From: Bacteroidota bacterium | GTDB lineage: Bacteria > Bacteroidota > Bacteroidia > Chitinophagales > LD1 | Assembly (NCBI GenBank): GCA_018267385.1 | Contig: JAFDYN010000007.1 | Coordinates: forward strand, 434,001-498,000 | Direction of reading: 5' to 3' | Length of the DNA: 64,000 nt | In this document: positions 1-64,000 of the stretch, in pieces | Position numbering within the stretch: the first letter of the stretch is position 1 | Layout: the number at the start of each line of letters is the position of its first letter | Notes under the pieces: generated by a model | The model's database searches: none | What the model was told of the DNA's origin: nothing | What the model saw: only the letters and a program-made list of their open reading frames with translations | Program-made: the position numbers and the translations under genes

Positions 1-1094
1 GTCTGCACTATGTAGATGCGGCTAGATAAAGCGGAAAGATCCAAGGTACGATCAGTAGTCCAATCACCTATCATCTGACCGTATATATCTGAAAGGCATA
101 CTTTCTGGCCCGGCTGGAGATCCATATGCAGTACATTGTCAGCCGGATTGGGATATACCTTGAGGTTTTGACCTTCCAGGTTTACTATCCCGGTAGGTGC
201 CGTGCAGGTTCGCTGCTTTACGCTTCCTGCATCAGCTGTGTATACACTATCAAAAGTAGCCTGAGCAGGAGTGTTTCCATTCAGGTAAAAATCCAGATAA
301 GGATATAAATAGCTAAGTACTGTACTGATCTGTGCCGATTGGGACAGCGGCGGATTGGCGCAGCCGGAAAAGGTCTCGCCAATACCGCATTGTGCATTGC
401 TTAGGCCAAAATTGCAATGCGAAGCACCGGTGATCTCTATCAGCCATTTGCAGGCGGCGGTCGTAGCATTGTAGGTAGGTAGCTGATTGGTACTATAGGG
501 AGCTATGCAATCATATGATCCGGCAAAGCTCAGATAGGGTTTTGTCAGATACTGGGCCGCAGTGATGGAGGACGGATTGGTGGTCGCTTCTGCTAATGTA
601 AAGTAACAGGTAGCACTGTCCCCGTACTGGGCAGAGAGCACTGTAGCTCCCCCACCCATGGAGTGGCCGGCTATAGCGCCACGGGGCACGATATGCCCCA
701 TAAACTGTGAGGAACCATTACTACCCTCTGCTATCAAGGTCTGGTAAATGAAGAGCAGGTCTTTGGCAAAATCTGCATGGCTGGGAGAGAAGCTATTCTC
801 CGTATTGGCAAAGGCTACAATGTAACCGCGCTCCACGAGCGAATCAGCAAATGGATAATACGCAGATGCCGTCATCTGAAAGCCATGTCCAAATACGACA
901 AAGGGGAAAGTACCAGGTGCCACTCCCACACCATTACCTGCCGAAACGCCGGGATAATGTATTTCCACAGGCACGGAGCGATTGCTTCTGGCGGGATCAG
1001 TATATGTGGTGGTGAGCGTGCCTACAGGATACGGCTGCGCTATCAGTCCGCAGAAGATAAGGGAAAAAATGACGAGGGTAGAGAGCTTATTCAT
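1..1094 (-). CDS. Secreted alpha/beta hydrolase with T9SS type A sorting tail (3' end outside window)
   Basis: The reverse strand reads continuously from an ATG at 1092-1094 to the window edge, about 364 codons, so the stop lies outside. Residues 1-20 form a signal peptide ending in IAQ. The body is an alpha/beta hydrolase of the dienelactone-hydrolase/PET-hydrolase-like class: an oxyanion region FGHGF near residue 68, the nucleophile elbow GHSMGG with Ser145, a later FAGSYD carrying the likely Asp and a GASH carrying the likely His. Several Cys residues suggest disulfides. Near the edge KVYPNPADN starts a type A C-terminal sorting domain, so the enzyme should be exported through the outer membrane by the type IX system. 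The substrate (ester, polyester or acyl lipid) cannot be told from sequence. It has its own short upstream gap to the next leftward gene. Confidence 0.85.
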   Translation of the reverse strand, partial: MNKLSTLVIFSLIFCGLIAQPYPVGTLTTTYTDPARSNRSVPVEIHYPGVSAGNGVGVAPGTFPFVVFGHGFQMTASAYYPFADSLVERGYIVAFANTENSFSPSHADFAKDLLFIYQTLIAEGSNGSSQFMGHIVPRGAIAGHSMGGGATVLSAQYGDSATCYFTLAEATTNPSSITAAQYLTKPYLSFAGSYDCIAPYSTNQLPTYNATTAACKWLIEITGASHCNFGLSNAQCGIGETFSGCANPPLSQSAQISTVLSYLYPYLDFYLNGNTPAQATFDSVYTADAGSVKQRTCTAPTGIVNLEGQNLKVYPNPADNVLHMDLQPGQKVCLSDIYGQMIGDWTTDRTLDLSALSSRIYIVQ

Positions 1095-1163
1095 AAAGCA
1101 GTTTTGGTATTATAAATATATCAAACAGCCTCTTAAATAAGAAGTTCTGCCGGCAGGCTGCAA

Positions 1164-1817
1164 TTATGGCAATTGCTTCATCCGCAGGTACGGATTGTGG
1201 CTACGCTCCAGCCCGATGCTCGTATCTCTGCCGTGGCCGCAGTACACACGTGTATCATCGGGTAGTTTAAGCATCGTATCTGTCAGAGTGCGATACAGGG
1301 TGGTGCCATCTGCTCCAGGTAGGTCATAGCGACCTATGCTCTGGTAAAACAATACATCGCCACTTACTACATATTTGTCTGCTGGATTGTAAAAGCTAAT
1401 ACTGCCCGGGGAGTGCCCGGGAGTGAAAAGGACCTTAAGAGTAGTATTGCCAAATTTTACCTCATCACCTTCATGGAGGTAGCCTTTGACCGGTGGCATC
1501 GCATCCATCTCTATACCAAACATCTCACCAAATCCCGGAGCATCGGCCAGTACCTGCTCCTCCAGCGGGTGTATCTCCAGGCCGATGTTATATGTATTCG
1601 CTATCAGTGGGTTGCCAGGTATATGGTCTACATGGCAGTGGGTATTGAGCAGGCGTACCGGTTTGAGCTGCAGGCGGCTGATCTCAGCTACGAGTTCTTC
1701 TCTCTCCCGGGCGTTAGAGCAGCCCGGATCTATGATCACGCATTCGGAGGTTTCATCGTATATGATAAAAGTATTCTCCATGATAGGTCCGAATGTCAAT
1801 TTAACAACCTGGCTCAC
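1164..1817 (-). CDS. MBL-fold metallo-hydrolase (glyoxalase II-like)
   Basis: This 217-residue protein is a metallo-beta-lactamase-fold hydrolase of the small glyoxalase II-like group common in Bacteroidota. All metal ligands are visible: H60, H62, D64 and H65 in the THCHVDH motif, H135 in TPGHSPGS, D154 in SGDVLF and H195 in CGHG, so a two-metal site should form. The reading frame starts with GTG at 1815-1817, and the N-terminus (QVVKLTFGPIMENTFIIYDE) fits the family start well. Likely activity is thioester hydrolysis (S-lactoylglutathione-type or a related acyl thiol) in the cytoplasm, but the substrate is not fixed by the motif. No signal peptide is seen. It is read in the same direction as the secreted hydrolase to its left. 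Confidence 0.88.
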   Translation of the reverse strand: MSQVVKLTFGPIMENTFIIYDETSECVIIDPGCSNAREREELVAEISRLQLKPVRLLNTHCHVDHIPGNPLIANTYNIGLEIHPLEEQVLADAPGFGEMFGIEMDAMPPVKGYLHEGDEVKFGNTTLKVLFTPGHSPGSISFYNPADKYVVSGDVLFYQSIGRYDLPGADGTTLYRTLTDTMLKLPDDTRVYCGHGRDTSIGLERSHNPYLRMKQLP

Positions 1818-1872
1818 TGCTTTGTGGTTTTGAAGATTATTAACTAATTATGGTATCAAACTAAGGCATTTA

Positions 1873-1904
1873 TTGCCGTTTTTCGATGCCTTGTGTTAAT
1901 TTTA
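1873..1904 (+). promoter_or_regulatory. Candidate promoter for the TolB-like gene
   Basis: ATTG ends at 1875, followed after 21 bases by TAATTTTA (1897-1904), a 7-of-8 match to the Bacteroidota -7 element TAnnTTTG. Transcription would begin at about 1910, which would exclude the ATG at 1909 and favour the ATG at 1966 that begins a signal peptide. Confidence 0.4.
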
Positions 1905-1965
1905 TTCAATGCTGCTACCCGGCCCTATTTCCAGACTTAACCTTGATCGCATCCGTGCCTTCCCT

Positions 1966-4900
1966 ATGTGCTTTAAGCTGGGCCTGACTGTGCTTGTTTC
2001 TATTATAGCAGCTGCACAGGTACATAGTCAGGCTGCCACCGTCACATTCGGTCAAAACCGTGTGCAATACAAGGACTTTGACTGGCAGTACTATGAGTCG
2101 GATCATTTCATCACATACTTTTACCCGGGGGGACAGGACATTGCCAAGTATGTGATCAAATCTGCCGAAGATAATATGCAGCCGATAGCTGACCTGCTCA
2201 ACTATAAGCTAAGGCGGAAACTGAACATCATAGTCTACAATACGATCAACGATCAGAATCAAACTAATATCGGTATCTACGCGCCACCGGCCAATCAGGG
2301 CACCTCGGTAGATCTGGCCAACTATAAGATATTCGTGCATTTCACCGGAGATCACGCGGACCTGGACAGGCAGATACGCATGGGGTTAGCGCGTGCCTAT
2401 GTAGACCGTCAGTCCAGCGGATCAGGTATCGGAGAGATCGTCTCCAATGCGATATTATTCAACCAGCCTGATTGGTACCGACTGGGGCTGATATCCTATC
2501 TGGGTGAAAACTGGAGCTCTGATATGGAGGATCACCTGCGCGATGGTATCATGAGCGGGCGTTTCCGCCGGCTCAATAAACTCAGCCCGGAGGAGGCCGC
2601 ATTTGTGGGCCACTCCATCTGGCACTACATAGATGAGGTATACGGCAAAAGCACAGTAGGCAACCTGCAATACCTGGCACGTATCAATAGGAGCGTGGAC
2701 AATGGCTTTCTTTTTGCACTAGGTGTCAACCTCAATGAGACGCTTCAGAACTGGTACAAATACTATGTGGCGAGATTCAATAACGAGGTAAAATATACTA
2801 ATCCCAGAGAAGATAAAGACCTGATCAAGATACGCCACCGGCAGGAGACAGAATACTATCAGCCGAGGCTGAGTCCTGACGGCCGATATGTAGCATATGC
2901 CTCCAATAACCTGGGCAGGTATAAAATTCACCTGATGGATCTGGAGCATCACAAGAAAAAAGTGATCTATCGCGGCGGATGGCGTACTAAGACCATGTGG
3001 ACTGATTTTGCCATGCCGCTCATAGCCTGGGCGCCAAAGAGCGATAAGCTCGGCTTTATGTTTGATAAAAAGATGATCGTCCGGCTAGGCGAATATGCCA
3101 TCCAGAAAGAAAAGGGGAAACGCCGCAAGGAATATCACAGGATAGAAAAGTTTCCAAAGGTCACTGCGTTTACATATGTAGATAGCAAGCAGTTGGCTAT
3201 GGCGGCGGTGCGAAACGGGCAGTCTGATATCGTACTGTATAGTATCGCCTCGCAAACCGTGAAGCAGATCACTGATGACTATTACGACGACTTTACTCCG
3301 GCTGTGGTCATGGTAGACAGTATACGCGGCGTGGTATTTGCGAGCAATAGGACGGATGATACACTGCGCCGGCAGCGGTACGACTCGCAGGTTTTTGACA
3401 AGCAGACGGATCTCTTCTTTTTCCCCCTCGATGGTGAGGAAGGTGATAATGTCCTTTATCGGATCACTAACACCCCCAACGCTAATGAAAGCTATCCGCA
3501 ACAATTCAATGATGATTATTTCTCCTATCTGAGTGAGGCCAATGGTATCCGCAATCAATGGCTATCAGGCCTGGAAGATGTTTTTGATCACAACCAGAAA
3601 ACCTACCGCTTTTTCAATCGTGAGACAAATGAGGATGACTCTATCAGCCTGCCCGAAGATATGGACTGGCGGCTGGTGCTGGATACATCTATCATCACCC
3701 TGAGAGGGGTCACACAGGAGGCTGTGGACAGGATACAAGGCCGCACCATACAATACTCCAACTGGTCTTCCAATATCAGAGAGCAAAATGTAGCCCCTGA
3801 TAAAGATCTGGCTATGGATATGGTCTACCACAAGGGGCGCAACGAGTTTTATAGATATCAGATCAATACAGGTAAACCAGCTAAACAAACCTATATCCAG
3901 ACGGACTATATCAAGCGCCGCAACAACGTAATGCTGGCAGAAGATTCTTTGAAGAAAGCTGAAGAGGAAAAAAAGCGTGCAGAGTATGAGTCTCATTTTA
4001 AAGGAGGCAAAAAGGTGTACTCCGGTCATGACTTTCAGAGTGAATATGACTATGGCGTCAAACTTTTTGATTGGGATAGCGTAGCAGCCATCACGGAGTC
4101 GCCTACAGGATTGCCCAATACTCCGGCACAGACAGGATATATTTTCAGATTCTCCAAAGTACGTCCATACTTTGTACGCTTTATGATCGACAATTTTGCT
4201 GCGCAACTGGATAATACGCCAATAGTCACGACCTATCAGCCATTCAATCCGCAAAATCCCGGCTATATGTATCAGCCGCTCAATGCGCTCTTCAAGATCG
4301 GTATCACAGATATTTTTGAAGATTACCGCCTTTATGGAGGTATCACTTTACCACTTACCGGGGCAGCAGGCTTTAGCTTCAAGGATCTGGGTTATTTCCT
4401 GACCTATGAAAACCTCAAAAAAAGGTGGGATAAAAAGTTTACCGTATACTATCAGGGCTTCAGCAATATAGCTACAGATAAAGTGCCGTTTTACAACACA
4501 CCGATACCTGAAAACATAGGCGGTGTGCTATATACTGTCAAAACCACCTATCTCGAATCTCAGTTCAAATATCCATTTGATGTATTTCACCGGATCGGCC
4601 TCGGAATGGGCTATCGCAATGATAGATATGTCTTTAAATCTCTTGACACCTTCAGCCTAAATCTGCCGACATATGCCACCAATTGGGTATTTGTAAAAGG
4701 TGAATATGTTTTCGACAATACGATAGATGTCATGTCTAACATCAAGCGTGGTTTTCGGGCAAAAGCTTTCGTAGAATTTCATAAAGAATTTCCTACTCAG
4801 CTGAGTGGTGGGGTGCGTGTACCGGGCTGGAACAACCAATATTTCACTGAGATCGGATTTGATGCACGATACTACCTGAAAATATGGCACCAGATGACAT

Positions 4901-5463
4901 TTGCGGCCAGAATGAGTTTTGCCACCTCACTAGGCAATGCTAAGATGATCCACTATTTGGGCGGATTGGACAATAATCTCCTCAGCGTGCGCACATCCTC
5001 ACAGGCACTGGTACAGGCCCCGATCAATGATAAAACAAACTACGTATACCAGACTATAGCCGCGCCGATGCGAGGATTCACCTCAAACTCGCGAAACGGC
5101 AATAGCTATGCCCTGATCAATGCTGAGCTGCGGATACCGCTGATCACGATGCTGATGAACAGGCCTTCTAGGTCAGAGTTTGTGCGAAACTTTATGATCG
5201 TAGGATTTATGGATTGCGGTACAGCCTGGGAGGGGTTGAGTCCTTTCTCAGATAATAATCCGCTCTTCACGGTTCAGTACACCAATTCCGCATCGGTGGT
5301 CACCGTCAAACAATATAAGACACCGGTGATTTTGGGTACAGGTTTTGGGCTCCGGACATCACTACTCGGGTACTTCATCAAGTTTGATACTGCCTGGGGG
5401 TTGGATACGGGGCTCTGGAGCGATAAGCCGATATATTATCTGAGCTTTGGTTATGATTTTTAA
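1966..5463 (+). CDS. TolB-like beta-propeller and outer-membrane barrel protein
   Basis: The protein is 1165 residues from the ATG at 1966; an in-frame ATG at 1909 would add 19 residues before the hydrophobic signal segment (MCFKLGLTVLVSIIAAAQ). After the signal peptide comes a region resembling the degenerate peptidase-MA-like domain found in TolB-like proteins; the HExxH position reads VGHSIWHYIDE, so it is probably not a protease. Around residue 300 a WD40-like/PD40 propeller begins (PRLSPDGRYVAYAS). A charged helical stretch (LKKAEEEKKRAEYES) lies before a C-terminal region rich in alternating aromatic strands that ends in YDF, typical of an outer-membrane barrel. Role is unknown; envelope assembly or a surface complex is plausible. 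It leads a rightward cluster with lptB, an LPS export gene. Confidence 0.75.
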   Translation: MCFKLGLTVLVSIIAAAQVHSQAATVTFGQNRVQYKDFDWQYYESDHFITYFYPGGQDIAKYVIKSAEDNMQPIADLLNYKLRRKLNIIVYNTINDQNQTNIGIYAPPANQGTSVDLANYKIFVHFTGDHADLDRQIRMGLARAYVDRQSSGSGIGEIVSNAILFNQPDWYRLGLISYLGENWSSDMEDHLRDGIMSGRFRRLNKLSPEEAAFVGHSIWHYIDEVYGKSTVGNLQYLARINRSVDNGFLFALGVNLNETLQNWYKYYVARFNNEVKYTNPREDKDLIKIRHRQETEYYQPRLSPDGRYVAYASNNLGRYKIHLMDLEHHKKKVIYRGGWRTKTMWTDFAMPLIAWAPKSDKLGFMFDKKMIVRLGEYAIQKEKGKRRKEYHRIEKFPKVTAFTYVDSKQLAMAAVRNGQSDIVLYSIASQTVKQITDDYYDDFTPAVVMVDSIRGVVFASNRTDDTLRRQRYDSQVFDKQTDLFFFPLDGEEGDNVLYRITNTPNANESYPQQFNDDYFSYLSEANGIRNQWLSGLEDVFDHNQKTYRFFNRETNEDDSISLPEDMDWRLVLDTSIITLRGVTQEAVDRIQGRTIQYSNWSSNIREQNVAPDKDLAMDMVYHKGRNEFYRYQINTGKPAKQTYIQTDYIKRRNNVMLAEDSLKKAEEEKKRAEYESHFKGGKKVYSGHDFQSEYDYGVKLFDWDSVAAITESPTGLPNTPAQTGYIFRFSKVRPYFVRFMIDNFAAQLDNTPIVTTYQPFNPQNPGYMYQPLNALFKIGITDIFEDYRLYGGITLPLTGAAGFSFKDLGYFLTYENLKKRWDKKFTVYYQGFSNIATDKVPFYNTPIPENIGGVLYTVKTTYLESQFKYPFDVFHRIGLGMGYRNDRYVFKSLDTFSLNLPTYATNWVFVKGEYVFDNTIDVMSNIKRGFRAKAFVEFHKEFPTQLSGGVRVPGWNNQYFTEIGFDARYYLKIWHQMTFAARMSFATSLGNAKMIHYLGGLDNNLLSVRTSSQALVQAPINDKTNYVYQTIAAPMRGFTSNSRNGNSYALINAELRIPLITMLMNRPSRSEFVRNFMIVGFMDCGTAWEGLSPFSDNNPLFTVQYTNSASVVTVKQYKTPVILGTGFGLRTSLLGYFIKFDTAWGLDTGLWSDKPIYYLSFGYDF

Positions 5464-5524
5464 TTTTGACTCGCAGACCGGTTTGACCAGCCCATTTGCT
5501 ATTGAATTATTCAGTTAGAGCAGC

Positions 5525-6274
5525 ATGATATTACGTGCAGAAAATCTCATAAAGAAATACGGTACCCGTACTGTAGTGAATAATGTCTCAGTCGAAGTAA
5601 AGCAAGGCGAGATAGTAGGGCTCCTGGGTCCGAACGGCGCGGGAAAAACCACTTCATTTTATATGACTGTGGGGCTGATCAAACCTGACAGCGGGCATGT
5701 CTATCTCGACACACTGGATATCACTACGCTGCCCATGTACAAACGCGCTCAGGCGGGTATAGGATATCTGCCTCAGGAGGCATCCGTTTTTCGCAATCTG
5801 AGTGTAGAGGACAATGTATCAGCGGTACTGGAACTGACAGACCTGACCAAAGCGCAGCAGAAGGAAAAGCTGGAGGCTCTATTGGAGGAGTTTGGGCTGA
5901 ATCGGGTGCGCACGGGTATGGGTAATGTGCTCAGCGGTGGCGAGCGTCGGCGTACCGAGATAGCGCGTGCGCTGGCCACTGATCCTAAATTTATATTGCT
6001 GGATGAGCCATTTGCGGGTATAGATCCTATAGCCGTAGAGGATATACAGCGTATCGTAGAGAAGCTCAAGCAAAAAAACATAGGCGTCCTGATCACAGAT
6101 CATAATGTGCAGGAGACACTGTCTATCACAGACCGCGCCTACCTCTTATTTGAGGGCAAAATACTAAAGGCAGGCACTGCTGAGGAGCTGGCTGCAGATG
6201 AGCAAGTGCGCAAGGTCTATCTCGGCCAGAACTTTGTACTGAGGCGCAAGAACCTGAGCGAAGCTAAACTCTGA
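5525..6274 (+). CDS. lptB: LPS export ABC transporter ATPase LptB
   Basis: The 249-residue ATPase has the full ABC set: Walker A GPNGAGKT (35-42), Q-loop Q84 in YLPQEAS, signature LSGGE (136-140), Walker B FILLDE (156-161) and the switch His193 in TDHNV. The length, the [10 protein letters not shown] segment and the LSGGERRR signature are typical of LptB, which powers extraction of lipopolysaccharide from the inner membrane with LptF and LptG. Those partners are not in this window. The stop codon overlaps the next start as TGATG, so it is probably translated together with the GH3-family gene. It follows the outer-membrane TolB-like gene by 61 bases with no terminator in between, suggesting cotranscription. 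Confidence 0.93.
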
Positions 6275-7788
6275 TGCATCCCATCAATGAAATAGCGAAA
6301 TTCTACTTTAGTACCCGTGTCCCGGCCATTGATCATTTTCTGTCACACCCGGCAGAAACCCAGCAAAGAGTATTGACACATCTACTCAGCCGGGCACGTC
6401 ACACCATATATGGGCGGCAATACGGATTTGAGACTATAAAGAGCTATCGCCAGTTTGCTGCACAGGTACCCATTCATGATTATGATGGTCTGAAGCCTTG
6501 GTTTCAGCGCATGATGGATGGCGAGGCAGACGTACTCTGGCCCGGACGTATACAGTGGTTTGCTAAATCCAGCGGTACGACCAATGACGTGAGTAAATTC
6601 ATTCCACTGTCCGGGGAGGGACTACACCGATCACATATCAAGACAGGAAAAGACTTTCTGAGTATTTATTTGAAAAATAACCCGGCCAGCCGATTCTTTA
6701 CCGGCAAGGGTATAGTGATGGGCGGTGCAGGGAATGCTAATGCCGCGCATCCCGATATATTTATCGGCGATGTATCTGCCATCCTTATGAAAAACCTGGA
6801 TACCTGGATACAGTATTTCAGGGAACCAGGCCTGGATGTGGCGCTCATGCCAAAATGGGAAGAAAAATTGGACCGTATCGCTTCGGTCACCATGCAGCAG
6901 AATGTGACCAACATCTCCGGAGTGCCGTCCTGGACCCTCCTGCTTTTGAAGAAGGTTTTAGAAAAAACCGGCAAGACCCTTATCTCTGAGGTATGGCCTC
7001 ATCTGGAGCTATACTCTCACGGTGGAGTTGGGTTTGCCCCATATCGTAAGCAATTTGAAGAAATAATCGGGCGACCGGTATTTTACCAGAATGTATACAA
7101 CGCCTCAGAGGGCTTTTTTGCCTGGCAGGATACGCTGGATAGTGACGATATGCTCCTACATTTAGATAATGGCGTCTTTTATGAGTTTATACCCTTTAAT
7201 GGAAATATGAAAACTCAGGATGCAGTCAATATAGACGATGTGCGCCCGGGTGTCAATTATGCAATGATGATCAGTACTAACTCGGGACTCTGGCGGTATC
7301 TCATAGGAGATACTGTCCAGTTTACCAGTACAGCGCCCCATCGCATCAAGATAACAGGCCGCACCAGGCAGTATATCAATGTGTGGGGCGAAGAGGTCAC
7401 TGTAAACAATACGGATAAAGCTATCTCTGAGAGCTGCGCAGAGATGGATGTCCAGGTGTCTGAATACACCGTAGCTCCGATACATACAGATAGCTATAGC
7501 AGCGGTCGTCATGAGTGGGCTATCGAGTTTAGCAAAGAACCGGCAGATCTGGGGCTTTTCGCGAGGACACTAGACCAGAAGCTGCAATCACTCAACTCGG
7601 ATTACGCCGCCAAAAGATCCGGTGGCCTCGTACTAGACACCCTGGCGGTGGCGCCATTGAATACGGGCAGCTTTTATCAGTGGATGGACCGGCATCATAA
7701 GCTGGGCAGCCAGTGCAAGATACCACGCCTCAGCAATGAGCGCAAGATGATAGATGAACTAAAGGACATCTCCCGGGTTATACGCTGA
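6274..7788 (+). CDS. GH3 auxin-responsive promoter family protein
   Basis: This 504-residue protein belongs to the GH3 family of adenylate-forming acyl-acid amido synthetases. The three nucleotide motifs are visible: SSGTTNDVSKF (motif I, near residue 104), YNASEGFFAW (motif II, near residue 278) and YLIGDTVQF (motif III, near residue 350). In plants GH3 enzymes join hormones to amino acids; the bacterial homologues are widespread in Bacteroidota but their substrates are not settled. Here the ATG shares one base with the lptB stop (TGATG), which argues for coupled translation and a possible envelope or lipid-related job, though that is only context. No signal peptide or membrane segment is seen. 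Confidence 0.88.
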   Translation: MHPINEIAKFYFSTRVPAIDHFLSHPAETQQRVLTHLLSRARHTIYGRQYGFETIKSYRQFAAQVPIHDYDGLKPWFQRMMDGEADVLWPGRIQWFAKSSGTTNDVSKFIPLSGEGLHRSHIKTGKDFLSIYLKNNPASRFFTGKGIVMGGAGNANAAHPDIFIGDVSAILMKNLDTWIQYFREPGLDVALMPKWEEKLDRIASVTMQQNVTNISGVPSWTLLLLKKVLEKTGKTLISEVWPHLELYSHGGVGFAPYRKQFEEIIGRPVFYQNVYNASEGFFAWQDTLDSDDMLLHLDNGVFYEFIPFNGNMKTQDAVNIDDVRPGVNYAMMISTNSGLWRYLIGDTVQFTSTAPHRIKITGRTRQYINVWGEEVTVNNTDKAISESCAEMDVQVSEYTVAPIHTDSYSSGRHEWAIEFSKEPADLGLFARTLDQKLQSLNSDYAAKRSGGLVLDTLAVAPLNTGSFYQWMDRHHKLGSQCKIPRLSNERKMIDELKDISRVIR

Positions 7789-7844
7789 GCCCTGTTGAAA
7801 CTAATGACTTGCATATTTTGAATGATGGGATTAAATTGGGGATT

Positions 7845-10124
7845 ATGAGCGGCATCGAGCTAGACAATTCTGCGGATATCGGCACCAGATATGATGCGGA
7901 TATCCGCTGCATGGTAGATATCGCACCCTACCCGGCACTCATTCATCACAACGGCACGATCAAATACGCTAACAATCTCGCAAAGTCGCTATTGAAAGAG
8001 GAGGGGACAGACCTGACTGGTCAAAACCTGTTTGACTATATCTATGCCGACGATATACAGGCTGTGCTGGATGCTGCACAGAAGTACAATAACTCCGATG
8101 ACAGCAATATCCTGCACGTACGGGTGATAGATACAGCCGGTACTGTGCTGAAGGTACAAGGGAAAAGTATATCTATACAGTACGGAGGGCAGTTATGCCG
8201 CTATATACACGTATATAATTTTGACCGTGCAGAGCAGGCACTCGGCCAGATGCATGAGAAAGAGGAGATACTCACCAAGATACTGGAGATCCTGCCTGAT
8301 AGCCTGCTGGTGACAGACAGTACCAATCGCAAAATACTCTATAGCAATAAGTCTATGGTGCGAAATCTCGGATATGAGGCGGAAGATTTTACAGACGAAT
8401 ATGTTTTTATAGAAAGCAAGATACACCCGGAGGATCTACACAAGATCGTAGCATTTAGAGAAGAATTGACTGCCGCTACCGGAGACGGGACATTCCGCTC
8501 GGTGGAATATAGAGTCAGGGACAAAACCGGAAACTGGCGATGGATGATGAGCCGTAGCATCAGCACCACCGGCGTCAAATTAGGATCCGGCAATGTAAAC
8601 TATAGCATCGTGCAGGATATCACGGCGCGCAAAGAAAAGGAACAAGAATTACTACGCAATCAGACCTTTCAGCAAAAGGTAAATCATACATCCCCTGTCC
8701 TGATCAGCATATTTGATCTGGAAAAGATGTCTTCCATATATCAGAGTAAGGATATGGCAGAGTGGTTCAGGTACACACCTGATACATTTCCTGCCAGATC
8801 CTTTGATGTGATTCATCCCGACTACCAGCAGGACGCTATGGATAGTATCCGGCAGGCGGCCCAGCTCGCAGATGGTCATGTACAGACTACTGTTTATCCC
8901 GCAGTGCAGGGCGATGGACACATTAAGTTCCTCCTGACGCGTACGGCAGTATTTCAGAGAGATGATGCCGGCCGGGCCACTCAGGTACTGATGGTACATA
9001 GTGATATTACCGATCTGAAGGAAATAGAATCCCGGCTGGATCGCAGCGAAGAGACGCGCAAAGCTATTCTGCATACCATACCGGATATGGTGGTCATCAC
9101 TGATATGGATGGTGAGATTTTTGATTTCTACCCCAATGAACTTTTCCGAGATGTTCTCAGCTCGTTCAATTTTATAGGAAAAAAGATAGCGCAGCTATTG
9201 ACCCCGGAGAATACGAAAGCTGTGCTGGATGCAGTAGCGGGCGTACTCCGTGACAATAGGCTGCACACCATAGACCTGGCTCACAGCGGGCGGGAGACAA
9301 CTTACTATATGGAGCTGCGTATCAGTCCATTCATAGATGACAAAGTGGTGATCGTAGCGCGCGATATAGCTGAGCAGAAAGAGCATCAGGATAAAATAGA
9401 TCACTACAATAAGGAGCTGTTTGCTAAAAATCAGGAGCTGGAGCGCTATATCACATCAAACTCAGAGCTGGAAAAATTTGCCTACATCGCCTCGCATGAC
9501 CTCCGGGAGCCTCTCCGCAGCCTTACCGGATTTGCACAGCTGCTGCAAAAGCGCAATGAAGGGAAACTGACAAGGGAATCAGAAGAGTTTATAGAAAACA
9601 TAATCAACGGAGCCCACCGGATGAATACCCTGGTGAGCGGTCTGCTGGAGTACTCCCGTATCACCAGCGCGGGCAAACCTTTTGCCAACGTGCAGATACC
9701 TGACCTGATCCGTAAGGTAAAGTCGGACCTCAAGATCTCTATAGAGGAGAACAAGGCTGAGGTTATACTTTTTGACCTGCCCAATCTCTACTGCGATGAG
9801 CTACAGATGCGCCAGCTCTTCCAGAATCTGATCAGCAATGCTATTAAATTCCGCTCTGAGGCATCTCCTATCGTCAAAATATCTGCAGAGCAGCAGGAGC
9901 GCCACTGGCTATTTAAGGTGGAAGACAATGGGATAGGCCTGGATCCACGCTACAAGGAGCAGGTATTCCAGATATTCACCCGGCTACACTCTCAGGACAA
10001 ATACCAAGGCTCCGGCATAGGCCTGTCGGTATGCAAGAAGATCATAGAGCGGCACGGGGGCCGCATCTGGCTGGAGTCTACGCCAGGCCATGGTGCTACA
10101 ATATTCTTTACCGTAGCAGTTTAG
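7845..10124 (+). CDS. Multi-PAS sensor histidine kinase
   Basis: The protein is 759 residues from the ATG at 7845; a TTG at 7809 would add 12 residues with no better support. It contains four successive PAS-type sensing modules (roughly residues 20-120, 140-260, 270-390 and 400-520; the second carries a clear PAC end, WRWMMSRSI). A short coiled coil (KELFAKNQELERYITSN) leads into the HisKA helix with the phosphoaccepting His551 in SHDLREPL. The HATPase domain has an N box (NLISNAIKF), G1 (VEDNGIGLD), F box (VFQIFTRLH) and G2 (GSGIGLSV). No membrane segment is evident, so it is probably a soluble kinase sensing an internal signal. No response regulator lies nearby; an orphan kinase is likely. 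Confidence 0.9.
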   Translation: MSGIELDNSADIGTRYDADIRCMVDIAPYPALIHHNGTIKYANNLAKSLLKEEGTDLTGQNLFDYIYADDIQAVLDAAQKYNNSDDSNILHVRVIDTAGTVLKVQGKSISIQYGGQLCRYIHVYNFDRAEQALGQMHEKEEILTKILEILPDSLLVTDSTNRKILYSNKSMVRNLGYEAEDFTDEYVFIESKIHPEDLHKIVAFREELTAATGDGTFRSVEYRVRDKTGNWRWMMSRSISTTGVKLGSGNVNYSIVQDITARKEKEQELLRNQTFQQKVNHTSPVLISIFDLEKMSSIYQSKDMAEWFRYTPDTFPARSFDVIHPDYQQDAMDSIRQAAQLADGHVQTTVYPAVQGDGHIKFLLTRTAVFQRDDAGRATQVLMVHSDITDLKEIESRLDRSEETRKAILHTIPDMVVITDMDGEIFDFYPNELFRDVLSSFNFIGKKIAQLLTPENTKAVLDAVAGVLRDNRLHTIDLAHSGRETTYYMELRISPFIDDKVVIVARDIAEQKEHQDKIDHYNKELFAKNQELERYITSNSELEKFAYIASHDLREPLRSLTGFAQLLQKRNEGKLTRESEEFIENIINGAHRMNTLVSGLLEYSRITSAGKPFANVQIPDLIRKVKSDLKISIEENKAEVILFDLPNLYCDELQMRQLFQNLISNAIKFRSEASPIVKISAEQQERHWLFKVEDNGIGLDPRYKEQVFQIFTRLHSQDKYQGSGIGLSVCKKIIERHGGRIWLESTPGHGATIFFTVAV

Positions 10125-10140
10125 GCATTGTTTTTACGTT

Positions 10141-10148
10141 TATATTTG
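10141..10148 (+). promoter_or_regulatory. Predicted -7 element
   Basis: TATATTTG matches the Bacteroidota -7 consensus TAnnTTTG exactly. It lies 17 bases after the kinase stop and 21 bases before the ATG at 10170, and so supports that start over the TTG at 10128. No good -33 TTG is seen at the usual distance. Confidence 0.45.
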
Positions 10149-10169
10149 CGCAGAATTTTTCTCCCATTC

Positions 10170-10832
10170 ATGCGTCATCCGGTCCTCTTCCTTCTGGTTT
10201 TCATTTTTCTGGCTTTGGCCGGGTTTAAAGCATTTCATCACTACCAGATGCACAGGCGCTATGAGAATATCAGCCGGTTCGATTATTTCAGTCAGGATAG
10301 TATAGATTACAACTATTACGATCAGGCCACACTTCGCATCTATCTCGACAATTGTCAAAGCCTCACGGATATAGCCAAAACCTTATGGCTGAAAGATGGG
10401 ATAGATGTGACAAAGACAAAGGAGGCCTTTGGCGAAGCGCAATCACGCATCAACCGGTATTACAGGCTACTGAGATATACTCAGATTCTGGAGGGCAAGC
10501 TGATCCAGTCTCAGGATATGAAGGACCAGGGACTGACCAATGAGGATATCAGCATCATACTGGATAAAGACATCACTATAGGGGCAGTAGAGAGCGAGAA
10601 GGATAAAAGGACAGCTTTCGAATACCTGAAGGGGAAAAACGTATCAGGTGCCTCCAAGCCAAACGAGATATGGGAGCTGCAAAAGCTGCTCAATGCAAAT
10701 GACTACAATCTGACCATCAATGGCATTTATGATGCCTCTACTGATAGCGCATTACTTGATTTCCAGAAGGAAAACAACATCTATCCGTCTCACAGCTGCG
10801 ACGATGTGACCCTGCACAAGCTGGCAGAGTAA
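10170..10832 (+). CDS. Membrane-anchored peptidoglycan-binding-like protein
   Basis: A 220-residue protein when started at the ATG at 10170, just downstream of a -7 element. Residues 1-25 form one strongly hydrophobic segment after a short basic start (MRHPVLFLLVFIFLALAG), so it is anchored in the inner membrane with the rest outside. The middle is helical and charged. The last 55 residues (EIWELQKLLN...GIYDASTDSALLDFQKENNI) fit a PG_binding_1 fold, a three-helix peptidoglycan-binding module. A cell-wall structural or sensing role is plausible; no catalytic domain is present. It ends head to head against the polyprenyl synthase gene with no gap. Confidence 0.65.
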   Translation: MRHPVLFLLVFIFLALAGFKAFHHYQMHRRYENISRFDYFSQDSIDYNYYDQATLRIYLDNCQSLTDIAKTLWLKDGIDVTKTKEAFGEAQSRINRYYRLLRYTQILEGKLIQSQDMKDQGLTNEDISIILDKDITIGAVESEKDKRTAFEYLKGKNVSGASKPNEIWELQKLLNANDYNLTINGIYDASTDSALLDFQKENNIYPSHSCDDVTLHKLAE

Positions 10833-11804
10833 TCAGATGGTACGATTGATGGTAAACTGGATCATCTCATAGATAGCGCGGCGTGCCTCACCATCGGGGA
10901 ATGAAGAAAGGATGCTCTCAGCCTCAGCCTTATAGTCCAGCATTCTCGATCGGGCGTAGTCCAGACCGCCATTAGTACGCACGACGTCTATCACCCAGCG
11001 CACCTTTTCTGCATCCGTATTTTCATTTTTGATCACGTAGATGATCTTGCGTTTCTCTGCCGGAGATACTTTATTGAGCGTATGTATGAGTGGGAGTGTC
11101 ATTTTCCTCTCCTTGATATCTATACCGCGAGGCTTGCCTATTTCCGCCTCTTCATAGTCAAAAAGGTCATCCTTGATCTGGAATGCTATACCGATCTTTT
11201 CCCCCATCGTTTTCACCTTTGCTATTGCTTCCTGATCCTTGGTGCTGGTAGAGGCGCCGCTCGCGCAGGCGGAAGCAATAAGAGAGGCCGTCTTCTGGCG
11301 AATGATCTCAAAGTAGATATCCTCTTTGATATCCAGTTTGCGGGCCTTCTCCAGCTGCAGCAATTCGCCCTCACTCATCTCCTTGATGGTATTAGACAGC
11401 AGGTGCAATAGCTGAAACTGGTCGTGCTCTATGGACAGTGACAGGCCTTTGGCCAGCAGAAAGTCTCCTACCAGCACGGCTATCTTGTTTTTCCAGAGTG
11501 CATTGATAGAGAAAAAACCCCTGCGCTTGTACGAGTCATCCACCACGTCATCATGCACCAGCGTGGCTGTGTGCAATATTTCTACGAGCGATGCCGCCAC
11601 GTATGTAGCCTCATTGATATTTCCACAGAGTTTGGCACTGAGGAAAACAAACATGGGCCGCATCTGCTTACCCTTGCGCGTCACGATATAGTGTGTGATG
11701 CGGTCCAGCAGCGGAGCGTTGCTGCGCATAGACTCGCGAAACCTGATCTCAAACTCATCGAGCTCACGTGCTATAGGCTTTTTGATTTCGTCGAGACTGG
11801 CCAT
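10833..11804 (-). CDS. Polyprenyl (octaprenyl-type) diphosphate synthase
   Basis: The 323-residue protein is a trans-isoprenyl diphosphate synthase. The first aspartate-rich motif is D85-D86-VV-D89-D90 followed by SYKRRG, and the second is K211-D212-D213-LF-D216. These bind the magnesium ions that hold the allylic diphosphate while isopentenyl diphosphate units are added. In this phylum the enzyme usually makes the long side chain of menaquinone. The residues just before the first motif (ILHTATLVHDD) lack bulky aromatics, consistent with a long product. It stands alone on the minus strand, divergent from the hydrolase fusion gene. Confidence 0.9.
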   Translation of the reverse strand: MASLDEIKKPIARELDEFEIRFRESMRSNAPLLDRITHYIVTRKGKQMRPMFVFLSAKLCGNINEATYVAASLVEILHTATLVHDDVVDDSYKRRGFFSINALWKNKIAVLVGDFLLAKGLSLSIEHDQFQLLHLLSNTIKEMSEGELLQLEKARKLDIKEDIYFEIIRQKTASLIASACASGASTSTKDQEAIAKVKTMGEKIGIAFQIKDDLFDYEEAEIGKPRGIDIKERKMTLPLIHTLNKVSPAEKRKIIYVIKNENTDAEKVRWVIDVVRTNGGLDYARSRMLDYKAEAESILSSFPDGEARRAIYEMIQFTINRTI

Positions 11805-11903
11805 TTGCAGTGACGAAAGTAATAAAGTATATAGGTATTTTACTCATAATCTAGGAAGAGAATAGCCTGTATCTCATGATGTTTTCATTATTTAGCTGGT
11901 CTG

Positions 11904-13622
11904 ATGCAGTTTCATCGCAATATTGTACTTGAGTCTAGGCATGGCAGGCCATTTCTGGCCGATGTCTGCTGGCAGCCGGACGGCCAGCCAAAGCCTATAT
12001 TGATATGGGTGCACGGGTTCATGGGCTTCAAAGACTGGGGGCCGTACAATCTGATGGCGGAGTATTTTGCAGCCGCAGGCTTCGTATTTGTCAAGTTTAA
12101 TATGAGTCACAATGGTACTACAATAGATCAGCCACTAGATTTTGCCGATCCGGAGGCTTTTGGCCATAATAATTTTGAAAAAGAGCTGGATGACCTCGGC
12201 ACCGTGATAGATTGGACGGTTTCAGACGCCTTCGCTGTAGAAGCGAGCGATTGTAATAAAAAGCAGATATATCTGATAGGCCATAGCCGGGGCGGAGGTA
12301 TAGTGACCCTGAAGGCTGGTGAAGATGCAAGGGTAAAAAAGATCGCCACCTGGGCCGCGGTCAATGAGTTTGGCAAGTTTTGGAAATCTGACCAGATGGA
12401 CCAGATCAAAAAGGACGGAGTGATATATGTGACCAACGGGCGCACTAAACAGCAGCTCCCCGTCTACTGGCAGATGTATGAGAATTATTTTGCCAATCCG
12501 CAGCGTCTATACATACCGGATGTGGTAGCGAGACTAAGCATTCCTATGCTCATAGTACATGGCGACCTGGACGAGGCTGTGCCGCCCTCATCAGCGGCAG
12601 AGCTGAAAAAATGGAAACCGGATGCCGAGCTGATGCTGGTGCCCGGTGGCAACCATGTCTTTGGCGGCAAACATCCCTGGGATGCAGATACCCTCCCTAC
12701 AGATCTCAAAAACGTAATAGACAGCACCATAGAATTTTTTCAAGAAACAGATACAGTGAATACAGTAATCAAAATAGGCGGCGTGCCTGAGCATTTTAAC
12801 CTTCCCATCATCATGGCCATAGAGGGGGGAGAGTTTGCAGCGCATGGCATAGATCTGCAGTGGACATATTACCCTGGTGGTACCGGCGCTATGACGCGCG
12901 CACTGGCAGAGGGAGAGATAGACCTGGCTATACTGCTCACAGAAGGCTTTGTATCTGCAGTGAATAACGGCCTGCAGGCAAAGATCGTGAAGGTCTATAT
13001 AGAGTCTCCTCTGGTATGGGGTATCTATACCGGGGCCGGCTCGCCTACGGTATCTCTCTATGACAGCACGCCTAAGAAATACGCTATTTCACGGCTGGGG
13101 TCCGGCTCTCACCTGATGGCCATGATACATGCCGAGCAGCGCGGGGAGAAGCTGACCAAAGACGACTTTTCGATCATAGACAGCCTGGAGGGTGCCATCG
13201 AGTCGCTTACTAAGAATGAAACGCAGATTTTCTACTGGGAGAAATTTATGACCAAAAGATACGTAGATAGTGGTGAGCTACGCCTGATCGGGGAGTTCTC
13301 TGCCCCTTGGTCCAGCTTCCTCATTACAGCCTCAGACAAGGCTATGTCAGAAAATAAGCAGGCGATACATATCGCTATGGAGGTCATCAATGATGCCAGC
13401 ACACGCTTCAAGGCGGACAAGACGGCACCGGCAGAACTCAAAAAACGCTTTGCGCTCAATACAAAAGATGTAGCTAAATGGCTCGGCGCTACAGTGTGGA
13501 ATACTGACTTTACCATACGCAAAAAGGGACTAGACAATGCCATAGAGGCGCTGAATAAGATCCGGCCTACTCCTGTGCATATTGATATGGAGGTGCTCTG
13601 TGAGAATATGAAATTGAAGTAA
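11904..13622 (+). CDS. Fusion of alpha/beta hydrolase and Ca3427-like periplasmic-binding-protein fold
   Basis: One uninterrupted 572-residue frame holds two normally separate proteins. Residues 1-280 are an alpha/beta hydrolase: WVHGFMG oxyanion region (35-41), nucleophile S128 in GHSRGG, likely acid D223 in HGDLDEAVPP and H251 in GGNHVFGG. Residues from about 287 to 572 match a substrate-binding protein of the type 2 periplasmic fold (GGVPEHFNLPI, then GEIDLAILLTEG and a SRLGSGSH segment), close to the Ca3427-like group. There is no stop or ATG at the junction, only an in-frame GTG at Val285 preceding TVIKIGG. No signal peptide is seen, so both halves should be cytoplasmic. The binding domain may sense or deliver the hydrolase substrate; this is inference. 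Confidence 0.8.
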   Translation: MQFHRNIVLESRHGRPFLADVCWQPDGQPKPILIWVHGFMGFKDWGPYNLMAEYFAAAGFVFVKFNMSHNGTTIDQPLDFADPEAFGHNNFEKELDDLGTVIDWTVSDAFAVEASDCNKKQIYLIGHSRGGGIVTLKAGEDARVKKIATWAAVNEFGKFWKSDQMDQIKKDGVIYVTNGRTKQQLPVYWQMYENYFANPQRLYIPDVVARLSIPMLIVHGDLDEAVPPSSAAELKKWKPDAELMLVPGGNHVFGGKHPWDADTLPTDLKNVIDSTIEFFQETDTVNTVIKIGGVPEHFNLPIIMAIEGGEFAAHGIDLQWTYYPGGTGAMTRALAEGEIDLAILLTEGFVSAVNNGLQAKIVKVYIESPLVWGIYTGAGSPTVSLYDSTPKKYAISRLGSGSHLMAMIHAEQRGEKLTKDDFSIIDSLEGAIESLTKNETQIFYWEKFMTKRYVDSGELRLIGEFSAPWSSFLITASDKAMSENKQAIHIAMEVINDASTRFKADKTAPAELKKRFALNTKDVAKWLGATVWNTDFTIRKKGLDNAIEALNKIRPTPVHIDMEVLCENMKLK

Positions 13623-15722
13623 CTAGCCGATCATAGCCAGAAACTCATCCTCCGTCAGGATGGTGACTGTAGGGATAGCTTTTGCCTTTGCCAGTTTGCT
13701 ACCTGCATCCTCTCCTGCTACCAGATAGTTGAGCTTGGCACTCACGCCGCTGAGCAGTGTACCGCCATTTTCTTCCACCAGTTGCTTGGCGCGGTCGCGG
13801 GTAAAGCGCTGTAGCGATCCGGTAAAAAGAAAAGTCTGCCCTTGCAGTTTGTTATTCTTCGCCAGCGCATCTTCTGGTCTGTTGTCTGTATTGACGCCAT
13901 ACTCTTGCAGCTTCTGCAGCAGGTGTACATTCCCATCCTTACTAAAGAAATCAAAAATACTCTGCGCTACTTTAGGTCCTATGCCTTCTATATGCGTCAG
14001 GTTTTCTACGCTCATGCCCTCCAGATCAAAGATAGTCTTCACATGCTTCGAGAGATCCTTTGCCGTGGTCACACCTACGTGGCGGATACCCAGTGCAGTG
14101 ATCAGCCGCCATATCGGCCTGCTTTTAGAAGCCTCTATGCCATCCCTGAGATTGGTCACAGATTTTTCACCCCATCCCTCCAGCAGTCTGATGTCATCAT
14201 ACGGCAAGGCGTATATATCCTCAATATTATGCAGGAAGCCTCTGGCTATAAAATCTGTGATGATGCTCCTGCCGAGACCATCTATGTCCATCGCATCTTT
14301 TGATACATAGTGTATGATACGCTCCTCGGCTTGTGCCGGACACTCCGCATTGTCACAGCGCCAGACAGCCTCTTCCTCCGGCCTCACCAGCACATTGTGA
14401 CAGGATGGACATTTTGATGGGAAGTGTATCTCTCGCTCCGATCCATCGCGCAAGTCAGCTACTACACCTACTATGTAGGGTATCACCTCACCGGCGCGCT
14501 CCACTATCACAGTATCTCCCAGTTTGATATCCTTCTCTTTTATAAAATCTGCATTGTGCAATGAGATAGATGAAATAGTGACTCCGGCCAGTGGCACCGG
14601 CTCTATTTTGGCCACCGGGGTCACTGCGCCGGTACGGCCCACCTGATATTCTACATCTATCAGTTTTGATTGGGCTTGTTTAGCCGCAAACTTGTAAGCA
14701 ATGGCCCAGCGCGGGTGATGGGATGTAGAGCCGCAGCGCTCTTGCATATTGAGGTCGCTCACCTTGATCACCATGCCGTCGGTTTCTATCGGATAGGTAT
14801 GCCTCTTGGTTTCCCACTCAGCCAGAAAGGCCTCTATAGCCGCCTCAGTCTTACATACCTTCATGTCGCGGATAGGCGTTTTAAAACCATTTTCATTCAG
14901 CAGCTCTATATTGCCGTAGTGTGAATGCAGTTTAGTGCCGATCAGGTTTTTACCCTCATGGTCCACTGCATAGCTGATATGGTAGAGTATGGCCTCCAGC
15001 CCCCGGCTGGCAGCTTCTCGCGGATCTTTGAGCCGGAGGGAGCCTGATGCAGTATTCCGCGCATTCTGAAATGTCTTCAGTGAGAGATCTTTGCGATCCT
15101 GATTCATTTTCTCAAAGACTTCCTTCCTGATGATCACTTCACCGCGCAACTCTATCCGGTAGATACCCATTTTAGAAAAACCTGCCGATAGCGGTATAGA
15201 TGCGAGCGCGCGTGCATTCATTGTGATGTCTTCGCCTATAGTGCCATCGCCACGGGTCGCCGCACGTATCAGTTGATCATTTTCATATACCAGTGCTATG
15301 GATGATCCGTCAAATTTTGGCTCTACGCAATATTCTATTTTCTCAGCACCGGTCAGCTCACGGACCTTGCGGTCAAAGTCCGCCACATCCTCTGCATTGT
15401 AGCTATTCTCCAGAGAGAGCATAGAGGCCAGGTGTGCCACCTGTGCAAAATCTTCTGTCAGTCCTGCTGCCACACGCTGGGTAGGAGAGTCCGGCGTCAC
15501 CAGCTCCGGCTGGGAGGTTTCTATATCTTTCAGCCTTTTGAATAGAGCATCATAATCCCTGTCTGTGATCACCGGCTCGCTGAGCACATAGTAGCGCCAG
15601 TCATGGTAGCGTATCACGGAGCGTATAGCTGCTGCCTCAGCAGCGGCCGACAGGCTCCTTTCATTTTTGATGAGGGAAGCCGTGAGATGATTGAGGCGCT
15701 GCTGGTCTGCTGTGGTATACAA
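13623..15722 (-). CDS. ligA: NAD-dependent DNA ligase LigA
   Basis: The 699-residue protein is a full-length LigA. In order: domain Ia with YYVLSEPVITDRDYD, the adenylation domain with active-site Lys136 in PKFDGSS, the OB fold (GAVTPVAKIEPV), a four-Cys zinc finger (CPSCHNVL...CDNAECPAQ), helix-hairpin-helix repeats and a C-terminal BRCT domain (FLFTGSLQRF to VAGEDAGSKL). It seals nicks in replication and repair using NAD+. No ATG fits the N-terminus; the frame starts with TTG at 15720-15722, 16 bases downstream of a clear -7 element, so TTG initiation is likely. It diverges from the EamA transporter gene. Confidence 0.96.
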   Translation of the reverse strand: MYTTADQQRLNHLTASLIKNERSLSAAAEAAAIRSVIRYHDWRYYVLSEPVITDRDYDALFKRLKDIETSQPELVTPDSPTQRVAAGLTEDFAQVAHLASMLSLENSYNAEDVADFDRKVRELTGAEKIEYCVEPKFDGSSIALVYENDQLIRAATRGDGTIGEDITMNARALASIPLSAGFSKMGIYRIELRGEVIIRKEVFEKMNQDRKDLSLKTFQNARNTASGSLRLKDPREAASRGLEAILYHISYAVDHEGKNLIGTKLHSHYGNIELLNENGFKTPIRDMKVCKTEAAIEAFLAEWETKRHTYPIETDGMVIKVSDLNMQERCGSTSHHPRWAIAYKFAAKQAQSKLIDVEYQVGRTGAVTPVAKIEPVPLAGVTISSISLHNADFIKEKDIKLGDTVIVERAGEVIPYIVGVVADLRDGSEREIHFPSKCPSCHNVLVRPEEEAVWRCDNAECPAQAEERIIHYVSKDAMDIDGLGRSIITDFIARGFLHNIEDIYALPYDDIRLLEGWGEKSVTNLRDGIEASKSRPIWRLITALGIRHVGVTTAKDLSKHVKTIFDLEGMSVENLTHIEGIGPKVAQSIFDFFSKDGNVHLLQKLQEYGVNTDNRPEDALAKNNKLQGQTFLFTGSLQRFTRDRAKQLVEENGGTLLSGVSAKLNYLVAGEDAGSKLAKAKAIPTVTILTEDEFLAMIG

Positions 15723-15738
15723 GGGGAGTGGTTTTGCA

Positions 15739-15769
15739 CAAACTTATACAGATATGGCAGAACCCCCAA
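15739..15769 (-). promoter_or_regulatory. Promoter of ligA
   Basis: On the minus strand TTG (15767-15769) is followed after 20 bases by TAAGTTTG (15739-15746), a perfect TAnnTTTG element. Transcription would begin near 15733, leaving a leader of about ten bases before the TTG start codon at 15722. Confidence 0.65.
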
Positions 15770-15797
15770 GCATACTGCCACGTGTGGGCAAAAAGCC

Positions 15798-15805
15798 TAT
15801 TTTTG
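15798..15805 (+). promoter_or_regulatory. Predicted -7 element of the EamA gene
   Basis: TATTTTTG is an exact TAnnTTTG match ending only six bases before the ATG at 15812, which implies a leaderless or nearly leaderless transcript. No convincing -33 TTG is present at the expected distance. Confidence 0.45.
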
Positions 15806-15811
15806 CGCGCG

Positions 15812-16732
15812 ATGTCCCGCAAAGCGCTCGCCCATATCTTACTCTTTCTGGTCAATCTCTTTTACGGAGCCAATTTCATTGTATCCAAGCAGGTAATGCC
15901 GGCATTCATTTTGCCACAAGCTTTTATACTCATACGAGTAGGGCTCACGGTAGGGCTATTTCTGATAGTAGGGACGTTTTGGGGGCGTGATAAAATAGAA
16001 AAGAAGGACTTTCCGCTATTGATTTTTTGCTCCTTTTTTGGAGTGGTGATCAATCAGGAGCTCTTCTTTGCCGGCCTCAATATCACTACTCCTATCAATG
16101 GTGCACTGATCATGATTATGACGCCCATATTGGTCATGCTTATTTCCTTCTTCTCGGGCCATGAGAAGCTGACCTGGCAGAAAGTGACCGGCCTCATACT
16201 TGGCACATCGGGTGCTTTTATCATTATCAGTGGCAAGGGATTGAACTTCTCATCAAAGACGGCGGTTGGCGACCTCCTGATCCTCCTCAATGCAAGTTCC
16301 TTTGCCATCTATCTCGTGATCGTCAGGCCGCTGATGAAAAAATATCACCCCATGGCGATTATCAAATGGGTCTTTCTCCTCGGCTTGCCATGGGTATTGA
16401 TATTCGGTGCTAAACAATTTAGCCGGATACAATGGCAGACCTTTGGTACCACCGAGTGGCTTAGTGTGATATTTGTGGTCTTATTTGCTACTTTCTGCGC
16501 TTACCTTTTCAATATTGTAGCACTGCGCGAGTTACACTCATCGGTAGTAGGTGCGTATATATACCTGCAGCCGATACTCGCTACCCTGATCTCTATCGCG
16601 CTGAATAGAGATCATTTCACTACAGAAAAGATCATCTCTGCTGCGTTGATTTTCTCAGGCGTATACTTTGTTTCCTTTGCCGGAAGAAGAAAGCCGGTGA
16701 AGGCGGAAGAAATGGTGATCGTAGAGGAATAG
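15812..16732 (+). CDS. EamA-family (DMT superfamily) transporter
   Basis: The protein is 306 residues from the ATG at 15812, placed directly before the first membrane helix (LAHILLFLVNLFYGANFIV). A GTG at 15728 would add 28 residues but lies upstream of the predicted promoter. Ten hydrophobic helices are arranged as two EamA repeats, the layout of drug/metabolite exporters such as RhaT and YdcZ relatives. Family members export amino acids or other small metabolites from the inner membrane; the substrate here cannot be inferred. It converges on the lipid kinase gene with no gap. Confidence 0.87.
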   Translation: MSRKALAHILLFLVNLFYGANFIVSKQVMPAFILPQAFILIRVGLTVGLFLIVGTFWGRDKIEKKDFPLLIFCSFFGVVINQELFFAGLNITTPINGALIMIMTPILVMLISFFSGHEKLTWQKVTGLILGTSGAFIIISGKGLNFSSKTAVGDLLILLNASSFAIYLVIVRPLMKKYHPMAIIKWVFLLGLPWVLIFGAKQFSRIQWQTFGTTEWLSVIFVVLFATFCAYLFNIVALRELHSSVVGAYIYLQPILATLISIALNRDHFTTEKIISAALIFSGVYFVSFAGRRKPVKAEEMVIVEE

Positions 16733-17662
16733 CTATGGTATAATGACCCTCAAGGCATGAGGTATCAGGGATATCTCAAAGGGTCCCGTACCTATCATAT
16801 CTCCGTCTGCCTCCATATAGACCTCCTCAGGCGCACTCACTACTTCTATCCGTACATGTCTGGACTTGTGAGCCTCCGCCTGCTCCAGCTTCAGAAATGT
16901 ACCATCATAAAGCTTAGTGATATGGCGAAACACATCCAGCTTTGAGAAGCGTTTAGCGATACTGGTAAAGAAAGTCGGCCCATCAGGCTGTGCACCCGGT
17001 GTGAGCTTCATACCGCCACCACCATACTGGCCTATACCTGTGAGCGTGAGGTAGCATGGCGTCTCCACTACTGCATTATCAAAGGTAATGCGCAATACCG
17101 GCAAACGATATGAAAACAGGCAGCGCAGCATGACCAGGAGGTAAGCTATCTGACCATAGGCTTTAGTACTGGCGGTGCGCTCTACTACATACGCATCAAA
17201 ACCTACTCCTGCAAAATTGTGAAAGTAGCGAGTCACTGCAGCGCCATTATTATTGGCTACCACATGACCTACGTTCTGGATGTAGGTTTTTCCTTGGGCA
17301 ATGAGGGCTATCGCCGCCCTGGGATCTTTAGGTATGCCATTGGTCTTGATCCAGTCATTGCCTGTGCCTAGTGAGATCATAGCTACTGTGATGTCAGTGG
17401 AGGGGGCTATATCCTGTCGCATGATGCCATTGACTATATCATGAAGGTGACCATCACCTCCCACGCATATTACCTGCCGGTATCCCTGGGCTATGGCATC
17501 TATCACGAGCAGGTCACCCCTGCGGTCTGCAGTCGTAAATGCTGTATCAAAAGCTATCTGCAGTGCCCCTAGCTCAGACTTGATCTCGTCCCATTTTTTC
17601 TTTGCCTTGCCGAAACCTGATACCGGATTGACTATGGCTATCCATCTGGATGCATTGGTCAT
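16733..17662 (-). CDS. Diacylglycerol/lipid kinase family protein
   Basis: A 309-residue protein from the ATG at 17660-17662; a GTG at 17695 would add 11 residues. It has the DAGK catalytic-domain marks: I10-V-NPVSG near the N-terminus for the nucleotide phosphate loop, then GGDG at 68-71. The segment after it reads HLHDIVNG where most relatives have T followed by an acidic EvvNG, so Thr is replaced by His and Glu by Asp. The LGTGNDW motif that follows is intact. Family enzymes phosphorylate diacylglycerol, sphingosine-like bases or related lipids with ATP. A sphingolipid link is attractive because a sphingolipid desaturase lies in the same window, but that is inference. Confidence 0.85.
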   Translation of the reverse strand: MTNASRWIAIVNPVSGFGKAKKKWDEIKSELGALQIAFDTAFTTADRRGDLLVIDAIAQGYRQVICVGGDGHLHDIVNGIMRQDIAPSTDITVAMISLGTGNDWIKTNGIPKDPRAAIALIAQGKTYIQNVGHVVANNNGAAVTRYFHNFAGVGFDAYVVERTASTKAYGQIAYLLVMLRCLFSYRLPVLRITFDNAVVETPCYLTLTGIGQYGGGGMKLTPGAQPDGPTFFTSIAKRFSKLDVFRHITKLYDGTFLKLEQAEAHKSRHVRIEVVSAPEEVYMEADGDMIGTGPFEISLIPHALRVIIP

Positions 17663-17721
17663 CAATGAATTGGGTTGTTTGCGGGCAAGATACACTTTAT
17701 ACGATAAAAACCACCTGACAT

Positions 17722-17755
17722 AAAAGAGCCGCTACGCTGATCCGGCATAGCGGCT
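17722..17755 (-). terminator. Intrinsic terminator of the OsmC gene
   Basis: AGCCGCTA (17727-17734) pairs with TAGCGGCT (17748-17755) around a 13-base loop. On the minus strand the stem is followed by a T-rich run (17722-17725), placed just past the OsmC stop. Confidence 0.75.
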
Positions 17756-17775
17756 TTTGATAAAATTTTTATCGC

Positions 17776-18186
17776 TCAGATCAGTGTAGCATCAGAAGTG
17801 ATAGCGATACTGAGTGCCTTTGAGACCAGGCAGTTCTGCTCAGCGCCTTTCACTATCTGCTGAAACTGCTCATCTGTGATATCAGGTACCGCTCCCCTGA
17901 TGCTGAGGTGTGAGGCAGTGATGACGAGGTTCTCCATGGTGATCGCGGCAGTGGTATCCAGAGAGGTAGCCGTGAATCCCGCCTGACCCAGTGCAGCGCT
18001 CACTGCCATCGTAAAGCAGCCCGCGTGCGCCGCCGCCAGCAGCTCCTCGGGATTTGTACCTACGCCATCTTCAAAGCGTGTTTTAAATGAATATTGAGTC
18101 TGATTGAGCGTAGTGCTCTGAGTGCTGAGGCTGCCTTTACCTGACTTCAGGTCGCCCTCCCAGTGTGCTGTAGCGGTGCGTTTCAT
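17776..18186 (-). CDS. OsmC-family peroxiredoxin-like protein
   Basis: A 136-residue protein from the ATG at 18184-18186; a TTG at 18219 would add 11 residues. It is a small OsmC/Ohr-type protein. Both redox cysteines are visible, C57 in AAAHAGCF and C119 in QNCLVSKA, as is the family's NPEELLAAA segment at 45-53. OsmC proteins reduce organic hydroperoxides in the cytoplasm through these cysteines. The first motif and the ending [13 protein letters not shown] are typical of the OsmC rather than the Ohr branch. It is monocistronic, with a terminator just past its stop. Confidence 0.92.
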
Positions 18187-18288
18187 GATATTAGTTTTTG
18201 GTGAGTAATAGTCACTCAAGATACCAAAAACGATACCACTGTATATTACCCCCGAGCTATGAAAATGATGCTGCTGACATTCAGTGTC

Positions 18289-19020
18289 TTAGTCTTCCGC
18301 TTTGGTCACTTTCCCCACACCATCATCATTCAGGCTCTTGAGCTTTGCACCGCCTTTATAGTGTACTGCACCTACGCCACGGTGGTCTATGGTCAGCTCT
18401 TTTGATGCATATATTTCCGCTGCACCTACTGCGTCGTTTTTCAGGTCTAAAGTTTCTGTGACCAGCTCATACGCATTTAGTTTCCCCACACTATTATTGG
18501 ATATCTCAGCAGTGCGGGCCGTACCGGATAGTTCGATGGCTCCTACACTGTTCAGGTCTGCGGTGAGATGCTCCGTATTGATCTGGAGTTTTGTTTTACC
18601 CACTGCATCTGTTTCGAGCTTCAGTGCCGGCATGTTTAGTACACCTTTGCTCTCTACAGCTCCCACAGATGAGTTGGATAGGTCGGTGAGTTGCCTGATA
18701 TTGACATAGACTACTATATGAGAGGGGCCTGGCATGTGCATGTTTGACCTGGTGGCTATGGTCAGTACATCATCTTCATTTGATACGACCACTGCGCGCT
18801 GCAGGTTCCTATCTCCTGTTATCTTTACTGATTCCGGTCCGCCGTCCTGGCTGATGATAGTTTTGAAAACACCATCCAGCTTGAGCTTTGTAAAGGGTTT
18901 GACCGATCGGGTCTCCGTGACAGTAGTACCGCTGAGCGTGACATTATTCCACCCTTTATAGAATATGAAATAGCCCGCTATAATGAGGATAAATATGCCT
19001 ATGGCTGATAGTTTGCTCAT
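18289..19020 (-). CDS. GIN-domain (DUF2807) protein
   Basis: The 243-residue protein has one N-terminal membrane segment (residues 5-20, AIGIFILIIAGYFIFY) followed by a head GIN domain, a repeated beta-helix-like module (DUF2807). Phrases such as VTETRSVKPFTKLKLDGVFKT at the start and regularly spaced SVGAIELSG / DAVGAAEI / GVGAVHYKG units are typical. Function in Bacteroidota is unknown; the genes commonly sit with PspC and PadR genes, as here. It is the last gene of a leftward operon, nine bases after the RDD gene. Confidence 0.85.
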   Translation of the reverse strand: MSKLSAIGIFILIIAGYFIFYKGWNNVTLSGTTVTETRSVKPFTKLKLDGVFKTIISQDGGPESVKITGDRNLQRAVVVSNEDDVLTIATRSNMHMPGPSHIVVYVNIRQLTDLSNSSVGAVESKGVLNMPALKLETDAVGKTKLQINTEHLTADLNSVGAIELSGTARTAEISNNSVGKLNAYELVTETLDLKNDAVGAAEIYASKELTIDHRGVGAVHYKGGAKLKSLNDDGVGKVTKAED

Positions 19021-19029
19021 GTGTTCTTT

Positions 19030-19449
19030 TTAGATGTTTACTACATAGGTGCCAGCTATCTTGTCGTGCCAGGCCTGCTTCTTACTATCAAATATGACCC
19101 AGATATAACCCAGGAAAAGGACAGTTCCTGAGAGCCAGGATGCCAGGTAGCGGATGAGTGCCTTGAGTGGAGATATCCTGCCAAAGTTTTCGTCTGTCAC
19201 CTTCATGTTGAGTAGCTTCTTGCCTACGGTGGCCTGCCACTCTGAGCTCTCTAATATGACATAGTAAAGCAGGGTAAAGAAACCAATACCAATAATGGGA
19301 TAGGTAGAAAAATTGTCCTCCTGGTATATCCTGAAATGAAAGAAAAGTCCTAGTACGGTAGCCAGAAAACCGATAATAAAGTGATCAATGATCACTGCCA
19401 GCAGGCGGCGAAAAAATCCTGAATAATGATTGAATGATACTACTTCCAT
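19030..19449 (-). CDS. RDD family membrane protein
   Basis: A 139-residue integral membrane protein of the RDD family. The family's Arg-Asp pair is visible in FRRLLAVIIDHFIIGF, and the second motif region KLLNMKVTDENFGRISPLKALIRYL is typical. Three or four hydrophobic helices follow. Biochemical role is unknown for most members. It sits between the PspC and GIN-domain genes in one operon with gaps of 32 and 9 bases. Confidence 0.85.
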   Translation of the reverse strand: MEVVSFNHYSGFFRRLLAVIIDHFIIGFLATVLGLFFHFRIYQEDNFSTYPIIGIGFFTLLYYVILESSEWQATVGKKLLNMKVTDENFGRISPLKALIRYLASWLSGTVLFLGYIWVIFDSKKQAWHDKIAGTYVVNI

Positions 19450-19481
19450 TGGGAGAGTTTTATGGTTTAATTAAAATTGAT

Positions 19482-21323
19482 CTATTTGACAGGTTTGCCT
19501 TGTGCGTCAGTCTTGCTTACAGACATCTTATGATCGTTGATCTGAACATGTACATTTTGGTTTTTCTCATTGGTGCCTCTTACCTCCATTCCCTTATCAT
19601 TTATATTTACTGTAAAGTTCTTCAGGTCGTCAGAATCCTTTCCTGACCGCACTTTGAAATGTTCTCCCGGTGCCTCGGGTGCCTCTGGAGCTTCCGGTGC
19701 CTCAGGCGGCTCCGGCAGGTCTATTTCTTCATCAGATATCATGCGCTCCTTGCAGTTCGTACACTTCAGTTTGCCATGCTCTACCTCCAGTATCTTGCCT
19801 GATACTACGCCGTCATCTGTGTAGTCATCGCTCTTTATATTTACCTCCATATCATCTACTGCCGGCGCAAAGGTCAGCCGCTTGCCTTCTGGTACGTATA
19901 TCCGTATCTTGATATGCTGGTCGCGCCATTTGCCATCCTTCGGCAGCTCAAATCGACTATCCAGATTGAGCAGCGAATCTGACTGGGAGAAGCGGTATTT
20001 TATCATCTTGATATTCTTGCTGGCGTCGGCAAAATTGGCCCCTTTACTAAAGGCTACCCGCTCGACATAATAGTTGCTGTCGGGGCTCACTACTACCTCC
20101 AGTTTCACATCACTAAAAGAATAACCGTACTCTGTAGTGGCCATGCCTCCCATCCAGGTGAAAGAGCTGCCCCCTCCTTCATCCTCATCATGCACAGCTA
20201 TGACATGACCCAGCGTATCCGCCAGCTGCACACGCAGCGTACCGCTGGCAGGAGTCACGAGCTGCACTTTGTCCTGTACGGTATCACTTGCGGCAAAATC
20301 CTTTAGTATACTCCAGCTGGAGAATCCCAGCAGTACCAGGCCGATAAACCATCCACCCCAAAATACCTTCTTCAGCACCGGGTTCTTTACATCGCTGTCT
20401 GTCAGGAACCGTATAGAATCATACATGACGGAAATAAGCGGGATGCCGACCGCAAGGAACAAGCCTACATTGAACATAGTGATCATGTGCCGGCTGGATA
20501 CAAACAGGTGCGTAATATCTGACAATGATGCAGCGCTAAAGATGGATAGACCCAGGCAGACCATACCCAGTACAATGAGGCTACCTATACAGAATAGTAA
20601 GACAAAGACCAGAAATATCTTTGCAAAGGCACGGGCCACAGAGGTCACGCCATTGCGGACTTTATCATCCCGCATCAGGTTATTCATAGAGTTGCCCGCT
20701 GTATGCATGGCATCACGTACTTCCTTCTCTATATTCTGTATGGTCACAGGTTCTCCGCGCATCTGCAGTTTCTCTGCGCTGGTAGTCGCCTCAGGCACTA
20801 CTATCAGGAGGATGAGGTATATCACAGCTATAGGTAGACCGATACCAAATTTGAAGACCATGGTCAGCACTATCAGGCCTGCCAGCGCAATACGAATCCA
20901 CGTAGGGTCTCCCCAGCCAAAATAGTAGCATAGGCCGGATATCACACCGCCCACTTTTTTATTGTCCGGATCGCGAAAGAGTTTCTTCTCCACCTTGCCG
21001 GATATCGGACTTCCGGGGACAGTTGACTTGCCGGTATTTGTATTGCCCGGAGTTTCTGGCTCACCGGCTATATCCTCCGGACGGCCCATCAGGGTGGTGA
21101 CGTATACCACATCCTCCTCGCCTACTACCGCGCGGGTCTTGCCCAGGCGCTGTGTGAAAAGCTCTGCTATACGGCTCTCGATATCTGCTATGATCTCTTT
21201 TTGCTCATTCTCATTAGCAAACTTCTGCTTCAGCGATTCAAAATAGTGGTGCAGCATGTCAAATGCCGGTTCATCTATGATGAAGGGCTGACCACCCAGG
21301 TTTATATTGATCGTCTTTTTCAT
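19482..21323 (-). CDS. PspC domain-containing membrane protein
   Basis: The 613-residue protein begins with a soluble segment (MKKTININLGGQPFIIDEPAFDMLHHY, read here in part) followed by a PspC domain near residues 110-175 (DNKKVGGVISGLCYYFGW). Several membrane helices follow (about residues 225-345), then a long outer segment rich in beta strands and a low-complexity run of repeated EAP units near residue 550. PspC-type proteins link to envelope stress responses. In Bacteroidota this large form is regularly coupled to a PadR-type regulator, which here is the next gene upstream, 22 bases away. Transcriptional control by that PadR is likely but not shown by a visible operator. Confidence 0.87.
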   Translation of the reverse strand: MKKTININLGGQPFIIDEPAFDMLHHYFESLKQKFANENEQKEIIADIESRIAELFTQRLGKTRAVVGEEDVVYVTTLMGRPEDIAGEPETPGNTNTGKSTVPGSPISGKVEKKLFRDPDNKKVGGVISGLCYYFGWGDPTWIRIALAGLIVLTMVFKFGIGLPIAVIYLILLIVVPEATTSAEKLQMRGEPVTIQNIEKEVRDAMHTAGNSMNNLMRDDKVRNGVTSVARAFAKIFLVFVLLFCIGSLIVLGMVCLGLSIFSAASLSDITHLFVSSRHMITMFNVGLFLAVGIPLISVMYDSIRFLTDSDVKNPVLKKVFWGGWFIGLVLLGFSSWSILKDFAASDTVQDKVQLVTPASGTLRVQLADTLGHVIAVHDEDEGGGSSFTWMGGMATTEYGYSFSDVKLEVVVSPDSNYYVERVAFSKGANFADASKNIKMIKYRFSQSDSLLNLDSRFELPKDGKWRDQHIKIRIYVPEGKRLTFAPAVDDMEVNIKSDDYTDDGVVSGKILEVEHGKLKCTNCKERMISDEEIDLPEPPEAPEAPEAPEAPGEHFKVRSGKDSDDLKNFTVNINDKGMEVRGTNEKNQNVHVQINDHKMSVSKTDAQGKPVK

Positions 21324-21345
21324 GATTTAAGAGTTGATTCGGGTA

Positions 21346-21684
21346 TTAGGATTGATTGGAATTATTCAGGATCTTATCTACCGATTGATTCAGCTCGGTA
21401 TATGCTGCAGACATCTCCGCCAGAAACTTCCGTCCATCATCGGTCAGTGTAAAGTATTTGCGTGGCGGGCCTGAGGTAGACTCTACCCAGCGATAGGTGA
21501 GCAGGCCATCATTTTTCAGTCGTGTGAGTAGCGGATAGAGCGTGCCTTCTACTATCAGTAGATGAGCTTCCTTCATCACCTCTATGATATCACTCGGATA
21601 CTTCTCTCCCTGAGAGAGTATGGCCAGGATACATAGCTCCAGTACACCTTTGCGCATCTGCGCTTTTGAATTTTCGATATCCAT
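21346..21684 (-). CDS. PadR family transcriptional regulator
   Basis: The 112-residue protein has the PadR winged helix: MRKGVLELCILAIL at the start, the recognition helix and wing in EGTLYPLLTRLKNDGLLTY, and a short C-terminal dimer helix. PadR proteins usually repress nearby membrane or transport genes in answer to small molecules or membrane stress. It lies between the ABC/M1 permease gene (15 bases upstream) and the PspC gene, so its transcript probably covers both modules. No upstream signal of its own was recognised. Confidence 0.92.
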   Translation of the reverse strand: MDIENSKAQMRKGVLELCILAILSQGEKYPSDIIEVMKEAHLLIVEGTLYPLLTRLKNDGLLTYRWVESTSGPPRKYFTLTDDGRKFLAEMSAAYTELNQSVDKILNNSNQS

Positions 21685-21699
21685 CTTCTTTTCTCCTTC

Positions 21700-24600
21700 T
21701 TATTTTGCTGATGCTTTAGAGACGTCTTTCAGATTGTCGTCACTATCGCGGTCTATCAGTTTATTGTATATATCTATACCAGCTTTGGCCGGCTCTTCAT
21801 CTACAGTCACTGTAAAGGTATTCTTGCCCGTTTTCACGAGGTGCTTAGCCAGGTAGAGCTGCCTCTCAGTATATGGCCCCTTCACCGGTGCGCTCAGTAC
21901 GCCTATGTCTATATAGTCTGCAAAGCTCACTTTGGTTTCATTGCCCATACTATCTGCCTTATACTTCTCCGCCTCGACTTCTATCGTGACCTCATATTTA
22001 TGGTCCGCTAGCTTCTTATAGGAGGCTGCAGTGCAGCGGTTCCCGTACAGGATGATAGAGCGATACATATCATTCAGCAGGTATTGCAGCGAGTCCGGTG
22101 TATAGTGAGATAGCGTATCCAGATAGTCCACGGAGTTGCAGTACGGAGCCTGCTGAAACTGATTGGCACGTATAAAGGCGCTCATAGCCTTATTGAAATT
22201 GGCTTCATCGATATAATCCTGCATCGCGCACATTACATTGCTTCCTTTCTGATAGAATATATGCTGCTGCTCGTATGATGCGTGGTACAGCGGTTTCTCA
22301 TATGTTTTATCAAACTGGCGGCCAGCCAGGTACCTGTCCAGTTCATACTTCAGGAAGCGACGCAGCTTGACCAGACCATATTTCTGCTTCATCACCATAA
22401 GAGATGTGTATTGCGCCATACTCTCCACCAGCATCACAGAGCCCTTTTGTACAGAGCCACATATCTGGTGCCCCCACCACTGATGCGCTATCTCATGGGC
22501 AGTGACATAGTACGGGTAGTCTATCTTAGACGGATCAGAAACGTCTGCGATAAAACCTATATTCTCAGAAAATGGTATCGTATTGGCAAAGGACTGCGCA
22601 AAGCTGGCATACCTGGGAAACTCTATGATACGCGCCTGACGAAACTGATATGGACTGAAATTGTCAGATGCATATTTGATCGCATCTTTCATTCCCTGCA
22701 TCATGGTACCTACATTATAAGTATGGCCGTGGTGATAATACACTTCCAGGCTGATACCATTGTAGGTTTCCTTTGCCACCTCATACTTTCCGCTTAGTAT
22801 AGAAAAGAAGTTCAGGATCGGCGCATCCATCTTGTAGTGGAAGAATCTGCGCCCACCGGCCATCCATTCTTTTTGCAGATATCCGGGTGATATAGCGATC
22901 TGGTCCGGCACTGTACTCACCACGCATTCATAGCGTATCCAGTCTGCATCCTGCGCCAGCAGGTTATACTCGCGGCCACGAGCTGACTCCGGGTCAGGTG
23001 CTTCGGTCAGTGGACCGAGTCCGTATTTCTTGCGCTTGTCTTTCTCCGTCAGCTCCCTGTCCCTGCCATACATAAATGTGGGAACGAAGTCTGAGTTATG
23101 AATAAAAGTACCATTGGCTGCTATGGAGTTATCAAACTGCCCGTTGGGAAATCCATGCAGCTCCAGGCCTTCTTGTAGTTTCACAGTGATAGAGTCTCCG
23201 GGCTGCAACGGCTTATCCAGTTTGTATATTCTGAACCCTAGCTCCTTATCATCATAGATCACCTGGCCCATGCCTGCTATGATACACGTAGTCAGATCAC
23301 TGTTATAGGTGGTCACCACTGAGTCTATGCTGCTAGTGGTTCTGTTTTGCAGTGTGATATCAGACTCAGAGCTATAGCTACGGCTCTCGGGATGCAGGTC
23401 CATATGTACAGATATGGCTATTACCTTAGGCTGTGGCTTTACCTCAAACTTCTTGTACTTCTTTTCGTATTCAGATTGCTGCTTTTCCTTATCCTTGGCC
23501 GTCAGGTATTTATTCTGTACGTCAGATCTGTAGTAGATCATAGCTCCGGTACCGATAAATATCGCGAGTGCGACCACAAATGTCAGTGTATACCCCTTCG
23601 TGAGATGTGTCCTTGCGGCTTTGATGCGTGACATCAAAGTTTCATCTGTACCTCGCGGCCACAATAGTTGCGCCTTGACAGCTAGTATCAGCGCAAAGGC
23701 TCCCCAGTATACGAGGTAGTAATAGACGCGTGGCAGATAAGGGCCATAGCCATTCATATCTGAATAGGTGAAAGAAGGTACGACGAATAGCCTGTACAGG
23801 TAGTGCTCCAGGCCGATCATGGGAAATGCAATGAGGAATACTACATAATATACAACCATGATAAAGTGACCGATAAATTTGTTGCTGACCAGTACCTGCA
23901 CGAATAGGGCAAGGATACTGATGAGCATGTATTTGGGCAGGGCCACCAGATAGAGCGCCACGATGTATTGTGTGATATCTATCTGGGTATATCCCTTTGA
24001 TAGCTGGATCAGGATGCCGCAGGCCATGACCACGGTCATGAGCAGCACATTGATGAAAAATAAGGTCAGCACCTTGCTCCAGAATTGCATCCAGTTCGGC
24101 ACCGGCAGTGCATCGTAGATCTGGTTTAGCTTCAGCTCCCGTTCATTCCACACCAGCTCTCCGCTGAATAGGGTAATGATGATCATGACAAACAAACGGA
24201 ATGATCCTGAGGCGATCTCGATTACAGAATAGGTGACGGGGTACACCTGTGTGCCATAGAGTGACTGCAGGTTCTGCGCAGCGAAAAACATAAATGACAC
24301 TCCGGCGGTTACGATACCCGAAAAAGGTAGCTGTCGGACAATATTGAAGAAATTGACGATTGCATCATTTATTGCAAACCGCAGGTAAGAACCGAATGTG
24401 TAAACGAGGCTTACCTTTGGCAGATGCGAGAGATCGCCATGGGCTGTGTCTTTATCAGCCTCACTGATCTTCTTGCCCTTGGCTCCCGATGGCACCTGAA
24501 AACTAAAAAAGTAATAACACACTGAAAACAGGACCGCTGTGACAGATATCCAGATAGCACGATTGAGCAACAGCGTACCGGTGAAAGGCACCATTTGGGT

Positions 24601-25293
24601 ATTCTGCTCAGAAAGCGTCCAGTACCTGGTGATATCAAAGATGGCCATCAGTCCAAAAGGATCCAGCAGTGCTACTGTCTTCAGATTATTAAAGTCATTG
24701 ATAGCACTGAAAGCTATAAGATATGCTACAAGCAGAACCACATTGCCCAGGTAGGAAAAGATCATCCTGCGCGACAATGTAGCTACCGCAAAGAACAGGG
24801 AGCCGGAAATGAGTATAGATGGGATGACAAGCGTGAAGAATGGCTGCACATAAAACACGAGTGAATTAGGACCTACTTTAGCTATGTCTATCCACCCAGC
24901 AGCGGGTGCTATGAGGGAGCCTAAAAAAACACCAAGCGGTACAGCTGTGAAAACAAATATGGCGGTAATGGCTGCACCGAAAAACCTACCAAAGAGGTAA
25001 CCGGCCTTTGTGATAGGGGTGGAAAAAAAGAGGGAATAAGCATTGAGCTCAAAATCACGCTGTACGGCTACGCTGAATATGGCCGAATTGATCAGCATGC
25101 CGAAGGCTGAAAAAACGCCCATCATCACAGCGATGGTAAAAGGGCCATTCTTATGCACATTGCCAGCGCCAAAGACGATACCATCGGAGCACATGGACGC
25201 AAAAGTCAATGCAAGCAGGATGGAAAAATACACCCAGGTAGCGGGCCGCCTGAAGCGGTAGGATAATTCAAATGATAGTATTGCGCTAAACAT
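21700..25293 (-). CDS. ABC permease fused to M1-family aminopeptidase domain
   Basis: A 1197-residue protein joins two parts. The first 580 residues or so form an ABC-2 type permease with about twelve membrane helices in two sets. The C-terminal half, outside the membrane, is an M1/gluzincin peptidase: the zinc motif HEIAHQWWG starts at His933 and is followed by the expected downstream Glu in VESMAQY, while residues around 750-830 give the typical N-terminal beta domain. Such ABC permease/M1 fusions are known in Bacteroidota but their substrate is unsettled. The start is close to the ABC ATPase stop (10 bases), so the pair forms one transporter. Export or processing of peptides is a reasonable guess. 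Confidence 0.9.
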   Translation of the reverse strand: MFSAILSFELSYRFRRPATWVYFSILLALTFASMCSDGIVFGAGNVHKNGPFTIAVMMGVFSAFGMLINSAIFSVAVQRDFELNAYSLFFSTPITKAGYLFGRFFGAAITAIFVFTAVPLGVFLGSLIAPAAGWIDIAKVGPNSLVFYVQPFFTLVIPSILISGSLFFAVATLSRRMIFSYLGNVVLLVAYLIAFSAINDFNNLKTVALLDPFGLMAIFDITRYWTLSEQNTQMVPFTGTLLLNRAIWISVTAVLFSVCYYFFSFQVPSGAKGKKISEADKDTAHGDLSHLPKVSLVYTFGSYLRFAINDAIVNFFNIVRQLPFSGIVTAGVSFMFFAAQNLQSLYGTQVYPVTYSVIEIASGSFRLFVMIIITLFSGELVWNERELKLNQIYDALPVPNWMQFWSKVLTLFFINVLLMTVVMACGILIQLSKGYTQIDITQYIVALYLVALPKYMLISILALFVQVLVSNKFIGHFIMVVYYVVFLIAFPMIGLEHYLYRLFVVPSFTYSDMNGYGPYLPRVYYYLVYWGAFALILAVKAQLLWPRGTDETLMSRIKAARTHLTKGYTLTFVVALAIFIGTGAMIYYRSDVQNKYLTAKDKEKQQSEYEKKYKKFEVKPQPKVIAISVHMDLHPESRSYSSESDITLQNRTTSSIDSVVTTYNSDLTTCIIAGMGQVIYDDKELGFRIYKLDKPLQPGDSITVKLQEGLELHGFPNGQFDNSIAANGTFIHNSDFVPTFMYGRDRELTEKDKRKKYGLGPLTEAPDPESARGREYNLLAQDADWIRYECVVSTVPDQIAISPGYLQKEWMAGGRRFFHYKMDAPILNFFSILSGKYEVAKETYNGISLEVYYHHGHTYNVGTMMQGMKDAIKYASDNFSPYQFRQARIIEFPRYASFAQSFANTIPFSENIGFIADVSDPSKIDYPYYVTAHEIAHQWWGHQICGSVQKGSVMLVESMAQYTSLMVMKQKYGLVKLRRFLKYELDRYLAGRQFDKTYEKPLYHASYEQQHIFYQKGSNVMCAMQDYIDEANFNKAMSAFIRANQFQQAPYCNSVDYLDTLSHYTPDSLQYLLNDMYRSIILYGNRCTAASYKKLADHKYEVTIEVEAEKYKADSMGNETKVSFADYIDIGVLSAPVKGPYTERQLYLAKHLVKTGKNTFTVTVDEEPAKAGIDIYNKLIDRDSDDNLKDVSKASAK

Positions 25294-25303
25294 GCTTCCT
25301 GAT

Positions 25304-26182
25304 TTATGCTCCTACCAATGAATTTCCTACTACAGAAAAGTATACATCCTCCAGCGTCGGTTCTGCCACCTCAAAGCTGCCATCCGGATTACTATCAGAT
25401 ACTGCTGTGATCTCCATTTTACCCGCCACGAGGCGGTTTGACACGAGGCTCGTGCGGTCATATTGAGATAGCTCGTGTTTATCTATCAGTTTCTTCCACA
25501 CACGGCCGCGATAGCTGGCCACCGTAGCCAGGGGGGTGCCGGTCATGCGCACCTCTCCGGTACTGATGATAGCCAGGTTGCTACACAGGCTCTGCACATC
25601 TTCTATGATGTGCGTAGAGAGGATCACGATCACATTTTCAGATATCTCGCTGAGTAGATTATGAAACCTGTTTCGCTCCGTGGGGTCGAGACCGGCCGTA
25701 GGCTCGTCTACTATGATCAGGCGCGGATTGCCCAGCAGTGCCTGCGCTATGCCAAAGCGCTGCTTCATGCCACCGGAGTAGCCACCGAGGTTTTTCTTTC
25801 GGTGGTCCCAGAGATTGGTGCGTTGCAGAAGTGTCTTGACTACCTGAGCACGTTCAGAGCCGCTGGATATACCTTTCAGCCGGGCAAAATGATCCAGCAG
25901 CATCTCCGCATTTACACGAGGATACAGGCCAAACTCCTGTGGCAAATAGCCGAGTACCTTCCTCACCTCATCCTTCTGTTGCAGCACATCTATATTACCC
26001 AGTGTTATCGTACCGCTATCCGCCTGCTGCAGTGTGGCGATGGTACGCATCAATGATGATTTGCCCGCACCATTAGGTCCCAGCAGGCCAAACATACCCG
26101 TAGGGATATCTAGTGTCACATCACGCAGCGCGTGTACCCCGTTAGGGTATGTCTTATTGAGTTTCTGGATAGAGAGTTGCAT
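25304..26182 (-). CDS. ABC transporter ATP-binding protein
   Basis: This ATPase is 292 residues from the ATG at 26180-26182; a GTG at 26212 would add ten. Walker A GPNGAGKS is at 35-42, the Q-loop is in GYLPQEFG, the signature is YSGGMKQR and Walker B is RLIIVDEP, followed by STHIIEDV. The Y-SGG-M-KQ signature and length fit the ABC-2 class that pairs with the permease encoded directly downstream. It is the first gene of the leftward operon running to the GIN-domain gene at 18289. Confidence 0.92.
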   Translation of the reverse strand: MQLSIQKLNKTYPNGVHALRDVTLDIPTGMFGLLGPNGAGKSSLMRTIATLQQADSGTITLGNIDVLQQKDEVRKVLGYLPQEFGLYPRVNAEMLLDHFARLKGISSGSERAQVVKTLLQRTNLWDHRKKNLGGYSGGMKQRFGIAQALLGNPRLIIVDEPTAGLDPTERNRFHNLLSEISENVIVILSTHIIEDVQSLCSNLAIISTGEVRMTGTPLATVASYRGRVWKKLIDKHELSQYDRTSLVSNRLVAGKMEITAVSDSNPDGSFEVAEPTLEDVYFSVVGNSLVGA

Positions 26183-26250
26183 CGTTGGATCTGATTTTAA
26201 TACGTCTGGCACAAGTTACAAGTCTTTTATATATAGTTCTTTTGTTTCTA

Positions 26251-26278
26251 TCAAAACCCTCCTCCTTTCGGAGGAGGG
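26251..26278 (-). terminator. Strong hairpin terminator or REP-like palindrome
   Basis: CCCTCCTCC (26257-26265) pairs perfectly with GGAGGAGGG (26270-26278) around TTTC. On the minus strand the stem is followed by TTTT, placing a terminator after the small secreted-protein gene at 26333. The same sort of purine/pyrimidine palindrome is often dispersed in this phylum, so it may also be a repeat copy. Confidence 0.7.
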
Positions 26279-26332
26279 CGGGCTGCTGCCGTGGTATTTT
26301 CGCTTTTGTTTAACCGGCAGGGCTGAAGCTTT

Positions 26333-26683
26333 TTATAACGTCTTAAATCTTACTACTACCTTATAGGTGTCATGGCTATCCAGGTATGAAGCATCTACGT
26401 GAAATCCGGCTACCTGAGATAGCAGATTCCGGCGCAGGTCCTCTTCATCGCTTTGTACTTCCTGCACCGCTATCGTCCCGCAGGAGTTTACCTTAAAGAT
26501 GATCGTCGCATCATGCTCACCATCCACTTCCTTCAGATACTCGGGAAACTGAATCTGGCTCCTTATAGAGGATACAATATTGAGCTCGGCCAGCTGCGGA
26601 TTGGGCTTAGAGGCATTCGTAGTCGCGTGAGAGGCTGCAGCGGTCATCAGGATCAGGGTGGCAAGGGTGATGAGCTTTTTCAT
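26333..26683 (-). CDS. Small secreted protein of unknown function
   Basis: A 116-residue protein with a signal peptide (MKKLITLATLILMTAAASHA). The mature part is about 95 residues, with a single Cys in FKVNSCGTIAV and a fold hinting at the TonB C-terminal type (an upward IIFKVNSCGTIAVQEV strand and LLSQVAGFHV), as seen in many small Bacteroidota proteins. No function is assignable. A promoter on the minus strand lies at 26718-26749 and a terminator lies past the stop, so it is monocistronic. Confidence 0.7.
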   Translation of the reverse strand: MKKLITLATLILMTAAASHATTNASKPNPQLAELNIVSSIRSQIQFPEYLKEVDGEHDATIIFKVNSCGTIAVQEVQSDEEDLRRNLLSQVAGFHVDASYLDSHDTYKVVVRFKTL

Positions 26684-26717
26684 TGTACGCGATTTTGTTC
26701 TTGCTTTATTTACAATG

Positions 26718-26749
26718 CAAAGATATATTCATTAACCTGTATTATGCAA
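26718..26749 (-). promoter_or_regulatory. Promoter of the small secreted-protein gene
   Basis: On the minus strand ATTG with TTG at 26747-26749 is followed after 21 bases by TATCTTTG (26718-26725), an exact TAnnTTTG match. The start codon lies 35 bases beyond. Confidence 0.7.
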
Positions 26750-26883
26750 TACAAAGTACTAAATAAAAACACAACTACTTGTTTATCAACATAAATAAAT
26801 TTTGCCTGAGCCCATATATATCTGAATTATGACAGGTTCCGTTATTTAGGAGGAATGAATTAACATAAATTTAGTCCCTTGCA

Positions 26884-26915
26884 TTGCATAGTACATTCCC
26901 ATAACTATATCTTTG
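26884..26915 (+). promoter_or_regulatory. Promoter of the outer-membrane receptor gene
   Basis: TTG at 26884-26886 is followed after 21 bases by TATCTTTG (26908-26915), exact to TAnnTTTG. It is divergent from the promoter at 26718-26749; the 284-base gap between the two genes holds just these two signals. Confidence 0.7.
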
Positions 26916-26967
26916 ATGCGAACTCTCCAGTTTACCTAAGGCCCGCTAAAACCACCTAAACCCACTG

Positions 26968-29397
26968 ATGAAAAGCCTACTCCTATCGTGCAGCTTATGG
27001 CTTTGCTGTGCCTTGTCCTTTGCTCAGAGTTCTCCCCACCGGGTCACAGGCCGGGTAGTAGATACCGCTACCAATAGCGTCATAGAGCTCGTCACTGTGC
27101 AGCTGGGCCACCCGCAAAGCAAGAGCCCCGAATACGTCCAGGTGTCTGATCTGGATGGCAAGTTTATTTTTGAAAGGGTGACACCCGGAGACTATGAGCT
27201 TTACATATCTTATGTAGGTTATGATGCGAAGGCGATAGCTGTACAGGTAGATCATGACGTAGACCTCGGCAGTGTCGCTCTGCATGCTACCTCACACGCG
27301 CTGACAGAAGCGACTGTGGTAGCAGATAAACCCGTGATCACAAGGAGTGCTGAGAAAACAGTATTCAACGTAGCACAAAGCCCCACTCACCAGACAGGTA
27401 CAGCAGAGGATGCACTGCGCAATATGCCCGGAGTAGCTGTAGACCGCAATGGCAACATCAGCATGATAGGGAAGCAGGGCGTCAAAGTACTGGTAGATGG
27501 CAAGCCCTCCGTACTCGCGGAGAGCAATTTGCAAGCCTTTCTCAAATCTATACCTGCCAATACCATCGAGAGCATAGAGCTGATCACCAACCCCTCTGCA
27601 CGATATGATGCCGCAGGCAACGCCGGCATTATCAACATAAAACTCAAGAAAGGCAAACGCGACGGACTCAATGGATCCGTATCCGCCACCTATGGCATCC
27701 TGAATCGGTACAATGGCAATGCCGTCCTTAACTATCGAAAGAACAAAGTCAACCTCTTTGCTACCTACTCGGTAAACTACAAAAAAGAGAACCATGAATT
27801 TAATGACAAGAGAGACATCACGATCAATGATACACTTAGCCACTACTATCAGCATAATCCCAGCACCGATCGCAATCTCAGCAACTCGTTGAAGGCCGGC
27901 CTGGATTACTTTATCAATGACAAAAATACACTGACCTATACATTTAGTGGCAGTCACAACTGGGGCCGGATGAACTCTACCTCCGATTCCCGCAATATGG
28001 ATGCAGACTTCAATCCCCTGAGCAGTTTTCTATCTGGTACACAGAACAATGGGCTCAGCCTCTCTCTGACCAATGATATCAACTATCTAAAGAAATACGA
28101 CTCTACTGACAGGGAACTCATGATTGACCTCTCACATACCTACGTCAAGGGGAGCAACAGAGATTATCTTCAGTCCAAGGCTTACGATACTGCAGGCAAT
28201 GAGATGCCAGCTCAAAATCTGGACAGGAGTATGTATACCCGAAATTATATTCATAATGTCATCTTCAAACTGGACTACGTGCAGCCTCTGAAATTAAAAG
28301 GCTATAAGGTAGAGACGGGACTGAAAAACGAAACGACGCTCAATCACAACGACTACAATGTCTACGATAAGCAGAATGGCAATGAGATAAAGAATACATT
28401 ATTAAGTAATGGATTTGAGTACATAGAAAATATAGCCGCCTACTATATCATAGGCTCGGGAGCGTATAAAGAACGGCTGACCTACTCAGCAGGCCTGCGC
28501 GCTGAGCACACCTATATAGGAAGCAATAACAGTGGTGTAAACCGCAACTATCTCAGCCTCTTCCCCAGTGCTAGCCTCAATGGTGTGCTGGGTAAGGAAA
28601 AAAACCAGAACCTCAGCCTGAGCTACAGCCGCCGGGTAGAAAGGCCGGCGTTTCAGCAGATCAATAACACAGTGACATACTTTGATCAGTACTCCACTTG
28701 GCAGGGCAATCCATATCTTAGACCTGCATTCAGTCACATCCTGAGCCTGGAGTACAACATTACTATCAAGAAAACGATGCTCAGCATCTCTTCGGAAAAC
28801 TCCTTCACCGATGGGCTCTTCACAGAATCCTCCGCAGTGGATAGCAACCGTGTGACCCGGGGATCGGTGCGAAACGGATCTAAGTCTACTACGATAGGCG
28901 GCGGCTTTTATATAAAATCAGATCTCACCAAGTGGTGGGGCATCCAGATGAATCACTATGTGGCATGGCAAAAGTTTGACTACAAGGCTGGTATTAATAC
29001 CGGTCCCGTCACTGGTGCCTGGTACAACCTCTGGACAAGCATGGATTTCAAATTCTGGAAGAACACAATTTTCAATATTAACGGTTGGTTTAATAGTGGA
29101 GATGTATCTCCACAGGGGCGCTCGAAGCCATGCGGGGCCATGAATGCAAGTATTAAAAAGTCATTTCTCAAAGATCGCCTTACAGTGAGCATCGTTGGCC
29201 AGAATATCCTGAACACGATGAAATTTGGCTGGTATGTCAATACAGCTAATCTTCACACAAATGGTACCTGGCAGAATTACAATCGCGCTGTTTACATCAC
29301 ACTCACCTACCGCTTTGGCAAGGACACCAAACCTATCCAGCGTAGGGATATCGAGGAAAATAGCCGACTGGGCGGTGGTGGTGGAAAATCGAAGTAA
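26968..29397 (+). CDS. Outer-membrane beta-barrel receptor with carboxypeptidase-like N-domain
   Basis: The 809-residue protein has a signal peptide (LLLSCSLWLCCALSFAQ), an N-terminal carboxypeptidase regulatory-like domain (about 22-105, with VTGRVVDTATNSVIELVTVQL and FERVTPGDYELYISYVGY), a plug-like region (about 120-230, with GTAEDALRNMPGVAVDRNG and SARYDAAGNAGIINIKLKKG) and a C-terminal barrel. This is the OMP_b-brl_3 type of TonB-receptor-like protein. No SusD partner is adjacent, so it is not a standard polysaccharide locus. The last 12 residues are Gly-rich and charged (NSRLGGGGGKSK) rather than ending in an aromatic, unlike most barrels. The ligand is unknown. Confidence 0.87.
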   Translation: MKSLLLSCSLWLCCALSFAQSSPHRVTGRVVDTATNSVIELVTVQLGHPQSKSPEYVQVSDLDGKFIFERVTPGDYELYISYVGYDAKAIAVQVDHDVDLGSVALHATSHALTEATVVADKPVITRSAEKTVFNVAQSPTHQTGTAEDALRNMPGVAVDRNGNISMIGKQGVKVLVDGKPSVLAESNLQAFLKSIPANTIESIELITNPSARYDAAGNAGIINIKLKKGKRDGLNGSVSATYGILNRYNGNAVLNYRKNKVNLFATYSVNYKKENHEFNDKRDITINDTLSHYYQHNPSTDRNLSNSLKAGLDYFINDKNTLTYTFSGSHNWGRMNSTSDSRNMDADFNPLSSFLSGTQNNGLSLSLTNDINYLKKYDSTDRELMIDLSHTYVKGSNRDYLQSKAYDTAGNEMPAQNLDRSMYTRNYIHNVIFKLDYVQPLKLKGYKVETGLKNETTLNHNDYNVYDKQNGNEIKNTLLSNGFEYIENIAAYYIIGSGAYKERLTYSAGLRAEHTYIGSNNSGVNRNYLSLFPSASLNGVLGKEKNQNLSLSYSRRVERPAFQQINNTVTYFDQYSTWQGNPYLRPAFSHILSLEYNITIKKTMLSISSENSFTDGLFTESSAVDSNRVTRGSVRNGSKSTTIGGGFYIKSDLTKWWGIQMNHYVAWQKFDYKAGINTGPVTGAWYNLWTSMDFKFWKNTIFNINGWFNSGDVSPQGRSKPCGAMNASIKKSFLKDRLTVSIVGQNILNTMKFGWYVNTANLHTNGTWQNYNRAVYITLTYRFGKDTKPIQRRDIEENSRLGGGGGKSK

Positions 29398-29423
29398 GAT
29401 CGCATTTTCAGACTACTGATGCC

Positions 29424-29840
29424 CTATTGTTTCTTCCCATGCGTTTGTAGGAATGCTGCTCCCTGCGGGGAGAACGCATTGACATACTCTTTGTTATTCT
29501 TGTCAAAGATGAGGTAGCCGGAACTGTCACCGGAGAAGTACATCTTGCCTGTCAGATACTCCGCACCGTTACGCGTCCACATGATGATACCATCCTGTTT
29601 GACTTTAGGGTCCTTCTGGGCCGGGTATGGTGACACAAAGTTGGCAAAGAAGCGTACATTCCGGTTGTCCAGAGACATACTGGCTGAAGAGGTAAAGAAA
29701 GTAACATCTATGCCTGTGCAGGAGTCCGCGAGGCCCTTATATAAAGGCGCAGGCAGAGCATTTGGTCTTGCGGCAGGTTTGGTCTGTGCCATGGCGGGCC
29801 ACATGATGATCAGAGCGGAAAGGGTAAAAAAGTATTTCAT
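29424..29840 (-). CDS. Hypothetical secreted protein
   Basis: A 138-residue protein with a signal peptide (MKYFFTLSALIIMWPAMAQ) followed by a proline/alanine-rich linker and a compact beta-rich domain containing one Cys (DSCTGIDVTFF). I do not recognise a family. It is convergent with the barrel receptor and has no operon partner. Confidence 0.6.
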   Translation of the reverse strand: MKYFFTLSALIIMWPAMAQTKPAARPNALPAPLYKGLADSCTGIDVTFFTSSASMSLDNRNVRFFANFVSPYPAQKDPKVKQDGIIMWTRNGAEYLTGKMYFSGDSSGYLIFDKNNKEYVNAFSPQGAAFLQTHGKKQ

Positions 29841-29932
29841 GGCGTTGGCTTTTCAAATACAATACCAAGTATAGCGAAAATGTAGCTGAGCTTAGTCAGC
29901 AGCCTTGCAGTTTATATTATTTAACTTGCAGT

Positions 29933-30274
29933 ATGGATAGTTTCACCCCCGTAGCAGATTCTGTATTCTCTTTTCTAGAGATACATGAGAGCCATATGCC
30001 TGATGCGGGCGATGAGGCTACACGCTTTCGGGAGCTGCGCAAGGTCCTGATCCGCCGCATAGAGGAACTGATAGACAAGGATACAGAGAAACTCATGTGG
30101 GTACTGTACCGCATTGATGTCAGCGAGCAGAAAGTCAAAGAAGCCCTCGCCGCCAGCACCTCTGCCAATCACGCCGAGGTAATAGCTGATCTCATCATAG
30201 CCAGGCAGATAGAGAAAGTCAAGACGCGCGCGGAGCACAGTCAGGGTGGACCAGACTGGAGCTTTGACGTCTAG
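29933..30274 (+). CDS. Hypothetical helical protein
   Basis: A 113-residue soluble protein, almost all charged amphipathic helix (RFRELRKVLIRRIEELIDKD and VSEQKVKEALAASTSANHAEVIADLII). It resembles a small conserved Bacteroidota protein without assigned function. It has no signal peptide and lies 50 bases before the fumarylacetoacetase start. Confidence 0.65.
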   Translation: MDSFTPVADSVFSFLEIHESHMPDAGDEATRFRELRKVLIRRIEELIDKDTEKLMWVLYRIDVSEQKVKEALAASTSANHAEVIADLIIARQIEKVKTRAEHSQGGPDWSFDV

Positions 30275-30301
30275 CGGTTAGACAGTTTAGGGTATTAGTT
30301 T

Positions 30302-30309
30302 TAAGTTTG
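30302..30309 (+). promoter_or_regulatory. Predicted -7 element of the fumarylacetoacetase gene
   Basis: TAAGTTTG fits TAnnTTTG exactly and lies 16 bases before the ATG at 30325, arguing against the TTG at 30307, which lies within the element. The matching -33 is not obvious. Confidence 0.45.
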
Positions 30310-30324
30310 GCGCAAAAGATAAGT

Positions 30325-31590
30325 ATGTCCAGAGCAAATGATCCGTCACTGCGGAGCTGGGTAGAGGTGAAGGCCGGCAGCGATTTCCCGATACAGAATC
30401 TTCCCTATGGCATCTTCAAAACTGCCAGCGGTACGCCACGTGCAGGTGTAGCCATTGGAGACTTTATCTTTGATCTGGCAGGGGTGGCCCAGGCAGGATT
30501 GCTGGATAGCATCATATTTGACAAGGCAGTTCTTTCATCTGATACGCTGAATGATTTCATAGGGCTGGGCAAGCACATCACCAATAGCGTACGTGAGCGC
30601 GTATCAGACCTGCTCAATGCGACCAACCATGAGATGCGAGGCAATGAAGAGCTGAAGGCAAAAGTACTGGTACCGCAGAGTGAAGCTACTATGCTCATGC
30701 CGGTCCATGTGCCAAACTATACTGACTTCTACTCCAGCCGCGAGCATGCGACGAATGTGGGCACCATGTTTCGCGATCCTAATAATGCGCTGCTACCAAA
30801 CTGGCTGCACCTGCCCGTAGGCTATCATGGCCGTGCATCATCTATCGTGGTATCCGGCACCACGATACATAGACCTAAGGGCCAGACCAAAACAGATGCA
30901 GAAGAGAAGCCATCCTTTGGCCCTACCAAGTCTTTGGATTTTGAATTAGAAGTAGCTTTCATCACGGGCAAAGCGACCCAACTCGGAGAGTCTATCGCGC
31001 CAGACGAGGCGGAGCAGCACATTTTTGGCCTCGTGCTCTTCAATGACTGGAGCGCCCGCGATATACAGCGCTGGGAGTATGTACCGCTCGGGCCATTCCT
31101 GGCCAAGAATTTTGGCTCTACCGTTTCACCATGGATCGTGACACTGGAGGCGCTGGAGCCATATAAGGTAAGCGGTCCCATACAAGATCCGGAAGTATTA
31201 CCCTACCTGAAATATCACGGCAACCGCAACTATGACCTGCACCTGGATGTAGAGATCACTACCAAAGGCGGTGATACTAAGACCGTAAGCCGGTCCAACT
31301 TCAAATACATGTACTGGAATATGTGCCAGCAGCTGGCGCATCACACTGTGAATGGCTGCAACATCTGTGTAGGGGACATGTATGCCAGCGGTACCATATC
31401 AGGCCCGGACACCGGCTCCTATGGCTCTATGCTGGAGCTGACCTGGGGCGGCAAAAATCCGATCCAGATGCCCGACGGCACAGAGCGCAAGTTCATACAG
31501 GATGGAGATACGGTGACGATGACCGGCTATGCGGAGAAAGATGGCGTACGCATTGGTTTTGGGCGGTGCAGCGGTACTATAGTAGCATAG
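30325..31590 (+). CDS. fahA: Fumarylacetoacetase
   Basis: The 421-residue protein, started at ATG 30325, is a fumarylacetoacetase, the last step of tyrosine and phenylalanine breakdown, giving fumarate and acetoacetate. The N-terminal small domain and the FAH catalytic domain are both present; marks include YTDFYSSREHATNVG, YHGRASSIV with the catalytic His, LDFELEVAF for metal binding and LFNDWSARDIQRWEY. The length fits the eukaryote-like full enzyme rather than the short FAH-domain hydrolases. The other tyrosine-degradation genes are not adjacent. Confidence 0.95.
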   Translation: MSRANDPSLRSWVEVKAGSDFPIQNLPYGIFKTASGTPRAGVAIGDFIFDLAGVAQAGLLDSIIFDKAVLSSDTLNDFIGLGKHITNSVRERVSDLLNATNHEMRGNEELKAKVLVPQSEATMLMPVHVPNYTDFYSSREHATNVGTMFRDPNNALLPNWLHLPVGYHGRASSIVVSGTTIHRPKGQTKTDAEEKPSFGPTKSLDFELEVAFITGKATQLGESIAPDEAEQHIFGLVLFNDWSARDIQRWEYVPLGPFLAKNFGSTVSPWIVTLEALEPYKVSGPIQDPEVLPYLKYHGNRNYDLHLDVEITTKGGDTKTVSRSNFKYMYWNMCQQLAHHTVNGCNICVGDMYASGTISGPDTGSYGSMLELTWGGKNPIQMPDGTERKFIQDGDTVTMTGYAEKDGVRIGFGRCSGTIVA

Positions 31591-31601
31591 GGCAAGGGGG
31601 C

Positions 31602-32954
31602 TTAGGCGCCCTTAGGTCCCTGATAGTTGCCGCCACCTTTATGGCCGCCACTCTTGCCATACCACTTCTTCTTTTTGAATCCGCCGCTGTTGGCATTCTT
31701 TGGTCCGCCATTCCCATGCTTTGATCCACTATTCTGTGATTGGCCACCCCCCTTGTGAGAGGTACCCGTCTTTTGAGACGAGCCGCGATTAGACGCTTGA
31801 GCGGTCCTGATGCCCATGCCAGCCAGCGGATATGGATGTGCCTCTATGACCGGCACTTGTTTGCCTATCAGTTTATTGATGTCCCGCAGGTATTCTGCTT
31901 CTTCCTCATCGCAAAACGACAAGGCTATACCACTCGCGCCTGCACGGCCCGTACGACCTATACGGTGTACGTAGGTCTCAGGCACATTTGGCAGCTCATA
32001 GTTGATCACGTGAGACAGCTCCTCTACATCTATACCGCGTGCCGCGATATCAGTAGCCACCAGTACACGGGTAGCGCCTGATTTGAAATTATTCAGCGCC
32101 AGCTGGCGGGCGCTCTGAGATTTATTACCGTGTATCGCCTGTGCCTTGATCCCTGACTTCGTCAGGTTCTTCATCACCTTGTCCGCACCATGCTTCGTAC
32201 GGGTAAAAACCAGTACACTCTTGATAGCAGTGTCCTTGAGTATATGATGCAGCAGCGCATTCTTATCATTGCGCGCTACGAAAAAGACGCCTTGCTGTAC
32301 TTTCTCAGCTGTAGATGACACAGGTGTCACTTCTACTTTCACCGGCTCGTGCAGGATGCTGTCAGCCAGCTTCTGTATCTCCGGTGGCATAGTAGCTGAG
32401 AAAAATAGCGTCTGACGTTTAGCCGGCAGCTTGGCTATCACGCGCTTCACATCATGTATGAAGCCCATATCCAGCATACGGTCTGCCTCATCCAGCACAA
32501 ATATCTTGAGGTGCTGCAGGTGTACATAACCTTGGTTCATCAGGTCGAGCAGGCGGCCTGGTGTAGCGATCAGGACGTCCACGCCGGATTTCAGCGCGGC
32601 GACTTGTGGCGCCTGGCCCACACCACCAAAGATGACGGTGTGCTTCAGCCCTGTATGCTTGCCATAGGCGGTGAAGCTCTCTCCTATCTGTATAGCCAGC
32701 TCACGCGTAGGCGTCAGGATCAGTGAGCGTATCTCACGCTTAGTTGCGCCGGGCTTCTCTGCATGCAGTAGTTGCAGGATAGGTATAGCAAAAGCGGCCG
32801 TCTTGCCGGTGCCGGTCTGTGCACAGCCCAGCACATCGCGCTGCTGTAGGGTGAGTGGTATAGATTGCGCCTGTATAGGTGTAGGAGTCGTATATCCTTC
32901 TGTCTGCAGTGCGCGGAGGATAGGTTCTATGAGATTAAGCTCTTGAAATGTCAT
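31602..32954 (-). CDS. DEAD-box RNA helicase (RhlE-type)
   Basis: A 450-residue protein from the ATG at 32952-32954; the longer frame from 33020 has no support. All helicase motifs are seen: Q motif ([11 protein letters not shown]), Walker [19 protein letters not shown] in [16 protein letters not shown] in FFSATMP, and [10 protein letters not shown]. The C-terminal tail (about 75 residues) is rich in Gly, Lys, Asn and Ser ([20 protein letters not shown]) and probably binds RNA loosely. RhlE-like enzymes help in ribosome assembly and RNA turnover. It has a -7 element just upstream on the minus strand. Confidence 0.94.
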
Positions 32955-32971
32955 GTTTAAAATTAGGGGCG

Positions 32972-32979
32972 CAAAGGTA
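32972..32979 (-). promoter_or_regulatory. Predicted -7 element of the DEAD-box helicase gene
   Basis: TACCTTTG on the minus strand is an exact TAnnTTTG match, 17 bases upstream of the chosen ATG. This supports the start at 32954. A well-placed -33 TTG is not seen. Confidence 0.5.
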
Positions 32980-33107
32980 CGGATAAATAAGCACAATGGC
33001 TTTACAGGCCCTGCCGGCAAAGTTTCATCTGGCTAAACCGCTAATGATGGGAGGCCGGCGTACACTAAACATCTTTCTATATTCGCTACCATAATAAGAG
33101 AGACATC

Positions 33108-34034
33108 ATGCAGTTTGATCCCAAAGACCTGACCCCAGCCAAGCTTCACGAGCACCTGCTCGGCGCAGTGGCCCCGCGGCCTATCGCGTTTGTTTCCACT
33201 ATAGATAAAGAAGGCAATGTCAACCTTGCGCCTTTTAGTTTCTTCAACGTCTTTGGGTCCAATCCGCCCATCATGATATTCTCTCCCGCACGATCCGGAC
33301 GCACAGGCGCTACCAAGAATACGCATGACAATGTAAAAGAGATAGCAGAGTGCGTGGTCAATATCGCGCACTATGATATGCTCTACCAGATGAACCTGGC
33401 CGCAGGTATGTACCCAAAGGGTATTGATGAGTTTACCAAGTCAGGACTCACGCCTGTGCCCTCTGTAATGGTCAAGGCGCCACGTGTAGGCGAGTCATAT
33501 GTGAGCTTTGAGTGCAAGGTGACGAATGTGATAGAGACAGGACAAAACGGTGGGGCGGGCAACCTGATCGTGTGCGAAGTACTCATGATACACATAGCCG
33601 ATCAGGTGCTAGATGCAGAGGGCAGTATAGATCCGCTGCGGATGAACTACATAGCGCGCATGGGCAAGCAGAGCTGGTGCCGCGTAGGCGAGGATAATAT
33701 TTTCCAGGTGCCGGGCTTCAAGATGGCCAATGAATTGGGCATTGGCTTTGAGGCTTTGCCCGAAGGGATCAGGCACTCTAAATACCTCACAGGAAATGAT
33801 CTCGCACAGCTGGCTGCTTCAGATAAAATACCTTCTGAAAAAGAACTCTTTGAGATGCGTAATGTACCGGAGGTGCAACTGATAGTAGACAAATATGGTC
33901 ATGACTTCACAGCCTTCGAGAAGGAAATGCACCTGCTGGCACAGCAGGAGGTAGCGCAGGACAATATCTGGCTGGCATGGAAAGTGCTCATGGTAGTAGA
34001 GTACACGCGTGAAGGTATGAAAGAACAATCCTGA
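33108..34034 (+). CDS. Flavin reductase family protein
   Basis: The 308-residue protein has an FMN-binding flavin-reductase split-barrel domain at the N-terminus (about 15-190: VAPRPIAFVSTIDKEGNVNLAPFSFFN and PPIMIFSPARSGR). The last 110 residues are a helical extension seen in a Bacteroidota subgroup. Members use FMN with NAD(P)H or act as flavin-dependent oxidoreductases; the exact substrate is unknown. It is followed 44 bases later by two esterase genes in the same direction. Confidence 0.85.
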   Translation: MQFDPKDLTPAKLHEHLLGAVAPRPIAFVSTIDKEGNVNLAPFSFFNVFGSNPPIMIFSPARSGRTGATKNTHDNVKEIAECVVNIAHYDMLYQMNLAAGMYPKGIDEFTKSGLTPVPSVMVKAPRVGESYVSFECKVTNVIETGQNGGAGNLIVCEVLMIHIADQVLDAEGSIDPLRMNYIARMGKQSWCRVGEDNIFQVPGFKMANELGIGFEALPEGIRHSKYLTGNDLAQLAASDKIPSEKELFEMRNVPEVQLIVDKYGHDFTAFEKEMHLLAQQEVAQDNIWLAWKVLMVVEYTREGMKEQS

Positions 34035-34078
34035 ACCGTCATCGTAAACTATTTCAAGAAAGGTTTTAACTTCCCGAT

Positions 34079-35026
34079 ATGAATTTCAGGACTTTAGCGC
34101 TGCATAACATGCTGCGCCTGTACAAGAATATAGGCCAGAGCGCGTACAACAATCCCAAGTTGGCGCGCGCAGCCTTTGAGCGGCTCACTGACCTGCTCCC
34201 CAGCAAGCTGGATACTTGCCGCTACGAAGAGCTGATGATAGGAGACACTCCTGCAGAGTGGATCACGCCAAAGAAAGGCGCCGCATCTGACCGCGTGCTG
34301 CTCTTCATACACGGTGGAGGCTACGCTACCGGCTCTATTCGTACCCACCGCGCGCTGGCATCTCAGATAGCTGTACATGCCGGCCTGCCAGCACTATCTA
34401 TAGACTACAAGCTCGCCCCGGAGTATCGCTTCCCTACGCAGATCAATGAAGCTGTAGCAGCCTACAAATTTCTGATAAAGCAAGGCTACAAGCCGCACCA
34501 GATAGCCATAGGCGGCGAGTCTGCCGGAGCAGGTCTCTCTGCCGGCACGCTGCTCTACCTGCGCGATCATAATGTGCCGCTGCCTGCCTGCGCTATACTC
34601 ATGTCACCATGGCTGGACCTCACAGCCTCCGGCAGTACCATAGAGGGTAATAAGCACAAAGATCCGATGGTGCCGTATAAGGGCATCCCGCTATGGGCGC
34701 AAAACTATGCCGGGCCTGACCACCTGACAGATCCCTATGCCTCTCCGCTTTTTGGTGACCTGCATGGCCTCTGCCCTATCTACATACAGGTAGGGGAGTG
34801 CGAGATACTACTGTCTGACTCTACACGGTTTGCCGACAAGGCCAAGCTCGCTGGCGTAGACATAGTAGATGAGGTGTGGCCCAATATGTTTCATGCATGG
34901 CAGGGCTTCTGGATGGTGATGCCGGAGGGAATGAAGGCTATCGAGCAGCTGGCAGATTACCTGAGAGAGAAACTGGATGCAGCCAAACCACGCCGCAAGA
35001 CCACTACTAAATCCAAGGCTGCATGA
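34079..35026 (+). CDS. HSL-type alpha/beta hydrolase (copy 1)
   Basis: A 315-residue esterase/lipase of the hormone-sensitive-lipase family. HGGG for the oxyanion hole is at 78-81, the nucleophile is S148 in GESAG, the acid lies in the GECEILLSDS segment where Glu242 takes the place of the usual Asp, and H272 (NMFHAW) completes the triad. A C-terminal basic tail (PRRKTTTKSKA) is extra. No signal peptide, so cytoplasmic. Its ATGA stop/start overlap with the next gene shows the two are translated together. Confidence 0.88.
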   Translation: MNFRTLALHNMLRLYKNIGQSAYNNPKLARAAFERLTDLLPSKLDTCRYEELMIGDTPAEWITPKKGAASDRVLLFIHGGGYATGSIRTHRALASQIAVHAGLPALSIDYKLAPEYRFPTQINEAVAAYKFLIKQGYKPHQIAIGGESAGAGLSAGTLLYLRDHNVPLPACAILMSPWLDLTASGSTIEGNKHKDPMVPYKGIPLWAQNYAGPDHLTDPYASPLFGDLHGLCPIYIQVGECEILLSDSTRFADKAKLAGVDIVDEVWPNMFHAWQGFWMVMPEGMKAIEQLADYLREKLDAAKPRRKTTTKSKAA

Positions 35027-35919
35027 TCCTCCTGTGGTTTATCAAATGGCTGATACGCCGTGTGCAGCGCCAGGCTGATTGGCGCAATATAGCCCGCGTA
35101 CGTGGCGGCTTTGAGAAGATAGGACGCCGCTTTGACTTTCGCAGCCGCAAGTGCCGCTATGAGGCTTTCACCATAGATGGTATGCAGGCGGAGTGGCTCA
35201 TACCGCTGGCTCCGCATGATGATAGCAAGGCCCTGCTCTACTTTCACGGAGGTGGCTACGCAGCAGGCTCTATCAATACGCACCGCCCACACATATCACA
35301 GGTGGCCCGTCTGGCCAATGTGCGCACCCTGATGATAAACTACCGGCTCGCACCGGAAAACAAATTCCCGGCACCGATAGAGGATGCTGTCAAAGCCTAT
35401 GACTACCTGCTGGCACAGGGATACAAGCCTGAGCATATCGCCTTTGGCGGAGACTCTGCGGGAGGCGGTATCACCCTCGGCACCCTGCTCTGGCTGCGCG
35501 ACCATCAGCGTCTGCTGCCGCAGTGCGCTATCTGCCTGTCACCATGGACCGACCTGACACATACCGGAGGCTCTTTTGCAGCGAATGATAAAATAGAACC
35601 GATGCTTATAGCCGAGGCTATGCCATACTGGGCTGCTAACTATATGGGCGATGCCGACCTCAGGAATCCGTATGCCTCACCGCTTTTTGGTGATCTGCAT
35701 GGGCTACCTCCTATTTATATACAGGTAGGTACAGCAGAGCTGCTGCTGGATGATTCGCTCCGCTTTGCCGCCAAGGCAAAAGAAGCGGGTGTCGATGTCA
35801 GCATAGACGTATATGAGGGCTTCTTCCATGTCTTCCAGGCATTCTTTATGATCCTCTGCACTGCCCGCCGTGCCAATAAAAAGCTGGCTGCTTTTGTCTC
35901 TTCGCGCCTCGGAGCTTGA
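35023..35919 (+). CDS. HSL-type alpha/beta hydrolase (copy 2)
   Basis: A 298-residue relative of the preceding gene, with HGGG at 75-78, nucleophile S145 in GDSAG, Glu239 (GTAELLLDDS) at the acid position and H269 (GFFHVF). The two proteins are similar along their length, including the shared GDLHGL and YASPLFGD segments, so they look like a tandem duplication that then diverged. The N-terminal hydrophobic stretch (MILLWFIKWLI) may attach it to the membrane. The start overlaps the previous stop by four bases (ATGA). Substrate unknown. Confidence 0.88.
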   Translation: MILLWFIKWLIRRVQRQADWRNIARVRGGFEKIGRRFDFRSRKCRYEAFTIDGMQAEWLIPLAPHDDSKALLYFHGGGYAAGSINTHRPHISQVARLANVRTLMINYRLAPENKFPAPIEDAVKAYDYLLAQGYKPEHIAFGGDSAGGGITLGTLLWLRDHQRLLPQCAICLSPWTDLTHTGGSFAANDKIEPMLIAEAMPYWAANYMGDADLRNPYASPLFGDLHGLPPIYIQVGTAELLLDDSLRFAAKAKEAGVDVSIDVYEGFFHVFQAFFMILCTARRANKKLAAFVSSRLGA

Positions 35920-35971
35920 TTAGATTTACTATTTTGCGCGGGCATTTCCCGTACTATAATCTCCTTCTCGT

Positions 35972-37255
35972 ATGAGCATGAATATCCTGCTGCTTGGTTC
36001 CGGTGGACGCGAACATGCGTTAGCCTGGAAGATCTCTCAAAGCCCGCTGTGCAAACAACTTTTCATAGCGCCCGGCAATGCCGGCACCGCCCTCTGCGGA
36101 GACAATGTGCCGATAGGGGTCAATGACTTCCCGGCTATAGAGCAACTGGTGACAGAGCGCAATATCGAGATGGTAGTGGTCGGGCCGGAGGACCCACTGG
36201 TCAATGGCATCTACGACTACTTCCAGTCTAAGGAGCATCTGAAGAAGGTCAATGTGATAGGCCCGTCCAAAGAAGCCGCGCAACTGGAAGGCAGCAAGGC
36301 CTACTGCAAGAAGTTTATGATGCGGCATGGTATCCCTACAGCTGCATATAGGGAGTTTGACGGTGGCAATCTGGAAGAAGGCATCGCCTATATCGATACG
36401 CAGGAGGCACCTATCGTGCTGAAAGCCGATGGCCTCGCAGCAGGTAAAGGTGTGCTCATACTCCAGTCTAAAGAAGAGGCCAAGAAGGAACTTCGCGAGA
36501 TGATAGCCAATGCGAAGTTTGGCAAGGCATCCAGCCGGGTGGTCATAGAGCAATTTCTGGATGGTATAGAGTTCTCGGTGTTTGTCATCACTGACGGCAA
36601 GGACTACCTGCTGCTGCCAGAGGCCAAGGACTATAAGCGCATAGGTGAAGGCGACACAGGGCTCAATACGGGCGGCATGGGCGCTATCACGCCAGTCCCA
36701 TTCTGCGATGAGGAGCTGATGCAGAAGGTGAAAGAACGCATCATTGATCCGACCATAGCCGGCTTCCATAAGGATGGCCTCGTGTACCACGGCTTCGTCT
36801 TCTTCGGCCTGATCAAAGTGAAGGGCGAACCGTGGGTGATAGAGTACAACTGCCGTATGGGTGACCCCGAGACGGAGGTAGTGATGCCTCGACTGAAGTC
36901 TGACCTGGTGCAGCACCTCCGCGCTGTAGGCAATGGCACGCTCTCTCAAGAGAAAGCCGAGTTTAACGAGCATACAGTCTGCACGGTGATAGCTGCCTCG
37001 GGTGGCTATCCGGAGGACTATGAAAAGAACAAAAAGATCACCGGTCTGGATACAGCAGGTGGCGACACGATCGTCTTTCACGCGGGTACTCGTCAGTCGG
37101 GTCAGGATGTGTTTACTAATGGTGGCCGCGTGCTGGCCGTTACGTCCTTTGGCAATAGCATTAGTGATGCAGTAGCCAAGTCTAATGCTACACTGGAGAA
37201 GATACAGTATGAGAAGCAGTACTACCGCAGGGATATAGGGTATGAGTTTAAGTAG
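35972..37255 (+). CDS. purD: Phosphoribosylamine--glycine ligase
   Basis: The 427-residue PurD joins phosphoribosylamine and glycine in the second step of purine synthesis. Typical are the N-terminal NILLLGSGGREHAL, VVGPEDPLVNGI, the ATP-grasp segment GPSKEAAQLEGSKAYCKKFM, KADGLAAGKGV and the metal-binding EYNCRMGDPETEVVMPRL. Start is ATG at 35972, with a second in-frame ATG two codons later (MSM). Other pur genes are not adjacent. It is 53 bases downstream of the second esterase with no terminator seen. Confidence 0.96.
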   Translation: MSMNILLLGSGGREHALAWKISQSPLCKQLFIAPGNAGTALCGDNVPIGVNDFPAIEQLVTERNIEMVVVGPEDPLVNGIYDYFQSKEHLKKVNVIGPSKEAAQLEGSKAYCKKFMMRHGIPTAAYREFDGGNLEEGIAYIDTQEAPIVLKADGLAAGKGVLILQSKEEAKKELREMIANAKFGKASSRVVIEQFLDGIEFSVFVITDGKDYLLLPEAKDYKRIGEGDTGLNTGGMGAITPVPFCDEELMQKVKERIIDPTIAGFHKDGLVYHGFVFFGLIKVKGEPWVIEYNCRMGDPETEVVMPRLKSDLVQHLRAVGNGTLSQEKAEFNEHTVCTVIAASGGYPEDYEKNKKITGLDTAGGDTIVFHAGTRQSGQDVFTNGGRVLAVTSFGNSISDAVAKSNATLEKIQYEKQYYRRDIGYEFK

Positions 37256-37266
37256 ACTTCATACTT

Positions 37267-37869
37267 ATGAAAACCATCCTTTCTGCTCTACTGCTGATCT
37301 GCATAACCTCCGATACTTTCGCTCAGGCTTTCCCTTCCGAGAAAGACGTTTATGACTTTATGCAGATGGTCGTAAAGGGTCAAAAGCTCACTAAAGAATG
37401 GTATCTGGATTCCGAAGCCCCATTGTATTGCAGACCGGGCAGTGACGGCTCATATCTATACACATTAGACTCAGCGCTGATACCATTAAGAGAAGCCGAT
37501 AAGAAGTTTCGTGACACATGTATGGTACAGATCAATGGCTTCTGTCATGATTTCCCTCTGGAGAGATTTTCCATAAAAATAGGACATGACATCCCGTCCT
37601 GCCTCGGTAAAGGCGACATAGCATATATGTTGGCACAACGGGAACATTCCGCTGCATTCAGATGGGATCAGAAAAGGCTTGGGTTTAATAAAAAGCCAAC
37701 CTATAACTATTACTACATTTCAGTGCCGCTATTCTCCGTAGATAAAACAAAAGCCATCCTGATGATAGAAGAATTGTGTCCGGGGCTTTGCGGGCAAGGC
37801 CACACACTCCTATATACCTTGAATAATGGAAAATGGACAGCAGAATCCAGCTCCAGTTGGAATCATTAA
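37267..37869 (+). CDS. Hypothetical secreted protein
   Basis: A 200-residue protein with a signal peptide (MKTILSALLLICITSDTFAQ). The mature part has several Cys (CRPGSDG, CMVQINGFCHD, CLGKGD, CPGLCGQGHTLLY) that could form disulfides. I do not recognise the family. It starts 12 bases after purD, so may share its transcript. Confidence 0.65.
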   Translation: MKTILSALLLICITSDTFAQAFPSEKDVYDFMQMVVKGQKLTKEWYLDSEAPLYCRPGSDGSYLYTLDSALIPLREADKKFRDTCMVQINGFCHDFPLERFSIKIGHDIPSCLGKGDIAYMLAQREHSAAFRWDQKRLGFNKKPTYNYYYISVPLFSVDKTKAILMIEELCPGLCGQGHTLLYTLNNGKWTAESSSSWNH

Positions 37870-37873
37870 TAGC

Positions 37874-39043
37874 CTACTCCTTCGGGATATAATTCTCCCA
37901 GTACCAGGGCGTGAAGGTATCCGCTATAGATGCCTCGAGTAGTGCCTTGAAGATGCTTTCACCGTTATCACTATTCGTCATGATGATCACACCGATATCC
38001 TGATCGGGATAGGCAATGCAGTAATGCTGGAAGCCACTCACGCGGCCCTCTTTGAAGAAGGCTGGTCCATACGGGGTCTTCATCAGCACCCAGCCGAGGC
38101 CATAGCTCAGTTCTATCTTATCGTTGTCCGTCACCTCTATGTTGCTGTTGGCGCCGAACTGCTGCTTTGACTTTAGCCGTAGCTGCGGGCTGAACATTTC
38201 CCTATAGCTTGACTTCTTCAGTCCCTTCTCCTGCATCACGTAGCCGAAGAAGTGACTGTAGTCATCCAGTGTGGTGCGCATGCTGGCTGAGCAGTCTATG
38301 TCTGAGTCCATCCGTAGGGTGTAGGGATTGCCCTGTGCATCGTGGCCATAGGCGAGGTGTGGTAGCATATACTCCCGGAGCATGAAGCTGCTATGTGTCA
38401 TGTGCATGGGGTGAAAGACCTTCTGCTCACATAGCTGCTCGAAGGTGCGCCCCGTGACCTGCTCTATCACAAACTGCAGCAGGCACATACCCTCGCCGGA
38501 GTAGCTGTACTTAGTACCCGGCTCAAAGAGGATGCGCAGCCGCCCATCGGGATAGTCGCTGCGATAGTTGGGCAGGCCGGAGGTGTGGTCCAGGCACATG
38601 CGCGCTGTGATACGCTGGTAGCGAGCGTCTGCGCGGAGGTCAGCATAGCCCCTGCCCGGTAGTAGCTGGTAGTCCGGTAGTGGCCTGCTGAGGTAGCGGA
38701 CCAGTGGCGTATCGAGATCTATGGCACCGGACTCTACCACTTTCATAGCTATGTAGGTGAAGACAGTCTTGCTAAAGGAGGCACTGTATAGTACGCTGCC
38801 CGTATTGAGAGGAGCCTTGGTCTGCGCATTGGCATAGCCGAAGGCCTTGTGATAGACGGGGGTATTCTTATTGAAGACTGCTATGCAGAGGCCGGGCACG
38901 TTGGCACGGCGCATGAGGCCTGTGATGCGGCGGTCCAGGGAGTCTGCTGTGATGTGACTGCCATCTATACGGGCTATGTGCTGGGCAGAGGCCGCAGACA
39001 CCAGGAGCAGCGCGATAGATAGGATGCTGAGCGGGAGCCTCAT
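37874..39043 (-). CDS. Serine hydrolase of the class C beta-lactamase/esterase family
   Basis: A 389-residue protein from the ATG at 39041-39043; a TTG at 39061 would add six. Signal peptide at 1-20 (SIALLLVSAASAQ). The S-x-x-K catalytic motif is S89-F-S-K92, and YSYSGEG gives the usual Tyr motif. The late KTG-like motif is not plain; FFKEGRVSGFQHY may stand in for it. Such periplasmic hydrolases are often esterases or peptidases rather than antibiotic-destroying enzymes. It converges on the preceding hypothetical gene. Confidence 0.85.
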   Translation of the reverse strand: MRLPLSILSIALLLVSAASAQHIARIDGSHITADSLDRRITGLMRRANVPGLCIAVFNKNTPVYHKAFGYANAQTKAPLNTGSVLYSASFSKTVFTYIAMKVVESGAIDLDTPLVRYLSRPLPDYQLLPGRGYADLRADARYQRITARMCLDHTSGLPNYRSDYPDGRLRILFEPGTKYSYSGEGMCLLQFVIEQVTGRTFEQLCEQKVFHPMHMTHSSFMLREYMLPHLAYGHDAQGNPYTLRMDSDIDCSASMRTTLDDYSHFFGYVMQEKGLKKSSYREMFSPQLRLKSKQQFGANSNIEVTDNDKIELSYGLGWVLMKTPYGPAFFKEGRVSGFQHYCIAYPDQDIGVIIMTNSDNGESIFKALLEASIADTFTPWYWENYIPKE

Positions 39044-39094
39044 ACCATAAGGATACGACAAATATCGCGCCCTCGTATGCCTGGCTACTGATGG

Positions 39095-39613
39095 CTAGCG
39101 CATGGAGTCGCGCTCGGCCTTGGCGGCGCGGATCATCTCGGGGTAGCCCATGCCCTGCGCCAATGCATTGATAGCGCGGGCGATGCGGGTGGCCCTGGTC
39201 TGCTCGGTCTTGGCGGAGTCGATCCACTTGGAGAAGTAGTTCTGGTGGCCTTTGGCCAGGCTATCGAAGTGGGCCCGGGCCTTAGTGTCATCGGCCAGGC
39301 AGTCCATAAACTCCCCATTCATGACCTGCTCGGCAAGGTCTTCCTCAAGGCTGAGGGTGAGCCTGGCGCCTTTGCGCTTGCCGGTGCCCCGCCGCATCTC
39401 CGCATTGAGGGGGATGATGAAGGAGCCGTCACCCATGGGGATGAGGGCTACGCGGGAGATAGGATAGTCGTCCAGCTTGCCCTTCACGCGGAAGGACTGC
39501 CTGTTGCCTGGCTTGAGCTTTAGGGCGACCTCCTCGGGGACGGTGACGTAGGTCCAGCCAGTCTTCTCACCCTGCTGGTCGAACTTATCTATCGTGGCTG
39601 TGAAGCGTACCAT
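39095..39613 (-). CDS. DUF1905 and YdeI/OmpD-associated domain protein
   Basis: A 172-residue protein started at the ATG 39613 (18 bases after a TTG that starts the longer frame). The first 95 residues are a DUF1905 beta-barrel (TGWTYVTVPEEVALKL, RVKGKLDDYPISRVALIPMGDGSFIIPLNAEMR in part) and the remainder is the helical YdeI/OmpD-associated domain (HFDSLAKGHQNYFSKWIDSAKTEQTR in part). These pairs are common in Bacteroidota and of unknown function. It is the last housekeeping-like gene before the repeat-rich gap and the AT-rich Argonaute unit. Confidence 0.8.
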   Translation of the reverse strand: MVRFTATIDKFDQQGEKTGWTYVTVPEEVALKLKPGNRQSFRVKGKLDDYPISRVALIPMGDGSFIIPLNAEMRRGTGKRKGARLTLSLEEDLAEQVMNGEFMDCLADDTKARAHFDSLAKGHQNYFSKWIDSAKTEQTRATRIARAINALAQGMGYPEMIRAAKAERDSMR

Positions 39614-39670
39614 GAGGGCTAAGATAGCCAATCCCGTTGAGGCGATAGGTGTCTGACAGCAGATGGCGCG

Positions 39671-39814
39671 GCAAGTTTTTCGACTGAGCGGGGGTAAGGG
39701 GACGGGGGGCGGAGGACGAGGGTCGAAGGGGGCGACAAGCGGGACTTGGCGACTCAGTCGAGGGCAAGTTTTCCGACTGTAGAGCGTATCGGCGGGAGCA
39801 AGTTTTTCGACTGA
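39671..39814. repeat. Three copies of a 17-base direct repeat with one embedded palindrome
   Basis: GCAAGTTTTTCGACTGA occurs exactly at 39671-39687 and 39798-39814, and with changes (GCAAGTTTTCCGACTGT) at 39764-39780. Between copies 1 and 2 an inverted arrangement of the same words is seen: ACTTG-g-CGACT at 39744-39754 facing AGTCG...CAAGT at 39756-39769. The surrounding DNA is very G-rich (for example GGGGACGGGGGGCGGAGG). Copy spacing is uneven (93 and 34 bases), so it is not a CRISPR. It may be a protein-binding cluster or a decayed repeat. Confidence 0.75.
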
Positions 39815-39841
39815 AGGGGGTATGGCGGGTGAGTATGACCA

Positions 39842-40059
39842 CCCTTATTTAAGGGGCTGATAATCATGGTAATGCAATTTCTAAGGTTCGCTATTGTTGG
39901 CACCTGGCGGATTAGCGGGAAAGCAAAGACAGAGGTTGGGTGCCAGTAAGATGCATGGGCATCGCGCTATCTCCCGGCACTACAAGTGCCTATCGTAGCT
40001 ACTTCCGGAGGACAACTCCGGGAGGGGGGGAGTGTGCCTAGCACGTGGTCGGTGACCAC
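39842..40059. repeat. Cluster of hairpins in the gene-free stretch before the Argonaute gene
   Basis: Five inverted repeats follow one another: CCCTTA-TT-TAAGGG (39842-39855); TGGCACC (39898-39904) with GGTGCCA (39939-39945); GGCACT-ACA-AGTGCC (39976-39990); CCGGAG (40005-40010) with CTCCGG (40016-40021); GTGGTC-GGT-GACCAC (40045-40059). No open frame covers them convincingly. The density suggests a structured RNA or a dispersed palindromic element marking the edge of the inserted DNA. The remaining bases of this 532-base gap (39614-40145) hold the 17-base repeats and an AT-rich leader before the Argonaute gene. Confidence 0.7.
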
Positions 40060-40145
40060 ACCGATTACAGGTGAAAAGTAAAACTCTTCTTCTAAATCAA
40101 CTGAAATAGCTATATTCCCTTTAAAACAATTTACAATTTCCTCCT

Positions 40146-42143
40146 ATGAGTGAATACAGGTTAAATAAGGTTGCAATTAGATTAAATAATTCAACCGTAG
40201 ATATATGGGTTTCTAAGAATTGTATTGAAGGATTCGCAAAAAGAAATTCAAAAGTTTTCGCAGATATAAAATTACCTATAGAGTTAAACGGTACGGATTT
40301 AATTTATTCTGCATTTTTCCCCCATTCCGATGCAGTAAAAATTTCTATCAACTTAGATGAACATAGATATTTTTTGAAGCCGTATGTTGATTCAATCTTT
40401 GGTGAACATTTTAGTAGATTAGGGTTTTCTGTACGTCGCGACTTCATACAAGCAACACAAGTATGGAAACTTTCAAGTGATATTAAAAGTTCCTTTTTTG
40501 AAAGATTTACTCTGCGTGTATTAAATGGAGACTCCTCCCGTTTAGAATTATTGATTTCTTACGCAGGTAAGGCAGATATATCACTTAAACCTTTATCACA
40601 GCTACCAACCGGTATAAAGTATGAAAAATATGTTTTCGAGAAAAGACTGTATGATAAAAGAGATAGCTTATCGAAAGAGGATCCGTCACGGATTTTTCCC
40701 ATTTTGAATTATTCTTCAAAACGCTTACTAGAAATCCCAATTAAAGGAACAGCCTCAGAAAATGCTTATTTAAAGTATTACAAGGCTATCTCTGTGTTCT
40801 ATGAGAACTTCTTGAAAGGTCAAGTGATTATGGACAACATTGCCTTTATATCACAAAACTTCGAACGAATAGAATCTTCAAAAATTTTTAAAACAAGAAA
40901 TGTATCAAATGATTTAAGGTTTCATAATAATACCGACTACAGCGTTTACAAAGGACTAAAAAGCTATGGGCCTTATATGGCCCCAAAAACCGATGACCTA
41001 AGATTTATATTCATTTTTAAACATTCTCAAAAAGATGCGGCTAACAAGCTTTACTTTATTTTTAAGAACGGGCTTGACAATAACTTTCCAGGGTTAAGAG
41101 ATTATGTAAAAGTCAACTTTCAGTTAGCAAATGATAATAAGATAGAGCTTGATACTAATTCCATTGAAGAACTAGAAGAGAAATTAGGAGGCTACAAATT
41201 TGAGCCAGGGTTAAGGTATTTTGCAATCTATCTGACAGATCATAATAAATTCGAAGAGTCGGACGAAGATGAGAAAGAATACTATGATGTTAAGTATGCC
41301 CTACTTAAGAGAGGAATACTATCTCAGTTTATATACCATAGAAATATTGAATCTTCAAATTTCAAATTTCACCTTCCTAACATTTCGGTAGCTATACTTG
41401 CGAAAATAGGCGGTATTCCATGGAAGCTAGATACATTTTCTAGTAGCAATATGATTATAGGGTTTGGGGTTAAACGCTTAGCCAATAATACCTTTCTTGG
41501 CAATACAATTTGCTTTAAAGGTGATGGAGAATTCTACAATTTTGAAACATATCAGCGAGCAGATATTAATACTATTGGTGCCGCCTTAAAGGAAAGTATT
41601 AATCGCATTGTTCAACATGATAAAAATAGACCAGACAAATTAATCATTCATTACTATAAGACTTTAAACAGTAAAGAGGCGCAACAAATAGAATTTGCTT
41701 TAAGAGATTTCAATCTCAATATCCCCTATGTAGTAGTAACTATAAATGATACACGCAGTAAGGATTACTTATTTTTTGATGTTTCCTATGACAAGCTAAT
41801 GCCAACCAGTGGTACAATTGTAGAAATAAAACCTAATAGGGAGTTTTTGCTTGCTAATAACTCTCGACATAGTCAATCGCAATTGTACTCCATTACTAAG
41901 TTCCCCTTCCCTTTACGAGTAAAAATTAATAAATCTTCTAACACTATATACGATGTCTTTGATGTTAAGGAATTACTTGACCAGGTATATAGTTTCTCTA
42001 GAATTTATTGGAAAAGTATTAATCAAGTGAGTCTTCCCGTCACTATTGCCTATTCCAAAATTGTGGCAGATCTAGCAGCCCACTTCCCTAATCATGAACT
42101 GCCTAATGAGAAAATTGCTCATTCAAATCTTTGGTTTTTATGA
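40146..42143 (+). CDS. Prokaryotic Argonaute (MID-PIWI, catalytically inactive type)
   Basis: This 665-residue protein is a prokaryotic Argonaute. The MID domain spans about residues 280-425 and holds the guide 5'-phosphate pocket: Y379 and K383 in YYDVKYALLKRG, Q394 in ILSQFI and K420 in AKIGGIPW. PIWI runs from about 426 to 665. Catalytic positions are lost: the first Asp of the usual IIGxD is Gly441 in IIGFG, and the second is Tyr504 in IHYYK. No Asp/His is evident in the last motif (IAYSKIVADL). The first 275 residues are an N/L1/L2- or APAZ-like region, too short for an obvious PAZ. It should bind a guide but not cut. The stop overlaps the SIR2 start (ATGA). The AT-rich composition points to horizontal gain. 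Confidence 0.9.
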   Translation: MSEYRLNKVAIRLNNSTVDIWVSKNCIEGFAKRNSKVFADIKLPIELNGTDLIYSAFFPHSDAVKISINLDEHRYFLKPYVDSIFGEHFSRLGFSVRRDFIQATQVWKLSSDIKSSFFERFTLRVLNGDSSRLELLISYAGKADISLKPLSQLPTGIKYEKYVFEKRLYDKRDSLSKEDPSRIFPILNYSSKRLLEIPIKGTASENAYLKYYKAISVFYENFLKGQVIMDNIAFISQNFERIESSKIFKTRNVSNDLRFHNNTDYSVYKGLKSYGPYMAPKTDDLRFIFIFKHSQKDAANKLYFIFKNGLDNNFPGLRDYVKVNFQLANDNKIELDTNSIEELEEKLGGYKFEPGLRYFAIYLTDHNKFEESDEDEKEYYDVKYALLKRGILSQFIYHRNIESSNFKFHLPNISVAILAKIGGIPWKLDTFSSSNMIIGFGVKRLANNTFLGNTICFKGDGEFYNFETYQRADINTIGAALKESINRIVQHDKNRPDKLIIHYYKTLNSKEAQQIEFALRDFNLNIPYVVVTINDTRSKDYLFFDVSYDKLMPTSGTIVEIKPNREFLLANNSRHSQSQLYSITKFPFPLRVKINKSSNTIYDVFDVKELLDQVYSFSRIYWKSINQVSLPVTIAYSKIVADLAAHFPNHELPNEKIAHSNLWFL

Positions 42144-43348
42144 GCTTAGAGGAACTATTTAAGCATACTGTTTTTTTGATCGGAGCTGGAGCTTCAAAAG
42201 ATGCAGGTTGCCTGATTTCAAACGACATGCTAAATAGACTATATAAAGAGATTATAGATATCTCTCCAGATGATGCAGTATATGGCAATTACAAAGAAGG
42301 TTTTAAAGCACTGTATGAGGTGATAAAGCCAGCATTGGAATATCAATCCGAATTACGCAATATTCGATCAAATCAGCATAAATTCTACACTCCGAACATT
42401 GAAGATTTTATATTGATCCTACGAAAAATTATAAATAAGGACCTACTTATTCCAGAACCATTAGTTGGTAGTTGGAGTGAAAAATTAATGATGCTGGAAA
42501 TAAAGCATCCCAATGTTGTAAATCACTATCTCAATTTTCTTTACCATAATGTTATCAGCTGGATAACTCCAAATGATAATTTTGAAAAAGCTAAGAACAC
42601 CCTTGAGCCACTCAAAAAGCTCCTAGAGCAAACCAATGAGCAAGAATACTTCATAGATGTGTTTTCTCTAAATTATGACCTCACATTTGAAAAGGTTTTT
42701 AATACAGAGATATCAAGGCCTTTGAATAACGGATTTGACAATGATAAGTGGAACAATAGTTTTAGTATTCCAGAAACCAAAATTAACCTATATAAATTTC
42801 ATGGCTCTCTAGATTGGTATAAAAAGGATGATGAAACTCTTGCCTTAAATGATTATGAGGTTGCCTTTAATAAGCTGGATCCTGACGAAAGGAAACCTCA
42901 CATCATTTTAGGTTACGAGTACAAACTTTTTTCTGTAGATCCATTTTTTTCTCTTATCCAAAGTTTCATCAGAAAATTAGATCGAGCCAACTTAGTAATA
43001 GTTATCGGATACAGCTTTTTTGATGCTTATCTTAACAATATTCTAATTCAGTTTTTGAATGCCAAACCTGATCGGAAATTATTTATTGTAGATCCCAAAT
43101 TCGCTAGTGAGAACCCTGCCGATGAAAAATTCACAGAATATTTAAAGCTTATACAGTCTGATACTTCATCTTTAAATATCGACAACTACTCAATGCTTCC
43201 GACATCAAAAGTTTCCTTTTTCATGTCAGAAGAAAATGCGGTCATTCCGGGGGCGGCTCAGTTCTATAAGGAATATTTCGCAGACAATTGTGAGAAATTG
43301 AAAATACTATATAATAGAGGATTAGAGACCGAAGCGAATCCATTTTAA
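42140..43348 (+). CDS. SIR2-domain NADase effector of the Argonaute unit
   Basis: A 402-residue SIR2-family protein whose ATG lies in the ATGA overlap with the Argonaute stop. NAD-binding GAGAS is at 15-19 (VFLIGAGASKDAG), the catalytic Asn is N178 in SLNYD, His221 lies in KFHGSLDW and a later GYSFFDAYLNN (290-300) fits the defence-type SIR2 C-terminal motif. In defence systems such SIR2 domains hydrolyse NAD+ once their sensor is triggered, killing or stalling the infected cell. Here the sensor should be the Argonaute. No APAZ domain is visible on this protein; the last 100 residues are an uncharacterised tail. No signal peptide or membrane segment. Confidence 0.9.
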   Translation: MSLEELFKHTVFLIGAGASKDAGCLISNDMLNRLYKEIIDISPDDAVYGNYKEGFKALYEVIKPALEYQSELRNIRSNQHKFYTPNIEDFILILRKIINKDLLIPEPLVGSWSEKLMMLEIKHPNVVNHYLNFLYHNVISWITPNDNFEKAKNTLEPLKKLLEQTNEQEYFIDVFSLNYDLTFEKVFNTEISRPLNNGFDNDKWNNSFSIPETKINLYKFHGSLDWYKKDDETLALNDYEVAFNKLDPDERKPHIILGYEYKLFSVDPFFSLIQSFIRKLDRANLVIVIGYSFFDAYLNNILIQFLNAKPDRKLFIVDPKFASENPADEKFTEYLKLIQSDTSSLNIDNYSMLPTSKVSFFMSEENAVIPGAAQFYKEYFADNCEKLKILYNRGLETEANPF

Positions 43349-43411
43349 TATTATCCAACGCCACTATCCCCCCTTTCACCGATACACCAGACAGGGTATC
43401 AATATAAAGCC

Positions 43412-43419
43412 TACCTTTG
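43412..43419 (+). promoter_or_regulatory. Predicted -7 element of the desaturase gene
   Basis: TACCTTTG fits TAnnTTTG exactly and lies 27 bases before the ATG at 43447. It shows that the desaturase has its own promoter beyond the Argonaute/SIR2 unit. No clear -33 TTG at 19-21 bases. Confidence 0.5.
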
Positions 43420-43446
43420 CTGCTTCAGCAAACTGCAATAGTTTTC

Positions 43447-44445
43447 ATGCAAACAACGAGTTTTCACAAGTCTCAGATAGATCAGCCGCATCCGCAGCGT
43501 ACCAAGGAGATCCTGCGTGCGCACCCGGAGGTACGTACCCTCATAGGCCGCAACCCGTGGACGGCGGCGATCATGCTTTTCATCCTCTCGCTGCAAGTGG
43601 GTATAGCCTATGTGATGGGCCGTGTGCTGCCGGCAGAGTACTGGTGGGTGGCGCCGATAGCGGCGTGGTGCATAGGGGCCTTTGCTAACCATACGATGTA
43701 CGTGATCATCCATGAGGCGACGCATAACCTGGTCTTTATGAGCCGCACGGCTAACCGCTGGGTGGCGATGATGGCGGACCTGCCTAACCTCGTGCCGGGG
43801 TCTATGGGCTTTGTGGTGTTTCACCTGAAGCACCATGCGCATCAGGGCGACTACGACCAGGATGCCGATATGGCTAACGACTGGGAGGCCCGCCTGATAG
43901 GCAATACGGCGATAGGCAAGGCACTGTGGCTGCTGTTCTTCCCTGTGTTTCAGGTGACACGCCCTGCGCGACTGAAGTCTATCAATATGTGGAGCAAGTG
44001 GACCTGGATCAACCTGGGCATGGCGATCATGTTTGACGTGGCCATCACCTACTTCTGCGGCTGGGTGGGCCTGCTGTACCTGGTGTGTTCTTTCTTCTTC
44101 TCCATAGGCCTGCACCCTGTAGGCGGCAGGTGGATACAGGAGCACTATACCTATGAGGGTGGCCAGGAGACCTTCAGCTACTATGGCCCTATCAATATCA
44201 TAGCGCTGAATGTGGGCTATCACAATGAGCACCATGACTTCCCGTCTATCCCGTGGAATAACCTGCCTAAGCTGCGCGCCATGGCACCGGAGTACTATGA
44301 CAACCTGAAGTACCACACCTCGTGGGCTGCTATCTGGTGGCAGTTTATCACCGACTCACGCTTCTCGCTCTTCTCGCGCGTGGAGCGTGTGGGTGAGGGT
44401 AAGGTGGCTATGAAGGCGAAGAAGGAAACGGCTAAGGCGGCGTAA
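43447..44445 (+). CDS. Sphingolipid delta-4 desaturase-like fatty-acyl desaturase
   Basis: A 332-residue membrane enzyme closely resembling eukaryotic DEGS1/DES1, which puts the 4,5 double bond into dihydroceramide. The short lipid-DES N-domain is present (DQPHPQRTKEILRAHPEVR), then the histidine boxes HEATHN (89-94), HLKHH (126-130) and HNEHH (259-263), and the DES ending SYYGPINI, IPWNNLP, APEYYDNL. The box positions agree with the animal enzyme to within a few residues. The length also matches (about 323 in animals). Four or so hydrophobic segments fit an inner-membrane di-iron enzyme. Bacteroidota make sphingolipids, so a ceramide-type substrate is plausible but not proven. A TTG at 43417 would add ten residues; the -7 element argues for 43447. 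Confidence 0.88.
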   Translation: MQTTSFHKSQIDQPHPQRTKEILRAHPEVRTLIGRNPWTAAIMLFILSLQVGIAYVMGRVLPAEYWWVAPIAAWCIGAFANHTMYVIIHEATHNLVFMSRTANRWVAMMADLPNLVPGSMGFVVFHLKHHAHQGDYDQDADMANDWEARLIGNTAIGKALWLLFFPVFQVTRPARLKSINMWSKWTWINLGMAIMFDVAITYFCGWVGLLYLVCSFFFSIGLHPVGGRWIQEHYTYEGGQETFSYYGPINIIALNVGYHNEHHDFPSIPWNNLPKLRAMAPEYYDNLKYHTSWAAIWWQFITDSRFSLFSRVERVGEGKVAMKAKKETAKAA

Positions 44446-44530
44446 TTGTTTGGCGCGATAGTTAGTAGGGCGATGCCCTACTCTGGTGGCTTGGCGCCCC
44501 TTTGGGGCTGGAAGTAGCGACCCCTCTAAA

Positions 44531-44552
44531 TCTCCCCTAAAGGGGAGACTTT
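44531..44552. terminator. Hairpin between convergent genes, possible REP-like copy
   Basis: TCTCCCC (44531-44537) pairs with GGGGAGA (44542-44548) around TAAA and is followed by CTTT. It lies between the convergent desaturase and the unknown helical protein gene. The palindrome has the look of a dispersed repeat as well as a terminator. Confidence 0.5.
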
Positions 44553-44585
44553 AACAGCATCCATGAAGGTAAATCCTATTCTTAT

Positions 44586-46052
44586 TTACAGTCTGAATTT
44601 CTTTTCGCTGAGTTTGCGCTCTATCCAGTAGAGGAGATTGAGTGTGCTAGTGTAGTGGTCGCGCAGGCCGGCTACTTTATTTGCACGGATGTCCTCTGCC
44701 ATCTCGGCGAGCAGGGCTTTGCGCTCTTCTGCAGGAGCTTTAGATACCTTTGTGATCCAGCGCAGGACGTGGTCTGTAGCGTCACTCTCCAGTTTATTCT
44801 TTTTGATCCAGCCGCGTGTGGAGCGTATCAGTGACGGCAGGATGGTATAGTGGCCAAACTCCATCTGCAGCAGCAGCTGGATGACACGTGCGTGCAGCTG
44901 CAGGTCTGCCCGCTGGCCATGAGAGGAGTTTATGATCTCCTGTATCACTTTATTGGCTTCTGTAGTTTTGCCATTCATAGTGAGGGCATGGGCATACACG
45001 TAGTGTATCATGACCACGCGGCCATAGTGCTCGCCATCTACCTTTTCATCATAGAGGGCACTCCCTACTTTCTCACAGGCAGCGTAGTCTTTGATGCCAT
45101 TCAGGATCACGAGGCGCTGGCGCTGCAGCATGCCCTCTATCTCGACCCGTATGCGCGGGTGAAAGAACTGCGGATGCTTCTCCAATATATCCATAGCCCT
45201 GCGCAGGGCTGCGAGAGAAATATCTGACTGATCAAATGTACTGCTCAGCGCTACGCGCAGGTAGGCGTAGGGCAGTGTATAGAGCTGTGCAGTGCGCAGC
45301 GGGGCGTGGTCCTCATATAGCCTGACCAACCGCTGTGCATATTCGAGACCGATACCGCCCAGTCCATGTACGATGGTCTGAAGGGCATTGTGAATGCTGT
45401 AGTATATCGCCCGCGCTTTGAGCGAATGTATCTCCTCTGCCTGGCGCGCCAGCAGCGGCCGCTGTAGCGCTGCCTGCATCTGCTCCGGTGCATAGCGGTT
45501 CATGATGAGCGGGCCGACATCATGGTACAGCTGGGTGTAGTCTGCCATCTCACGTATGAGTGCGATATGAGCATCAAACTCTGCACGTGGTACGATGCCC
45601 GGCTGTGCAGCATGCCCCAGCTTGTACATCAGCTCCAGCCGGGTAAAGTAGGCAGAGATAAATAATCCATGCATCTCAAGCGCCATCAGTTCGGGATAGA
45701 TCTTATCCATCAGGCGCAGTGCCATATCGTGCATACCCCGGCGGTGAAGGGCCTGTACCTCCAGGTAGGCATTGGTGAGCCGCACCTCCTCGGTGGCAGA
45801 CTCGTCATAGTTGCGCAGGGCTTTGAGCAGGACATCCTGCAGGTAGTTCTTCTCATCTGCTATCTGCTTTTTGGTCTTGCGCAGGCGGCGGCTTAGCTCA
45901 TCGGGGTCATACTCCTGCTGCTTTTGCATGGCGTCAAAAAGCGCTTCGTATTTTTTGCTGCTGCCCCAGAGGGAGATGTACTGTTTAAAGTATTTCTTCT
46001 CACTGGGCGTGAGAGAGTGAATGAGATGCGTGAGCTGATCCTGAGTGCGCAT
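44586..46052 (-). CDS. Hypothetical helical repeat protein
   Basis: A 488-residue soluble protein made almost wholly of helices, reminiscent of TPR/HEAT-like arrays. It begins MRTQDQLTHLIHSLTPSEKKYFKQY, given here only in part, a start conserved in a Bacteroidota protein group of unknown function; the rest has alternating Leu-rich helices (LLKALRNYDE, LEVQALHRRGMHDMALRLMDKIY). No catalytic motif is seen. A -7 element lies upstream at 46083-46090. A scaffold role is only a guess. Confidence 0.75.
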   Translation of the reverse strand: MRTQDQLTHLIHSLTPSEKKYFKQYISLWGSSKKYEALFDAMQKQQEYDPDELSRRLRKTKKQIADEKNYLQDVLLKALRNYDESATEEVRLTNAYLEVQALHRRGMHDMALRLMDKIYPELMALEMHGLFISAYFTRLELMYKLGHAAQPGIVPRAEFDAHIALIREMADYTQLYHDVGPLIMNRYAPEQMQAALQRPLLARQAEEIHSLKARAIYYSIHNALQTIVHGLGGIGLEYAQRLVRLYEDHAPLRTAQLYTLPYAYLRVALSSTFDQSDISLAALRRAMDILEKHPQFFHPRIRVEIEGMLQRQRLVILNGIKDYAACEKVGSALYDEKVDGEHYGRVVMIHYVYAHALTMNGKTTEANKVIQEIINSSHGQRADLQLHARVIQLLLQMEFGHYTILPSLIRSTRGWIKKNKLESDATDHVLRWITKVSKAPAEERKALLAEMAEDIRANKVAGLRDHYTSTLNLLYWIERKLSEKKFRL

Positions 46053-46082
46053 GGATAGGACATTTTAGGTGGTAGTGGACCG

Positions 46083-46090
46083 CAAATGTA
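46083..46090 (-). promoter_or_regulatory. Predicted -7 element of the helical repeat protein gene
   Basis: TACATTTG on the minus strand fits TAnnTTTG exactly, 30 bases before the ATG at 46052. The -33 is not evident. Confidence 0.5.
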
Positions 46091-46116
46091 TGCAACTAAT
46101 CAAATGTTAAAACACA

Positions 46117-47202
46117 TCAGAAAAGTTTGTACTGCTTATCACGATACTGCTCGTACAGAGATGTGTTGTACTCGAAGGATTTGCGATCCGGAAAAAATTT
46201 GCGCATGGCCAGGTCGTACTGGCTGCGCATGAGGTCTGCCCACTCTCCCTCTCCCCGCATACGACGCCCAAACTGCGAATCATTCAGTTTGCCATCATGC
46301 ATGGCCTTGATACGGTTTAGCACTTTATTGGCCCTGTCGGGAAAATTTTTGGTGACCCAGTCCTCAAAGATCGTCCCTATCTGACCATTGAGACGCACTA
46401 CGATATAGTGGACACTGCGTGCGCCGGCCTCTGAGGCAGCGCGGATGATATCAAAGAGGCCATCGTCATTGATAGCCGGTATCATAGGAGCAGCATTGAC
46501 ACTCACAGGTATACCAGCCTCAGAGAAGCTACGGATGGCTCGTAGGATATTGCGGGCCGATGCGGTGCGCGGCTCCATGATGCGCTTCAGGTCTTCATCC
46601 AGTGTGGTAAGGCTGAAAACGACCTGGACCAGGTCGAGCCCGGCCAGTTTGCTAAGGATGTCTATATCCCGCTCTATGAGTGTGTTCTTGGTAATGATGC
46701 CGATAGGGTGACGATACTCGTAGAATACCTCCAGCAGCTGACGTGTGATTTTAAACTGCCGCTCGGCGGGCTGGTAGCAGTCTGTATTGCCCGAGAGGAG
46801 CATGGGGGTAGCTTTCCACTTTGGGTTATCGAGGTACTGACGGAGTAGTTTCGGTGCGATCTTCTTGACCATGATATTCTGCTCAAACTCTGCTCCCGCA
46901 CTATAGTCCCAATACTCGTGAGAGTTTCGTGCATAGCAGTAGATGCAGCCGTGCTCGCAGCCCTGATAGGGATTGAGGCTATACATATTGCGCAGGTCGG
47001 GGCTATCTACTTTATTGACCAGTGTCTTGGGAAAGACCTCAATGAACTTTGTTTTCGGATTGTGTAGTAGCATCTCCTCCCGCTCCTCCTCAGTGGCCAG
47101 ATGCTCCAGGTCTCGCACCGTTTCCGTTTTGAAGAAGCGATTGGCCGGGTTCTTTTGCGCGCCGCGCCCTCTGACGTATATTTCTTTATCTTTATCCGGC
47201 AT
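46117..47202 (-). CDS. PA0069-family radical SAM protein
   Basis: A 361-residue protein from the ATG at 47200-47202; the longer frame adds an unlikely hydrophobic stretch. The iron-sulfur cluster motif is C-x3-C-x2-C in YQGCEHGCIYCYARNSHEYWDYSAG (given here in part; the cysteines are in CEHGCIYC). It carries the PA0069-family start (RGRGAQKNPANRF). Relatives of spore photoproduct lyase share the fold, but this family's reaction is unknown. It diverges from the reductase gene at 47250, with a candidate promoter in between. Confidence 0.88.
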   Translation of the reverse strand: MPDKDKEIYVRGRGAQKNPANRFFKTETVRDLEHLATEEEREEMLLHNPKTKFIEVFPKTLVNKVDSPDLRNMYSLNPYQGCEHGCIYCYARNSHEYWDYSAGAEFEQNIMVKKIAPKLLRQYLDNPKWKATPMLLSGNTDCYQPAERQFKITRQLLEVFYEYRHPIGIITKNTLIERDIDILSKLAGLDLVQVVFSLTTLDEDLKRIMEPRTASARNILRAIRSFSEAGIPVSVNAAPMIPAINDDGLFDIIRAASEAGARSVHYIVVRLNGQIGTIFEDWVTKNFPDRANKVLNRIKAMHDGKLNDSQFGRRMRGEGEWADLMRSQYDLAMRKFFPDRKSFEYNTSLYEQYRDKQYKLF

Positions 47203-47218
47203 AGCATGGCTTATCTCA

Positions 47219-47250
47219 TAAAAATAGCATTTACTAAATAATATAGCAAA
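47219..47250 (-). promoter_or_regulatory. Candidate promoter of the radical SAM gene
   Basis: On the minus strand TTTG (47247-47250) is followed after 20 bases by TATTTTTA (47219-47226), one base off TAnnTTTG. It supports the short start at 47202. Confidence 0.45.
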
Positions 47251-48308
47251 TGAAAGACAAACTACTGATATATGGCTGTAATGGCTATACAGGTACACTG
47301 ATATCTAAACTGGCGGTACAGAAGGGTTTGCAGCCTATACTCAGCGGCCGCAATGAAGCCGCTGTGAAAAAACTGGCAGAAGAACTACAACTACCATATG
47401 TAGCCTTTGACCTGAGCAATAATGCCGCAGTAGACATAGCACTGAAGGACGTAAAGGTGGTGCTGCACTGCGCGGGACCTTTTATCTATACCTCAAAGCC
47501 TATGATAGAAGCCTGCCTGCGCAATAGGGCACATTACCTCGATATCACAGGTGAGATACCGGTCTTTGAGGGTGCGCATGATCATGATGCCGTGGCAAAG
47601 AGTGCCGGCATACTGGTGATGCCGGGTGTGGGATTTGACGTAGTCCCTACCGACTGCATGTCTCTATACCTGAAGGAGCAACTACCCGATGCGGATAAAC
47701 TGGAACTCTGCCTGATGAATAAAGGTGGACGTCTCTCACATGGTACGGCTATCACTATAGCTGAGTCAATGGGCATGGGTAGTGCCATCAGGAAAAATGG
47801 AAAGATCACAGAAACAAAGTCAGGATATACGACGCGCGAGATCGACTTTGGTTTTACTAAGAAAGTAGGTGCGGAGATACCATGGGGTGATGTGTCGACG
47901 GCGTACTATACCACGGGCATCCCCAATATCCGCGTCTACAATGTGCTGCCGAAGCAATTGATCTCATCCATGAAGCTCTCTAACTACATCGGCCCGATAC
48001 TGCGCATGCGCTGGGTGAAAGACCGGGCAATAGCTAAGATCAAGGCGCGTCCTGCAGGTCCGGATGATAAGGAGCGCGCAGAGGCTCAGAGCTACGTATG
48101 GGGTGAGGTGACTAATAAAAGCGGCGCTGCCACGCGCGCTGTACTGACACTGCCGGAGGGCTACAGCCTCACGGCAGATACCGCTGTGGAGATAGCTAAG
48201 CGTGTGCTGGATGCGGGCTTTAGTGCTACTGGCTTCCATACGCCGGCATCAGTGTTTGGTTCGGCATTTATCAGGCAGTTTGATGGAGTGAGTTTGAAAA
48301 ATCTATGA
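47250..48308 (+). CDS. Saccharopine dehydrogenase-like NAD(P)-binding reductase
   Basis: A 352-residue protein with an N-terminal Rossmann fold (LIYGCNGYTGTLISKLA, with a G-x-x-G-x-x-G type loop) typical of the saccharopine dehydrogenase/trans-acting enoyl reductase family. VLHCAGPF and GVGFDVVPTDC are family marks. In other bacteria relatives reduce lipid intermediates; the substrate here is unknown. It starts 47 bases from the divergent radical SAM gene. Confidence 0.85.
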   Translation: MKDKLLIYGCNGYTGTLISKLAVQKGLQPILSGRNEAAVKKLAEELQLPYVAFDLSNNAAVDIALKDVKVVLHCAGPFIYTSKPMIEACLRNRAHYLDITGEIPVFEGAHDHDAVAKSAGILVMPGVGFDVVPTDCMSLYLKEQLPDADKLELCLMNKGGRLSHGTAITIAESMGMGSAIRKNGKITETKSGYTTREIDFGFTKKVGAEIPWGDVSTAYYTTGIPNIRVYNVLPKQLISSMKLSNYIGPILRMRWVKDRAIAKIKARPAGPDDKERAEAQSYVWGEVTNKSGAATRAVLTLPEGYSLTADTAVEIAKRVLDAGFSATGFHTPASVFGSAFIRQFDGVSLKNL

Positions 48309-48340
48309 TCACCGCAGAAACGCGAAACCGCAGAAAATAA

Positions 48341-48901
48341 ATGAGAAAAAATGTAAGTCGCTATATCAAACTGCTCCTGCTCACTCTGCTCATGGCAGGC
48401 TGCCAGCAGCATGCCTTCAAAGAAGGAAAGCCTGCACGGTGCGTGGGTGTGAAGGATGGCGATACGATAGTGGTGGTGCTGGACGGCCAGCAGGTGACTA
48501 TCCGCCTGGCTGAGGTAGACTGCCCTGAGAAGAGCCAGGCCTATGGCCAGCGGGCAAAGCAGTATACATCAGGATTATGTTTTGGCAAGGAAGTGAGTAT
48601 AGTAGAGAAGAATAAGGACCGCTACGGCCGGACGATAGCAATAGTCTATGTAGATGATACCACGGTGCTGAATAAGGAATTGGTCAAGGCCGGTATGGCC
48701 TGGCGCTATGTACAGTACTCAGAGGATCCGGTATACGGTGAGCTGGAAGATGAAGCGCGCAATGCGCATCGCGGCCTTTGGGCAGATGAGAACCCCGAAG
48801 CACCGTGGGAGTTTCGCAAGCATGGCAGAGCGCCATCCAGGCCGGCACATAGGAAGAAATACCAACCGCAAGAGCAAGCAGAAGATGAAGTAGAAAGCTG
48901 A
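48341..48901 (+). CDS. Thermonuclease-like (SNase) lipoprotein
   Basis: A 186-residue protein with a lipoprotein signal (LLMAGC, acylated at Cys21). The SNase domain follows: VKDGDTIVV, the Arg/Glu segment IRLAEVDCPEKSQAYGQRA, and RYGRTIAIVYVDD, then LVKAGMAWRYVQY. The catalytic Arg-Asp-Glu set of the family is consistent with the visible residues, so nuclease activity on DNA or RNA in the envelope is likely. The C-terminus (RPAHRKKYQPQEQ) is basic and variable. Confidence 0.9.
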   Translation: MRKNVSRYIKLLLLTLLMAGCQQHAFKEGKPARCVGVKDGDTIVVVLDGQQVTIRLAEVDCPEKSQAYGQRAKQYTSGLCFGKEVSIVEKNKDRYGRTIAIVYVDDTTVLNKELVKAGMAWRYVQYSEDPVYGELEDEARNAHRGLWADENPEAPWEFRKHGRAPSRPAHRKKYQPQEQAEDEVES

Positions 48902-48924
48902 GTCGGGAGGTTATATCGCCCCTA

Positions 48925-51900
48925 TCATCGCTTTACTACTTTCGCTTTTTTGATCTGTGTCTGTGTCTGTATATAGCAGGTATAGACACCACTCGGCCAC
49001 TCTCGAGTATCAACGGTCACCATCTCCTTTTCTATCACATCATGGTACACGATCTGGCCGAGCAAATCGGTGATAGTAATATCTTTTTGAGCAACATTAT
49101 TGGTGCTGACTATGAAGTGGTCGTGTGCAGGATTGGGGCGTATCGTGATCTGCAGTGCCGCTGCCAGCGCGATACCAGTAGTGGTCGTATCTATGGTAGT
49201 CGTATCTATGATCGCTGTAGTATCCACTGACTCTGTGATGTGTTGCAAAATATTGGAATAAATAGCGGTAACATCTCTGGTGGGATGGCAGACATTGATA
49301 AGGTTGGCCACGATCATATACCTTGAGTTTGTATCGGCTACAAAATTGCTGATGGTGGCGGTAGTCTGCGTATTGGGATAGGCGTTTTGCAGGTGCCAGT
49401 TTCCATTGCCCAGGGAATCGCAGTAGAGGTCGTATGAGGAGACGGGGTTGGCACCTCCCTCCACCACATATGGCGTCCACATAAATCTGCCGGAGTCGGC
49501 ATAGCTCAGGTAGATGGTCTGATGATATGGGCTGAAACCATCCTGCATGCCGCAGGTATCGCGCACTACGATCCTGTAGCGGTAGCTCATACTATCAGGA
49601 TGTGCTGTAGTATCTACCCATTGGCTCAGTGAGTCCCGGTCTATGTGGCCCACCAGGGCATAGTTTGTGGCCGGCGTCGGTGCTCTGTAGATATCATAAG
49701 CGCGCGTAGCATATTTATTTGCCTTCTCCCATGTGACCACAGGTTTTAGAATGGCTGTATCTATGGATACTATACAGATATCCTGATCGACCGCGGCAGT
49801 AGCAAATCCTGTCATTTTGAACACACCGTAATGCTCGATGCCCAGATTCTGGGCTACCGATGTATAGGCAGTGCCAGACCCGTCTACATAAAGCGGCGTA
49901 TAAATCGGAGCAAGAACAGGTGTGTAGAAATCAACCCAGCCGGTATCTGTCCATCTGCTGGCATTGTGATAGCCCAATGGACTATTGAACGACATGGTGC
50001 CCACCGCATAAATATTGTCGCTAGGGTCCCTGGAGATCCAGACCAGTGGAGCAGCATTTCCATTTGTGAGACTATCACCCAGATATGTCCATGACTGACC
50101 GTGCCAGGCCATCACCCGCGAAGCGGTAGATGAGCCTGAGCTCGTGATAGATCTGGCAGCATACACCGTACCGGCACCATCCACTATGACAGAGGTAATC
50201 AAGCCCATACCAGCAGTATCGAGATGACCGAGCCGACTCCATGAGTGCCCGTCCCATTTGGCTATATAGTAGTAGCCCTCATTAGGTGATACAGAGTCTG
50301 TGGTAAATGATCCCCCGGCATATACATTGCCCTGTCTATCCAGGGCTAACGTGTTGATTGTCCAGTTTGCATTCAGCGCTGCACTACCGGTGCCCAGCTC
50401 TGACCATGTATTACCGTCCCATTTAGCTACGTACTTGCGGCCATTGGCATCCCAGATCGTACCTGCTATATATATATTGCTATTCTTATCTATTACCATG
50501 CTTGTTATTCTCTGTGCTGTACCCTGGTTTACATTACTACTCCCGGGAAATGTATTGGTCCTGCTCCCTACCTGAGACCAGCGGGTACCATCCCATTTGG
50601 CTACGTAAAAATTTCCAGCCTGGCTACAGCCGCCATTCCAGCATCCTATACTATCACTGAAGGAGCCTACTGCATAAAGATTGCCTGAGGCATCCCAGGC
50701 TAGTTGAGTGATATTTGAATTGGCATGGAGTCCATTTGCACCTTTGCCCAGCTCATCCCATTTGTAGCCATCCCAGACAGCTACAAAATAACGCGCGCCA
50801 CGTGCATAGGGGTTTGTGCCGGCCTGATACACCGATGCGAATATGTGCCCGGCTGTATCTGTCACTATAGGGCCTGCGTATCCGGAAAAAGACTTACTAC
50901 CCGGACTGATATCGCCCCAATGCACTCCATCCCAGGTGGCCACGTAGCTATGTCCAAAAACACTTATGAATTTACCCGCGCAATATATTTTGCCTGATAG
51001 GTCTCTGGCCATACAGCTTATATCCCCTGCACTATTGAGTTGCCCTACTGCATTGAGCCCTCCCCATCCGCTATCTGGCTCGTACCAGTAGGTGCCATTC
51101 CAGCGGACCATTCTATTATAGCCGTCATTATATGGCCCCCACTGCTGAGGGATGATCCCCCCGGCATTGAGTCCTCCGTTGTCATCAAATATTAGAGTCG
51201 TGATGATTGTTGATTTTGGGAAGGCCCCCCTTCCTGTACCCAAGTTTGCCCAATGAGTGCCATCCCATCTGGCTACGTCATACTTGGTAGCACTGTGAAA
51301 TTGCCCTGCTGCATACAAATTGCCACTGCTATCTGTAGTGAGTGCATAGATCTGCCCATTGCACCCGAGCCTTGTACTACCGGTGCCTACTTTGCTCCAG
51401 ACAAAACCGTCCCATCTCGCTACATAGCCTGAGTCGGCTGCGTCACCTATTTGCCCGGCTGCGTACACTATACCATTCCTATCTATGGTCAGTGTATTGA
51501 TGGGGCTATTCAGGATAGCAGCGGAAGTATCTAAAAGTGTCCATACAGTGCCATCCCATTTGATTACAAAAGAGCGCTTGATAGCATAAGTGCTATCCGC
51601 AATAAACCCTGCAGCATACAGATTGCCATGTGAATCAGATGTCAGGGCTGTGAGAGATGACCGGGTCTGCAATATAGGTGGCGCTGAGGCCGTCACATTC
51701 ACCCAGCTATTCCCGTCCCATTTACCAATATAAGCTCTGGGGTCACCGTAATGAAAAGACGTATCTCCTACGCCATATAGAGTCCCTGTCTTATCTATTG
51801 CTATATAAGTCACCCGGCTATTATACTGCATCTGTGTCCACCTGTGACCATTCCATTTACTCACAAAACACTGACCCGGCAGAGATGAGCCGGGATCATT

Positions 51901-52068
51901 GATGGCTACATATACATTGCCTGAAGAGTCAATGGCCATAGATTTGATATTATCCGAAAAGTCAAGTGCTATGCTATCCCTGGTGCTTACCTCGGTCCAG
52001 ACAGGCTGACCGGAAAGAATGGAGGAGAGAAATGCAGTAAAAAGTACTGCAAGGCAGATACGCTTCAT
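48925..52068 (-). CDS. T9SS-exported protein with 13 WDG-type repeats
   Basis: A 1047-residue protein from the ATG at 52066-52068, which begins a signal peptide (MKRICLAVLFTAFLSSILSG); the frame from 52140 adds a spurious stretch. Some 800 residues hold thirteen units ending in [KRT]WDGxxW (YIGKWDGNSW, FVIKWDGTVW, YVARWDGFVW and so on), each followed by a second half with SSGNLYAAG-like phrases, spaced about 55-65 residues. This looks like a beta-propeller or solenoid. A fibronectin-like region precedes a type A sorting domain (ITIRPNPAHDHF to the final KKAKVVKR). The protein is expected outside the cell. The ligand is unknown. Confidence 0.85.
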   Translation of the reverse strand: MKRICLAVLFTAFLSSILSGQPVWTEVSTRDSIALDFSDNIKSMAIDSSGNVYVAINDPGSSLPGQCFVSKWNGHRWTQMQYNSRVTYIAIDKTGTLYGVGDTSFHYGDPRAYIGKWDGNSWVNVTASAPPILQTRSSLTALTSDSHGNLYAAGFIADSTYAIKRSFVIKWDGTVWTLLDTSAAILNSPINTLTIDRNGIVYAAGQIGDAADSGYVARWDGFVWSKVGTGSTRLGCNGQIYALTTDSSGNLYAAGQFHSATKYDVARWDGTHWANLGTGRGAFPKSTIITTLIFDDNGGLNAGGIIPQQWGPYNDGYNRMVRWNGTYWYEPDSGWGGLNAVGQLNSAGDISCMARDLSGKIYCAGKFISVFGHSYVATWDGVHWGDISPGSKSFSGYAGPIVTDTAGHIFASVYQAGTNPYARGARYFVAVWDGYKWDELGKGANGLHANSNITQLAWDASGNLYAVGSFSDSIGCWNGGCSQAGNFYVAKWDGTRWSQVGSRTNTFPGSSNVNQGTAQRITSMVIDKNSNIYIAGTIWDANGRKYVAKWDGNTWSELGTGSAALNANWTINTLALDRQGNVYAGGSFTTDSVSPNEGYYYIAKWDGHSWSRLGHLDTAGMGLITSVIVDGAGTVYAARSITSSGSSTASRVMAWHGQSWTYLGDSLTNGNAAPLVWISRDPSDNIYAVGTMSFNSPLGYHNASRWTDTGWVDFYTPVLAPIYTPLYVDGSGTAYTSVAQNLGIEHYGVFKMTGFATAAVDQDICIVSIDTAILKPVVTWEKANKYATRAYDIYRAPTPATNYALVGHIDRDSLSQWVDTTAHPDSMSYRYRIVVRDTCGMQDGFSPYHQTIYLSYADSGRFMWTPYVVEGGANPVSSYDLYCDSLGNGNWHLQNAYPNTQTTATISNFVADTNSRYMIVANLINVCHPTRDVTAIYSNILQHITESVDTTAIIDTTTIDTTTTGIALAAALQITIRPNPAHDHFIVSTNNVAQKDITITDLLGQIVYHDVIEKEMVTVDTREWPSGVYTCYIQTQTQIKKAKVVKR

Positions 52069-52087
52069 AAAAAATGTTTTAAGCAAC

Positions 52088-52119
52088 CAAAATAGGAAAA
52101 TACTACGTTTCAGCACAAA
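52088..52119 (-). promoter_or_regulatory. Candidate promoter of the WDG-repeat protein gene
   Basis: TTTG (52116-52119) on the minus strand is followed after 21 bases by TATTTTG (52088-52094), a -7 element one base shorter than the consensus. The start at 52068 follows 19 bases later. Confidence 0.45.
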
Positions 52120-52136
52120 CTGAACGGGAGATAAAA

Positions 52137-52718
52137 TCACTCTAATACACTGAGTGCCGCATCAGCTATGCTCTGCATCCGCTTTTTGTCAGAGAAGGCC
52201 TTGCCTACGGTATTCATACCCTGGAGGGTAGTGACGATATGCATGGCTATGCTCTCTGCGGGGAGCGTGGGTGCAAGCTCTTTGGTTTTGATCCCCTTTT
52301 TGATGGCAGTGAGAAATATCTCGTACATGCTATTGAGATTGCGCTGGGCTATTTCCTTGACAGTCTTGTCGTGAGGGATCATCTCCAGTGCTGCATTATT
52401 GATCAGGCAGCCTTTGCTTTTCTTGTCCTGGGTCTGGGCTGCTATCGCCTTGTCAAAGTAGGAGCGGAAGAGCTGGCGCACGGGTAGGTCCTGGGCAAAA
52501 TGCACTTTGAGCGCCTCGCCATTTTTCTCAGAATAATGATTGAGTACCTCTACAAAGAGGGTATGTTTATCTCCGTAGGTATCATAGATACTCTGCCGGT
52601 TGATACACATACCCTCTGTGAGGTCTGCGAAGCTCGTACCGTTGTATCCATTGCACCAGAAGACCTCAAGCGCTTTTTCGAGCACCTCTTCACGTTCAAA
52701 TTCTTTCTGCCGTGGCAT
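52137..52718 (-). CDS. TetR/AcrR family transcriptional regulator
   Basis: A 193-residue TetR-type regulator: the N-terminal helix-turn-helix (GYNGTSFADLTEGMCINRQSIYDTYGDKHTLF, read here in pieces) and a long helical ligand domain. It belongs to the branch with a MPRQKEFEREEVLEKALEVFW start (first 20 residues shown only in part). It sits 26 bases downstream of an SDR gene, and two operator-like sites lie before that gene, so it probably represses the SDR gene and responds to its substrate. The gene has a promoter of its own at 52727-52756. Confidence 0.93.
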   Translation of the reverse strand: MPRQKEFEREEVLEKALEVFWCNGYNGTSFADLTEGMCINRQSIYDTYGDKHTLFVEVLNHYSEKNGEALKVHFAQDLPVRQLFRSYFDKAIAAQTQDKKSKGCLINNAALEMIPHDKTVKEIAQRNLNSMYEIFLTAIKKGIKTKELAPTLPAESIAMHIVTTLQGMNTVGKAFSDKKRMQSIADAALSVLE

Positions 52719-52726
52719 AATTGATG

Positions 52727-52756
52727 CAAAGATACGATATCCTATCAGCGGCGCAA
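52727..52756 (-). promoter_or_regulatory. Promoter of the TetR gene
   Basis: On the minus strand ATTG (TTG at 52754-52756) is followed after 19 bases by TATCTTTG (52727-52734), exact to TAnnTTTG. It overlaps the SDR 3' end. Transcription would begin right at the TetR start, so translation may be nearly leaderless. Confidence 0.6.
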
Positions 52757-53503
52757 TCCGATACCGCCGTCTACCAGCAGGTCAGCGCCGGTGATAAATG
52801 ATGCCTCGGGTGATGATAGGTACACTACCGCACGGGCTACCTCCTCAGCGCGGCCCAGGCGGCCTACAGGCACCGCAGTCTCGAGTGTAGTGCGGAATCC
52901 TGCCTTCACATCATCAGGCAGTCCTGATTTGTCAAAGATAGGTGTGTCTATAGGGCCGGGGCTCACTACGTTCACACGGATATTTTTGGCAGAGAGCTCA
53001 TTGGCAGCTACGCGGCCTATAGATGTCACAGCGGCCTTGGTAGCAGCGTAGGCGCCGGCGTTTGCCATAGCGCCGTTTGATACTACTGACGAGTTGAGCA
53101 CTACTGAGGCGCCATCGGCCAGATGCGGGATCAGCTTCTGCAGTGTGAAGAAGAGCCCTTTTACATTGGTATTAAACATGGCATCATAGGCCTCCTCTGT
53201 GGTATGCTCTATCGGGGCAAAGAGCGCGATACCTGCATTGAGGAAGAGGACGTCTACCTTTTTGCCACTGTCGCTGATCGCCTTGACCAGTGTGTCGAGC
53301 GTCTTGATATCAGAGATATCTGAGAGCACTGTTTTGAGTTTAGGGTCATTGCCCAGGTGGCCGGCAGCTTGCTTCAGCTTATCGGCGCTACGGCCGGTGA
53401 TAAAAACTTCTGCTCCCTCAGCGAGGAAATGCTGGGCGGTGGATAGGCCCATACCGGAGTTGCCGCCGGTGATGACGACTGTTTTGTTGTTGAACTTGCT
53501 CAT
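52745..53503 (-). CDS. Short-chain dehydrogenase/reductase
   Basis: A 252-residue SDR: the NAD(P)-binding TGGNSGMG (11-18), the NAG segment in LNAGIAL, and the catalytic Ser with Y-x-x-x-K in AYAATKAAV, then VNVVSPGPIDTP. The FITGADLLVDGG end is typical. It probably reduces a ketone or quinone. It is cotranscribed or at least adjacent to TetR, and carries a promoter with two operator-like sites upstream. Confidence 0.94.
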   Translation of the reverse strand: MSKFNNKTVVITGGNSGMGLSTAQHFLAEGAEVFITGRSADKLKQAAGHLGNDPKLKTVLSDISDIKTLDTLVKAISDSGKKVDVLFLNAGIALFAPIEHTTEEAYDAMFNTNVKGLFFTLQKLIPHLADGASVVLNSSVVSNGAMANAGAYAATKAAVTSIGRVAANELSAKNIRVNVVSPGPIDTPIFDKSGLPDDVKAGFRTTLETAVPVGRLGRAEEVARAVVYLSSPEASFITGADLLVDGGIGLRR

Positions 53504-53536
53504 TGTTTGAGATTGTAAAGTGTGATTAATTTATTT

Positions 53537-53588
53537 TAGAACGATCATTCCGATACAAAGGAACAAATAATAGAACGATTATTCCAAA
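53537..53588 (-). promoter_or_regulatory. SDR promoter with two TetR-type operators
   Basis: On the minus strand TTTG (53585-53588) is followed after 21 bases by TTCCTTTG (53556-53563), one base off TAnnTTTG. Two near-identical sites, TAGAACGATCATTCC (53537-53551) and TAGAACGATTATTCC (53571-53585), flank the -7: one just downstream of it, the other in the spacer. GAACGATCATTC is an imperfect palindrome, as expected for a TetR operator. The adjacent TetR protein is the likely binder. Confidence 0.65.
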
Positions 53589-54159
53589 TAAATATTTTAA
53601 GGGTAGTAGTAAGTTATCATGTAGATGGAAAAACAAAGAGGGATAGAATCCCCCTTTGCATTATCTCACCATTTTTAATACAGCTAGAGCTATACATAAA
53701 AATGATACAGATATTAGAAGCACAGAAAGTGCTTCTATAAGCGAAGTCAACCTTTTAAGCATAATGCTAATTTTCTGTCAGGATTGCGCCATGACTTTGG
53801 TAGTCTTCGTTAGCAATGTATTAAACTATTTAATATTTCCATAACAACGTAACACTAATTCTTCACTAAAATTTTACTAAAGCATTCTAATCTCGTATCC
53901 GGTTTTTAAATGTTATGTATGGATAAAAAATTCCACATCACAGAGTTACTAGAGTTTTAGCTGTCCAGAGTAATCTGAACAGGTCGTTCATTTTTTGGTG
54001 TTTACAGTCCTTTGGCAAGCGTGGCCCATATGTGGTCTAACCGAATCCGCCAGACTTTGTATACAAACGACCGGACCAGCACACTAAAAAATATTTTCCT
54101 GCGTTTTATAAATACATTGGAATCTTATGTATTATTGCCTTAGGTATTAAACAAAGACT
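53589..54159. other. AT-rich gap without a convincing gene
   Basis: This stretch of about 570 bases between the SDR promoter and the PadR gene is AT-rich. A perfect 9-bp hairpin, TAGAAGCAC-agaaa-GTGCTTCTA, lies at 53715-53737. A 62-codon frame at 53656-53844 shows no protein-like features. The part before the PadR start (53950-54150) shows no repeat or RNA gene that I can name. Confidence 0.6.
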
Positions 54160-54501
54160 ATGATATTTCCACCGGAGCTGATCAAGGGGACCTTTAAAAC
54201 CATCGTGCTGAAACTGCTGGCCGACAATAAGAAGATGTACGGCTATGAGATCACGCAGCGGGTCAAGGAGCTGACCCTGGAGCGCATACAGATGACCGAG
54301 GGCACGCTCTACCCCACACTCCACGCGCTGGAGAGCGAGGGCCTCGTGACCACAGAGACAGAATATATAGGCAAACGCGTGCGCAAGTACTACAGCCTGA
54401 GCCCGAGTGGCAAGGCAAAGAGCAAAGAGAAGGTGAAAGAGTTTGCAGAATTTGTAGCGACCATGCAGCTACTGCTGGATACCAACCTAAAACCTATATA
54501 A
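54160..54501 (+). CDS. PadR family transcriptional regulator
   Basis: A 113-residue PadR regulator with the winged helix (FKTIVLKLLADNKKMYGYEITQRV, read in part, then MTEGTLYPTLHALESEGLVTTE) and the YYSLSPSGKAK strand. It lies 2 bases from the following membrane-protein gene, which suggests that the regulator controls that gene and itself. It is the second PadR in this window; the first regulates the ABC/PspC operon. Confidence 0.92.
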   Translation: MIFPPELIKGTFKTIVLKLLADNKKMYGYEITQRVKELTLERIQMTEGTLYPTLHALESEGLVTTETEYIGKRVRKYYSLSPSGKAKSKEKVKEFAEFVATMQLLLDTNLKPI

Positions 54502-54503
54502 GA

Positions 54504-55181
54504 ATGTACCGCCTCACAGACGCGCAGATAGACTATATACTCGATGACATCAGACGTGGTGGCATAGAGCTGGAGGACCTGCAGTATAACCTCCTGGATC
54601 ATATCTGCTGCATACTGGAGCGCGACCTCAAGGAGACGGATGACTTTGAGGTAGTCTACCGGCGCACGATCCGGCAGTTTTATGAGCGGGAGCTGTGCGA
54701 GATAGAGGAGCAGGCCATCCATTTATCAACCATCAAAAATCACTACACAATGAAAAAGATCATGCTGGCCAGCGGCGCCATATCTGCCGCTGCCTTTATC
54801 ACTGGCTGTATTTTCAAAATTTTCCAACTGCCCGGCACTATCGCCTTCCTATTTGCCGGTGCGGCGCTCATGAGCCTGGTGTTTCTGCCGCTGATGGGTA
54901 TCGCCCGTGCATCAGAGCTGGGCACACGGGCAGAGAAAGTAGTACCGCTGACTGCGGCTCTGACCGGCAGCCTGTTCATCCTTTCCGTGCTGTTTGCTAT
55001 AGAGCAATGGCAGGGGCGCACAGCTATGTGGCTGCTCACTGTAGGATCGGCACTGCTGCTACTGGCTCCGGGCTATCTCTATGCGGGCTGGCAACGCCAG
55101 GACCGGCAGGCTACCGTATTGAATACCATCGTTTTAGTTGGCTTTGCCTCGGCCCTGTTCTTTATGATCAGGATACACTGA
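54504..55181 (+). CDS. Membrane protein paired with PadR
   Basis: A 225-residue protein with a soluble N-terminus (about 75 residues, acidic, with CCILERDLKETDDFEVVYRR in part) followed by four hydrophobic helices (ISAAAFITGCIF, FLFAGAALMSLVFL, FILSVLFAIEQW, TIVLVGFASALFFM). I do not recognise the family. It starts 2 bases after the PadR stop, so the two are one operon. A role as target or sensor for the PadR regulator is only inference. Confidence 0.75.
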   Translation: MYRLTDAQIDYILDDIRRGGIELEDLQYNLLDHICCILERDLKETDDFEVVYRRTIRQFYERELCEIEEQAIHLSTIKNHYTMKKIMLASGAISAAAFITGCIFKIFQLPGTIAFLFAGAALMSLVFLPLMGIARASELGTRAEKVVPLTAALTGSLFILSVLFAIEQWQGRTAMWLLTVGSALLLLAPGYLYAGWQRQDRQATVLNTIVLVGFASALFFMIRIH

Positions 55182-55200
55182 CAGTCCATCTAAAATATCA

Positions 55201-55231
55201 TTTGCACATCTGCCCTATTCTCTTATTTTTG
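55201..55231 (+). promoter_or_regulatory. Promoter of atpA
   Basis: TTTG (55201-55204) is followed after exactly 19 bases by TATTTTTG (55224-55231). Both elements match the Bacteroidota consensus exactly, making this the clearest promoter in the window. Confidence 0.8.
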
Positions 55232-55232
55232 C

Positions 55233-55254
55233 AGCGCCTTTCGGGGCGCTTTTT
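55233..55254 (+). promoter_or_regulatory. Hairpin at the 5' end of the atpA transcript
   Basis: AGCGCC (55233-55238) pairs with GGCGCT (55245-55250) around TTTCGG, followed by TTTT. It starts within a few bases of the predicted transcription start and 30 bases before the atpA ATG. It may stabilise the message, or act as an attenuator; it looks like a terminator but sits at the wrong end of the gene. Confidence 0.6.
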
Positions 55255-55280
55255 AACAAACACTTTAATATATCAATAAT

Positions 55281-56861
55281 ATGGCAGATGTAAAGCCGGA
55301 CGAGATCTCTGCGATTCTCAGGGAGCAGCTCTCAAACTTCAAATCCGCTGCAGAACTCGAAGAAGTGGGCACCGTGCTCCAGGTAGGTGACGGTATCGCT
55401 CGTGTATATGGTCTGACCAATGCCCGCGCAGGTGAGCTCGTAGAGTTTACAGCCAGTGGTGTCAAGGCCATCGTACTGAACCTCGAGGAGGACAACGTAG
55501 GTGTGGTACTCATGGGGCCATCTGACAAGATCAAGGAAGGTGATACAGTAAAGCGTACCAATGTGATCGCTTCTATCAAGGTAGGCGAAGGCCTGCTGGG
55601 CCGTGTGGTAAACACCCTCGGCGAGGCGATAGATGGCAAAGGCCCTATCAATGGTGAGCTGTATGATATGCCACTGGAGCGCAAGGCTCCTGGCGTACTC
55701 TACCGCCAGCCGGTAAACGAGCCGCTGCAGACGGGTATCAAGTCTATCGACGCGATGATCCCTATCGGCCGTGGCCAGCGTGAGCTGATCATCGGTGACC
55801 GCCAGATAGGCAAGACGGCTATCGCTATCGATACCATCATCAACCAGAAAGAATTCTTTGCTAAGGGTGAGCCAGTATTCTGCGTGTATGTAGCATGCGG
55901 CCAGAAGGCATCTACCGTAGCCCGTATCGTAAAGACGCTGGAAGAAAATGGCGCGATGGATTACACAGTCGTAGTTTCGGCTTCTGCTGCTGATCCGGCT
56001 CCGCTCCAGTTCTACGCACCATTTGCTGGTTGCGCTATCGGCGAGTACTTCCGTGATACAGGCCGTCCGGCACTGATCGTATATGATGATCTCTCCAAGC
56101 AAGCCGTAGCATACCGTGAGGTATCTCTGCTGCTCCGCCGTCCGCCGGGCCGTGAGGCATACCCTGGTGACGTATTCTACCTGCACAGCCGTCTGCTCGA
56201 GCGTGCGGCCAAGGTGAATGCAAACGACTCTATCGCAAAGGACATGAATGACCTCCCTGAGTCTCTCAAGGGCAAGGTGAAAGGTGGTGGATCTCTCACG
56301 GCCCTCCCTATCATCGAGACACAGGCTGGTGACGTATCTGCATACATCCCGACCAACGTGATCTCTATCACAGACGGTCAGATATTCCTTGAGTCCACAC
56401 TCTTCAACTCTGGTATCCGTCCGGCTATCAACGTGGGTATCTCTGTGAGCCGCGTGGGTGGCAACGCTCAGATCAAGTCGATGAAGAAAGTGGCTGGTAC
56501 CCTGAAGCTCGACCAGGCTCAATACCGCGAGCTGGAGGCCTTCTCTAAGTTCGGCTCTGACCTCGATGCTGCTACCAAGGCAGTACTCGACAAGGGTGCC
56601 CGCAACGTGGAGATCCTGAAGCAGCCTCAGTTCACGCCATTCTCTGTAGAGAAGCAAGTAGCTATCCTCTACGTGGGTACTAAAAACCTGGCTAAGAACG
56701 TACCGGTAAACAAGGTGCGCGAGTTTGAAACACAATTCCTCTCTCAGCTGGAGAGCCGCATGCCTGAGACACTCAAGGCACTGGCCAAGCCACTGACTGA
56801 CGAAGTAGAAAAGACACTGACCACTCTGGCCGGTGAAGTTTCCCTCCACTTCAGCAAGTAA
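55281..56861 (+). CDS. atpA: ATP synthase subunit alpha
   Basis: A 526-residue alpha subunit of the F1 part of ATP synthase, regular length. Walker A is GDRQIGKT at 172-179, [12 protein letters not shown] and [14 protein letters not shown] are family signatures, and the Arg finger lies in [10 protein letters not shown]. It forms the non-catalytic nucleotide-binding partner of beta. In most Bacteroidota atpA sits in an atpBEFHAG cluster; here no other atp gene is near, it has its own promoter and a strong terminator, so it is expressed as a lone gene. Codon use is that of a highly expressed gene. Confidence 0.97.
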
Positions 56862-56887
56862 TCGCAACACCAACCTCTATATACCAG

Positions 56888-56916
56888 AGCCCCTCCGCAA
56901 GAGGGGCTTTTTTTTT
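56888..56916 (+). terminator. Intrinsic terminator of atpA
   Basis: AGCCCCTC (56888-56895) pairs with GAGGGGCT (56901-56908) around CGCAA and is followed by nine Ts. A classic terminator. Confidence 0.92.
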
Positions 56917-56967
56917 ATGCGGAGCAGGCATGATCAAAATAGCTACCTTCACACCTAAACCGCTACC

Positions 56968-57594
56968 ATGAAATATATACTCCTCAGTGCCTGCAGCCTG
57001 CTCTTGCTGATCAGTAGCTGTAGCAAAAGTCCCTCTCCGGCTCAGACACGCGTACGGACCAATACCTTCACCGTAAACTGGTTTCGGGATAGTACGACAC
57101 CAAACCCTACAGCTTTTATAGACTTATATAACGGAAAGGCGTATACTATGAGCCAGGCGGTGGCTAAGGCTGACAGTGTAGACCTATTCTGCTATGACCA
57201 TTCTGCACTGACAGTATCCGGCCAGGACATATCACTGATCAATATGGCATTCTTTGGTGCCGGCACCTATGACCCTCAGGCGGTGCAGCTCTTTCAGGAT
57301 GTAGTCGAAGTACTGCCACTATCAAACTACAACACATCCACAATAGATGTAGTCAGCATTACACCTGCAGACTATACCAACATTACCTACAACGCTGATA
57401 TCAGTAGCATCTTCTCCAGCAAGGCGCTGAACGGTGGCCAGACGGATATCAGCATCGCAGCGTCAGACCTCAATACTACTAAGTACTATCAGTTCAAATG
57501 CTCCAAGAATGGCAAGCGCGGCTTCCTGCATGTCATCTCTGCCAATTACTCTCCTGGAGGTACGATGACCATAGAGGAGAAAGTAGAAGAGTAA
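56968..57594 (+). CDS. Lipoprotein of unknown function
   Basis: A 208-residue protein with a lipobox (LLISSC, acylated at Cys18). The mature part is rich in beta strands and Asn/Thr/Ser. I do not recognise the family. It lies after the atpA terminator and before the CHU_C protein gene, with 98 bases between. Confidence 0.65.
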   Translation: MKYILLSACSLLLLISSCSKSPSPAQTRVRTNTFTVNWFRDSTTPNPTAFIDLYNGKAYTMSQAVAKADSVDLFCYDHSALTVSGQDISLINMAFFGAGTYDPQAVQLFQDVVEVLPLSNYNTSTIDVVSITPADYTNITYNADISSIFSSKALNGGQTDISIAASDLNTTKYYQFKCSKNGKRGFLHVISANYSPGGTMTIEEKVEE

Positions 57595-57692
57595 AGACCA
57601 GTACAATTCTATATCGGGATTTTTCACATGAGTAAATGTGATCGCCTTCGATATAACTTTCATATCAGCGCTTTGTACCTTATATTGTATCA

Positions 57693-60600
57693 ATGAAACG
57701 GAAGGGTCTTCTAATAAGCAGCAGAATGTTTGTGCTGCTGTGTACCTTATGGCTAGGGATGCTCTCCGCTCAGGCTATCACCACCACGGTAGCTACTACG
57801 ACCTCCATCTGCTTCAACGACGGCACCCTGACACTCAGCTCCACAGGAGGTACGGCACCATACACATACACTATCACTTCCGGTCCTGTGGTGCCGGGCA
57901 TCGCTTACCCATACTCTCTGCCCGCCGGGCAAAGTACCTTCTCCAATCTGGCGGCGGGGACCTATACCGGCACTGTGCGGGATGCCTTGGGCGCCACGGG
58001 CACTTTTACTGCCACCGTAGGTGGCACCTATACCTTTCCTACTATGCTGATAGATACCCCGATGTCGCCATGGCTGCAGCCTCCCGTGCTACAATGCCAC
58101 GCCAGTGGCGGGCTGCCACTCTATGAGTATGCTATCTCTACCACCGGGCCTAATGCCGGCTTCGTGCCATACCAGAGCTCGCCGGTATTTGCGCATATAT
58201 GCCCTGCTACCTACTGGGTACGTGTACGTGATGCCTGCGGCAATATCTTTACGGACTCAAGACATTTTGATTATCAGATAGGCATCGATTTTGGCTGCCT
58301 CAATTTCTCCCGGGGAATGGTCAATGTATCAGGTATAGGTAATACACCTCTGACCTATACTCTGTATAACGCTAATACAGGTCAGAGCTATGTCAACCAT
58401 ACCGGTACTTTCCCTAATGTAGGGGCATATGACACGATGCGTCTCACGGTCACTGACTCCTGTGGGGTCACGAGCCTATTCACAGAGGCCAGACGAGTGC
58501 AGCGACTGCTGGAGACGTGCCCTTTTGACGGTAATGTATATGGGCATATAGAGTTTATAGATACTATGACGCTGACCTGTACCAACTGTGTACCGGTGCA
58601 GACGGTGGTCAAGATAGGCTCTTCAGCTGCGCCTTTCTGGGATACGATATTCCGGGGTGTGCCTCAGGGATTACATCCTGATGTGGTAGTGACCGTGCGC
58701 AATCATCTGACCTGTGGCACGGATACGATCCCACCGCTTTTTATAGCGCCTGCGGTATCCTTCATGCAGCTCACCAACCCTAGGTGCAATGCCATAAGAG
58801 CTGATGTCTACAGTGGTGCAGTAGGCATGAGGCCTCAGGTAGATTCGTTTGTGATAGTACCGGGACGTATCCACCCTACCACCTGGTCCGACTCCTCGGC
58901 AGACTTTACCGATCTACCCAACGGAGGCTACACCGTCATAGCGTACCTGCATCCCGGGCAGTGCCCGGACTCCCTGACGAATTTTATGTCTATGCCAGCC
59001 TTTGGTATCGGCTGCTACCAGCATATGAAGGATAGCGTCTGCGATGACCGCTGGCAGCTAGGTGTGGATCCGATCTATCCGGAAAAATACTCTATCATCA
59101 ATGCTGCCGGAGATACGACACCAGCTACATATATACCGGGCTATTCCGAAAAGTTCTTCTACGATCTGGTACCTGCTACAAACTATACAGTGATCTCTGA
59201 CAGTGGCTGCGCACTGCCACTTACCACGCAGCCCTTTCGGCCACCTGTATCAGAGATAAGCTATGTATCACCCTGTACAGGCCCGCCGGTACTGACCTAC
59301 AGCTATACTTCATACAATTTCTGCGTGACTCAGATCAAATTTAAACTATGGCATAATGGGGCGCTGGCAGCTGATACCACCTGGGGGCACTCCATGATAC
59401 CGGATCAGATATCCCTCACCCTCCCTGATTCGGGGCTTTACTCTTACAAATTCTATGTGACCCCTTATGTTTTCACTCCTGATCTGCGCTACGACTCCAT
59501 CTGTCCGCTGGATACAGGCTCCATCTACATAGTCAGTGATCACCGGCCTCGCCTGATGCCCGCCTATATTAATATATGCGATACGACTGCCACAGATAGC
59601 CTTTACTTTCATGTAGCGGGAGGCCTCCCCCCGTATATAGTAGAGATACCCGGAGTGGATACACTATACCTCAGCGGTCATACAGGCGTATTCCCATCAC
59701 ATCACCCGGGCACCTATGCTATGATAGTATATGATGACTGTGGCGTAAGCCGTAGCCTGTCCCTGAGTGTGATAGATACCTGCCACGGCTGCCCTATGGC
59801 TGCTATACGCGCTTCTGATACACTCGTCTGCCTGGGAGATTCTGTAGTGCTATATGATATATCTGCAGGAGGTGTGGTAAATGAATGGCAGATAGATGGC
59901 CTCTCCTACAGTACCGGCATGCAGACCACCTATACGCCTCCCGCGGGTACTCATGATATCATATTGATATCAGGGGCTGTATCCGGCTGCCTGGACACGG
60001 CAGCGGTATCAGTGCGTGCTGTGGCGCCTGCTACTTTTGATCTGGGCAGCGACACGGTGTATTGTGACACATTCAGCAGGGTGGTCAGCACGGGCATCAG
60101 CGGTACGGTGTGGTCTACCGGTGATGTAGCAGCACAGATCAGTGTGCATCAGCCCGGACTCTATATAGCCACTACTACGGATATATGCGGCGTGCACCGT
60201 GACTCCGTATCTATCCAGTCGAGAGCCATATCAGACCTGCATCTCAGCGCTGATAGTGGCAGCATCTGTAGCAATATACCAGACAGTATCCTGCTCACCG
60301 CTACGATAGACTCACTGAGTGGCAGGCCCGTCACATTCGCATGGAGCACCGGTAGTACTATCCATAGTACCTATAGCGCAGGTATATGGGTGCATACTGC
60401 AGGCACCTATCAGGTGTCAGCACACGATGGTCAGTGCTCAGCCAGCGCCTCAGCGACTGTAGCAGCCATACTATGCGATACCAGCTGTCTGTCCTGCCCG
60501 GATACTTCATGTGCAGGTTGCCCGGATACGGCGTGCATCTCCCGGCTCGCACTGCCGGACGCCTTCTCTCCAAACGGCGATGGCCGCAATGACCTATTCT

Positions 60601-60818
60601 ATATCCCCCATACCTGCACCATGTATAGCTATAACCTGCGCATATATGACCGCTGGGGCGGGCTGGTATATGAGTCAAAGGACATCACCAAAGGATGGGA
60701 CGGCACGTACAAAGGCAAACCTCAGCCTGCTGATAGTTACACCTGCCTCATGTGCGCTCAGGACAAACCATCTGATCCCGTGCGGTGCCGGGAGTGGACG
60801 CTCATACTGATACGGTGA
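57693..60818 (+). CDS. Gliding-motility-type C-terminal domain (CHU_C) surface protein
   Basis: A 1041-residue secreted protein. An N-terminal signal (MFVLLCTLWLGMLSAQA within the first 30 residues) precedes a long series of SprB-like and PKD-like beta modules rich in Thr, Ser, Gly and Asp. A short Cys-rich run (CLSCPDTSCAGCPDTACIS, near residue 930) comes before the CHU_C domain (ALPDAFSPNGDGRNDLFYI, LRIYDRWGGLVYES, WDGTYKGKPQPADSYTC), a type B T9SS signal. The protein is thus expected on the cell surface or in the medium. An adhesion or gliding role is typical but unproven. Confidence 0.88.
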   Translation: MKRKGLLISSRMFVLLCTLWLGMLSAQAITTTVATTTSICFNDGTLTLSSTGGTAPYTYTITSGPVVPGIAYPYSLPAGQSTFSNLAAGTYTGTVRDALGATGTFTATVGGTYTFPTMLIDTPMSPWLQPPVLQCHASGGLPLYEYAISTTGPNAGFVPYQSSPVFAHICPATYWVRVRDACGNIFTDSRHFDYQIGIDFGCLNFSRGMVNVSGIGNTPLTYTLYNANTGQSYVNHTGTFPNVGAYDTMRLTVTDSCGVTSLFTEARRVQRLLETCPFDGNVYGHIEFIDTMTLTCTNCVPVQTVVKIGSSAAPFWDTIFRGVPQGLHPDVVVTVRNHLTCGTDTIPPLFIAPAVSFMQLTNPRCNAIRADVYSGAVGMRPQVDSFVIVPGRIHPTTWSDSSADFTDLPNGGYTVIAYLHPGQCPDSLTNFMSMPAFGIGCYQHMKDSVCDDRWQLGVDPIYPEKYSIINAAGDTTPATYIPGYSEKFFYDLVPATNYTVISDSGCALPLTTQPFRPPVSEISYVSPCTGPPVLTYSYTSYNFCVTQIKFKLWHNGALAADTTWGHSMIPDQISLTLPDSGLYSYKFYVTPYVFTPDLRYDSICPLDTGSIYIVSDHRPRLMPAYINICDTTATDSLYFHVAGGLPPYIVEIPGVDTLYLSGHTGVFPSHHPGTYAMIVYDDCGVSRSLSLSVIDTCHGCPMAAIRASDTLVCLGDSVVLYDISAGGVVNEWQIDGLSYSTGMQTTYTPPAGTHDIILISGAVSGCLDTAAVSVRAVAPATFDLGSDTVYCDTFSRVVSTGISGTVWSTGDVAAQISVHQPGLYIATTTDICGVHRDSVSIQSRAISDLHLSADSGSICSNIPDSILLTATIDSLSGRPVTFAWSTGSTIHSTYSAGIWVHTAGTYQVSAHDGQCSASASATVAAILCDTSCLSCPDTSCAGCPDTACISRLALPDAFSPNGDGRNDLFYIPHTCTMYSYNLRIYDRWGGLVYESKDITKGWDGTYKGKPQPADSYTCLMCAQDKPSDPVRCREWTLILIR

Positions 60819-60935
60819 CTGCCTGCGCGGTATATACTCCGTGCCAGCACTGATGCAAAATACCATAGGGTGCGGATAGGAGCAGAGTGACAGAAGAAGA
60901 CCTTTGTGTCATTATTCACACTAAATCACTCCAAA

Positions 60936-61679
60936 ATGAAAAAGTCCCTTCTCCTCCTCAGCGCTGCTGTCATCGTAGCGGCAGGCATCAGCTCGTGCAA
61001 TAAAGGCACGACCAACACGACCAGCAATGGAAACTCTGCACCCTCAGTAAACACACCATCCAATGCTGATGGTGCACTGGCTGCCGTCAAGGTCATCACT
61101 ACTCAGACCGTAGCCGGCTATACTGTACCTATCAATATCGGTACCGCTGCAGCCTGGTTTGGCCTGTCTGCCACCCATCAGGATGCAGGCAATGTGACCG
61201 TAGACGGCAATGCACTCACCAATCAAAGCAACAATTACGTTTTTCAGCCGAGCCAGACTACACCTACAGGTCTTGACTTCAACTCGTCAGTGGCATGGAA
61301 TGTGACCGGCAATACATCTAACGGTATCACCGGGTTCAGCTATACTGACCAGTCCAGCTTTCCTACCATAGATGACGTACAGACACCTACCTCTGTATCG
61401 CACTCTGCACCATTCACGCTCACTGCCAGCGGCTATGTGAGTGGCGACTCTGTGATATTTGTAGTATCAGGTGGCAGCGGCCATGTATCCTTTATCGCGC
61501 CAGGCGGCACTTCATCTCATACTTTTTCGGCTGCAGAGATGGCCACTGTAGGAGCTGCCGCTAATAATACCGGCCTGCTGCAGATCGCGCCATACCGTAT
61601 TAATCATCAGACCATCAATGGCAAAAGCTACTACTTTGTAAAAGAGACCTGCGCCAACAAATTTGTGACCATCGACTAA
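60936..61679 (+). CDS. Lipoprotein of unknown function
   Basis: A 247-residue protein from the ATG at 60936 (a GTG at 60906 would add ten residues). The lipobox is ISSC with Cys21. The mature protein starts with a Thr/Asn/Ser-rich linker (NKGTTNTTSNGNSAPS) and continues as a beta-rich domain with several SYTDQSS and FTLTASGYVSG segments. I do not recognise it. It has its own terminator at 61705-61734. Confidence 0.65.
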   Translation: MKKSLLLLSAAVIVAAGISSCNKGTTNTTSNGNSAPSVNTPSNADGALAAVKVITTQTVAGYTVPINIGTAAAWFGLSATHQDAGNVTVDGNALTNQSNNYVFQPSQTTPTGLDFNSSVAWNVTGNTSNGITGFSYTDQSSFPTIDDVQTPTSVSHSAPFTLTASGYVSGDSVIFVVSGGSGHVSFIAPGGTSSHTFSAAEMATVGAAANNTGLLQIAPYRINHQTINGKSYYFVKETCANKFVTID

Positions 61680-61704
61680 TCCTAAGAAAATGGAGTTTGA
61701 TTTA

Positions 61705-61734
61705 AGGCAACGGGCCCTGCCTGTTGCCTTTTCT
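61705..61734 (+). terminator. Terminator of the lipoprotein gene
   Basis: AAGGCAAC (61705-61712) pairs with GTTGCCTT (61724-61731), followed by TTTC. It lies just past the lipoprotein stop. Confidence 0.75.
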
Positions 61735-61752
61735 CTTGCTCCATATAACAAG

Positions 61753-61783
61753 AAGGCCCTCCTGTTTTGCAGGAGGGCCTTTT
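61753..61783. terminator. Second, perfect 12-bp terminator hairpin
   Basis: AAGGCCCTCCTG (61753-61764) pairs perfectly with CAGGAGGGCCTT (61770-61781) around TTTTG, with Ts after it. It can stop transcripts from the plus side, and it lies just past the end of the minus-strand gene ending at 61807, so it may act in both directions. Confidence 0.8.
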
Positions 61784-61806
61784 ACGTTTTCGTTTCAAAG
61801 TGGTGA

Positions 61807-64000
61807 TTAGTGTATGATGGACACCTTGCCCGAGCGGATATTACCGGCCTGGTCTCTGGCTGTATAAGTGTAGATGCCTGCAGCAAATGTGCTACCTGAC
61901 AGGGTCAGATCTCTGCTGGTAGTAGTTTCCATTACCTTTTTGCCTGTCACATCCATCAGCTCAAAGCTGACCTGGCCCGTAGCGCCTGTGAAGTGTATGA
62001 TAGACGACTCCTGCACCGGATTTGGCATGATGCTGACCTGCATGGCACCATCGCGGCTCGGTGTATGTATACCTGTCAGATCTGAGCGGGTATTGACAGT
62101 AGTATTGGTCACTACGGCAGAGTTGTAGTCAAAATAGATGTAAGCTGTATTCTTTACTTCGGTGCCTAGCGGCAGGTTTGGCCTGGTATGCACAGTGTAG
62201 TTTACAAATCCTTTGCTATTTGGCTCATCATGTACGCTATCCGGCAGATTGATATTCTCAAACCGGAAAGTGAGCAGACCGTTACCGGATAGAGAGAACT
62301 TATAAGGATGACTGGAAGCACCGGGCACTACAGATGCCGGATCTACGTATGGAGATAGTGTGTCCTGTACTACTACGAGGTAGGCAGGTGCATTGCCGTC
62401 ATTCTGGAAGCGTACAGTGTAGTGCAGTATATTATCTCCCTCTGCCAGAGGGCCTGCAGGGTAGACTGCCTTGTCATTAGGATCATGGGAGCCTACTACC
62501 TCATCATAGATGCTTTCGGTATTGTCAGACGTGTTGCAGTCGCCGGCTGTGGGCGCTATCTGTGCCGTGCAGGCCAGGTACGATCCGAGCGTGAGGGTAT
62601 TAGGCACGTTGAAGGTCATTTCTACACGCTGCCAGTTAGCGCCTGGGCTCAGGTTGCCTACATTCCAGGTCACAGTATGGGTCGCGTTGTCATAGCTGGT
62701 ATAAGGAGGATTGGACGATACGAGTGTCAGATTAGGGTCATGCACGAAGCTCACTACAGTACCAGGTGCGCTGGCCTGTCCGGTATTGTAGTAGTACACC
62801 CAGTAGTCCTTGGTAGAGCCGGGTATAGAGGTGCCGCAGCCTGCATGTACGCCCAGGTTGTAAGCCTGCGCACCGGGATCTATCGCAAAATCATTGCCTG
62901 ACGAGGTCTGTCCTGATGATGCCAGAGATGCGGTGTGGCTCGAAGTACAGCTGCTGGTAGCGCAGCCAGAGTCGTTTGGCATACGGAGTGTGATAGTATA
63001 TGTACCTGGCAGTACTATCGCGTCATAGAATCCGCTGGTATCAGTACTCGCATACGAAACGCTGCCATTGCCAGCAGTGATCATAGCATAGGCGCTACCG
63101 ACAGATAGCTCACCTGCATCCCTGGTACAGTTGCTATTCGCATCGGTGTAGATGTAGCCGGTGATGTGGTCATAGCAGGATGGGTCGATATTGATGTAGA
63201 CTGTATCGTTATTGGAGTTGTGCTGAGGGATGCATCCATTAGCGTCGGTTACATCCACTACGGCTATCGTGTAGGGCTGCAGGCCTGTGATGGTCTGGCC
63301 CGTGCCCAGTACAATCGGACTGTTTGAAAACATATTGTGCCATACATATGTAAACGGCGCAGTACCTCCGGATCCCGATACGATAGCTGTGGCAGTACCG
63401 GTATACAGAGAGGTATCACATGATGAAGGTGTAGCAGTAGCGCTCACAGAGTATGCTGCCTCACCTCTCAGGGTATAGCTGGCAGTAGCCGTGCAGCCAT
63501 TCTGGTCCGTAGCGGTCACAGTATAGCTGCCTGCAGCCAGGTTGCTATGTATAGCAGCCGTACCTGAGCCTGCCGACCATGCATAGGTGTAAGTACCGGA
63601 ACCACTGTATGCATAGGCCTGTATAGTGCCATCTGCCACACCACAAGTAGGGTTGGTCACAGGGGCTATATAGGCACCAATGCCATTGCCGGTGTAGATA
63701 TTATAATATCCCGAACCCGTGCATCCATTGGCATCTGTCACAGTGACACCATATGATCCTGTAGCCAGGCCTGAGGCGATACTATCAGTAGATGCAGAAC
63801 CGCTCCAGTGCCAGGAGTAAGGTGCCTGTCCTGTCCTGATATGTATAGTGATAGTGCCGGTACTGCCTGTGCAGCCAGGATATTGTATCGTAGCGGAGCC
63901 GCCATTGGCGCTGTCTATAAAGAGCGCAGTATAGCCGATGTACTGCGAGGCAGCAGCTGTACAGCCGTTCCCATCTGTAGCGGTCACGGTGTAGAGGGTG
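61807..64000 (-). CDS. T9SS cargo protein with SprB repeats (5' end outside window)
   Basis: The frame runs from the right window edge (no start visible) to the stop at 61807, about 730 residues. The N-terminal part has repeated SprB-type units (TNPTCGVADGTI, GSGTYTYAWSAG, LAAGSYTVTATDQNGCTA), then a Cna-B-like segment (ITGYIYTDANSNCTRDAGE) and a DUF7619-like region (HDPNDKAVYPAG, LHYTVRFQNDGNAPA, NTAYIYFDYNSAVVTN). A type A sorting domain ends it (SIMPNPVQESSI to GKVSIIH). It should be exported by T9SS. The length beyond the window is unknown. Confidence 0.88.
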   Translation of the reverse strand, partial: TLYTVTATDGNGCTAAASQYIGYTALFIDSANGGSATIQYPGCTGSTGTITIHIRTGQAPYSWHWSGSASTDSIASGLATGSYGVTVTDANGCTGSGYYNIYTGNGIGAYIAPVTNPTCGVADGTIQAYAYSGSGTYTYAWSAGSGTAAIHSNLAAGSYTVTATDQNGCTATASYTLRGEAAYSVSATATPSSCDTSLYTGTATAIVSGSGGTAPFTYVWHNMFSNSPIVLGTGQTITGLQPYTIAVVDVTDANGCIPQHNSNNDTVYINIDPSCYDHITGYIYTDANSNCTRDAGELSVGSAYAMITAGNGSVSYASTDTSGFYDAIVLPGTYTITLRMPNDSGCATSSCTSSHTASLASSGQTSSGNDFAIDPGAQAYNLGVHAGCGTSIPGSTKDYWVYYYNTGQASAPGTVVSFVHDPNLTLVSSNPPYTSYDNATHTVTWNVGNLSPGANWQRVEMTFNVPNTLTLGSYLACTAQIAPTAGDCNTSDNTESIYDEVVGSHDPNDKAVYPAGPLAEGDNILHYTVRFQNDGNAPAYLVVVQDTLSPYVDPASVVPGASSHPYKFSLSGNGLLTFRFENINLPDSVHDEPNSKGFVNYTVHTRPNLPLGTEVKNTAYIYFDYNSAVVTNTTVNTRSDLTGIHTPSRDGAMQVSIMPNPVQESSIIHFTGATGQVSFELMDVTGKKVMETTTSRDLTLSGSTFAAGIYTYTARDQAGNIRSGKVSIIH

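Follow-up and report, generated by a model that had tools for sequence, protein, structure and literature searches.

Within the window analysed here, a 64,000-nucleotide stretch of a Bacteroidota genome (positions 434,001 to 498,000 of contig JAFDYN010000007.1, assembly GCA_018267385.1), a single ATG-started open frame of 572 codons occupies positions 11904-13622 of the forward strand and would encode 572 amino acids. Residues 1-283 form an alpha/beta hydrolase, and from codon 285, a GTG, onward the frame encodes, in full, a class II binding-protein fold of the CA3427 type. The presence of two complete domains in one frame rules out a chance ORF. The first-pass annotation had read the frame as a hydrolase with its triad joined to a complete Ca3427-like domain, and both Pfam and matches to solved structures bear this out; its placing of the GTG before the motif TVIKIGG is also correct, apart from one residue (N) that stands between the two. 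The window's own genome contains only one match to the fused protein. The features of the locus are collected in Table 1, in which G001 is the closest relative compared, a genome of the same genus, and T5 and T6 are runs of five and six T.

Table 1. Features of the hydrolase and CA3427-like frame, in window coordinates
Feature	Position	Strand	Basis or remark
Alpha/beta hydrolase part (dienelactone-hydrolase / cinnamoyl-esterase-like)	11904..12755	+	Codons 1-284; Pfam, 7qjn, triad motifs, C-terminus of G001
T6 run (T5 in G001); extra base joining both frames	12735..12740	+	Lone gap in alignment with G001
GTG (fused-frame codon 285), where the separate gene starts in G001, G004 and G005 of the same genus	12756..12758	+	
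TGA, out of frame in the window; hydrolase stop in the T5 form (GTGA overlap)	12757..12759	+	
CA3427-like part: class II periplasmic-binding-protein fold, no signal peptide	12756..13622	+	PF22384, 2x7p, AlphaFold2, Foldseek

The hydrolase half is recognized by Pfam as Abhydrolase_1 (PF00561; residues 31-164, 6.4e-12, 46.1 bits against a cut-off of 25.8). Its best solved relative is 7qjn, an entry named 'Dienelactone hydrolase' (Pfam PF00561/PF01738), with similarity that spans residues 12-281 (phmmer, 3.5e-55). Three motifs, GHSRGG (S128), HGDLDEAVP (D223) and GGNHVFGG (H251), occur in that order, and we take them to be the catalytic triad of an alpha/beta hydrolase. As the NCBIfam matches all fall far below the curated cut-offs, its substrate cannot be named; the enzyme would probably cleave a small ester or amide.

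The second half belongs to the family of CA3427, a Candida albicans protein of solved structure (2x7p/2x7q), by Pfam, sequence and fold search. PBP2_Ca3427_like (PF22384) matches residues 372-464 (3.4e-17, 63.1 bits against a cut-off of 27), and the best solved relative found by phmmer is CA3427 itself (2x7p, 3e-33). An AlphaFold2 model, which covers the binding half only, has a mean pLDDT of 91.9 and a pTM of 0.89, and with this model Foldseek ranks 2x7p first of 1805 matches (E = 1.5e-24). Among the 50 matches listed, the next-best structural neighbours are the class II folds of SsuA and Thi5, at 12-17% identity in the listed rows. Thi5 is a non-exported enzyme with a class II binding-protein fold.

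Pairwise alignment reveals the segments PEHF, SPLxW, RxGSGS, WExF and PWSS as common to CA3427 and the window, and the segments PEHF, GSGSH, WEK and PWS vary little or not at all across an alignment of 18 sequences (the window and 17 loci). Two joint alignments of the fused protein with standalone hydrolases and binding proteins each misaligned one of its halves. The portions of the 2011 structure paper drawn on here (Santini et al. 2011, PMC3073944) describe a polar cluster in CA3427 made up of Glu11, His12, Glu164 and Thr167, state that CA3427 shares no binding-site residue with yeast Thi13, and already report the family in Bacteroidetes. The Glu and His of PEHF and the Glu of WEKF are present in the window and invariant across the 18 sequences; the column of Thr167 holds Met in the window, and the adjoining column is an invariant Thr. 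From the crystal structure the same portions propose a long hydrophobic ligand for CA3427 and leave its function open, and in the limited library that we searched we found no functional work on the family later than that paper. The window's binding protein would likewise hold a hydrophobic ligand, and would do so in the cytoplasm. Judged from the start codon relative to the first strand, it lacks a signal peptide or lipobox of the kind carried by exported substrate-binding proteins of ABC transporters: in the AlphaFold2 model the first strand begins at residue 3 counted from the GTG, and the aligned relatives have their start codons 1-7 residues ahead of that strand (the L122 row is incomplete). 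Because these separate-gene relatives also lack a signal peptide, as does CA3427, the predicted cytoplasmic location is a trait of the family. The window further differs from CA3427 in that its frame runs on from an upstream hydrolase.

The T6 run is the sole cause of the frame staying open. G001, whose contig begins inside the hydrolase gene and gives coverage from window position 12443 on, is identical to the window in 1454 of 1480 alignment columns (98% DNA identity), and the one gap is T6 versus T5. With T5, the hydrolase of G001 stops at the TGA, which overlaps the GTG as GTGA, and two separate genes result. The first-pass annotation had suspected a merger of two overlapping genes, and the comparison agrees: G001 has both genes in overlap, and one extra T merges them. 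The T5 reading of the window would yield a separate 284-residue hydrolase ending in IEFFKKQIQ, whereas the T6 reading gives FFQETDT and leaves only a few residues (ETDTVNTV) as a linker between the domains. Because the hydrolase ends in FFKKQIQ in G001, and FFK recurs in 7 of 9 other aligned hydrolases, the conserved end fits T5 and not T6. We are thus highly confident that a single additional T, in a short run of Ts close to the hydrolase gene's 3' end, created the 572-codon frame and that the adjacent pair ancestrally consisted of two separate genes on the same strand. The frame does not represent an established domain fusion; one base, in one assembly, accounts for the merger.

The same arrangement of separate genes recurs within the family. 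Relatives that all keep two genes were named by the first-pass annotation as the finding that would count against its reading, and a stop codon does lie between the genes in all 14 family relatives that have them adjacent (two of which, G003 and G023, reach the contig end within the binding-protein gene). Counted from the last base of the stop codon up to the start codon, with the upstream start taken where two are listed, the spacing within the genus is -4 nt in G001 and G004, which share the GTGA overlap, +5 nt in G005 and G006, and +1 nt in G002 and G003. In the eight other family relatives it is 12, 25, 34, 115, 71, 89, -1 and -4 nt. Eight of the 14 pairs, including all six of the same genus, therefore lie within -8 to +10 nt, a spacing that Huber et al. 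2023 (PMC10666635), in the part drawn on here, take as predictive of coupling. From this spacing and that study, the second gene of the T5 form would probably be translated by termination-reinitiation.

Searches with the fused protein found no second genome in which a match runs through both halves without a stop, whether among 60 relatives or in samples of the family (30), phylum (247), order (396) and class (395), all of which include the window's genome and overlap one another. Up to five candidates per genome were scored in the phylum sample and up to three in the order and class samples; for the latter two the cut-off was 1e-98, at which a strongly diverged fusion could escape. In one genome (G019) a single match spans both halves, yet it contains two TAA codons. 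The first-pass annotation had proposed counting how often the two domains are fused or adjacent, and the counts do not favour a recurrent fusion: the fusion is seen once, and adjacency occurs in 14 of 29 family relatives and in none of the 246 other genomes of the phylum sample, seven of which have both genes.

Nor do the two genes seek each other's company. Of the 29 family relatives, both genes are present in 17 (adjacent in 14, apart in 3), while 8 have the hydrolase only, 2 the binding protein only and 2 neither; the 17 compare with 16.4 expected under independence. In 30 order mates from outside the family the hydrolase occurs in 20 genomes, the binding protein in 9 and both together in 6, against 6.0 expected, and in those six the genes are never on one contig; in both sets some genomes are incomplete. 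Each gene is often retained without the other. The idea of sensing or substrate channelling, put forward in the first-pass annotation, therefore finds no support, since co-occurrence in the order sample is at chance level and the adjacent pair is separate in every family relative.

The origin of the extra T itself is a closer question, and we think it somewhat more likely than not that it is a real and recent mutation in the window's lineage. The competing explanation, that it is a base-call or assembly error and that the organism has two ordinary separate genes, is a serious one to which we give somewhat less than an even chance: the indel falls within a homopolymer, and none of the 14 relatives with adjacent genes has them joined. 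Against it stands the quality of the surrounding assembly. We screened about 399 kb around the window (in a genome of 4.55 Mb) for frameshifts against about 378 kb of G005, using pieces of at least 60 amino acids, so that shifts near gene ends are missed. None of 238 genes of the window's genome was split, over 253,560 aligned coding bases and 787 homopolymer runs of 5 or more. The reverse comparison finds two genes of G005 that appear divided where the window's genome has one frame, one at the junction, out of frame, and the other through one short upstream piece that is in frame, leaving the junction as the only frame shift found in this screen. Against G001, over 31,457 bases (29,860 of them coding), the junction is again the only coding indel that does not cancel to a multiple of three; the others fall in close groups (37420-37442, 37540-37560, 57549-57553 and 63462-63468), each of which sums to a multiple of three. 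The assembly is not generally indel-prone, and its freedom from other frameshifts in the coding sequence compared is a slight point in favour of a genuine recent mutation.

Should the extra base be genuine, the hydrolase frame would bypass the TGA and enter the binding-protein frame to give a two-domain protein, a change that may be tolerated because it is located in the tail of the gene. Each domain would then most likely keep its own job. A more ambitious reading is that the protein is bifunctional, the binding domain capturing a cytoplasmic ligand that it passes to the hydrolase or senses on its behalf, and several observations lend it some appeal. Both domains look intact; the spacing in the genus suggests coupled translation, and the part of Huber et al. 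2023 (PMC10666635) drawn on here gives 30.4% (E. coli) and 45.2% (H. volcanii) as the share of such closely spaced pairs that are complex subunits. Adjacency in 14 of 29 family relatives is also how a real partnership would look, an order mate outside the family (G050) has its binding-protein gene adjoining a different alpha/beta hydrolase, and three flavobacterial loci place the gene after a FabG-like reductase and an unknown protein. However, the fusion was observed only once, co-occurrence shows no excess in either order or family, no pair is adjacent in the rest of the phylum sample, and adjacency within the family may be general synteny, as the GH3, histidine kinase and polyprenyl synthase genes nearby are retained as well. 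Because those neighbours are also kept in place and co-occurrence is without excess, we weigh the evidence for partnership lightly and regard a bifunctional protein as improbable. Equally improbable in our estimation is its fullest form, in which T6 is real, the fusion works and the CA3427-like protein would be a cytoplasmic acyl-binding partner of the esterase, normally coupled to it through GTGA and locked together with it in the window's species; if true, this would for the first time open to biochemical study the CA3427 family, which is uncharacterised and occurs in fungi such as Candida as well.

It is very improbable that the T run causes slippage in transcription or programmed frameshifting and so yields separate and fused products throughout the genus. 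Many of the relatives compared do have a T run near the hydrolase stop, but run lengths and following codons differ among them, and the run does not reach the 8 or more nucleotides that programmed slippage often involves (according to the part of PMC3711429 drawn on here). The junction also has a normal start codon, and the Ts simply code for the conserved FF.

With a single-base merger of two genes as the preferred reading, the fusion itself carries little weight and serves rather as a warning against inferring function from one fused frame in one assembly. The closely spaced pair in the genus is nonetheless a modest lead to a partner of the CA3427 family, to which the 2011 structure paper could assign no function. 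A common partner of the binding-protein gene was sought across 28 stretches and none is shared by all; its neighbours include efflux genes (G009, G012), a CNNM protein (G013), an FAA hydrolase (G047) and DHDPS (G054), among others.

Some of these neighbourhoods are of interest in their own right. In G050 (L134, 7162-8884, reverse strand) the hydrolase that adjoins the CA3427-like gene is an Abhydrolase_1 protein (3.1e-19) with no match to the window hydrolase at 1e-10. In three of three flavobacterial loci (L120, 3088-6858; L123, 3088-6855; L125, 3120-6855; all forward strand) the CA3427-like gene lies just downstream of a gene for a 695-residue protein (694 in L123), ahead of which is a short-chain family reductase, in L120 identified by NCBIfam as FabG. 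Of the long proteins, the one tested, from L120, matched nothing in Pfam, NCBIfam or PDB. This context of reductase and long protein would fit an acyl-related role of the binding protein and proves nothing. In the order mate G032 (L138, 7981-8865, reverse strand) the binding-protein gene is interrupted, leaving two open frames, and is either a pseudogene or an assembly error.

A scan of the window with Rfam at gathering scores and one with the PADLOC defence families returned no match. Elsewhere in the window, a forward-strand gene at 6274-7785 encodes a protein of the GH3 family in which all three GH3 domains are found (best 1.2e-54); it belongs to a block conserved in the family and adjoins an ABC ATPase (5525-6271) and a PAS histidine kinase (7809-10124). 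The stretch from 37420 to 37560, where groups of small indels relative to G001 cancel to multiples of three inside one ORF, is locally fast-changing. The intergenic segment at about 44450-44555 has short matches at many places in the G001 genome and is probably a dispersed intergenic repeat. Just upstream, at 43417-44445 on the forward strand, lies a gene for a 342-residue protein with a fatty-acid desaturase domain and an N-terminal Lipid_DES domain (Pfam, 2.1e-29 and 1.3e-10); the latter is the domain of sphingolipid Delta4-desaturases, making this protein a relative of eukaryote-type sphingolipid desaturases in a Bacteroidota genome.
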